From Gammaproteobacteria bacterium (lineage in GTDB: Bacteria > Pseudomonadota > Gammaproteobacteria > Methylococcales > Methylomonadaceae): a stretch of 40,156 nt of DNA. Position numbers and translations under genes: made by a program. The notes under the pieces were generated by a model. It searched no databases and was not told the origin of the DNA. It saw only the letters and a program-made list of their open reading frames with translations. Of this stretch, positions 1-40,156 are shown one piece after another (the first letter of the stretch is position 1; the number at the start of each line of letters is the position of its first letter). Location: NCBI GenBank assembly GCA_024277935.1, contig JAJRUF010000021.1:1-40156 (forward strand). Reading direction: 5' to 3'.

Positions 1-86
1 ATATGTAATAATCCTCTATAAACCTTGTAATACTAATCGGAAGAACATACATTTAAGTAATGCTTATTAGATATGGATAACACTCA

Positions 87-303
87 ATGCTTAAACTTCC
101 TGACAAAATTAACCAATGGTTCAAACAACTTTTGATTAATAAAAGTCCCTCTGAAAAAGACAGATACTTTTACAGTAAATGGCTGTGTTTTTATTGGTAT
201 TTTTGTCACAAATATCAACATCCTGCATTTGACCAAGTTATGGGGAAAAGATCAGTCTGAAGCACAGCGTAAGCAAGCATCTATGGGGTTTGTTATTCTT
301 TAG
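87..303 (+). pseudogene. Remnant of an integrase N-terminal (SAM-like) domain, frameshifted
   Basis: An ATG at 87 opens a 57-codon frame that stops at 260. Its peptide includes YFYSKWLCFYWYFCHKYQH, which resembles the N-terminal DNA-binding domain of integron/phage-type tyrosine recombinases (compare the common pattern YxxFCxKYxHP). From about 250 the next forward frame continues the same similarity with DQSEAQRKQAS, again a phrase typical of that domain, until a stop at 301-303. The switch of frame and the absence of any catalytic domain (no R..HxxR..Y) point to a degraded fragment rather than a working gene. Family assignment is from remembered patterns, without a database search. Confidence 0.55.
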
Positions 304-375
304 CAATATGAAATTGCTGCAACGTCAAACATAAACAAAAGAAACATTGTACGTGACATCTACCGGAGTAAGAAA

Positions 376-1092
376 ATGTTATTTAAACAATTATTAGATA
401 AAGAAAGCAGTACCCTTACCTACCTTATTGCTGATTTAACAACAAAGGAGGCTGTTTTTATCGACCCCGTTAACACTCAGCTTGAGCTTTATCTTGAGCT
501 GTTAAAAGCATATACGCTGACATTAAAATACTCACTTGAAACCCATGTTCATGCAGATCACATAACAGCAAGCGGCCTGTTAAGACAGAAACTAGGTGCA
601 AAAACTGCCGTCAGCTCTCTTTGTGGAGCAATTAGTGCCGACATTCAAATTCAAGATGATGATATTTTTGAGTTTGGCCAAGCCGAGAAAATCAAAGTGC
701 TTACAACACCCGGCCATACGCCAGGAAGTATTTCCTTTTTATGGAGAGACAGAGTTTTTACTGGTGACAGTCTATTAATAGATGGCTGTGGGCGTACAGA
801 TTTTCAAGCAGGTAACGTAGAACAGCAATACGACAGTATCACCCAAAAATTATTTACATTGCCAGATGAGACCATTGTCTACCCAGGACATGATTATAAA
901 GGTCGCTGGATTAGCAATATTATTCAAGAGCGAACTACAAATTCACGTCTCGCAGGAAAATCTAAACAACAGTTTATTGAAATTATGTCAAACCTTAGCT
1001 TAGCCAAACCTAAATTGATTGATATGGCTGTACCTGCAAATCGTTACTGTGGTGTTGATGAAGAACTTGCTCCTCAAGCAGCAGAAAGCTAA
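376..1092 (+). CDS. ETHE1-like persulfide dioxygenase / MBL-fold hydrolase
   Basis: This 238-residue metallo-beta-lactamase-fold protein carries the metal-binding motif THVHADH at 56-62 (H57, H59, D61, H62), with further ligands H114 in TPGHTPG, D131 in FTGDS and H172 in YPGHDYKG. GCGRTDF at 137-143 and the late NSRL are hallmarks of the ETHE1/persulfide dioxygenase branch, which keeps a mononuclear Fe(II) and oxidises glutathione persulfide to sulfite plus glutathione. A glyoxalase-II-like hydrolase is less likely because of GCGRTDF. There is no signal peptide, so it is cytoplasmic. The ATG has a GGAG ribosome site at 365-368, seven bases upstream. The next gene is a GST-fold protein six bases downstream, so the pair is probably co-transcribed, and a shared link to glutathione is plausible but inferred. 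Confidence 0.85.
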   Translation: MLFKQLLDKESSTLTYLIADLTTKEAVFIDPVNTQLELYLELLKAYTLTLKYSLETHVHADHITASGLLRQKLGAKTAVSSLCGAISADIQIQDDDIFEFGQAEKIKVLTTPGHTPGSISFLWRDRVFTGDSLLIDGCGRTDFQAGNVEQQYDSITQKLFTLPDETIVYPGHDYKGRWISNIIQERTTNSRLAGKSKQQFIEIMSNLSLAKPKLIDMAVPANRYCGVDEELAPQAAES

Positions 1093-1098
1093 CTATCA

Positions 1099-1758
1099 AT
1101 GAGCAAATGTCTTCCAATTTTATATAGCTTCCGCAGATGCCCTTATGCAATGAGAGCAAGGCTAGCTATTGCCAGTTCATTAATATCTTTGGAACTTAGA
1201 GAGGTTATTTTACGCAATAAGCCTCTGTCACTACTTGATATATCGCCTAAAGGAACCGTTCCAGTCCTACTTTTAAACGATAACACTGTTATTGATGAAA
1301 GCTTAGATATTATGTACTGGGCTCTATCCATCAATGACCCTGAGCATTGGCTTATCCCTAACTTGGCAAGCGATATAAACCAACTTATCACATGGAATGA
1401 TGGGGATTTTAAATATTATTTGGACCGCTATAAATATGCGGATCGTTATCCTGCGCACAGTGAAAAATTTTATCGAGAAAAAGCTGAGTATTTTTTAATT
1501 GAGTTAGAAAATAGATTAGCAAAACAGCCATTTCTATGCGCTGAAAACTGTTGTTTAGCAGATATAGCTATATTTCCTTTTATTCGCCAATTTGCCAATG
1601 TAAATAATGATTGGTTTCAGCAGTCAAAATACCAAAAACTTAATCAATGGCTAAACAAACTACTACAATCACAACTGTTTATTTTAGTGATGGAAAAATA
1701 CCCCACTTGGCAACCACAAGATAAGCCACTAATATTCCAGCCACTATGTTCTAAATAG
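1099..1758 (+). CDS. Glutathione S-transferase-like protein
   Basis: This is a 219-residue protein with a thioredoxin-fold N-terminal domain (about 1-80) followed by an all-helical C-terminal domain (about 90-205), the GST layout. The N-terminus has YSFRRCPYAMRARLAI, in which CPY at 14-16 occupies the glutaredoxin/omega-GST catalytic position. The cis-proline segment GTVPVLLL (around 53-60) and the following DES are the usual glutathione-binding elements. It begins six bases after the persulfide dioxygenase gene and is likely co-transcribed with it. Its last 15 bases overlap the end of the convergent HDOD gene. The substrate cannot be told from sequence; glutathione-dependent thiol transfer or dehydration is the family norm. 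Confidence 0.8.
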   Translation: MSKCLPILYSFRRCPYAMRARLAIASSLISLELREVILRNKPLSLLDISPKGTVPVLLLNDNTVIDESLDIMYWALSINDPEHWLIPNLASDINQLITWNDGDFKYYLDRYKYADRYPAHSEKFYREKAEYFLIELENRLAKQPFLCAENCCLADIAIFPFIRQFANVNNDWFQQSKYQKLNQWLNKLLQSQLFILVMEKYPTWQPQDKPLIFQPLCSK

Positions 1759-3060
1759 ACTCATTGCCTCCGCTATTTGTTGTTTTGCATTTTGCAAAGT
1801 CTGTAATGACATATCGGGCGTTAACTCATTATTCCCGAGTTTTTGGAATGCTGGCAAAGTATAAATCGGCGGTAATTGTTGCCTTTGTTTACTCGTCATA
1901 TAGCTATGAAATTTTGCTAATAACACAATATCACTAATACTAAGTTCTGCTTGTTCATCCGTATACCAATTCTCAATATTTTTAGGTATTTGCTGCAAAT
2001 CATTAGGAAACCCCCAAGTTTTTAATACTAATGAGCCGATAATGCCTTGTAAAGCCATTATTGTTAAGTTTAAATCTTGCTCTGTATATTTATCACTATT
2101 CAAGGAATCTGCAAAAATTAAAATAGGTAAAGCTCCAATATTATGCGTTAAACCTGCAAGCAATGCTTCATCAGGATTCATTTTTTTAGTTAATACTGTC
2201 AAGGTATAGCTAATACTGGAAACTTCAATACTTTTCTTCCAAAGCGCATGAACTTTAACTTTAGTTTCTTTATTTTTACTTTTGAATAAATTTTGTATGC
2301 TTATACTTGTCACCAAGTTTCTGGTCGTCGCTAATCCTAACCTTGCCACAGCATCATGAGAGTTTGTTATAGGGTTTACTGCTCGGTACAAAGGGCTATT
2401 AACAATTTGAATAAGTCTTGAAGAAATAACTGAATCAAAGTTTATTATTTTAACGGCTTCTTGAATACCTATATCTTTTTGAATAGCTGACCTAAGTTTA
2501 AGGGCTACATCAGGAAGACAAGGAATAATAAGCTTATCTTGCTTAAAATAACGACAAAAGGCATCAAAGAAAGCATTATTTTTTAGGTTCTCAGGAATAT
2601 CTTGTGAGTTAAGTAGAGGGTTTCGGATATGCTGACTGCTTAAATTTAAAATACTTGCAGGAAAGTGTAAAATCTTGACCTCAGATTTTGCAATAATAGT
2701 ACATTGGAATTGCTTACTATTAGATAATGGATAAAGTGCTTTAAAGGTTGATCCATTAATTAAATAGCCAGAGCCATTAGCTGTTTCAATATGACACTGC
2801 CCTTTGAGCAAATAAGGTAATGAATTTGATTGCTCATTAATTTTAAAAATCACCTGTCCTGGAGCATGAGTTGAGACTTTCAGTTCAAGCTGTTGCAGCT
2901 CATAATCTGGCATATCACCAACAGGAACAAGGGTCTGCAGGAAAGCAACTGGTATTTTTTTTATCACCAAAGGACTAGCACTATTACTTGCATAAATTTC
3001 TTTATGGCTAATAAGCGGAGTCTCTTTTTTTATTGTTTTTTTTATACGATTCCAGAACAT
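1744..3060 (-). CDS. cNMP-binding-like domain + HDOD domain signalling protein
   Basis: In this 438-residue cytoplasmic protein, residues about 45-140 look like a cyclic-nucleotide-binding (CAP_ED) beta-barrel. Residues about 170-370 form an HDOD domain, recognisable from IIPCLPDVALKLRSAI, the LIQIVNSPLY segment, the DAVARLGL turn and GLTHNIGALPI. The last of these is the position where true HD phosphohydrolases have HD; here it is HN, as usual for non-catalytic HDOD proteins. HDOD proteins generally act as signalling scaffolds in motility, biofilm or stress responses; the target here is unknown. It is monocistronic by layout, converging on the GST gene (15-base overlap). Whether the N-terminal barrel binds a nucleotide cannot be judged, because the conserved phosphate-binding RxA motif is not obvious. 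Confidence 0.75.
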   Translation of the reverse strand: MFWNRIKKTIKKETPLISHKEIYASNSASPLVIKKIPVAFLQTLVPVGDMPDYELQQLELKVSTHAPGQVIFKINEQSNSLPYLLKGQCHIETANGSGYLINGSTFKALYPLSNSKQFQCTIIAKSEVKILHFPASILNLSSQHIRNPLLNSQDIPENLKNNAFFDAFCRYFKQDKLIIPCLPDVALKLRSAIQKDIGIQEAVKIINFDSVISSRLIQIVNSPLYRAVNPITNSHDAVARLGLATTRNLVTSISIQNLFKSKNKETKVKVHALWKKSIEVSSISYTLTVLTKKMNPDEALLAGLTHNIGALPILIFADSLNSDKYTEQDLNLTIMALQGIIGSLVLKTWGFPNDLQQIPKNIENWYTDEQAELSISDIVLLAKFHSYMTSKQRQQLPPIYTLPAFQKLGNNELTPDMSLQTLQNAKQQIAEAMSLFRT

Positions 3061-3177
3061 ATATTGTATTGCCCTAATTTGGTGTTTTATTCCTTTCTGA
3101 ATTCAATTCCTTGTTTTACTTAGGATCGTGTATGGAATCACTTCCCGAAATTATAACGTAGGATTTTTGTTTCAGGT

Positions 3178-3286
3178 GGAATGATCTCATGAGGCGCATA
3201 GCAAGCTACGCAACGAATGAGATCATTCCATCTGGAGCAAAAAGACAAGTTAGAAATCAGGAAGTTGTTTCATGCACGTTCCTTAA
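3178..3286. repeat. Dispersed hairpin-bearing repeat, copy 1
   Basis: The roughly 109-bp unit starts with a perfect 13-bp inverted repeat (3178-3190 and 3217-3229) enclosing a second imperfect palindrome, GCATAGCAAGCTACGC. A conserved non-palindromic tail through TTTCATGCACGTTCCTTA follows. Nearly the same sequence recurs at 33041-33144 in the same orientation. It contains no gene. Its right end abuts the stop codon of the decayed EAL fragment. It looks like a small non-autonomous mobile or REP-like element. Confidence 0.8.
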
Positions 3287-3798
3287 TATAGACCTTTACT
3301 TACCCCTGTTTTCAACAATCTTGCAAATTCACTTGCCGGTAATGGCTTGGCAAAATAGTAGCCCTGTAACTGATCGCAGTCTTTTGCCCTTAGCATCTCC
3401 AGTTGCTCTTTAGTTTCAACACCTTCTGCAATGGTTTTTAAATTCAAACTTTTTGCCAGACTAATAATGGCATCAACGATATTTTCAGCTCCCTGATTTC
3501 TCACTATTTTAGCCGTAAATGATTGGTCAATTTTCAACTTATTCAAAGCAAAACGTTGCAAATAAGACAATGAGGAATAGCCTGTACCAAAATCATCTAT
3601 CGACAATTGAATCCCTGTTTTAGCCAGATGCTGAGTAATTTCAATAGCTTCCTTCGCATTTTTCATTGCCATACTTTCGGTCAGCTCAAGCTCTAGGAAC
3701 TGAGGTTCCAATTGCGCTAGACTTAAAGCATCCTCTACTTTTTCCAGCAAATTCTGTTGATGAAATTGAGCCATTGATAAATTGATCGCGAAAGTCAA
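3283..3798 (-). pseudogene. C-terminal fragment of an EAL-domain (c-di-GMP phosphodiesterase) protein
   Basis: About 170 codons encode the second two-thirds of an EAL domain. The order INLSMAQF, LELELTES, IDDFGTGYSSLSYL, LKIDQSF, AEGVET, LQGYYFAKP matches the family closely. The opening EAL/ExLxR segment and everything before it are missing. The frame opens at a TTG with an in-frame TAA two codons upstream, and the 120 bases towards lipA do not continue the domain in any frame I could recognise. With the N-terminal metal and substrate ligands absent it should not hydrolyse c-di-GMP. I read it as a decayed gene. The dispersed repeat touching its 3' end may mark a rearrangement. An annotation pipeline may nevertheless call it as an intact small EAL protein. 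Confidence 0.75.
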
Positions 3799-3916
3799 GG
3801 TTTAGTAACCTGCCTAATGCCAAACAAAATAGCCGGATGGGATTGAACCAATTGCTGATAGTTATGTTTAATAAAACTTTCAGTCCTTAGTGTGTCTAAA
3901 GAAATAAAGCCCCCCC

Positions 3917-4873
3917 TTACATTAACTCTTTTGCTTGCAAATCAGCATGGTACGATGACCTTACTAAAGGTGCGCTAGCAACATTTTTAAATCCTAATGC
4001 TTTCGCTATTTCTGCATACCGGTCAAACTGAGTGGGTGTCACATATTCTTTTACTGCAAGATGGTCTTTACTGGGTTGTAAATATTGCCCTAAGGTCAGC
4101 ATACTACAACCATGTTTGCGTAAATCTTGCATCACTTGTTTAACTTCATCTTCCTGCTCGCCTAAGCCTAACATAAGCCCTGATTTAGTCATAGCTTCTG
4201 GGTAAGCCTGTTTATATTTTTGCAATAAAGTTAAAGATTCATGATAGTTTGCTCCGGGCCTTGCCTGCTTGTATAGGCGAGGAACAGTTTCTAAATTATG
4301 ATTAAACACATCACAGGGTTGTTGCTTTAATATTTCAATGGCTTTATCCATTCGCCCTCTAAAATCGGGCACTAGCACTTCAATTTTTGTAGTAGGTGAG
4401 TGTTCTCTAATGGCTTTAATACAGTCTAAAAAATGTCCCGCGCCACCATCCCGTAAGTCATCTCTATCAACTGACGTGATAACCACATATTTCAAAGCCA
4501 TCTGTTTTATAGTAAGTGCCAGATTCAAAGGCTCTTGTTGGTCTAAAGGTTTTGGTTTGCCATGTGCTACATCACAAAAAGGACAGCGTCGTGTACAAAT
4601 ATCCCCCATAATCATAAAAGTAGCCGTACCATGACTGAAACATTCACCTAAATTTGGACAAGCCGCTTCTTCACAAACGGTATGTAAATTATTTTTCCTT
4701 AAGGCTTTTTTTATCCGGGTAATTTCATTATTAGCAGAAATTTTAACTCTGATCCAATCGGGCTTACGCAAAAAAGTTTCTGCTGCTTCAACCTTTATCG
4801 GTATCCTTGCCAACTTTTCTGCATTACGCTGGTGGGTTTCAGGGGTTTCTCTTGAGGGTGCTTTTAGGCTCAT
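3917..4873 (-). CDS. lipA: Lipoyl synthase
   Basis: LipA is a radical-SAM enzyme that inserts two sulfurs into octanoyl groups on lipoyl domains. The 318-residue length is normal. The auxiliary cluster motif is C67, C72, C78 ([12 protein letters not shown]). The radical-SAM motif CTRRCPFC supplies C93, C97 and C100. RSSY at 305-308 provides the C-terminal serine that ligates the auxiliary cluster. The start ATG overlaps the lipB stop as ATGA, so translation of the two is coupled. It is the last intact gene of the long minus-strand run. Confidence 0.97.
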
Positions 4874-5478
4874 GAATTTATCGCTTGTAAAATTTGATGA
4901 ACAACAGGAACAGCTAGTTCATAAGTTTTTATTTTAACATTTAAGTCAGCCAGTTGTGTCACTTCCAAGTCGGGATAGCCGCAAGTATTAATAGACTTAA
5001 ATGGGCTTAGGTCCATATCATTATTAAAGCTAAGTCCGTGGTAACTACAGCTCTTCTTAACTCTTAACCCAACTGAACCTATTTTCTTTCCATCCACATA
5101 AACACCTGGGGCTTCAGGCTTTGCAATGGCTTTAATCCCATATTGAGCTAAAGTACTAATCATCGCTAGCTCAAGCATAGTTACAAGCTCCCTAACACCC
5201 TTTTTTAAGCGTTTAATATCTAATAAAATATAAACAACTAATTGCCCAGGGGCATGATAAGTAACTTGACCTCCTCGATCAGTTTCTATAACAGGAATAT
5301 CTTCAATTTGAAGTAAGTGTTCCCGCTTACCACTTAAACCTAAAGTATAAACTGGCAAATGCTCAACAACCCAAATTTCATCACTTGTTTGTGCATTCCG
5401 TTGCAGGGTAAATTCTTGCATTTGTTGCCAGACAGTTGCGTAGTCTTGTTGGCCTAAGCGCCTTACGGCTACCGTCAT
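4870..5478 (-). CDS. lipB: Octanoyl-[ACP]:protein N-octanoyltransferase
   Basis: LipB moves octanoate from acyl carrier protein to lipoyl domains, providing the substrate for LipA encoded immediately downstream. The 202-residue protein has the signature [12 protein letters not shown] at 68-79, catalytic K132 within GKKIGSVG and catalytic C166 within NTCGYPDL. It overlaps lipA by four bases. Upstream lie about 300 bases without a gene that hold an inverted-repeat element, so lipB-lipA may have its own promoter rather than depend on the run upstream. Confidence 0.96.
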
Positions 5479-5784
5479 TAGTGAACCTCTCTAGGCTGTC
5501 GAAGTATGGTTTTATTCATCATTTTTGATACTCTGGTTTATGGATATTAATTGTTGGCCGTGGGATAAAACCCCATAAAAGAGCTATTTTTCTCCGCGAC
5601 CGCAGAAGGCTTAAGAGCTAACAAAATCCACACTTGACGGTGACATAGCCTTAGGATTTTACGAGTAATACTTTGTAGAGCGGACTTCAGTCCGCTATAG
5701 AGATAATTTGTATCGGCTATTACGGGTTAAAGTCCGCTCTACAATCATAAGGGAGTCTGAAATTGTTAAGTGTCATGTGGTTTT
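5479..5784. other. 306-bp gene-free spacer between lipB and the DUF523 gene
   Basis: No open frame of note exists on either strand. The right half (5673-5744) is an inverted-repeat element listed separately. The left half (5479-5670) shows no tRNA, terminator or other structure I could support. A promoter for lipB must lie here or further upstream. Confidence 0.6.
5673..5744. repeat. 72-bp element with perfect 15-bp terminal inverted repeats
   Basis: TTGTAGAGCGGACTT at 5673-5687 is the exact reverse complement of 5730-5744. Within the left arm, CGGACTTCAGTCCG (5681-5694) is itself a perfect stem with a two-base loop. No gene is present. The GTAGAGCGGACTT end resembles a widespread class of small bacterial dispersed repeats, but only this copy is in the window. 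It may fold as a long hairpin in RNA, or be a MITE-like insertion. Confidence 0.75.
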
Positions 5785-6276
5785 TTAAGTGAGTTCTTTA
5801 ACAAACCAAGAAATAGCTTGTTTATTGTTTAACTGACTGGCTTGAACCATAACTAAATCAGGTGCTATTTCAAGCATTGTTGCTGCAAACAAGCCACTAC
5901 TTACTCCAACAACCTCACCTTTAGGTGAGTAGACTTGAGTATTATTGAGTCCACAACTTGGCGAGCAGTCTTGTAATACTAAACCTGCTAAAGAATGTTG
6001 CGCTGCAAATTGGGTCGCAAATATTTTCAATTGTTCGGTCAAATCAATAGCTGGATTCTCTTGCTCTAAAACTCGAATAGTTTGTCCAATTTGGGTCAGT
6101 TGTATTTTTTTTCTAGGTACACCTAAGCCAATTTCAAGCTCAGGACAAACAGGCATTAATCGACAGTATTTTTCTAATTCTTCGGCAATTAAACAGGTGT
6201 ATTTATCTTTACCGTCATACCTGACTGCATGACCTAATAAACAGGCACTCACAGCAACCAAAGGTAAATTATTCAC
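5785..6276 (-). CDS. DUF523 family protein (possible Fe-S thio-base desulfidase)
   Basis: The 163-residue protein matches DUF523 through VSACLLG at 9-15, VRYDG at 18-22, MPVCPELEIGLGVPR at 41-55 and LQDCSPSCGL at 101-110. Candidate cluster ligands are C12, C44 and C104 or C108. Characterised DUF523 proteins (TudS type) bind a [4Fe-4S] cluster and remove sulfur from thiouracil-like bases. Whether this one does so is inferred from family only. It starts 13 bases after the ybeD-like gene, so it belongs to the same minus-strand transcription unit, in front of the lipB/lipA sulfur-cofactor genes. Confidence 0.8.
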   Translation of the reverse strand: MNNLPLVAVSACLLGHAVRYDGKDKYTCLIAEELEKYCRLMPVCPELEIGLGVPRKKIQLTQIGQTIRVLEQENPAIDLTEQLKIFATQFAAQHSLAGLVLQDCSPSCGLNNTQVYSPKGEVVGVSSGLFAATMLEIAPDLVMVQASQLNNKQAISWFVKELT

Positions 6277-6289
6277 TGTTATTCTCAGG

Positions 6290-6556
6290 CTATAAAACCA
6301 TTATTACGGCAGGGCTATCATTTAAATCTTGATAAATAGCATCTAATTGTTGCTTGCTTTGTGCTTCTATCGTGACGGTAACGGACAAAAATTTATCACC
6401 CTTACTCGACTTTACCTTAACAGCACCCTCCAAGATATCGCCGGCATGATTACGCACAATACTCACCACAATACTGTCAAATTCTGCGATGTTTTTTCCC
6501 ATTGCCTTTATTGGAAACTGGCAAGGAAATTCAAATAGTGTGTCTTCTTCACTCAT
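6290..6556 (-). CDS. ybeD: DUF493 / YbeD-like regulatory-domain protein
   Basis: An 88-residue protein with LFEFPCQFPIKAMG at the N-terminus, SKGDKFLSVTVTIEAQS in the middle and a final IYQDLNDSPAVIMVL matches the small alpha/beta DUF493 family (E. coli YbeD, ACT-like fold). Its biochemical role is not established. In E. coli and relatives ybeD lies between dacA and lipB, exactly the position seen here. Its ATG overlaps the aminotransferase stop as ATGA, showing translational coupling. Confidence 0.9.
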   Translation of the reverse strand: MSEEDTLFEFPCQFPIKAMGKNIAEFDSIVVSIVRNHAGDILEGAVKVKSSKGDKFLSVTVTIEAQSKQQLDAIYQDLNDSPAVIMVL

Positions 6557-7401
6557 ACAGATTGCTTATATTGTTGAAATAACTTATTCATTGTATTAAA
6601 AACGGGCCCCGGTATTCCATCACCAACTGGTTTTTTATCTAACTCAATAACAGGAATAATTTCTCGAGTTGAACTGGTAATCCAAATTTCAGAAGCTGCC
6701 TGTAAAGCTTCCAGTGAAATAATCTCTTCGCTTAGTTCAAAATCATTTGCTTGTGCTAGTTCTATAATAACCTTTCGAGTAATACCTGGCAAAATCTCAG
6801 CCGTTTTTTCAGGTGTCATTAATATGCCATCAATTACTGCAAATAAATTACTGGCAGCCCCTTCCGTTACATAACCGTTTCTATGTAATATGGCTTCAGC
6901 GCAACCTTGCTCTACCGCTTGCTGCCTTAGTAATACATTGGCTAATAAAGTGGTTGCTTTAACATTACACATTTCCCAGCGGCTATCTTCCATTGTTAAG
7001 GCTTTAACCCCGGCTTCAACACCTGCAAAAGGTTTTATATCAGAGCACATAGCAAAAACTGTAGGAATAGGATTTTTAGGGAAAGCATGGTCTCTTTTGG
7101 CAGCAACACCTCGGGTTATTTGCAAATAGATAGATTGATTTTTAGATTTATCTAATAATGGACTTAATATTTCCATCCACTGCTCAAAATCATAAGGCAG
7201 TTGCAATCTAATTTTCGTTAGACTATCTTGTAACCTGTCTAAATGATCTTGCATTCTAAATAAACGACCAAAATAAGCCGGGATCACTTCATAAACGCCA
7301 TCACCAAATAAAAAACCACGATCAAGCACAGAGACTTTGGCTTCCGATAAAGGTAAATATTCTCCATTTAAATAAACTTTACTGTCGACTAAATCATTCA
7401 T
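6553..7401 (-). CDS. dat: Class IV PLP aminotransferase, probably D-amino-acid transaminase
   Basis: The 282-residue fold-type IV aminotransferase begins VYLNGEYLPLSEAKVSVLDR and continues GFLFGDGVYEVIPAY, the pattern of D-alanine transaminases. K148 in NVKATTLLANVL is the PLP lysine. EGAASNLF (180-187) binds the cofactor, and SSTREIIPV near the C-terminus is also typical. D-alanine transaminase makes D-Glu/D-Ala for peptidoglycan. Placement between dacA (five bases away) and ybeD in a cell-wall run supports this. Branched-chain aminotransferase or 4-amino-4-deoxychorismate lyase are the alternatives within the fold and cannot be fully excluded. Confidence 0.85.
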   Translation of the reverse strand: MNDLVDSKVYLNGEYLPLSEAKVSVLDRGFLFGDGVYEVIPAYFGRLFRMQDHLDRLQDSLTKIRLQLPYDFEQWMEILSPLLDKSKNQSIYLQITRGVAAKRDHAFPKNPIPTVFAMCSDIKPFAGVEAGVKALTMEDSRWEMCNVKATTLLANVLLRQQAVEQGCAEAILHRNGYVTEGAASNLFAVIDGILMTPEKTAEILPGITRKVIIELAQANDFELSEEIISLEALQAASEIWITSSTREIIPVIELDKKPVGDGIPGPVFNTMNKLFQQYKQSV

Positions 7402-7405
7402 CCGG

Positions 7406-8560
7406 TTACTCCAGCATTAACATCGCATCATCATAAAACCGGTCGACAAAACCACCCTTATTAACCGCTTTAAGTGCAACTAAAGGTTTACTTGCAAGCT
7501 CTTCACCTGCAAGGGAAACATTAACAGAACCAAAACTTTCCCCCTTTTTAACAGGTGCCATAATTTTTTTATCTATATTAATTTCCGCTTTTAAATCATT
7601 GTAATGGCGCCTTGGAATGGTGACATATAAATCTTCATTTAAGCCCATAGGCAATTGTTTGCTATCCCCTTTCCAAACTCGTGCATCAGCTAAAGCAGTC
7701 TGAGCTTTATATAATTGGTGGGTTTCAAAAAAACGAAAGCCATAGTTTAATAAGGTTTGGCTTTCATTCGCCCTAGCATTTGCACTGGCTGTTCCCATCA
7801 CCACAGAAATTAAGCGCATTTCTTCACGTTTTGCTGATGCAACCATGCAATAACCTGCTTTTTCTGTATATCCCGTTTTTACACCATCAACTGACTTATC
7901 ACGCCATAATAATTTATTCCGATTAGGCTGGGTAATGTTATTAAAAGTAAACTCTTTTTCAGAATCCCAGCGATAATAATCAGGAAACTCGCTAATAACC
8001 GCTGTAGTTAATTTTGCCAGATCTCTTGCCGTTGTATAATGATTTTTAGTTGGCAATCCTGTACTATTTTCAAAGTGGCTATCCAACATACCTAAACGCT
8101 GTGCTTGTTGATTCATCATCGCTGCAAAAGTTCCTTCATCACCAGCCACATGTTCCGCTAAAGCAACACTGGCATCATTACCTGATTGAATTACCACACC
8201 ATGTATTAAATTTTCTACTGAAACTTGCTTATTGACTTCCACAAACATTCTTGAGCCAGGTGTTTGCCATGCTTTTTTACTAATAGTCACTTTTTCATCT
8301 AATGTTAAATGACCATTTCTTAACTCTCTAAATACCACATAAACCGTCATAATCTTGGTTAGGCTTGCAGGAGATAAGCGCATATCCGCATTTTTTTCTG
8401 CAATCACTTTGCCACTATTAAAATCAATTAACACAAAGCTTTTTGCAGCAACACTGGGGGCTGCTGGAATTAAAATGGGGTTTTCTGCATTAACAATAGT
8501 TGTAAAAAATAGTAGTGAAGCGAGAAAAATTATATGCTTAAAGAAATATGACATTTTCAT
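7406..8560 (-). CDS. dacA: D-alanyl-D-alanine carboxypeptidase (PBP5/6 type)
   Basis: This low-molecular-weight penicillin-binding protein has 384 residues. It has a signal peptide (1-25, ending VNA) and all three active-site motifs: S66-L-T-K69, S126-G-N128 and K228-T-G230. The usual PBP5 C-terminal beta-domain follows, and the last residues (RFYDDAMLML) resemble the amphipathic membrane anchor. It removes the terminal D-Ala from pentapeptide stems in the periplasm, limiting cross-linking. It stands five bases upstream of the aminotransferase. A second ATG two codons in is an alternative start. Confidence 0.96.
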   Translation of the reverse strand: MKMSYFFKHIIFLASLLFFTTIVNAENPILIPAAPSVAAKSFVLIDFNSGKVIAEKNADMRLSPASLTKIMTVYVVFRELRNGHLTLDEKVTISKKAWQTPGSRMFVEVNKQVSVENLIHGVVIQSGNDASVALAEHVAGDEGTFAAMMNQQAQRLGMLDSHFENSTGLPTKNHYTTARDLAKLTTAVISEFPDYYRWDSEKEFTFNNITQPNRNKLLWRDKSVDGVKTGYTEKAGYCMVASAKREEMRLISVVMGTASANARANESQTLLNYGFRFFETHQLYKAQTALADARVWKGDSKQLPMGLNEDLYVTIPRRHYNDLKAEINIDKKIMAPVKKGESFGSVNVSLAGEELASKPLVALKAVNKGGFVDRFYDDAMLMLE

Positions 8561-8607
8561 TGATTAAAGTAACTTTAAAGATTATTGGGGGTATTGTAGC
8601 ACCGTTG

Positions 8608-8651
8608 CTTAATATACTTCACGCAGTCATGGCTGCCTAAAATATATTAAG
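8608..8651. other. Inverted repeat in the rlpA-dacA gap
   Basis: CTTAATATA (8608-8616) is the exact reverse complement of 8643-8651, and GCAG/CTGC near the centre can extend the fold. It occupies most of the 94-base gap upstream of dacA. No U-run follows on the minus strand, so a terminator is uncertain. It might be a processing site, attenuator or small repeat remnant. Confidence 0.4.
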
Positions 8652-8654
8652 GAA

Positions 8655-9455
8655 CTAAGGTGTTTTTTCAACAACTAGCAACGCATTGGTAAAACCTATT
8701 TTTGCCAGTTTTTCACTCTTTTGTTTAGCTTGCAGTTCAGAGTATAGTGGGCCTACCTGTACTTTATACAAATCATTTTGTTGATTTCTGACATGCTGCA
8801 CTCTTGTGGATGTAATTTTAGCCTTTGTTAGCTTTCTCTGTAAATTAGTTGCATTTTCTGCTTGATTAAAAGAAGCCACTTGTAAGAAAAATACAGTTTG
8901 TACGCTTCCTTCTTTAAGTCGAGTGTTGTTTTGCTCAACTCTCGGTATAGAGTCACCCCCTAAGGCTTCCACCTCCACTAAAGCAGTCCCTTGTTTTTGA
9001 AACCCCAACTTAACAGCTGCGGTATAAGATAAATCAATTATCCTGTTATCATGAAAAGGTCCTCTATCATTAATTCTGACAACCACTGCACGTTTATTTT
9101 TTAAATTTGTTACTCGCACATAGCTTGGTATGGGTAAGGTTTTATGGGCTGCTGTCATAGCATACATATTATACCTTTCACCATTAGCTGTTTTATTACC
9201 ATGAAATTTTTTACCGTACCATGAGGCAACACCGGTTTTTTTATAGCCACTGCTTTGCGCTAAAATTTTATAGCGCTTACCAAGCACCTCATACACACTA
9301 GGATTGCCCGCCCGCGTTCTTTTTTCATACTTAGGTATTGCATCTGCAACAGCCATAACATCTATAGGCACATGATCTGGCCCTCTATCTTTTATTGTAT
9401 TATCCATACAAGCACTGCTAAACAATGCTATTAATACTATCAATACTTTTCTCAT
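8655..9455 (-). CDS. rlpA: RlpA septal-ring lytic transglycosylase lipoprotein (DPBB + SPOR)
   Basis: The 266-residue outer-membrane lipoprotein has a lipobox SSAC (C16) after a short hydrophobic signal. The RlpA double-psi beta-barrel (about 74-163) includes GVASWYGKKFHGNKTANGE, AAHKTLPIPS and VRINDRGPF. H85 and D130 sit at the expected catalytic positions. A SPOR domain (about 187-264) provides binding to stem-peptide-free glycan at the division site. RlpA cleaves such naked glycan strands. Position between mltB and dacA is the conserved gammaproteobacterial arrangement. Confidence 0.95.
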   Translation of the reverse strand: MRKVLIVLIALFSSACMDNTIKDRGPDHVPIDVMAVADAIPKYEKRTRAGNPSVYEVLGKRYKILAQSSGYKKTGVASWYGKKFHGNKTANGERYNMYAMTAAHKTLPIPSYVRVTNLKNKRAVVVRINDRGPFHDNRIIDLSYTAAVKLGFQKQGTALVEVEALGGDSIPRVEQNNTRLKEGSVQTVFFLQVASFNQAENATNLQRKLTKAKITSTRVQHVRNQQNDLYKVQVGPLYSELQAKQKSEKLAKIGFTNALLVVEKTP

Positions 9456-9486
9456 TGCCAGAACCTTCCTCGCCTATTCTAAGTTA

Positions 9487-10482
9487 TCACTCTATCTTAA
9501 CTTGCTGTCTTTGCTTATAGATTGCCTGACTCAACTGATATACAGCCATGCCGTATAGCTTACTATGGTTATAACGCGTTATCACATAAAAATTATGCAA
9601 GCCTACCCATAAATCAGTGCCGTTTTGTTGCTGATATGCCAATAACTTTATCGGTTCATCACCTTCTATTCCTTGCTCTGCTGTAACCCCCAGTGCTTGC
9701 ACTTCTGCCCAGGTTCTATCTGGCTTTAAACCTTTTGTCAGTGCTTGCTCATAGCCCTTATCTTCTGCCTTAACCAAGAAAGCCACACCAGCTCCCTTAC
9801 GCCAATGGTGAATCACAAAATAATTTGCCACACTTGCAATAGCATCGGCAGGGTTAGCCCAGATATCTTGTTTACCATCATTTTCGAAATCAGCAGCATA
9901 AGCTCTGTAGCTACTCGGCATAAACTGAGGAATCCCCATTGCTCCAGCATACGAACCTGTTGGCTCTAAAGGGTTCATTTTTTGTTCACGACAGAGCAAT
10001 AAAAAATGTTCTAATTCATTGCTAAAAAACCGACTTCGTTTTGGATAGCCAAAGGCTAAAGTAGATAAAGCATCAATAACCCGGTGTCCTCCAGTATGTA
10101 TTCCATAATAAGTTTCCACACCTATAATTGCGGTAATTATTTCAGCAGGGACACCTGTCTTTTGCTCCACAGCTGTTAACGCTGTTTCATTTTCTTGCCA
10201 GAATTTTACGCCTGCTTTTATCCGCTTATCCGTTAAAAATATTTTACGATATTGATACCAGGACATTGAGCCTTCAGCAGGTCTGGTCATAGTCTTAATA
10301 ATATTTTTCTTAATATCAACGGATTTAAATAATTCCTGTAATTCTTTTTTATCAAATTGGTGTTTATTAACCATATTACTAACAAAGCTACTAAGCAACT
10401 CTGTTTCTTCAATTGCTGAAAATGCAGCTGTACTAAAAATAAAGCTACAGCAAAACAATATTTGAACCGTAATTCTTTTCAT
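9487..10482 (-). CDS. mltB: Membrane-bound lytic murein transglycosylase B
   Basis: The 331-residue periplasmic protein has an N-terminal signal (1-23, ending AFSA). The catalytic glutamate is E123 in IIGVETYYG, followed by the family blocks GYPKRSRFF, EPTGSYAGAMGIPQFMPSSY and NDGKQDIWANPADAI. It cleaves peptidoglycan with formation of 1,6-anhydromuramic ends. The signal lacks a convincing lipobox, since cysteines at 11-12 sit inside the hydrophobic core, so a soluble (Slt35-like) form is possible. It lies 12 bases downstream of rodA. Confidence 0.93.
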   Translation of the reverse strand: MKRITVQILFCCSFIFSTAAFSAIEETELLSSFVSNMVNKHQFDKKELQELFKSVDIKKNIIKTMTRPAEGSMSWYQYRKIFLTDKRIKAGVKFWQENETALTAVEQKTGVPAEIITAIIGVETYYGIHTGGHRVIDALSTLAFGYPKRSRFFSNELEHFLLLCREQKMNPLEPTGSYAGAMGIPQFMPSSYRAYAADFENDGKQDIWANPADAIASVANYFVIHHWRKGAGVAFLVKAEDKGYEQALTKGLKPDRTWAEVQALGVTAEQGIEGDEPIKLLAYQQQNGTDLWVGLHNFYVITRYNHSKLYGMAVYQLSQAIYKQRQQVKIE

Positions 10483-10494
10483 ATATAAACCAGC

Positions 10495-11628
10495 CTAAGT
10501 GGGTAAAAATTTTCTATGTGTATGAATTGACATTAAAATACCAAAACTTGCCATTAGAGTAACCATTGATGTTCCTCCATAACTTATCAAAGGTAATGGC
10601 ACGCCAACAACAGGCAATATACCTATAACCATACCAATATTAACGAACACATAGACAAAAAAAGTAAAGGTTAAGCTACCTGCTAATAAGCGGCTATAGG
10701 TATCTTGTGCTTGCACAGCAATGTACAAGCAGCGACTTATAATCAATAAATAAAGAATTAACAGTCCCAGACAACCTGATAAGCCAAACTCTTCAGCAAA
10801 AACAGCAAAAATAAAATCAGTCGAGCTTTCTGGTAAAAAATCCAGGTTAGATTGGGTACTGCCTAACCAGCCTTTGCCATGCAAACCACCAGAACCTATC
10901 GCTATTTTAGATTGAATAATATGATAGCCTTTACCCAAAGGGTCGGCTTCAGGGTTTAAAAAGGTTAATACCCTAGCTTTTTGATACTCTCGCATAAAAT
11001 GCCATAACACAGGAGTCAACCCTGCAAGCACAAGAGCTGTTGCAGCCATAAACCGCCATGATAAGCCGGCAAAAAAGATAACCGCCGTACCCGAACTAGC
11101 GACTAATAGTGCCGTACCCAAATCCGGCTGTTTGGCAATTAAAACAGTAGGAATAATAATCAATAGGGCCGCCATAAATAATTGCTTGGCTTTTGGCGGT
11201 AAAGTGTACCCCGATAAAAACCAGGCTATCATCATAGGCGTGGTGATTTTAATCATTTCTGAAGGTTGAAACCGAAAAAATCCAAAATTTAACCAACGCT
11301 GAGCACCTTTTCCTACCATCCCAAAAATCAAAACAGCAAGCAGTAACACGACACCTAAGGTATACAATTTAGCAGAGTGGCGGTGAAACTGCTGAGGCTC
11401 TATATGGGCCAAAATAATCATTAAGAAAAAAGCCAACCCTATTCGAGCGGCTTGTCTTATCAATACAGTTATATCCTGCCCACTCGCACTATACAATATT
11501 AAGAAACTTAAAGAACAAGCCAACACCAAGCCAATAAAAAGGGGAATATCAACATGTAATTTTCGTAATAAAGTGCCTATCACCGAGGGGGGATGAAACT
11601 GCTCACTTCTGGTTTCATTTTTCATCAA
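10495..11628 (-). CDS. rodA: RodA SEDS-family peptidoglycan glycosyltransferase
   Basis: The 377-residue polytopic membrane protein (about ten helices) has the SEDS signature GAQRWLNFGFFRFQPSE, AKQPDLGTALLV (with the essential aspartate), GSGGLHGKGWLGSTQ and a C-terminal VGVPLPLISYGGTSM. RodA polymerises lipid II during lateral-wall growth together with PBP2. Its 5' end overlaps the mrdA 3' end by 14 bases, so translation is coupled. The first two codons are both ATG; either may serve. Confidence 0.97.
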   Translation of the reverse strand: MMKNETRSEQFHPPSVIGTLLRKLHVDIPLFIGLVLACSLSFLILYSASGQDITVLIRQAARIGLAFFLMIILAHIEPQQFHRHSAKLYTLGVVLLLAVLIFGMVGKGAQRWLNFGFFRFQPSEMIKITTPMMIAWFLSGYTLPPKAKQLFMAALLIIIPTVLIAKQPDLGTALLVASSGTAVIFFAGLSWRFMAATALVLAGLTPVLWHFMREYQKARVLTFLNPEADPLGKGYHIIQSKIAIGSGGLHGKGWLGSTQSNLDFLPESSTDFIFAVFAEEFGLSGCLGLLILYLLIISRCLYIAVQAQDTYSRLLAGSLTFTFFVYVFVNIGMVIGILPVVGVPLPLISYGGTSMVTLMASFGILMSIHTHRKFLPT

Positions 11629-13462
11629 CTGTCTTCACCTCAGGCATCAAATACTGTTTCATTATCTTTCCTGCAATAGGTGCAGCTACAGAACCTCCAT
11701 GCCCACCATTTTCAACGACCACAGCTACCGCTATTTGTGGATCAGTAGCTGGGGCAAAAGAGATAAACAAGGCATGATCTCTGTTCTTCAAAGTCACTTC
11801 ATCTTTATTATATTTTTCTTCTTGTTTAACCGTAAAAACCTGTGCTGTTCCTGTTTTCCCTGCTATTTGATAGTTAATTCCTTTCTTTAGCCTTCTTGCC
11901 GTTCCTCTTGCACCATGAACGACATTAACCATCGCAGAAATCACATCATCAACGTTTTGTTCATCCAGCTTTATTTGTTCATCTGGGTATACTCTGCCAG
12001 CCTTGAAATGATAATTTTTATCCACTAAATAAGGGGTAACAACATGTCCTTTATTTGCCAGTGTTGCTGTGGCTCTAGCTAACTGCAAAGGCGTTACTTG
12101 TAAAAAACCTTGGCCTATCCCCGTTATCAATGTTTCTCCTGGATACCAAGGCTGCTTTTTGACTCTTCTTTTCCATGCTTTAGAAGGTAGCAACCCCGCC
12201 TTTTCACCAACCAAGTCTATTCCTGTTTTTTCACCAAAACCAAATTTTTGTAAAAAATCATGTATTCTTTCTATCCCTAAAGTTCTGGCTAAATCATAAA
12301 AATAGACATCACAAGACTGCGTAATGGCATCACTCATATCCACAGCCCCATGCCCCCAAGTTTTCCAGTCACGATATTTATGCTTTACTTTAGGAAGCTG
12401 ATAATACCCTGGGCAAAATAATTTATGATGGAATTCCGTCACCTTATTTTCAAGCCCCGCTAAAGCAATAAAGGGTTTAATAGTTGAACCTGGTGGGTAT
12501 TGTCCTCTTAACGCTCTATTAAACAAAGGTTGTGCATCTGATTGTTGCAAGGCATGATATGCTTTACTACTAATTCCATAAACAAAGGGGTTTGGATCAA
12601 ACCCTGGGCGGCTGGCAAGCACCAAAACTTCGCCGGTTTTAATCTCTATCGCAACCACTGCACCATTGTGTCCTTCCAAGGCATCATAAGCCGTTTTCTG
12701 CAGGTCAACATCCAAAGTTAAATGTAAGTTTTTACCCGGCTCAGGGTCATCTGATGATACGATTTTTACTGCACGCCGTTGTGCATTTGTTTCAATTTCT
12801 GAATATCCCGTTTTACCATGTAACAGTGACTCGTAAGTTTTCTCTATACCCAGCTTTCCCACATGGTGTGTGCCTCTATACTCTGAAACAGGTAAACTTT
12901 TTAATTCTCTCTCATTAATTCTACCTACATACCCAACAACATGTGAGGTTAAATCTTTATAAGGGTAATGTCTAACTAACCGTGCATGTACATCAACACC
13001 AGGAAAGTACGGTCGAACGACTGCAAATTTTGCCACCTTTTCATCACTCATGCGTAATAATAAGGGCACACTGTCAAACCGTTTTGATTGATGTTTATGT
13101 TTTAAAAACTGAGCTATTTTCTCATCAGAAATATCCAGTAATTTTTGTAAGCGCTGTAAAGTTTTATCCAGGTTTTCAATTTGTTCTGGAATCAGCTCCA
13201 AACTATAAGAAGGAATATTCTCAGCTAAAACTCGATTATGCCTATCATAAATAATTCCACGAGTCGGCGGTGATGGTACAACTTTAATACGATTTGATTT
13301 TGCCATCGTTGAGTAATGCTCATGACCAACCACCTGTAAATAAATCAGACGGCCAACAAGCCCACACATCAATATTAAAATAATAGCAAAGATAGCAACC
13401 GTTCGACTAAGAAACATACGGTTCTCAGCTAATGGGTCTTTCATTGAATAATGTCGATGCAT
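11615..13462 (-). CDS. mrdA: Penicillin-binding protein 2 (transpeptidase)
   Basis: I place the start at ATG 13462, one base after the mreD stop, giving 615 residues and the expected N-terminus MHRHYSMKDPLAENRMFLSR. The open frame extends 17 codons further up, inside mreD. After one membrane helix come the pedestal domain (with RGIIYDRHN) and the transpeptidase domain. Its motifs are S326-T-I-K329, S383-C-D385 and K536-T-G538. PBP2 cross-links lateral wall in a complex with RodA, encoded next, and MreC/MreD, encoded before. Confidence 0.96.
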   Translation of the reverse strand: MHRHYSMKDPLAENRMFLSRTVAIFAIILILMCGLVGRLIYLQVVGHEHYSTMAKSNRIKVVPSPPTRGIIYDRHNRVLAENIPSYSLELIPEQIENLDKTLQRLQKLLDISDEKIAQFLKHKHQSKRFDSVPLLLRMSDEKVAKFAVVRPYFPGVDVHARLVRHYPYKDLTSHVVGYVGRINERELKSLPVSEYRGTHHVGKLGIEKTYESLLHGKTGYSEIETNAQRRAVKIVSSDDPEPGKNLHLTLDVDLQKTAYDALEGHNGAVVAIEIKTGEVLVLASRPGFDPNPFVYGISSKAYHALQQSDAQPLFNRALRGQYPPGSTIKPFIALAGLENKVTEFHHKLFCPGYYQLPKVKHKYRDWKTWGHGAVDMSDAITQSCDVYFYDLARTLGIERIHDFLQKFGFGEKTGIDLVGEKAGLLPSKAWKRRVKKQPWYPGETLITGIGQGFLQVTPLQLARATATLANKGHVVTPYLVDKNYHFKAGRVYPDEQIKLDEQNVDDVISAMVNVVHGARGTARRLKKGINYQIAGKTGTAQVFTVKQEEKYNKDEVTLKNRDHALFISFAPATDPQIAVAVVVENGGHGGSVAAPIAGKIMKQYLMPEVKTVDEK

Positions 13463-13463
13463 A

Positions 13464-13946
13464 TTAGTCAATATGCCCCAATACACGAATCCAGCGCAAG
13501 CCAGCATAAACAAAAGGCCAACAAATTGTCCCCGTCAATACAGGTATCCAGAAAAGCCATGTTAAACCCATTGAACTTTGAACACTTTCAATCCAAAAAA
13601 CTAAAACCTGTGCAAACAACAAACAGCAAAAAACAAATATTGCTTGTTGTAGTACAGGATAATGCCTTAAGCGTCGGTGAAGTTTTAAGCAAGTAAAATT
13701 AACTAATGCATAAATTAACCCATGCATACCAAAAATTCGTCCTGTCAACACATCAACAAGAATACCTAGCACCCAAGCATTAAAAACACCAACCCTCTCA
13801 GGCACGGCAAGAGTCCAATAAATTAAAATCAATAAAACCCAATCAGGATTTAATGCTTTAATAGTGTTTGATAAGGGTAATATATTCAAACACATCGCTA
13901 TCAGCAAGGTTAAAAAATATCGTTTACTGTACTGATTCTTATTCAT
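13464..13946 (-). CDS. mreD: Rod-shape determining protein MreD
   Basis: This is a 160-residue integral membrane protein with about five hydrophobic helices and the family phrases PDWVLLILIYWTLAVPERVG and GRIFGMHGLIYALV. MreD is an inner-membrane part of the elongasome. It overlaps mreC by eight bases upstream and ends one base before the mrdA ATG, so the three are tightly coupled. Sequence conservation in MreD is low, and the call leans on this context as well as on the motifs. Confidence 0.94.
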   Translation of the reverse strand: MNKNQYSKRYFLTLLIAMCLNILPLSNTIKALNPDWVLLILIYWTLAVPERVGVFNAWVLGILVDVLTGRIFGMHGLIYALVNFTCLKLHRRLRHYPVLQQAIFVFCCLLFAQVLVFWIESVQSSMGLTWLFWIPVLTGTICWPFVYAGLRWIRVLGHID

Positions 13947-14862
13947 CTACTTTGTTATTATCAGCAGCATCTACTTTATTATCATTTACTTCAGGCGTTG
14001 ATAATGGAACAGGTGTTGAGTCACTCCATACAATTAACAACTCGCGAATTCTATCTAACTTAGCTTTGGGTGTTGCATAGATATTAGCAAAGGGTTTATT
14101 TGGTTGAGCTGTCACTTTATCAACCACCGCAACAGGGTAACCCTGAGGAAAGGTTCCGCCTAAGCCAGAACTGACAAGCAAGTCCCCAGCAACAATATCA
14201 GCATTATTAGGTAAAAAAGGTAAGTTCAATCGATTTAATTGACCACTACCAATAGCAATAGTTCGTAAACCATTTCTATTGACCTGCACAGGAATCGCAT
14301 GATTAGGATCTGTTATTAGCATAACCTCTGAGCTTAAAGGGAGTGAGCGAATCACCTGTCCCACCACACCATTGGCCCCTATAACTGCCTGTTTTTTGTG
14401 CACACCAAAGCGAGAGCCTTTATTAACCACCATAACATGCTCATAAGGCACGAGATTAACAGATAATAATTCGGCAACTAACACTTGCTCACCCAGCTTA
14501 AATGAATTTTCTAACAAACCTCTAAGCCGAATATTTTCATTTTCCAATGAGGCTAGTTTTAACAGTTTAATATTATCAATTAACTGCTTTTCCTTTAATA
14601 TAGCATTTTCGTTTTTTAAGGCGCTATAGGAAACAACTGTATTTTTAAGCTGCTCACCCCATTCCACAGGCAAGCTAACTAAACGCTGAACAGGATAAAT
14701 CAGTACCGATAAAATTGATCGTGTATTGTCCATTTTAGAACTACGGTGATCAATAGCCAGCAATACGACAGAAAGGAGTACAACAATCAATAACCGTGTA
14801 TTAAGTGAAGGACCAGAAGCGAATAAAAGTTTTATAACAAGCTCCCTTGATAAAAAGCACAC
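13939..14862 (-). CDS. mreC: Rod-shape determining protein MreC
   Basis: MreC is the periplasmic scaffold of the elongasome. After a short cytoplasmic N-terminus it has one membrane helix (around 22-38), a coiled coil (about 68-115) and two beta-barrels; typical are GANGVVGQVI, DPNHAIPVQVNRNG and SGLGGTFPQGYPV. The listed start is GTG at 14862, which has no evident ribosome site. Family members usually begin MKLLFxxGPSL. Here the equivalent codon is ATA at 14835, preceded by AAGGGAG at a six-base spacing. The true start may therefore be the rare ATA, and the first nine residues would then be untranslated. Stop overlaps mreD by eight bases. Confidence 0.93.
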   Translation of the reverse strand: MCFLSRELVIKLLFASGPSLNTRLLIVVLLSVVLLAIDHRSSKMDNTRSILSVLIYPVQRLVSLPVEWGEQLKNTVVSYSALKNENAILKEKQLIDNIKLLKLASLENENIRLRGLLENSFKLGEQVLVAELLSVNLVPYEHVMVVNKGSRFGVHKKQAVIGANGVVGQVIRSLPLSSEVMLITDPNHAIPVQVNRNGLRTIAIGSGQLNRLNLPFLPNNADIVAGDLLVSSGLGGTFPQGYPVAVVDKVTAQPNKPFANIYATPKAKLDRIRELLIVWSDSTPVPLSTPEVNDNKVDAADNNKVDE

Positions 14863-14902
14863 AAATTACAAATTCAAGAATAGGCATAAATCACTTATTC
14901 CT

Positions 14903-14933
14903 CAAACAAAAATGGCCAGACACAAGTCTAGCC
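14903..14933 (-). terminator. Intrinsic-terminator-like hairpin after mreB
   Basis: On the minus strand an eight-pair stem with one mismatch (14926-14933 with 14914-14921; GGCTAGAC/GTCTGGCC) and a four-base loop is followed by ATTTTTGTTT. It lies between the mreB stop and the mreC start. It should end or attenuate part of mreB transcription, which would raise MreB over MreC/D as seen in other gammaproteobacteria. Confidence 0.7.
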
Positions 14934-14957
14934 ACCATAACTCAAAATCAATTTAAC

Positions 14958-16110
<1,153 letters not shown>

Positions 16111-16398
16111 ATGTCGCTAACAACCGACGAAATAAAGAAAATTGCCTACCTGGCAAGATTAGGCATTGATGAATCTGATATTGATGCTTATGCTAACGAT
16201 TTATCTAATATGTTAGATTTAATGACTCAAATGGGTAAAGCAAATACTGCGGGTATTAATCCAATGGCTCACCCTATGGACCAAATGCAACGCTTGCGCC
16301 CTGATGTCGCAACAGAAACAAATCAACGAGATCACTTTCAGGCCTTAGCCCCTCAAACAGAAGCTGGTTTGTACCTCGTTCCTAAAGTTCTCGACTAA
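16111..16398 (+). CDS. gatC: Asp/Glu-tRNA amidotransferase subunit C
   Basis: The 95-residue subunit starts [20 protein letters not shown]. The conserved C-terminal PxxDV...Lx.AP...[10 protein letters not shown] is present. GatC stabilises the GatA-GatB complex that converts Glu-tRNA(Gln) and Asp-tRNA(Asn) to the amide forms. An earlier in-frame ATG at 16099 would put the ribosome site GGAG (16101-16104) inside the gene, so 16111 is preferred. gatA begins ten bases downstream. Confidence 0.95.
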
Positions 16399-16408
16399 CA
16401 GAATAATC

Positions 16409-17860
16409 ATGCATAACAAAACCATTACAGAACTGGCTAAAGGACTGCGCGAAAAAGAATTCTCTAGCGTAGAACTTACTCAAGCTTATCTTGATAGAAT
16501 AAATAAATACCAAGCACTTAACTGCTTTATCACCGTTGCTGAAGACCATGCACTGGAACAAGCTAAAAGATCAGATATACAACTAGCATCTGCTGGTGCA
16601 GGTTTATTAACCGGTATTCCTATTGCCCAAAAAGATATTTTTTGTACACAAGGCATTAAAACCACTTGTGGCTCAAAAATGCTGGATAACTTTATTGCAC
16701 CCTACAATGCTACCGTGATTGAAAAATTTAATACAGCAGGTGCAGTCACTCTTGGCAAATTAAATATGGATGAATTTGCGATGGGTTCATCCAATGAAAC
16801 CAGTTTTTACGGTGCCGTACAAAACCCTTGGGACACCAATACAGTTCCCGGCGGTTCTTCAGGTGGTTCAGCTGCAGCAGTAGCCGCTCGTTTATCACCC
16901 GCAGTCACAGGTACTGATACCGGAGGCTCCATTCGTCAACCTGCCTCCTTATGTGGTATTACAGGTTTAAAGCCAACTTATGGGCGTGTTTCTCGATATG
17001 GCATGATAGCCTTTGCATCCAGCTTGGACCAAGGCGGCCCTATGGCCAGATCTGCTGAAGATGCTGCCATCTTAATGCAAACAATGGCAGGCTTTGATAC
17101 TAAAGATTCAACCAGTGTCGACAGAGAAGTCCCTAACTATTCAGCTGGATTAAATAATAGCTTGGAAGGGTTAAAAATAGGCTTACCTAAAGAGTTCTTT
17201 GATGAAGGCTTAAACAGTGATATTGCCTCAGCAATAGAAATAGCGGTTAATGAATATAAAAAACTGGGGGCTGAAATTAAAGAAGTTTCATTACCCAATA
17301 TGAAATTAGCAATTCCAGCTTATTATGTTATTGCTTCAGCCGAGTGTTCAGCCAACTTGTCACGCTATGATGGCGTACGTTTTGGTTACCGTTGCGGTGA
17401 CCCAGCCGATCTAAATGATTTATACATCCGCTCTCGTGGTGAAGCTTTTGGCGCAGAAGTAAAACGCCGGATTTTAATGGGGACTTATGCTTTATCTGCT
17501 GGCTATTACGATGCTTACTATATTAAAGCACAAAAAGTCCGCCGCTTAATTTCTGGAGATTTTAGCCAAGCACTCTCTGAAGTTGACGTATTAATGGGGC
17601 CCGTTTCACCTACTACCGCTTTTGGGATAGGTGAAAAAACCAATGACCCCATTGAAATGTACCTCGCTGATATTTATACCATTGCTGTTAACTTGGCTGG
17701 CCTGCCCGCCATGTCATTACCTGCTGGTTTTGCTAATAACAAGCCCGTCGGCTTACAAGTCATTGGTAATTATTTCACTGAAGACCGGTTATTAAATATT
17801 GCTCACCAATACCAACAAGTCACCGGTTGGCACCAACAAACACCACAAGGCTTTGAATAA
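16409..17860 (+). CDS. gatA: Asp/Glu-tRNA amidotransferase subunit A
   Basis: GatA is the amidase subunit that releases ammonia from glutamine. Its 483 residues include the amidase signature. The Ser-cisSer-Lys triad is K75 (in IPIAQKDIF), S150 (in [11 protein letters not shown]) and S174 (in [11 protein letters not shown]). It lies between gatC and gatB, 10 bases from each, and acts in the cytoplasmic GatCAB complex. The presence of GatCAB implies that Gln-tRNA, Asn-tRNA or both are made by transamidation in this organism; which one cannot be told here. Confidence 0.97.
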
Positions 17861-17870
17861 GGAGAATATG

Positions 17871-19304
17871 ATGGAATGGGAAACAGTAATTGGGTTGGAA
17901 ATTCACGCTCAAATGGCGACAAAATCTAAAATATTTTCTGCCGCATCAACAGCCTATGGTGCTGAACCAAACACACAAGCTTGTGCAGTTGATTTAGGCC
18001 TACCTGGCGTATTACCCGTACTCAATGAAGAAGCTGTTCGTATGGCGGTTAAATTTGGTATGGCAATTGAAGCTGAAATAGCAGATTATTCTGTATTTGC
18101 CAGAAAAAACTATTTTTACCCTGATTTACCAAAGGGTTATCAAATTAGTCAAATGGAATTACCTATTGTGGGTATTGGCCATTTAGATATTGAAGTTGAT
18201 GGGGAAACTAAACGCATTGGTGTAACCCGTGCACACCTAGAAGAAGATGCAGGAAAATCTTTACATGAAGACTTTCATGGTCTAACAGGGATTGACTTAA
18301 ACCGTGCGGGCACACCGTTGTTAGAAATTGTTTCAGAGCCTGATATGCGCTCAGCTAAAGAAGCAGTTGCCTATATGCGTAAAATTCACGAATTAGTCCG
18401 TTATTTAGAAATTTGTGACGGTAATATGCAAGAAGGTTCATTCCGCTGCGATGCCAATGTCTCGGTTCGTCCAAAAGGCCAGAAAGAATATGGCACAAGA
18501 GCCGAACTAAAAAACATCAACTCTTTCAGGTTTGTTGAAAAAGCCATTAATATTGAAGTTGAAAGACAAATTGATTTAATTGAAGCGGGTGGCTCAGTCG
18601 TACAAGAAACTCGTTTGTATGATGCAGATAAAAACGAAACACGCTCCATGCGCAGTAAAGAAGAAGCCAATGATTACCGCTATTTCCCAGACCCTGATTT
18701 ATTGTCGGTAGAAATCACTGACGAACTTAGAGCTCAAGTTAAAGCAGATTTACCTGAATTACCTAGCATAAAAAAACAACGCTTTATTGAACAATACAGC
18801 CATGATAATGAAACCGCAACCCTCCTAACCTCATCACGTGAATTAGCCGATTTTTTTGAAGTCGTAGTTAAGCAATCAGGTTGTGAAGCTAGGTTGTGTA
18901 GTAACTGGGTTAGCGGTAATTTCCTTGGTGCTTTAAATAAAGCAAACCTTGAAATAACGGCTTCACCGATTAGTGCAGAGCGTTTAGCCGGCTTGCTAAA
19001 GCGTATTGCTGATAATACAATTTCAGGAAAAATTGCCAAACAAGTATTTGATGCCTTATGGGAGAGTGATTTAACGACTGACGAAGTGATTGAGCAACAA
19101 GGCCTTAAGCAGATTACCGATAGTGGTGCTATTGAAGTCATTATTGATAAAATTATTGCTGATAACCCAGCTCAGGTTGAACAATATTTAAGTGGTAAAG
19201 ATAAAGTATTTGGCTTTTTTGTTGGACAAGTAATGAAAGCAAGCCATGGTAAAGCCAACCCTGGTGAAGTAAATAAAATGTTACAAGGTAAGCTTAAACG
19301 CTAA
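17871..19304 (+). CDS. gatB: Asp/Glu-tRNA amidotransferase subunit B
   Basis: GatB binds the misacylated tRNA and phosphorylates the Glu/Asp side chain before amidation. The 477-residue protein opens [15 protein letters not shown], followed by [41 protein letters not shown] and [14 protein letters not shown], all GatB hallmarks. The C-terminal YqeY-like helical tail (about 330-477) ends in the usual [20 protein letters not shown] just before the start (GGAG at 17861-17864) favours ATG 17871, with ATG 17868 as the immediate alternative. A strong terminator follows. Confidence 0.97.
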
Positions 19305-19311
19305 ACTGCAA

Positions 19312-19350
19312 AACAAAAAAGGACGTAGAAAACCTAAGTCCTTTTTTGTT
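19312..19350 (+). terminator. Rho-independent terminator of gatCAB
   Basis: AACAAAAAAGGAC (19312-19324) pairs perfectly with GTCCTTTTTTGTT (19338-19350) across a 13-base loop. The descending arm gives the U-tract. It lies eight bases after the gatB stop, and its A-run would also let it work in reverse. Confidence 0.88.
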
Positions 19351-19443
19351 ACTTTCAACGCTTAAATATTCACTTTGTTATACTACGCACTCTTAGTATA
19401 TTATTAAAATTTTTTCACCGACACTTAAAAACAAAGGACTCCA

Positions 19444-20448
19444 ATGAGATTTGTTATATCTTACCCACAAACCAACTGGGATTATGCAAAGTTTAGATTT
19501 GAAAGAATTGTAAAAGGTAAAGACCGCTCTAATGAGGTTTTTAAAGGAGAGCCAGGTGGAAAACTTCAATTATTGGAACATCTAGGCGAATTAGGTAAAA
19601 TTAAACTTTTAGACGAAATATACCCTACCAAGCCTTTTGGTATGCACTATGTTGAAGGAGAGGGTTTATACTTTATTTGTGGCCTACCCTGTGCTGAAGA
19701 TGGAGTTGCTGGCGATGAACATATTGCCAGACTCAATAGTAAAGGTGAAATAGACTTAGAAATTCGCAACCCATTATTTACTCAACTAAGATCCTTACGT
19801 CGAACAAAAAATGGCCTGTTAGTCACAGCTAGTGGTATTGACACTCTTTTAGAAGTTGATTTTAAGGGTGATGTAATCTGGTCATGGTGGGCAACCGAAA
19901 ACGGTTACCCTAATGCTTATGGCGATGGTTCAATTAGAACTCTTGACAAGCAAATGGATCACCGTACTAAATGCTATTCAGGAAAGTTTCAAACAACCCA
20001 CATGAACTCGGCAATTGTTGACCCCTATGATGAAACCAAAGTTTTAACTATCTTGTTTTACCAAGGCTTATTGGTACGTATTGATAAAGAGTCACTTGAG
20101 CATGAAGTCGTTATTAGTAATTTAAATGGTGCCCATCATATTCGTAAACATTCACGCGGCTATATGCTATCTAACTCCAGAAAAGGTGAGGTATTAATTT
20201 ATGATCATAGTTTTAAATTAATTGATCGCATAAAAGGAACCAACTCTCTCTACCCTGTAAAATGGGTTCAAGATGCTTATGAAATGCCAGATGGAAAATC
20301 ACACTTAATAGCAGACTGCAACACTTTCAACCTGAGAGAGCGTGATTTAAATGGCAAAGAGCGTAAATTTAATACTCGTATGCCGAATCGAATTTTCCAA
20401 ATTGAACAAGTTCCAGACTCTTTCTCATTCAAAGGGTTTAGTCACTAA
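19444..20448 (+). CDS. Uncharacterised beta-propeller-like protein (arylsulfotransferase-like repeats)
   Basis: I do not recognise a named family for this 334-residue protein. It has repeating blade-like units, for example HIARLNSKGEIDLEI, TLLEVDFKGDVIWSWWA, GLLVRIDKESLEHEV and GEVLIYDHSFKLIDRI. GDVIWSWWA is reminiscent of arylsulfotransferase/PQQ-type propellers, in which xGxIxWxW ends a blade. THMNSA (around 184-189) and NGAHHIRK (around 228-235) place histidines where such enzymes hold active-site or metal residues. There is no signal peptide, unlike periplasmic arylsulfotransferases, so it is probably cytoplasmic. It lies alone after the gatCAB terminator and 42 bases before waaF, so an envelope-related role is possible but unproven. 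Confidence 0.6.
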   Translation: MRFVISYPQTNWDYAKFRFERIVKGKDRSNEVFKGEPGGKLQLLEHLGELGKIKLLDEIYPTKPFGMHYVEGEGLYFICGLPCAEDGVAGDEHIARLNSKGEIDLEIRNPLFTQLRSLRRTKNGLLVTASGIDTLLEVDFKGDVIWSWWATENGYPNAYGDGSIRTLDKQMDHRTKCYSGKFQTTHMNSAIVDPYDETKVLTILFYQGLLVRIDKESLEHEVVISNLNGAHHIRKHSRGYMLSNSRKGEVLIYDHSFKLIDRIKGTNSLYPVKWVQDAYEMPDGKSHLIADCNTFNLRERDLNGKERKFNTRMPNRIFQIEQVPDSFSFKGFSH

Positions 20449-20490
20449 AAGTACTGAATATTTAACACAGCAACTCATTTTAAATAAAAT

Positions 20491-21522
20491 ATGTCCCCAC
20501 CCGTAAAAATATTAGTCCTCGGCCCCTCTTGGGTGGGTGATATGGTTATGGCACAAAGTCTATTTATTCGCCTTAAACAATTAAACCCAGGCTGTCAGCT
20601 TGATGTTTTAGCTCCCACCTGGACATACGCCTTATTAGCAAGAATGCCTGAAGTATCTAATGCCTTAGCTATGCCAGCTCTGGCTAGAGGCCAGTTTGGT
20701 TTGTTTGAACGCATAAAACTCGGAAAAGAACTCCGTACCAGACATTATGACCAAGCTATTTTACTCCCTAATACTTGGAAATCTGCACTCATCCCTTTTG
20801 TTGCTAAAATTCCCTTAAGAACGGCTTATATTGGGGAAAGTCGCTGGGGATTAGTTAACGATATTAGGCGACTGGATAAATTATTTTTAACTCAAACTGT
20901 TCAAAGATTTGTTGCCCTAGCAAATAATGCAAACACTAATACGGTTCCAGATTGTCCAACACCTCAACTTAAAGTAGATAAAAAACAACAGCAACAGCTT
21001 GCTGAGGATTTTTCATTAAATCCTAACAATAAAATACTCGCTTTATGCCCGGGAGCAGAATTTGGTGAAGCAAAACGCTGGCCAGCCAGCCATTATGCCG
21101 AAGTAGCCAAAATAAAATTACAACAGGGCTGGCAAGTTTTAATTTTAGGATCAAAAAAAGACCGCCCTGTTGCGGAAGAAATCAATCAACTTGCTCACAA
21201 TAATTGTATTAACCTAGCTGGAAAAACTAATATTAGCGAAGCCATTGACCTAATGGCATTAGCAAATACTATTATTAGTAATGATTCTGGTTTAATGCAT
21301 ATTGCAGCCGCTTTAAATAAAAATCTAATCGCCATTTACGGCTCTTCTGACCCTCTGTTTACCCCCCCTATTTCTACTAAAGCTAAAATAATTAGTCTAA
21401 ATATGGAATGCTCACCTTGCTTTAAAAGAGAGTGCCCCTTAGGGCATACCAATTGTTTAATCAATATTACACCTCAGCAAGTCATCGATAAAATGGGAAT
21501 AGTTATAACTGAAGTTTCCTAG
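20491..21522 (+). CDS. waaF: ADP-heptose:LPS heptosyltransferase II
   Basis: The 343-residue GT9-family glycosyltransferase adds the second heptose to the LPS inner core at the cytoplasmic face. Its N-terminal Rossmann domain begins KILVLGPSWVGDMVMAQSL, followed by CQLDVLAPTWTYALLARMPE, both characteristic of WaaF. The nucleotide-sugar side shows LCPGAEFGEAKRWP, and DSGLMHIAAAL is the conserved C-terminal loop. The late MECSPCFKRECPLGHTNC matches the usual WaaF cysteine-containing tail. The convergent COG0523 gene ends only three bases away. Confidence 0.92.
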   Translation: MSPPVKILVLGPSWVGDMVMAQSLFIRLKQLNPGCQLDVLAPTWTYALLARMPEVSNALAMPALARGQFGLFERIKLGKELRTRHYDQAILLPNTWKSALIPFVAKIPLRTAYIGESRWGLVNDIRRLDKLFLTQTVQRFVALANNANTNTVPDCPTPQLKVDKKQQQQLAEDFSLNPNNKILALCPGAEFGEAKRWPASHYAEVAKIKLQQGWQVLILGSKKDRPVAEEINQLAHNNCINLAGKTNISEAIDLMALANTIISNDSGLMHIAAALNKNLIAIYGSSDPLFTPPISTKAKIISLNMECSPCFKRECPLGHTNCLINITPQQVIDKMGIVITEVS

Positions 21523-21525
21523 TTT

Positions 21526-22500
21526 TTACTCAAGACATAGCCTTAATGCACTTAAAACATCTTGAAAATGATTTTGCCTAGCAATCAGTTCAATTCGGTT
21601 ATTATTTGATAAAGGTGTTGGAGCATAATTAATTTTATTATCAGTGCCATTAATAATAAACCAACCTTTATTGGTATTTAAAATACCTTTTATTCTTTCT
21701 ACCTTAAGCTGGCTTAAAAAATCATTTAACTTCTTAAAATCAAAACGATTTTGTACAGGGAATATATGCCCAAAACTCTGAAAACCAGATGTTTTATTGC
21801 TTAGCTGATGATCAATATTATTAACAGGATATACTTTAGTTATGTTATGCGCATTGGGGAATGCTGCTTGTCTTTTTAGGTTTCTTGGCATATCTAACCA
21901 AGTTACATCCAACTGCCCTTGTATGGTTTGTGCAATTAAGACCTTTTCTGGCTGACTCTTTTTAGCCAATTGATGAAATAAACTAATAGCTTCAGCCTCA
22001 GCCAAATCCATTTTATTGGCTACTAACACATCAGATAAAGCTATTTGATCAATAAACGTTTCATGTGTTGTATAACGTGGGTCTTTTAATTTTTCAGGGT
22101 CTACCAGACAAATACTTGCTCTTAATTGTAGCGTTTCTTTAAACCTTCCTGTCAGCAACATATCCAATACTTTTTTAGGGTGACCTAAGCCCGTGGGTTC
22201 AATTAAAAGCCTGTCTGGTCTAACTTCTTTTAATAGCCGGTTAATACTTACCTGAAAAGGCAAGCCAACCGCACAGCACAAGCAACCACCGGCTATTTCT
22301 TTGACAGTAACTCCTGCCGCAGAATAAATAGCACCATCAATACCAATTTTTCCAAATTCATTAACCAGTACTGCCCAATTTTCGTTTTTGGGTTTTTGTT
22401 TGAGCAAATCCAAAATAGCGGTAGTTTTACCTACACCTAAAAAGCCCATCACTAGATTACATGGAATATTAGCTAACTTGTTGTGCAACACCCACCCCAA
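21526..22500 (-). CDS. COG0523 (CobW/YjiA-type) G3E GTPase, putative metal chaperone
   Basis: The 324-residue protein has Walker A GFLGVGKTT at 19-27, the family metal motif C73-L-C75-C76 within GGCLCCAV, LLIEPTGLGHP and the guanine-specificity NKMD. A poorly conserved C-terminal CobW_C-like region follows. COG0523 GTPases deliver zinc, cobalt or other metals to client proteins. No histidine-rich metal-binding loop is visible. With no clear metal-homeostasis neighbour, the client metal cannot be assigned. The open frame starts at TTG 22500; GTG at 22491 is an equally plausible start and neither has a strong ribosome site. Confidence 0.88.
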   Translation of the reverse strand: MGWVLHNKLANIPCNLVMGFLGVGKTTAILDLLKQKPKNENWAVLVNEFGKIGIDGAIYSAAGVTVKEIAGGCLCCAVGLPFQVSINRLLKEVRPDRLLIEPTGLGHPKKVLDMLLTGRFKETLQLRASICLVDPEKLKDPRYTTHETFIDQIALSDVLVANKMDLAEAEAISLFHQLAKKSQPEKVLIAQTIQGQLDVTWLDMPRNLKRQAAFPNAHNITKVYPVNNIDHQLSNKTSGFQSFGHIFPVQNRFDFKKLNDFLSQLKVERIKGILNTNKGWFIINGTDNKINYAPTPLSNNNRIELIARQNHFQDVLSALRLCLE

Positions 22501-22554
22501 TATCCAGCACTATAATTTTACGCTTAACTGATTTTTCTAAGTTAACTTATTAGC

Positions 22555-22594
22555 GCTTACACTTTGAGCGGTCAATACCGCACAAAGTGTAAGC
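22555..22594 (-). terminator. Large perfect hairpin between two minus-strand genes
   Basis: GCTTACACTTTG (22555-22566) pairs with 22583-22594. After one A.A mismatch, GCGGT/ACCGC extends the stem around a CAAT loop. That makes 17 pairs in 40 bases. It begins six bases after the stop of the small secreted protein. There is no clean U-run, so it may be a terminator, a 3'-end stabiliser or a REP-like repeat. Confidence 0.55.
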
Positions 22595-22600
22595 AACAAG

Positions 22601-22957
22601 CTACCAGCCTTTCTTTACTGTTTTACATTTGATAACAACATCTTCCATGTGACAGCTATACCCTGGGTCAACCCCTTCGTCTTCCTCTTCACAAGCTTCA
22701 CATACTAATTTACCTTTCTCTAAAGCCCTGTCATAACCCCAACCCAGCCCCATATTATTACAGGCGAGCTTGGCATATTTTTTAAACCGTAACCCTGTAG
22801 ATGCCTGCTTAGCCGCACTTTCTTTACTTTTACAGCCAGGAGTTGCCTTTAGTGTACTGGTAATAGTTTTGTACTCCCAGTCATCAACAGCCAATGCAAA
22901 ACATTGGTTAGAAAAAACAAACAGCAAAGCTGCGAACAATATTTTATTAATTTTCAT
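22601..22957 (-). CDS. Small secreted cysteine-rich protein, function unknown
   Basis: The 118-residue protein starts with a clear signal peptide (1-23, ending CFALA). The mature part holds six cysteines (C42, C66, C86, C89, C102, C111), enough for three disulfides. C86 and C89 form a CxxC, followed by an acidic run EEEDEGVD. I recognise no family. Location is probably periplasmic. It stands alone, divergent from another secreted orphan (23162-23569) across 204 bases, with a strong hairpin after its stop. A metal or redox role would be a guess based on CxxC only. Confidence 0.7.
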   Translation of the reverse strand: MKINKILFAALLFVFSNQCFALAVDDWEYKTITSTLKATPGCKSKESAAKQASTGLRFKKYAKLACNNMGLGWGYDRALEKGKLVCEACEEEDEGVDPGYSCHMEDVVIKCKTVKKGW

Positions 22958-23161
22958 ACCTTATCCTTCCTCATTATTTTCATTATAAAAATTGATACAT
23001 TACCAATTGTAACTCTAACTTTAAAGTAAATAAACTTAACACCAGATGAATAAGTTTTTTATAATATACTAATTTATTTACAAGAGAAGTAACATCTTAC
23101 TTTACTATGATATACTCAATGACGCGAAACTAATTTATCACTCAGGTCGGAGCTTGAAAAC
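22958..23161. promoter_or_regulatory. 204-bp divergent intergenic region between two secreted orphan genes
   Basis: The stretch is very AT-rich, without an open frame. GGAG at 23149-23152 is the ribosome site for the plus-strand gene. TATACT at 23111-23116 could be a -10 box for that gene, but I see no matching -35 at 17 bases. Promoters for both genes must be here. Confidence 0.45.
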
Positions 23162-23569
23162 ATGAATAAAATAATAAAACTTTTACCTTTACTTGTTATT
23201 GTTTGCATAGCTTTTCCTGCAAATGCAAAAAAACAGGAAACAACAATTGCTTTAGAAGATAATTCTCAAATCCTCGGTAAATGGAAGATTTACGCTGAAT
23301 CTCCTACTAAAAAGAAAAGAGACAGGAAAGAAGTTAATATTCAATGGGACTTTAAAAATAACGGCATTATCCATGCTGTAGCAACTGATACGCGTGGAAG
23401 AACGGGACAAACTTCTATTAATATTAAATATTCCATTAAAAATGGTATGCTCAACAAACAGTTAACACCAGGAAGCCAAAGAATGGAAGATTGTAAAGTA
23501 ACTAAACTAGACGGCAAAGATATGACATTGCACTGCAAATTTCTTTATTTTTATATGAAAAAGATTTAA
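23162..23569 (+). CDS. Small secreted lipocalin-like protein, function unknown
   Basis: The 135-residue protein has a signal peptide (1-22, ending ANA). It then shows ILGKWKIYAE...NIQWDFKNNGIIHAV, a layout like small lipocalin-like proteins, where GxWxx opens the first strand and xFxxNG lies in the second. Two cysteines in the mature part (in EDCKV and LHCKF) could form one disulfide. The basic cluster KKKRDRK follows the first strand. No specific family is recognised and ligand binding is inference from the fold resemblance. It is a single gene with a ribosome site GGAG nine bases before the ATG and a convergent hairpin after it. Confidence 0.7.
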   Translation: MNKIIKLLPLLVIVCIAFPANAKKQETTIALEDNSQILGKWKIYAESPTKKKRDRKEVNIQWDFKNNGIIHAVATDTRGRTGQTSINIKYSIKNGMLNKQLTPGSQRMEDCKVTKLDGKDMTLHCKFLYFYMKKI

Positions 23570-23601
23570 TTTTTCAATTGCCAGCAAGCAGTAAGAAACA
23601 C

Positions 23602-23645
23602 GCACGGAATAAATCCAGTAGCCTGGCTTAAAATTCATTCCGTGC
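23602..23645. terminator. Possible shared terminator between convergent genes
   Basis: GCACGGAAT (23602-23610) is the exact reverse complement of 23637-23645, with a smaller CCAG/CTGG stem inside. It lies between the convergent secreted orphan and lptG, with moderately T-rich flanks on both sides. This position suits a bidirectional terminator, although the U-tracts are imperfect. Confidence 0.45.
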
Positions 23646-23674
23646 CCTTTCTTCCCTAAGGTTGGCAACAACCC

Positions 23675-24742
23675 TCAACGCGCTCGACTTACTGCATACA
23701 AAGCAGAACAAAAAACCAGAATACTTGGCAATATAGCCATTAACATAGGGCTATAGCCATAAACCAACCCAATATGCCCTGCAATTTTATCGAAAATATT
23801 AAAGGTTATCCCTATAACAATACCAAGCATCATCCTTCCGCCTGTACTAATCCCTCTTTTAATACCGACTACAAAGGGAATCGATACCATTAACATAACA
23901 AAAATAACAAAGGGATTTATAAGCCGACTCCAGAAAGCCAGTTCATATATTTGTGATTTCTGATTATTTTGCTTAAGAAAATCAATATACATATACAAAT
24001 CATATAAGGACATATTGTCTGACTTAACCACAGCGACATCCAATAAATCAGGTTCTATTGATGTTTCCCATTTTCCTGACTCTTGTCTACCGGAAAACAC
24101 CTGATTAGCTGATATTTCAGATTGCAATATATTATTTACATCCCAAAGCCCATTCCCAATATAAACAGCTTTTTCAATATGCCTGACTGCAAGCAAATGC
24201 TCATTACCCTCAACCTTATAAGTATAAATATCAGCTAACTTATTTTTACCTGTAATTTTTCGCACATTAACAAATTCATCCTTTTCTCTTAACCACACAC
24301 CAGATTTTGATTGCAAGACTACTTCATTATCCTGAGAAAGCATCTTAATCAACTGTGCTTCACGCACAGCTTTAGTGGCAATAAATTCACCTACTAAAAA
24401 TGCGATTACAACCATAACAAGACCTGCCAACATAACGGCTTTTATGACTCCAAAAATAGAAATTCCTGCCGCTCGCATAGCAATGATTTCACTATTATTT
24501 GCCATTCCCCCGATAACTAAGAGACTACCTAGCAATGCCCCAAAAGGAAGTAACTCATAAAAAACGGTAGGTGCAGATAAAGCAAGGTACATTAATATTT
24601 GTTTTAAACCATACCCACCATGACCAATATCTTTTAATTCATCCCTAAAGGCAAACAACATAAATAATGTTAATAAAAATATGGCTGCAATAGCAGATCC
24701 TTTTAAGACCTCCTTGACAATATATTTTGTTAAAATATTCAC
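23675..24742 (-). CDS. lptG: LPS export ABC transporter permease LptG
   Basis: The 355-residue YjgP/YjgQ-family permease has three N-terminal and three C-terminal membrane helices around a periplasmic beta-jellyroll domain. The N-terminus MNILTKYIVKEVLKGSAIAAIF with the following LSAPTVFYELLPFGALLGSL is typical of LptG. The SGVWLREKDEFVNVRKI block marks the jellyroll start. With LptF and the LptB ATPase it extracts LPS from the inner membrane. Its ATG overlaps the lptF stop by four bases. Confidence 0.94.
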   Translation of the reverse strand: MNILTKYIVKEVLKGSAIAAIFLLTLFMLFAFRDELKDIGHGGYGLKQILMYLALSAPTVFYELLPFGALLGSLLVIGGMANNSEIIAMRAAGISIFGVIKAVMLAGLVMVVIAFLVGEFIATKAVREAQLIKMLSQDNEVVLQSKSGVWLREKDEFVNVRKITGKNKLADIYTYKVEGNEHLLAVRHIEKAVYIGNGLWDVNNILQSEISANQVFSGRQESGKWETSIEPDLLDVAVVKSDNMSLYDLYMYIDFLKQNNQKSQIYELAFWSRLINPFVIFVMLMVSIPFVVGIKRGISTGGRMMLGIVIGITFNIFDKIAGHIGLVYGYSPMLMAILPSILVFCSALYAVSRAR

Positions 24743-25884
24743 ACAGCCTCCCTAGCTAAAATTTTCATCATAATCCATTTTGTCCCATAAAGACGTAGCA
24801 GTAGCACACCCGCCAACAGTAATAATAAAAGATATATAGCATAATACCCAAATGAAGCAGGGATAACTTGGTTCACAACCCAGCTTTGGCTTACATGCTT
24901 TAAATTACCAAAAATAAAATAAATGGCAAAAGCAACAACTAAACTGCCATACACCCCACCTCTAGGTGAAATTTTCGCAAGTGGCACTGCTAATAAGCTT
25001 AAAAAAATAACGGATAGCGGCACAGATAAGCGGCTCTGTATTTCAGCTACATCCTTCAACTTATCAGATGTCCATAATTTAGCCGTAGGGATACCTTCAC
25101 GGTTTTGTAGAACATTACTTTCTTTTTTTTCTATTCGCACGGCATACTCATCAAATTTTTCAATAATGAAATTTTTTTCTCCTGGTATTCCTTGCACTCT
25201 CTCTCCTTGTTTTAAGACCAAATACAAACCCCCTGGTAAACTTTTTATTCGCCCATACTTCGCATTAACAATCCCTAAGAGTTTACCCTTTCTATTTTGC
25301 ACAAAAACATTTTGCATTTGTTTATCTTTAGTAATATTTTCTGTATACAAAACCAATTCTCCCTGGCTATATTCACTAAACCGTCCCGCAGCAATACCCT
25401 TTATATCAGCATGTTTTTTATCCTCATGTATCAATTGGTTCATTTTAGCTTCTGCCCAGGGTGTCGCCAACATAGAGGATCCTGCAGCCACAAAACTAAG
25501 AGGCAATATTAAAATAAAAATAGCACGATAAATAACATAAGCGCCTCCTCCAGCTGACGCAACTGCTGCCATTTCTTGGTCTCGATACATCCGCCCGATA
25601 ACCATTAATATCGCCATAAAGACAGAAACAGGTAAAAAAATACTAATAGCCGTTATTATTTTTAGCCCCAGCAAACTTAAAACAATCTCATGTGATATTT
25701 GCCCTTCAATGGCTTGTGCCAATACTTTAATAAACTTCCGGCTAACTATAATAACGACAAGCACTAACAGTACCGCAGTCACTGTTTTCATTAGATCTTT
25801 TACAATCATCTTATCTAAAACGGAAACAAACCGATAAGACCTAACACCACCCTTTTTATTCGACTCAATGCTCAAACGACCCAC
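24739..25884 (-). CDS. lptF: LPS export ABC transporter permease LptF
   Basis: The 381-residue paralogue of LptG has LDKMIVKDLMKTVTAVLLVL near the N-terminus, LPVSVFMAILMVIGRMYRDQEM, and a C-terminal three-helix bundle. The jellyroll domain lies at about 130-270. The first 22 residues, before LDKMIVKD, are longer than usual; ATG at the M of DKMIVKD (codon 27) is an alternative start, although lptF commonly begins close to such a motif. It is divergent from pepA across 65 bases, the classic lptFG/pepA arrangement of gammaproteobacteria. Confidence 0.93.
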   Translation of the reverse strand: MGRLSIESNKKGGVRSYRFVSVLDKMIVKDLMKTVTAVLLVLVVIIVSRKFIKVLAQAIEGQISHEIVLSLLGLKIITAISIFLPVSVFMAILMVIGRMYRDQEMAAVASAGGGAYVIYRAIFILILPLSFVAAGSSMLATPWAEAKMNQLIHEDKKHADIKGIAAGRFSEYSQGELVLYTENITKDKQMQNVFVQNRKGKLLGIVNAKYGRIKSLPGGLYLVLKQGERVQGIPGEKNFIIEKFDEYAVRIEKKESNVLQNREGIPTAKLWTSDKLKDVAEIQSRLSVPLSVIFLSLLAVPLAKISPRGGVYGSLVVAFAIYFIFGNLKHVSQSWVVNQVIPASFGYYAIYLLLLLLAGVLLLRLYGTKWIMMKILAREAV

Positions 25885-25949
25885 CTTAAAAAACTCATGT
25901 ATAATCTACCTTTATTATTCCTTTAACATGCTCATTCAAATAACCTCTT
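25885..25949. promoter_or_regulatory. Divergent promoter region lptF / pepA
   Basis: These 65 bases separate lptF (minus) from pepA (plus), so both promoters overlap here or extend into the coding regions. No individual box could be chosen with confidence. Confidence 0.45.
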
Positions 25950-27440
25950 ATGGACTATTCTATAGAAACCCTGGCTTTAGACAAACAACAAACTGATTGC
26001 ATCATCGTTGGTATTTACGAAAACCAGCAACTTAGTACCTCAGCCAATTCCATTGACAAGCTAAACCAGGATATTATCACCCAACTTATCGAGCGTGGTG
26101 ATATTAAAGGAAAAAATGCAGAAACTCTACTTATTAACCATTTACCGAGTAGCTCAATAAAGCGAATTTTAGTTGTCGGTTTAGGAGAAAAAGAAAAAAT
26201 CACTGCCAAGCTATACCGTAAAGCACTTTTCTCAGCAATAAAAGCTGTTAAAGCCATAAAAGTTAAATCAGCCACCTGTGCTTTGACTGATATTGAAGTA
26301 AAAGGCCAGGATACTTGCTGGAAAACTCGACAAATTATCGAAGTTTTTAATGATGCCATTTATCTGTTCCAAGATACCAAAAGTATTAAAGACCCAGAAA
26401 TTGAATTAGAAAAACTAATTATTTCTGCCTCAGAAGAATCAACCTCTCTAGTAGAAATGGGGCTAGTCCAAGGTACTGCTATTGCAAAGGGAATGGATTT
26501 AACAAAAATGCTGGCAGATTTACCGGGTAATTATTGCACCCCAACTTACCTTGCTGAACAAGCAACGAAGGTGGCTTCTAATAGCAATAAAATGAGTATT
26601 GAAGTGCTTGAAGAAAGCGATATAGAAGCTTTAGGCATGGGATCTTTTTTATCTGTTTCCCGGGGTAGTCGTCAGCCAGCAAAACTTATTGTATTAAATT
26701 ACCAAGGTGGAGCAAAAGACAGTAAACCTATTGTTCTTGTCGGTAAAGGCCTAACATTTGATGCAGGAGGCATTTCTTTAAAACCTGGCGCAGGTATGGA
26801 TGAAATGAAATACGATATGTGCGGAGGCGCAACTGTTATAGGCACACTACAGGCCGCAGCTGAAATGAACTTAGCCATTAACGTTGTCGGCATTATCCCT
26901 TCATCGGAAAACATGCCAGATGGAGATGCCAACAAACCCGGTGATGTTGTGACCAGTATGGCAGGTTTAACCATCGAAATATTAAATACCGATGCAGAAG
27001 GTCGATTAATCCTTTGTGATGCTTTAACTTATGCCAAAAAATTCAACCCAGAAGTAGTGATTGACTTAGCCACCTTAACAGGTGCCTGTTTGGTCGCATT
27101 AGGCCGTATTCCTAGTGGCTTACTAGGCAATGATGATGCGCTTTGTAATGATTTACTTGCTGCCAGTGAAACGGCCTGTGACAGTTTATGGCGTTTACCT
27201 ATCTGGGAAGAGTACCACGAACTATTAAAATCTAACTTTGCAGATTTAGCTAATATCGGTGGACGTGATGCAGGCACCATTACAGCAGCCTGTTTTTTAT
27301 CTCGTTTTACCGAAGATTACCGTTGGGCTCACCTTGATATTGCAGGAACAGCATGGCGTTCAGGCGGTAAAAATAAAGGTGCAACAGGTCGTCCCGTACC
27401 GCTACTCAGTCAATATTTAATTAACCGGGCAAATGGCTAA
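25950..27440 (+). CDS. pepA: Leucyl aminopeptidase (cytosol aminopeptidase, M17)
   Basis: The 496-residue two-domain enzyme cleaves N-terminal residues. The M17 metal and catalytic residues are all present: K266, D271 and K278 in [17 protein letters not shown]289 in KYDMCGGA, and D348, E350 and R352 in NTDAEGRL. All are offset by four from the E. coli enzyme. In E. coli PepA also binds DNA in pyrimidine-gene control and Xer recombination, but that role cannot be inferred here. The end overlaps holC by eight bases. Confidence 0.97.
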
Positions 27441-27867
27441 GGCTAGTTTTTATATTTTACCAAGCGACTCCTTACCTGCTCGGTTCCTGTTTGCTTGCAA
27501 ACTGATAGAAAAAGCTTATCGTAGCGGTCAGTTTTGTTATGTGTATACTGACTCGCTACAACAAAGCCAACAGTTGGATAATCAACTTTGGACTTTTAGG
27601 GAGAATAGTTTTATTCCTCACCAACTCTACGAAACAGAAAATAAAGTTCCAGACTACCCAAAAACTGTATTAATTGGTACTCTGGCCGCACCAGAGAGGT
27701 GGCAAAAACTGATTTTTAATCTATCATCAAAATATCCGGCTGATTTAACTAACACAGACCGGGTATTAGAAATCCTTGATAATAACGAAGCATTAAAACA
27801 AGCCGGACGACAGCGTTTTCGCCAATATAAACAAAATGGCTTTGATACATCAACGCATAAGATATGA
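27433..27867 (+). CDS. holC: DNA polymerase III chi subunit
   Basis: The 144-residue protein matches HolC: a SFYILPS start, [38 protein letters not shown] and FIPHQLY. Chi links the clamp loader to single-stranded-DNA-binding protein. Length is close to that of the E. coli protein (147). Order pepA-holC-valS is conserved in gammaproteobacteria. It overlaps pepA by eight bases. The 65-base gap to valS has no clear terminator. Confidence 0.93.
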
Positions 27868-27932
27868 TTATTTACCTCTTTGCGAGCAAAATTGCCCGCG
27901 CTACATCTTTAATATAAATAAATAGACTTTCC

Positions 27933-30743
27933 ATGGAAAAAACATACACCCCCCACTCAATAGAACAACGCTGGTATAAAATTTGGGAAGGTAAAGGCTA
28001 CTTTAAAGCAAAGCCCGAGGGCGAATCGTATTGTATTATGATCCCGCCTCCCAATGTCACAGGTAGTTTACATATGGGACATGCCTTTCAAGATACTATT
28101 ATGGATGCCCTAAGCCGCTACCATCGAATGAAAGGCAAAAGCACCTTATGGCAACCAGGTAGTGATCATGCAGGGATTGCCACGCAAATGGTGGTTGAAC
28201 GTATTGTCAATGCTGAGGGTAAAACACGCCATGACTACGGTAGGGAAAAGTTTGTTGAAAAAATTTGGCAATGGAAAGAAGAGTCAGGAAATACCATTAC
28301 CAAACAGCTTCGCCGCATGGGGAGCTCTTTAGATTGGGAAAAAGAACGTTTCACCATGGACGATGGCATGTCAGATGCCGTACAAGAAGTATTTATTAAG
28401 CTACATGAAGAAGGCCTAATCTATCGTGGTAAGCGACTTGTTAACTGGGATCCTGTATTACACACTGCTGTTTCTGATTTAGAAGTTTTATCTGAGGAAG
28501 AAAATGGCTTTATGTGGCATATGCGTTACCCCTTATCAAATGGCTCAGGCTATATGATCGTTGCCACTACTCGCCCAGAAACATTACTGGGTGATGTTGC
28601 TGTCGCTATCCACCCGGATGACGACCGCTACAAACACCTGTTAGGTGAGTTTTTAGAGCTCCCCTTAACAAACCGTCGTATTCCAATTATTGCAGATGAA
28701 CATGTAGACCCTGAGTTTGGTACGGGTTGTGTAAAAGTAACGCCTGCTCATGACTTTAATGATTATGATGTTTGGACTCGGCATAAAGATTTAGCCGCTA
28801 TTATGGATGCTCCTCATGGAGGGTTGATTAATATCTTTACTGAAGATGCGGCAATTCGCGCAAATGACGAAGGTGAAAATAATCTTATTCCAGAAAAGTA
28901 TATTGGTTTAGACCGTGTTGTAGCCCGTAAACAAATGGTTGCAGACCTAGATTCACAAGGCTTATTAGAAAAAGTCGAAAAGCATAAACTGGTTGTTCCT
29001 CGAGGCGATCGTTCAAATAGTATTATCGAACCTCTTTTAACTAATCAATGGTATGTAAAAGTAGGGCCCCTTGCTCAGCCCGCTATTGAAGCTGTTGAAA
29101 AGGGTGATATTAAATTTGTCCCGGATAACTGGAAAAATACTTATTTTGAATGGATGCGTAATATCCAGGATTGGTGTATTTCAAGACAAATCTGGTGGGG
29201 GCATAGAATCCCTGCCTGGTATGATGATGAAGACAATATCTATGTCGGCCGGTCTGAACAAGAAATCCGCGAAAAACATGGTTTAGCCGCTGATTATCCA
29301 CTAAGACAGGATGAAGATGTTTTAGACACTTGGTTCTCCTCTGCCTTATGGCCCTTTTCAACTTTGGGATGGCCAGAGAAAACAGCTGAATTAGCACAAC
29401 ATTATCCAACTAGTGTATTAGTTACAGGTTTTGATATTATCTTTTTTTGGGTTGCCAGAATGATTATGATTGGGCTTAAATTTCAAGGCGAAGTGCCTTT
29501 TAAAGAAGTTTATGTTCATGGCTTAGTCCGTGATGCCGAAGGGCAAAAAATGTCCAAATCAAAAGGTAATGTACTTGACCCCATTGACTTAATTGATGGT
29601 ATTGATTTAGAAGCTTTAGTTGAAAAACGCATGAGCGGTATGATGCAACCCCATCTACAAAAGAAAGTTGAGAAGGCTACTCGTAAACAATTCCCTGAGG
29701 GTATTCCTTCTTTTGGTACAGATGCCTTACGCTTTACCTTTGCATCATTGGCAACCACAGGTCGAGATATACGTTTTGATCTAGCGCGTGCAGAAGGCTA
29801 CCGTAATTTTTGTAATAAATTATGGAATGCTGCTCGTTATGTCTTAATGAATACTGAAGGCCAGGACAATGGCTTATCCGACGCGCCCTGTGAGTATTCA
29901 CAAGCAGATTTATGGATTACCTCCCGTTTAAACCAGGTAACGGCATCGACTAGCGAAGCAATAGAGGGTTACCGCTTTGATTTAGCCGCTCAAGCACTCT
30001 ATGAATTTACTTGGAATGAATACTGTGACTGGTATTTAGAATTAGCAAAAATTTCTCTGCAATCAGATAATGAAGCACTACAACGTGGAACACGTAAAAC
30101 ATTAGTCAATGTTTTAGAAAACATTCTACGTTTAAGCCACCCCATCATGCCCTTTATCACCGAAGAAATTTGGCAACGTGTTGCTCCATTAGCAGGGATT
30201 AGTACTGAAACTATTATGTTACAGCCCTACCCTGAAGCAGATAAGAATCAAATCAACCATGATGCCATTAATGCAACAAAGTGGATTATGGATTTTATTC
30301 TAGGGATACGCCGTATCCGTGGCGAAATGAATATTGCACCAGGAAAACCACTGCCAGTCTTATTACAAAACTGTACAGCAAGCGATTTAGTCTTTTTAGA
30401 ATCAAGCAAAGAATATCTATTAAAATTAGGTCGCGTTGAATCAATTACAGTTCTTTCGGCTGATGAAATTGCGCCTGAATCAGCTATTTCACTGGTTGGT
30501 GAAATGAAAATTCTAATCCCAATGGCAGGCTTAATCGATAAAGATGCAGAAATTGCACGTTTAGAAAAAGAAGTTGCCAAAATACAAAAAGATTTACCTC
30601 GTATTGAAGGCAAATTAAATAACCCAAAATTTATTGATAAAGCGCCGGAGGCGGTTATTAACAAAGAGAAAGAAAAATTAGCCACCCTGCAGTCTTCACT
30701 TAAAAACCTTGAAGAACAGCGGGTTAAAATTAAAGCTCTGTAA
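27933..30743 (+). CDS. valS: Valyl-tRNA synthetase
   Basis: The 936-residue class I synthetase charges tRNA(Val). The HIGH-type motif is H47-M-G-H50 in [13 protein letters not shown]. The KMSKS motif is at 539-543. An editing (CP1) domain lies between them with [19 protein letters not shown], and [17 protein letters not shown] is also diagnostic. The C-terminal 70 residues form the coiled-coil arm ([20 protein letters not shown]) that contacts the tRNA. The following HDOD-GAF gene begins four bases after its stop. Confidence 0.98.
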
Positions 30744-30747
30744 CCAT

Positions 30748-32190
30748 ATGCAAAAAGCGAAACAAAAGCCAGAGAATCTTCAATCACTTGAACAGTGGAC
30801 GAAGGTTCTTTGTGAGCAGGAAATGACTATTTTCTCCAACACTGCTCACAATATTTATAACTCAATAGATAAAAGGCAGGGAGCCATGGAACTGGCTTCC
30901 ATTATTTTGCAAGACCCTAACCTTACGGCAAAACTTCTCAAGGTAAGTAATAGCGTTCATTACAATCCCTCAAACCAAAAAATGAATACTATCTCTAGAG
31001 CCATTGTTATTTTAGGCTCTAATATCGTGCGTGAGCTAACGATTGCCTGTTCATTTTTTGAATCCATTATCTCCCCAGAAAATAAGCACCAAGCCAATAA
31101 AGAAATTGGACATGCCATTCATGCCGCAGTACAAGCGAAAGAAATAGCGATCCATTGTCATGATAAATCACCAGAAGAAGTTTTTATTGCCGCATTACTT
31201 AACAATATAGGTGCTATTTTATTCTGGTGTTTTGGTGGTGAGCAATGTAAATATATTACTGAGCTACTTAGTTCAGGACAATACACCCCAGAACAAGCGG
31301 AAGAAAAAGTGCTTGGTTTTACTCTTAAAGATTTGGGGGGAAGTCTTTGTAAATCCTGGAACCTTGGAGGCTTAATTGAAGAAGCCATAACAAGCCCCGA
31401 GCCCTCTAAAATTCGCCCTCAAATAGTCCATTTAAGCAATGAAATTGCACACTCAGCTGATAATGGCTGGAATTCTGAAGTAATGGATCAATGTTTAATC
31501 AAATTAGAGAAACTAACAGGTGAAGATTCATCTAAAATTGTCGTCCGCTTAAAAGACAACGCCATGTCTGCCGTTAAAATAGCCTGTAATTTTGGTGCGC
31601 ATGATGCTTCACAATTTATTCAAACAGACGAACCCTCTAGCCCGCCCACAGAACTCGTTACCGAAGTCTTAGATAAAAAACAAGTGCAGCTTCAAATCCT
31701 ACAAGATATAACCCAACACTTAAGTGGTAGCATTAACCTTAACCTACTTCTTGAAATGATTATTGAAGGCATTCATCGAGGACTTAGTATGGATAGATCG
31801 CTATTTTGCATACTGAGTACCGATAAAAAAACATTAACAGAAAAATTAGCACTCGGCTGGGCAAAACAGCTTAATGCACAGGCAAAAATAAAACTTGATG
31901 TCTCCAGCATCCCAGCCAATCTTTTTTTTAAAGCCATCAATTCCAGCTCAGGCATTTGGGCTAACCCCAAAAAAGATGCTGTTTTATTTACTCCAAATGT
32001 CATTAACCATATAGGTAAATCTGAATGTTTCCTTATCCCTATCCGTGCTGATAATAAAACAATTGGGTTGATCTACTCTGATCGTGCCACGCATAATCAA
32101 CCTTTAACAGAAGAGGACTTTAATGCCGCCAAGCACTTTTCCCAACAAGCCATTATTGGCTTAGCTTTGTATAAAATACAGAAAACATGA
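30748..32190 (+). CDS. HDOD domain + GAF domain signalling protein
   Basis: From ATG 30748 the protein has 480 residues; the open frame extends 13 codons upstream into valS, which is unlikely to be used. An HDOD domain (about 20-215) is recognised from ASIILQDPNLTAKLLKVSNS, SRAIVILGSNIVRELTIACS and FIAALLNNIGAILFW, in which the HD dyad has become NN. A linker leads to a GAF domain (about 315-475) with LQILQDITQHLSGSINLNLL, MDRSLFCIL and FLIPIRADNKTIGLIYSDR. It overlaps the two-receiver regulator downstream by four bases (ATGA), so the two are co-translated and probably act together. Ligand and output are unknown. Confidence 0.82.
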   Translation: MQKAKQKPENLQSLEQWTKVLCEQEMTIFSNTAHNIYNSIDKRQGAMELASIILQDPNLTAKLLKVSNSVHYNPSNQKMNTISRAIVILGSNIVRELTIACSFFESIISPENKHQANKEIGHAIHAAVQAKEIAIHCHDKSPEEVFIAALLNNIGAILFWCFGGEQCKYITELLSSGQYTPEQAEEKVLGFTLKDLGGSLCKSWNLGGLIEEAITSPEPSKIRPQIVHLSNEIAHSADNGWNSEVMDQCLIKLEKLTGEDSSKIVVRLKDNAMSAVKIACNFGAHDASQFIQTDEPSSPPTELVTEVLDKKQVQLQILQDITQHLSGSINLNLLLEMIIEGIHRGLSMDRSLFCILSTDKKTLTEKLALGWAKQLNAQAKIKLDVSSIPANLFFKAINSSSGIWANPKKDAVLFTPNVINHIGKSECFLIPIRADNKTIGLIYSDRATHNQPLTEEDFNAAKHFSQQAIIGLALYKIQKT

Positions 32191-32981
32191 ATGAAAAAGA
32201 GTTTATAGACTTACAAGTTTGTCTTGTAGAACCTTCAAGTACTCAACAACATATCATTAGAAAATTTCTTTTAGACCTAGGAATATCAAATATCACTTTA
32301 ATTGAATCGGGCAAGGATCTGCTCGCAATATTAAAACAAAGTTCCCCCGATTTAATCATCAGTTCTATGTACTTACCTGATATGACAGGAGCTGATTTGG
32401 TCCATGAAATTAGAAATGATTCTGATTCCTATGATATGGCTTTTTTATTAATCTCAAGCGAAACTAACCTTAACTATTTAGACCCCATTCGGCAAGCCGG
32501 TGCCATTGCTATTTTACCCAAACCTTTTACAAGCAAGGATTTAGATGTCGCATTGTCGGCTACTCTAGACTATTTAAACCCACAACAAGTTGAACTTGAG
32601 CATTTAGATATCGACGATATAAATGTTCTGGTGGTTGATGATAGCCTAACCTCTTTAAAATATATCTGCAAAATTCTTAATGATATTGGTATTGAGCAAA
32701 TCACTCAGGCAACAAATGGCCAACAAGCATTTGAATTAATTAGTGAGCATTTATTTGACCTCATAGTGACTGATTTTAATATGCCTGAAATGGACGGTTT
32801 ACAACTAACAAACTCTATTCGTTCCGAAAGTAGCCAGCAATCAATCCCCATTCTAATGCTGACTAGTGAACAAAATGAAAGCCGCTTAGCGGCTGTAAAA
32901 AAAGCAGGCGTTTCTGCCATTCTAGACAAACCATTTGAACCTGCATCTATCAGAAAGTTAATTGCTCAGCTACTCAACTAA
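32187..32981 (+). CDS. Tandem receiver-domain response regulator with a degenerate first receiver
   Basis: The 264-residue protein consists of two CheY-like receivers (about 9-130 and 145-264) and no output domain. The second is complete: D151-D152, phospho-acceptor D196 in IVTDFNMPEMDG, T226 and K248. In the first, the acidic pair is E15-P16 and the phospho-acceptor position is S60 (IISSMYLPDMTG), while S90 and K112 remain. It therefore should not be phosphorylated in the normal way. Coupled translation with the HDOD-GAF gene suggests the pair forms one signalling unit. No histidine kinase is encoded nearby. Confidence 0.87.
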   Translation: MNEKEFIDLQVCLVEPSSTQQHIIRKFLLDLGISNITLIESGKDLLAILKQSSPDLIISSMYLPDMTGADLVHEIRNDSDSYDMAFLLISSETNLNYLDPIRQAGAIAILPKPFTSKDLDVALSATLDYLNPQQVELEHLDIDDINVLVVDDSLTSLKYICKILNDIGIEQITQATNGQQAFELISEHLFDLIVTDFNMPEMDGLQLTNSIRSESSQQSIPILMLTSEQNESRLAAVKKAGVSAILDKPFEPASIRKLIAQLLN

Positions 32982-33040
32982 ATTACAACATTTCTCTTGA
33001 ATAACAAAACCATAAGCCATTGATTTATTACCCTCTAATT

Positions 33041-33144
33041 AATGACCGAGAGGCGCATAGCAAGCTATGCAACGAATGAGGTCATTTCACTTGGAGAAAA
33101 AAGACAAGTTAGAAACTGGGAAGTTGTTTCATGCACGTTCCTTA
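33041..33144. repeat. Dispersed hairpin-bearing repeat, copy 2
   Basis: This is about 85-90 percent identical by eye to 3178-3286 and in the same orientation, sharing GAGGCGCATAGCAAGCTA, the central palindrome, AAAAGACAAGTTAGAAA and the tail GTTTCATGCACGTTCCTTA. The outer inverted repeat is shorter here (AATGACC 33041-33047 with GGTCATT 33080-33086). The downstream tail is the better conserved half, suggesting it matters for mobility or function. Confidence 0.8.
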
Positions 33145-33175
33145 CATAATTAGCAGCACTTAATCCATTATTTTG

Positions 33176-33287
33176 AACCACGGAATACACTGAGAGCACA
33201 GAGGAGAGCAAGGTAAAATTATTCACCTCCTTTCAATAACGGCTCTAGCTCATTAAAATCTCAGTGATCTCTCTGTACTCCGTGGTT
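33176..33287. repeat. 112-bp MITE-like element with terminal inverted repeats
   Basis: The left end AACCACGGAATACACTGAGA and the right end, read in reverse complement as AACCACGGAGTACAGAGAGA, form about 20-bp imperfect terminal inverted repeats. The first nine bases are identical. There is no gene inside. A truncated copy in opposite orientation occurs at 39566-39647. The AACCACGGAGTACAC end is a motif I associate with widespread dispersed repeats. Confidence 0.75.
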
Positions 33288-33490
33288 AAACAGCTCTTAA
33301 ATAACAACATTATAGGTCTTTATAGGTCTTTGATTTTATTATTCTCTGATTAATAACCAAGCGAAGCCTAATGCCTGCTTATGCAAAAGTACAGATTTGA
33401 GCCACTACCACTTTTTCAAAATTTTTCACTTTAAAATAAGGTTATAATAAATTTCCTTCTAATAATTTATAATAAAAAAAGGTGAGTTTA

Positions 33491-33898
33491 ATGAAAAAAT
33501 ATATTTTAGTCTCTGTATTAGCCACTACATTAAGTTTATTATCCACAGGAGTCTACGCGACAGGCGGTCACGGTGCTGGTGGGGGAGGTGGCGGCAATAA
33601 AAGTGGCGGAAAGTGCAACACAACCTCTATTAGTCGTTTTTTACCCGGACACCTTAAAACTGTTGCTCCAAAATCTAAATTTTCTTTTTGGGTCAAAGGG
33701 ATAAGAAACCCAGATGTTATTAAGGTAACTGCAAAAAAACTCCCCGTTGAACTATCTGTTAAAGATAAAAGCTCATTCTTTTTAGTAACAGGTACTTTAC
33801 CTGCTTCTTTATCTAATACAGTAGCAAGAATTCAAGTTATCGTTCATGAACCAAGATGCCCAGCTGATAAAGGTTGGTTATTAAAAATTACGGAATAA
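33491..33898 (+). CDS. Secreted glycine-rich-linker protein, function unknown
   Basis: The start at ATG 33491 follows AGGTGA at a five-base spacing, giving 135 residues; a GTG at 33482 would put that site inside the gene. The signal peptide covers 1-23 (ending VYA). A short flexible stretch TGGHGAGGGGGGNKSGGK comes next, then a compact domain of about 90 residues rich in beta-type sequence (FSFWVKGIRNPDVIKVTAKK, SSFFLVTGTLPA, VARIQVIVHEPRC). Two cysteines (in GGKCNTT and EPRCPAD) may form a disulfide. No family is recognised. It stands alone between repeat-rich spacers. Confidence 0.7.
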   Translation: MKKYILVSVLATTLSLLSTGVYATGGHGAGGGGGGNKSGGKCNTTSISRFLPGHLKTVAPKSKFSFWVKGIRNPDVIKVTAKKLPVELSVKDKSSFFLVTGTLPASLSNTVARIQVIVHEPRCPADKGWLLKITE

Positions 33899-33957
33899 AT
33901 TTATAACTTTTCCGTTTAATATTAAGCATAAGTAGGTAACTATATTTATTCTAACAC

Positions 33958-34014
33958 TTGGAAGTGAGGCTTTAGCCTCGCATGATTCAGACGAGGCTAA
34001 AGCCTCACTTCCAA
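33958..34014. repeat. Perfect 23-bp inverted repeat (hairpin) upstream of hslV
   Basis: The arm 33958-33980 (TTGGAAGTGAGGCTTTAGCC plus TCG) is the exact reverse complement of 33992-34014, around an 11-base loop. It lies 59 bases after the secreted protein's stop and 170 bases before the hslV start. Without strong U-tracts it is more likely a mobile REP/MITE-type hairpin than a plain terminator, though it may work as one. Confidence 0.7.
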
Positions 34015-34183
34015 AAATATTTACAAGCTTATTAAAACTCACCCCCCTCACTTTGGAATAAAGATATTGGGTTGTGAGTTATCAAATAATTACTATTTAT
34101 AACGTAATAAATCATTAATTTCCCCCTATTTCCCCTCAGAGCATGTAAAATTGTCTAATTTAAGTTTTCTCAGTGGGTATACA

Positions 34184-34741
34184 GTGAGTTTTAGAGGCAC
34201 AACAATTATTTCAGTTCGCCGTGGCGACAAAGTTGTAATCGGGGGTGATGGCCAGGTTTCTTTAGGCAACACCGTAATGAAAGGTAATGCACGTAAAGTT
34301 CGTCGCTTATACCATGGTAAAGTTATTGCTGGCTTTGCAGGTGCAACAGCGGATGCCTTTACCTTATTTGAACATTTTGAAGGCAAGCTTGAAAAGCATC
34401 GCGGTAACTTAACCCGTGCAGCAGTAGAAATGGCCAAAGACTGGCGTACAGATCGAGCATTACGCAAATTAGAAGCACTATTACTCATTGCCGATTCAAA
34501 AACTTCATTACTTCTTTCAGGAACGGGAGATGTTATTGAGCCAGAACATGACTTAATGGCTATTGGTTCTGGTGGAACTTTTGCGCAATCGGCTGGTATT
34601 GCCTTATTAGAAAATACCGATTTAAGTGCCCGAGATATTGTAGAAAAATCATTGCATATTGCCGCAGATATTTGTATTTATACCAACCACAACCTCCGCA
34701 TTGAAGAACTAGACGCTGAAGCAATCAGTGACGAAGAGTAA
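34184..34741 (+). CDS. hslV: ATP-dependent protease subunit HslV (ClpQ)
   Basis: HslV is the threonine-protease ring of the HslUV complex. I start it at GTG 34184, giving [20 protein letters not shown] and 185 residues; the open frame begins at TTG 34151, which would add 11 unconserved residues. Many HslV proteins carry a short pro-sequence ending in RG before the catalytic threonine, here T6. [34 protein letters not shown] and [10 protein letters not shown] are all family signatures. hslU starts five bases downstream. No convincing heat-shock promoter was found upstream. Confidence 0.95.
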
Positions 34742-34746
34742 ATAGA

Positions 34747-36072
34747 ATGAGCAAAATGACACCCAAAGAAATTGTAAGCGAACTGGATAAACATATCATT
34801 GGTCAAGCTGGCGCCAAACGCTCAGTTGCCATTGCTTTGCGTAACCGCTGGCGACGTATGCGCGTAGCTGAAGAACTACGTGATGAGATTACGCCTAAAA
34901 ATATATTAATGATAGGCCCAACCGGGGTTGGTAAAACAGAAATTGCCAGACGTTTAGCACGCTTGGCTAATGCACCATTTATAAAGATTGAAGCGACTAA
35001 ATTTACCGAAGTGGGTTATGTCGGTCGTGACGTTGAATCCATTATCCGCGATTTAGTTGATACTGCGGTAAAAATGCATCGCATGTCGGAAATAGAAAAA
35101 GTACAAAACCGTGCTGCTGATGCAGCCGAAGAAAAGGTTTTGGACATTCTATTGCCTTCAGCTGAAAACGGTATGATTTCAGAGACTGAAGCTTCTACTC
35201 GCCAAAAAATGCGTAAAAAATTACGTGAAGGTGATTTTAACGATAAAGAAATTGAAATTGACTTAAAAGCACCGTCAGTTGGCGTAGAAATTATGGCACC
35301 TCCTGGCATGGAAGATATGACTAGCCAATTGCAAGGCATGTTTCAAAACATGAACAGCGGCAAGACTAAAACCAGCAAAATGAAAATTGTCGATGCTTTA
35401 AAAGCATTACAGGAAGATGAAGCTTCAAAGCTGATTAATGAAGATGACATTAAAATGTCTGCGGTTGAATCAGTTGAACAAAATGGTATTGTATTTTTAG
35501 ATGAAATTGATAAAGTTTGTAAGCGCTCCGATTTAGGAGGCGGCGGTGGAGAAGTCTCTCGTGAAGGGGTCCAACGTGATTTATTACCCTTAGTTGAAGG
35601 CAGTACCGTCAGCACTAAATATGGCATGATCAAAACGGATCATATTTTATTTATTGCTTCTGGTGCTTTTCACCTAACCAAACCTTCTGATTTAATTCCT
35701 GAATTACAAGGTCGATTTCCAATCCGTGTTGAGTTAAATGCCCTTTCAGCCGATGACTTTGTGCGTATTTTAACAGAACCAGATGCTTCATTAACCGAAC
35801 AATATCAAGCCTTGCTTAAAACAGAAGGTGTAGAGCTTAATTTTTCTGATGATGGTATCCAGCGAATTGCCGAACTAGGCTGGCAAGTTAATGAAAAAAC
35901 AGAAAATATTGGCGCTAGAAGATTACATACTCTATTAGAACGCTTATTAGAAGAAATTACTTTTGAAGCTTCAGACATTGTTGAAAAAACAATTATTATT
36001 GATGCTACTTATGTAGACGCTCACTTAACTGAATTTGCTGAAGATGAAGATTTAAGCCGCTATATTCTATAG
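34747..36072 (+). CDS. hslU: HslU (ClpY) AAA+ unfoldase of the HslUV protease
   Basis: The 441-residue AAA+ ATPase begins [20 protein letters not shown]. Walker A is GPTGVGKTE (57-65), Walker [12 protein letters not shown] lies near 252, and the pore loop GYVGRDVES near 90. The I-domain sits between about 110 and 230, and the arginine-rich sensor region [14 protein letters not shown] near 390. The C-terminal [10 protein letters not shown] is the tail that docks in HslV. It is co-transcribed with hslV (five-base gap), and the DUF971 gene follows after two bases. Confidence 0.97.
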
Positions 36073-36074
36073 AT

Positions 36075-36467
36075 ATGAGATTAAGCACAGAACCTGCAAA
36101 CTGTAATATTACTGATATAACACTGCACCAGTCCTCACATATACTTGAAGTTAGTTTTGATAATGGCGAGAGTTTTAAACTCCCTTGTGAATACCTGCGT
36201 GTTTACTCGCCTTCTGCGGAAGCATTAGGTCATGCTCCTGGGCAAGAAGTATTACAAACAGGTAAAAAAGACGTTAATATTATAAGTATAAAACCTATTG
36301 GTAATTATGGTATTGAACCTCACTTTAGTGATGGCCATAGCAGTGGGATTTACTCTTGGGATATGCTTTATAAATTAGGTTCGCAATACCCTGCGCTGTG
36401 GGCAAATTATCTTGAAAGATTAGAAGCTTCTGGCGCTTCTCGCTCAGAACAGCAACAAACACGATAA
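36075..36467 (+). CDS. DUF971 (gamma-butyrobetaine hydroxylase-like N-terminal domain) protein
   Basis: The 130-residue protein has [26 protein letters not shown]...GHAPG and the late [12 protein letters not shown], which define the small DUF971 domain. The domain also occurs at the N-terminus of gamma-butyrobetaine hydroxylases and in Fe-S-related proteins. The stand-alone bacterial form commonly follows hslU and precedes ubiE, as here. Its function is not established. The ATG lies two bases after the hslU stop, consistent with co-transcription. Confidence 0.88.
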
Positions 36468-36471
36468 GATT

Positions 36472-37221
36472 ATGACAAACGAAAATACAACTCATTTTGG
36501 CTTTAAACAAGTGGCAACTGACGATAAAGTCAGCATGGTTCGCGGCGTTTTTGATTCTGTTGCTAGCAACTATGATGTTATGAACGACCTGATGTCATTA
36601 GGCATTCACCGTATTTGGAAACGTGTTGCCATCCAATTAGCAAACGTAAGAAATGGCGACAAAATTTTAGACTTAGCAGGGGGTACAGGAGACTTAACCA
36701 CTCTATTCGAAAAACGTGTCGGTAAAGAAGGCTCTATTGTTTTAGCGGATATTAACTCTGAAATGTTACGTACAGGACGCGATCGTTTAATCGATCGAGG
36801 TTTAGTTGGTAATATTAGCTATGCCCAGGTAAATGCAGAGTGCTTACCTTTTGAAGATAACACCTTTGATTGTGTTTGTATTGCCTTTGGTTTGCGTAAT
36901 GTCACCGATAAAGATGCAGCTCTACGCTCAATGTTAAGAGTTCTTAAGCCTGGAGGAAAAGTTATTATATTGGAATTTTCACACCCCATCGATAAAGTGA
37001 CAGAAAAAGTTTATGATTTTTATTCATTTAAACTATTACCTAAAATTGGTAAGTTTGTAGCTAAAGATGAAGATAGCTATCGTTATCTTGCTGAGTCAAT
37101 TCGTATGCACCCTAAGCAGGATGAATTAAAAAAGATGATGGAAGAAGCTGGCTTAGAACGCTGTGAATATTTCAATATGAGCCAGGGAATTGTTGCCGTA
37201 CATAGAGGCTACAAAATCTAA
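36472..37221 (+). CDS. ubiE: Ubiquinone/menaquinone C-methyltransferase UbiE
   Basis: The 249-residue SAM-dependent methyltransferase has [20 protein letters not shown] and [21 protein letters not shown] at the N-terminus. SAM motif I is [11 protein letters not shown] (67-77), and [24 protein letters not shown] and [16 protein letters not shown] are the UbiE signatures. It methylates the quinone ring carbon in ubiquinone synthesis (or menaquinone where that pathway exists). It starts four bases after the DUF971 gene. ubiJ follows after 92 bases containing a REP-like remnant. Confidence 0.97.
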
Positions 37222-37253
37222 ATCGCCTCAATTCTATTATCACCGATAATAAT

Positions 37254-37280
37254 GTTGGCTTACGCTATCGCTAACCCAAC
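37254..37280. repeat. Short imperfect palindrome in the ubiE-ubiJ gap
   Basis: GTTGGCTTACGCT and GCTAACCCAAC face each other around ATC as an imperfect stem. The wording resembles small dispersed palindromes seen in many bacterial intergenic regions. It could reduce read-through from ubiE to ubiJ. Only one copy is in the window. Confidence 0.4.
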
Positions 37281-37313
37281 CGACTCAACACCAGCCATCA
37301 CAGACATTGCCAA

Positions 37314-37916
37314 ATGATTATTAAACCATTACTAATCAGCACCCTGGAACTTGCATTAAATCAATATCTGTCTTTAGATGAAGATGTTGGTTTATTTCTG
37401 ACACCTATCAAGGGTAAAGTTATTGCGATCAATATCCGGCCCTTTGACGAAACAATTTACCTTTGTCCTAGCCACGATAAAATTCAAATATTAGAAAGCT
37501 ATTTAGCAGATGTCGATGCGACTATTAGTGGTACTTTATCTGCGCTGGGATTTATGGGCTTAAGTTCAACACCCATGCGATCAATTTTTAGTGGCGAGGT
37601 TAAAATTGAAGGCGATACCGATACTGCTCATAAATTTCAACAACTTTTTGATAAGCTAGATATAGATTTGGAGGAAAAGCTATCTCAATTTACCGGTGAT
37701 ATTGTTGCTCATAAAATTGGAAACTTTTTTCGTAGCAGCCAACAATGGACAGCAGAAAGTGTTGAAACCTTTAAACTCAATACTAAAGAGTTTTTACAAG
37801 AGGAAACCAGAGACCTCCCAGCAAGTGCAGAAGCCGATATTTTATACCATAAAATTGATGAAATACGCTCTGATTTTGACCGTTTATCCGCACGTATTGA
37901 CCAGCTAAAAATATAG
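37314..37916 (+). CDS. ubiJ: Ubiquinone biosynthesis accessory factor UbiJ (SCP2 domain)
   Basis: The 200-residue protein has an N-terminal SCP2-like lipid-binding domain (about 15-110; [50 protein letters not shown]) and a C-terminal helical part ending in a coiled coil. UbiJ binds the hydrophobic quinone precursors and organises the soluble Ubi enzyme assembly together with UbiK. Position between ubiE and ubiB is the standard gammaproteobacterial order and confirms the call. Confidence 0.92.
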
Positions 37917-37924
37917 GTAAACTT

Positions 37925-39475
37925 GTGATTCATCCAAAAATATTAATGCGTTTAATCCACATTAACTGGGTCATGATGTACCACGGCTTAGACGAACTGG
38001 TACTCAAAACACACTTATTTCGCCCTATCCGTTATCTCGCTGTTTTTTCACCTAATTACTGGCTTAGAAAACCGACAGAACCCCGTGGTGTTAGAATAAG
38101 AAAAACACTGGAAGAACTAGGCCCTATCTATATAAAATTTGGTCAAGCCTTATCTACCCGAAAAGATATACTTCCTGACGATATTGCAGATGAATTGGTT
38201 AAATTGCAAGATAAAGTTCCCCCTTTTCCCAGTGAACTAGCTATACAAGTTATTGAGGAACAACTCGGTGAAAAAGTTACTGAAGCCTTTGCCAAGTTTG
38301 ATGCAACCCCTTTAGCCTCCGCCTCAGTTGCTCAAGTTCATACTGCCACATTGCATACAGGTGAAGAAGTGGTGGTTAAAGTTTTAAGACCTCATGTAGA
38401 AAGAAGTATCCATTCTGATGTCGGTTTACTTTATGAATTAGCAAAACTAGCAGAAAGATTTTGGGCGGATGCTAAACGCTTACGCGCACTAGAAGTTGTT
38501 GCCGAGTTTGAAAAAACACTACTGGATGAATTAGACCTTGTCCGAGAAGCTGCAAATGCAGTCAAACTACGTGAAAATTTTAAAGCTTCAAATGCACTTT
38601 ATGTGCCTGAAATCTACTGGGAATTTACCCGTAAAAAAGTACTGGTTATGGAAAGAATCTATGGTATTCCAGTAGGTGAAATAGAAAAATTACGAGAAGG
38701 AGGCGCTAATTTTAAATTACTGGCAGAGCGTGGAGTGGAAACCTTTTTTACCCAGGTTTTCAGAGATAATTTTTTTCATGCCGATATGCACCCTGGCAAT
38801 ATTTTTGTTGAATTACCCGATAAATATATCGCTGTTGATTTTGGTATTGTGGGTACTTTATCTTTATCCGACCAACGCTATTTAGCAGAAAATTTCTTAG
38901 CCTTTTTTAACCGTGACTATCGCCGCGTTGCAGATATGCATATTGAGTCAGGTTGGGTTCCTGCTGATACTCGCGTAGAAGACTTTGAGGCAGCCATCCG
39001 CAGTGTTTGTGAGCCCATCTTTGATAAACCTCTAAAAGATATTTCATTTGGTTTATTATTATTGCGTTTATTTCAAACAGCCAGACGCTTTGATATGGTT
39101 GTTCAACCTCAACTGGTATTGCTACAAAAAACACTATTAAACATTGAAGGCTTAGGTCGTCAGTTATATCCTGAATTAGACTTATGGCAAACCGCCAAAC
39201 CCTTTCTTGAAGACTGGTTTCACGAGCGTATTGGACCAAAAGCTAAAATCAAACAAATGGTTAAGCAATTTCCTGAAATTGTGGAGCATTTCCCCGAAAT
39301 GCCAACCCTGATTTTTCAGGCCTTAGATAGCGCAACACAGACAAAGCAACAAATTGAAAATCAAACTAAACAAATAACAGAGCTACATCAACAAATGGAG
39401 CAGAATCATACCGGCACAATCTGGGCAATTTTAAGCAGTGCAGTTATCGTTAGTTTGGCTATTTTATTTCAGTAG
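37925..39475 (+). CDS. ubiB: Ubiquinone biosynthesis atypical kinase/ATPase UbiB
   Basis: The 516-residue UbiB/ABC1-family protein has the KxGQ motif K71-F-G-Q74. The alanine-rich loop ASASVAQVH (131-139) replaces the kinase glycine loop. The nucleotide lysine is K152 in [10 protein letters not shown], and [10 protein letters not shown] and VDFGIVG are the catalytic and metal loops. A C-terminal membrane helix occupies about 497-515. UbiB is an ATPase thought to help extract lipid intermediates from the membrane. The start is GTG after AGGT at about six bases; an ATG at codon 8 is the alternative. Confidence 0.96.
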
Positions 39476-39565
39476 GCTGATAAAGAAGAAAAGGCTCGCT
39501 CATCAATTGATACAGTTAATATAGTGATAAATCACTTTTAAAAACCTCTCCATCAAGAACTGTTT

Positions 39566-39647
39566 AACCACGGAGTACACAGAGATCACTGAGATTTTAA
39601 TGAGCAAGAGCCTTTATTGAAACGTAATGAATAATTTTACCTTACTC
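39566..39647. repeat. Truncated, inverted copy of the MITE-like element
   Basis: From AACCACGGAGTACACAGAGA onward these 82 bases match the reverse complement of about 33210-33287, with a handful of mismatches, through AATAATTTTACCTTACTC. The far terminal repeat is absent, so it is a one-ended copy. It lies between ubiB and the last gene. Confidence 0.75.
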
Positions 39648-39676
39648 ATAGATTTTCAACCCCACTTTATTTACCC

Positions 39677-40081
39677 TTACACTCCCGGCAACAAAGTCTG
39701 AGTGCCCTGTTCCTCTGCTCCCTCACCATCCAGCACTGAAAACAATAAACTATACGAAACACGCCATTGACTCTTCGGCCCAACCTGTATCGTTGCCGTT
39801 TTTTGATTTAGCCTGATAACCTCTCCATATAAATCCTCTTGCTCCTTCCCTTTAAACCCAACTCTGTCCCCTACTTTTAAAACGGCTTTTGCAATACCTT
39901 TTTGATTCTCAGAGGGCTTAATATCTGTATCTACATCATCTAAATTAATATAATAAAAGGGAATATTCCAAAGCGCCCCATCTTCCACATGCTTAACTAA
40001 ACATCGTGTTTTCTTAGCTTTTGTTACGTTCCGCTCTATATTAGGGAGGTGGTTTCGTCCTATTTTGACTGAAATGTCCAC
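39677..40081 (-). CDS. Uncharacterised protein with two SH3/KOW-like segments
   Basis: The 134-residue frame starts at GTG 40081; an in-frame stop lies three codons further up, so it is not simply an internal slice of a longer frame. Residues about 69-117 (LKVGDRVGFKGKE...YGEVIRLNQKTATIQV...WRVSYSLL) resemble the small SH3/KOW-like barrel found at the C-terminus of SprT-like and some nucleic-acid-binding proteins. Residues about 5-45 (IGRNHLPNIERNVTKAKKTR...WNIPFYYI) look like a diverged partial copy of the same unit. The N-terminus lacks a first strand, so it may be the remnant of a larger protein. Function unknown. Confidence 0.55.
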   Translation of the reverse strand: MDISVKIGRNHLPNIERNVTKAKKTRCLVKHVEDGALWNIPFYYINLDDVDTDIKPSENQKGIAKAVLKVGDRVGFKGKEQEDLYGEVIRLNQKTATIQVGPKSQWRVSYSLLFSVLDGEGAEEQGTQTLLPGV

Positions 40082-40156
40082 CCCATTTCAGCCTTCAATA
40101 TGGCTTAATTTTCTCGTATTTATAACAAAACCTTACTTCATCACATCAATCGCCTC

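Follow-up and report, generated by a model that had tools for sequence, protein, structure and literature searches.

An HDOD-GAF gene overlapping the gene for a double receiver with a pseudo-receiver in Methylococcales

Results

The two overlapping genes and their surroundings

The DNA that we analyzed, here called the window, is a stretch of 40,156 nucleotides on contig C188 of the draft genome G000 (3.28 Mb), and the relatives of the gene pair described here are Methylococcales. On the forward strand, a gene that we take from its sequence to be valS (positions 27933..30743), and that is the upstream neighbor in many relatives too, is followed by an HDOD-GAF gene (30748..32190, 480 amino acids on translation) whose start lies 4 bases past the valS stop at 30743. 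The next gene, also on the forward strand (32187..32981, 264 amino acids on translation), codes for a protein with two Response_reg stretches and no output domain, which we call the double receiver. Translation of the frames from 30748 and 32187 confirms that they share bases 32187..32190 (forward strand), an ATGA in which the stop codon TGA of the first gene and the start codon ATG of the second overlap, and the tight coupling to the HDOD-GAF gene that the first-pass annotation had claimed is supported. That annotation also held that a kinase must come from elsewhere, and we recognized no kinase gene next to the pair in the window. The predicted structures (mean pLDDT 88.3 and 85.9) comprise two receiver folds for the one protein, and an HDOD fold and a GAF fold for the other.

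On the 3' side of the pair there is an imperfect inverted repeat (33173-33290) with 31-nt arms that are 81% complementary, and an ORF of 138 amino acids (33482-33898, forward strand) with a hydrophobic N-terminus, a Gly-rich stretch and no Pfam match. An 18-base piece of the inverted repeat has seven copies in the genome, including itself, at two mismatches or fewer (control, 0), and recurs once in the window in the opposite orientation, at 39566-39583. The block between these repeat copies contains HslV- and HslU-like, UbiE and ABC1 genes. Because the copies flank it, the block may have moved here, displacing the pilB genes of the relatives.

The HDOD domain lacks the HD pair

Residues 36-215 of the first protein (30853..31392, forward strand) form an HDOD domain, with a Pfam match to PF08668 (E = 1e-35) whose score of 123.5 bits is far above the curated cut-off of 22.9, and a fold match to 3hc1 (Z 23.4, rmsd 3.8, 270 residues aligned). 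At codons 152-153 (31201..31206, forward strand) the catalytic HD pair of the HD/HD-GYP phosphohydrolases is replaced by NN, as had been noted from the first reading, but such replacements are common among HDOD domains. The pair is missing from all 42 sequences of our first set. Of the 74 distinct sequences in an extended set, 68 cover both domains, three are HDODs of the window genome that stand alone, and three are truncated or retain little of the GAF region; the HD pair is missing from 67 of the 68 HDOD-GAF sequences (the exception being the distant L184) and from all three of the incomplete sequences, and is present in two of the three stand-alone HDODs. The window genome has 12 other HDODs, and five of the eight of these that were read lack the pair. 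HDOD is described in PMC6543031 as lacking HD-GYP phosphodiesterase activity. Since absence of the pair is so common, NN tells us no more than that this domain is probably not an enzyme. A second HDOD protein is encoded in the window on the reverse strand (1744-3060, 438 amino acids), with a cyclic-nucleotide-binding domain (27.9 bits against a cut-off of 27.5) N-terminal to its HDOD.

The GAF domain (residues 331-471; 31738..32160, forward strand) falls below the Pfam cut-off by sequence (best E = 0.00067, 20.5 bits against a cut-off of 27). Its assignment is supported by fold: in the predicted model, residues ~305-480 match the GAF structures 2zmf_A (Z 16.1, rmsd 3.5, 165 aligned) and 3ci6_A (Z 16.1, rmsd 4.0, 153 aligned), so the C-terminal part of the modeled protein has a GAF fold.

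The first receiver has no acidic acceptor in any family member

Receiver 1 of the double receiver (approximately residues 9-130; 32211..32576, forward strand) carries E15, P16, S60, S90 and K112. Aligned with receiver 2, it has Ser at the phospho-acceptor position, codon 60 (32364..32366, forward strand). Receiver 2 (residues 147-259; 32625..32963, forward strand) has D151, D152, D196, T226 and K248, and its predicted phospho-acceptor, by alignment and by comparison with the family, is D196 (codon at 32772..32774, forward strand). Judged by its residues, receiver 1 is thus a pseudo-receiver, matching the receiver family while lacking the residues for phosphotransfer, and receiver 2 is canonical. 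Residues and Pfam matches both agree with the combination first proposed for this protein, a pseudo-receiver (E15-P16, S60) followed by an intact receiver (D196), with no output domain.

We then compared 133 distinct full-length double receivers, drawn from the matches listed for the order- and class-level genome samples described below and defined by a score of at least 230 bits against the family profile. This set excludes G511, in which two stops interrupt the frame and the best fragment scores 159 bits, the partial matches in G121, G124 and G144:C172, hybrid kinases, and proteins that match in receiver 2 only. The acceptor position of receiver 1 is Ala in 70 sequences, Ser in 56, Thr in 4, Asn in 2 and Arg in 1, and is acidic in none. 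The annotation had described a first receiver that lost its acceptor, but this is not a loss in this protein, and a relative with an intact first receiver, which would speak against the proposal, does not occur among the 133. The expected conservation of S60 holds in so far as the position is non-acidic throughout, but not for Ser itself. Because Ala is the more frequent residue, S60 is not in itself the key feature, and we reject it as an alternative phospho-acceptor: Ala also outnumbers Ser, by 8 to 6, in the 14 proteins that are encoded next to an HDOD-GAF gene.

The pocket of receiver 1 is nearly invariant though it has no acceptor. E15 and S17 are each kept in 132 sequences (with a gap in the other one), S59 in 132 (Cys in one), S90 in 132 (Thr in one), and K112 and P113 in all 133, and the second acidic position, P16, is Pro in 130 (Ala in two, a gap in one). 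The odd sequences of the set include L242, whose start is missing and whose gene is interrupted by a stop codon, and L274 and L276, which carry A16 and N60. L274 (G416) and L276 (G306), like L158 (G214) and L069 (G008), have two adjacent copies of the double receiver gene.

Receiver 2 has D151, D152, D196 and K248, and Thr or Ser at position 226, in all 133 sequences. It also has Asn at D+2 in 128 of 133 and Glu at T+2 in 126 of 133, the same pair as in E. coli CheY, where it suits fast turnover. At position K-3 there is no Tyr or Phe in any receiver 1, and Phe in only two of 133 in receiver 2. One of these two residues occupies the position in 86% of receivers according to a perspective article (PMC12632262, section 7), so the usual aromatic switch is nearly absent from both receivers of the family.

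Partial conservation of the gene pair

In an order-level sample of 151 genomes, made up of the window genome plus 150 relatives, we found HDOD-GAF genes in 41 genomes and full-length double receivers in 50. An HDOD-GAF gene was counted if its match reached roughly E = 1e-70, and a 48% identical HDOD-GAF fragment in G052 was left out. Both are present in 30 genomes, compared to an expectation of 13.6 that ignores relatedness and signaling load. The 41 HDOD-GAF genomes divide into 14 in which the two genes are adjacent, 16 with a double receiver elsewhere, and 11 in which we found none; conversely, 20 of the 50 double-receiver genomes have no HDOD-GAF gene. Some of the genomes with just one of the two genes are incomplete drafts. 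The adjacent pair occurs in G000, G003, G005, G007, G018, G027, G040, G044, G049, G066, G083, G088, G090 and G097, where the L039 and G005 loci are counted as one genome (the HDOD-GAF protein of L039 is 83% identical to that of the window). These 14 genomes belong to two families, f1 and f8, and the pair follows valS in them, although valS is not within the short stretch available from G003. The spacing between the two genes is -4 to +3 bases in nine of them; the overlaps of 8 to 71 bases in the other five depend on the choice of the longest reading frame.

Either gene also occurs alone. Conservation of the pair is thus partial, which speaks in part against the proposal of the annotation: the genes are adjacent in 14 of 151 genomes but unlinked in many relatives. 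The slot after valS contains an HDOD-GAF gene and no receiver in f4 (L094, L095, L096, L100 and L101) and f2 (L099), and a double receiver and no HDOD-GAF gene in f7 (L113, L114, L116 and L117) and at L110 of G073 in f1. HDOD-GAF genes lie elsewhere than in this slot in g5, g10 and g15. Downstream of the slot, several f1, f2, f4 and f8 genomes have pilB and pilD, identified by Pfam matches of a cluster member, and genes that we presume from gene order to be pilC, coaE and zapD.

We also examined a class-level sample of 369 genomes, three of which (G000, G017 and G096) are in the order sample too. Here an HDOD-GAF gene was counted if its match extended over the greater part of the protein or had an E-value below 1e-40. 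The HDOD-only matches in G391 and G486 were dropped, as were matches to receiver 2 only. HDOD-GAF genes are present in 39 genomes, double receivers in 61, and both in 20 compared to 6.4 expected, mostly not adjacent. Because the co-occurrence tests ignore relatedness, we regard them as suggestive only. No adjacent pair was seen outside the order among the class-sample loci examined. Few neighbors of the double receiver are common to different loci in this sample, where a minority of the neighbors have an assigned identity, and we rejected class-wide gene context as a guide to function.

In a rapidly built tree of 73 double-receiver sequences, the 14 HDOD-linked ones fall within one larger group (support 93) that also includes the valS-linked double receivers of f7 and a small number from other families. 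Linkage changes three times on this tree, in which several forks are weakly supported, so it perhaps goes back to a single event, combined with some losses or with independent placement. The window genome has a second double receiver (G000:C130:10063-10836, reverse strand) in a different group of the tree; it sits after genes that cluster with those for a cytochrome c and for a molybdopterin oxidoreductase in G049.

We tentatively favor the reading that the two overlapping genes together encode one response regulator in split form, with the HDOD-GAF protein as one lineage-specific partner of the double receiver, though we hold it at somewhat less than an even chance. Its main rival, which is possible but doubtful, is that the two genes share a neighborhood and nothing more: signaling genes would gather in the valS-pilB slot, the HDOD-GAF protein would act independently, and the double receiver would be a free CheY-like protein with unlinked targets. 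That the slot can hold both genes or either one of them is in line with such gathering, as is the scarcity of common double-receiver neighbors in the class sample, but the near-zero spacing in nine of the 14 linked genomes speaks against mere neighborhood, as does the co-occurrence of the two genes where they are not adjacent.

Kinases near relatives of the two genes

Using one histidine-kinase query, we found hybrid histidine kinases adjoining the double receiver in three relatives, a number that is a lower bound because many loci have short flanks. In G100 there is a hybrid kinase on each side, the larger one with a REC-REC-Hpt arrangement; in G146 the adjoining hybrid kinase has ~1530 amino acids and also has REC-REC-Hpt; and in G367 a kinase of 580 amino acids lies 4 bases from the double receiver, among otherwise unrelated identified neighbors (Maf, DsbA-like, acetyl-CoA synthetase, peptidase M1 and pyruvate dehydrogenase). 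At L241 of G043 there is a weak kinase match 317 bases away. The adjoining hybrid kinases tie the double receiver family to histidine-aspartate signaling.

They are also what would be expected if the double receiver were a connector or phosphate sink of a hybrid-kinase phosphorelay, with receiver 2 draining the Hpt domain, receiver 1 binding the kinase or Hpt, and the HDOD-GAF gene incidental. Hpt domains in two of the three genomes and the CheY-like residues at D+2 and T+2 point the same way, but kinase linkage is seen in just three genomes, as a minimum, and we consider a connector or sink of this kind unlikely.

When the G146 and G367 kinases were used as queries (the G100 pair was not), the best match in the window genome was G000:C59:1900-5637, a protein of 1246 amino acids with the order HisKA-HATPase-REC-REC-Hpt. 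We do not name it as the cognate kinase on this ground: 94 of the 151 genomes match it at E = 1e-130 or better, so the best-match result does not argue for pairing. Nine genomes contain the strongest matches of this protein (below 1e-200), and eight of them, all but G006, have a double receiver; this observation is post hoc and no more than a lead.

G100 and G146 also have a homolog of the HDOD-GAF protein fused behind a Ser/Thr protein kinase (L102:4241-6853 and L108:4368-6833; 870 and 821 amino acids, Pkinase domains at E = 2.8e-53 and 2.8e-57), with a GAF-like region after the HDOD. Such fusions would fit a role of the HDOD-GAF protein in Ser/Thr kinase signaling, with the receiver pair modulating that kinase. 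They are confined to one genus group (g37), however, and of the 23 genomes (out of 151) that encode a relative of the kinase at E = 1e-40 or better, only four have an HDOD-GAF gene, compared to six expected from the overall 41 of 151. A Ser/Thr kinase as a partner shared by the HDOD-GAF genomes is therefore not supported, and we think this role very improbable.

Discussion

Parts of this arrangement are already known. FrzZ of Myxococcus xanthus has tandem receivers, both phosphorylatable, and the double receiver has the same makeup of two tandem receivers and nothing else, but its receiver 1 has no acidic acceptor residue. FrzZ-like regulators are described with two receiver domains in tandem in PMC4618731. 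A regulator of the FrzZ type would be part of a chemosensory pathway with a CheA-type kinase; among the minority of double-receiver neighbors with an assigned identity, there are hybrid histidine kinases in three relatives. PleD combines a receiver, a pseudo-receiver and a diguanylate cyclase, and thus resembles the double receiver in having a receiver and a pseudo-receiver in cis, but the order of the two is reversed here and by Pfam there is no C-terminal GGDEF. In PleD, phosphorylation changes the contact between receiver and pseudo-receiver (PMC12632262, section 19). Over its whole length, the double receiver matches the folds of PleD and 3luf/3mf4 best, though the domain arrangement fits poorly (TM-score to query 0.42-0.45, rmsd 8-13).

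A third precedent is control of an HDOD protein by a two-component system. MmoQ, from the methane monooxygenase cluster of Methylococcus capsulatus, has an HDOD of the same superfamily and carries its own receiver, whereas in the pair described here a second protein carries the receivers, and the HDOD is joined by a GAF domain. The HDOD profile matches 3ljx, deposited as 'MmoQ Response regulator' (E = 4e-15), and Foldseek gives 3p3q_B; MmoQ is absent among the 50 VIA-align matches listed. MmoQ and MmoS are described as a two-component system (PMC7994243), and HDOD is named among the output domains associated with Asp-less receivers (PMC4395418). HDOD proteins of the SadB, HdpA and GsmR type have regulatory roles and, as is probable for the domain here, no phosphodiesterase activity, but the portion of PMC6543031 at hand mentions neither a GAF domain nor a receiver partner for them. 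The SadB structure 9qzk_A matches the HDOD with Z 19.9 (rmsd 4.0, 263 aligned).

Tandem receivers (FrzZ), a pseudo-receiver in cis (PleD) and an HDOD under two-component control (MmoQ, 3ljx/3p3q) are thus established. In the literature that we searched, which covers few subscription journals, we found no description of the gene pair or of the double-receiver family. What is new, as far as that literature goes, is a leading, strictly conserved pseudo-receiver joined to a CheY-like receiver with no output domain, and a putative HDOD-GAF partner in trans.

If the two genes do form one regulator in split form, D196 of receiver 2, which has all the residues for this, would be phosphorylated by a hybrid histidine kinase whose gene lies elsewhere. 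The preserved pocket of the Asp-less receiver 1 could be a fixed docking or dimerization face, or another binding or sensing site, and phosphorylation of D196 would alter how both receivers present themselves to partners. In the window's lineage, the HDOD-GAF protein would be one such partner, as the gene overlap and the co-occurrence suggest, with its HDOD domain serving as a binding output and not as an enzyme, and its GAF domain as a second input. Such a regulator is supported by the adjacency after valS in 14 genomes, the co-occurrence above expectation, the receiver 2 residues kept in 133 of 133 sequences, the adjoining hybrid kinases, the near-invariant pocket of receiver 1 and the reported combinations of HDOD with receivers; against it we count the genes found alone (11 of 41 and 20 of 50 genomes) and the absence of adjacency outside the order. 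The partnership of the two proteins is plausible, and unproven.

A bolder proposal is that the double receiver acts as a switch which is widespread among Gammaproteobacteria and has retained its pseudo-receiver pocket for a new, non-phosphate input, and that together with the HDOD-GAF protein it relays a histidine-aspartate signal to Ser/Thr kinase signaling. We draw this link because in one genus group the double receiver lies beside Hpt hybrid kinases and the HDOD-GAF homolog is fused to a Ser/Thr kinase, and in the window's lineage the ATGA pair joins the two genes, but we consider it improbable.

How bacterial pseudo-receivers switch was called a mystery in a 2025 perspective (PMC12632262). 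The family described here is a small, output-less protein, found in many Gammaproteobacteria, which couples a true receiver in cis to a pseudo-receiver whose pocket is almost invariant, and which in one lineage has a likely partner gene. It opens the cis control of a pseudo-receiver to simple biochemistry.
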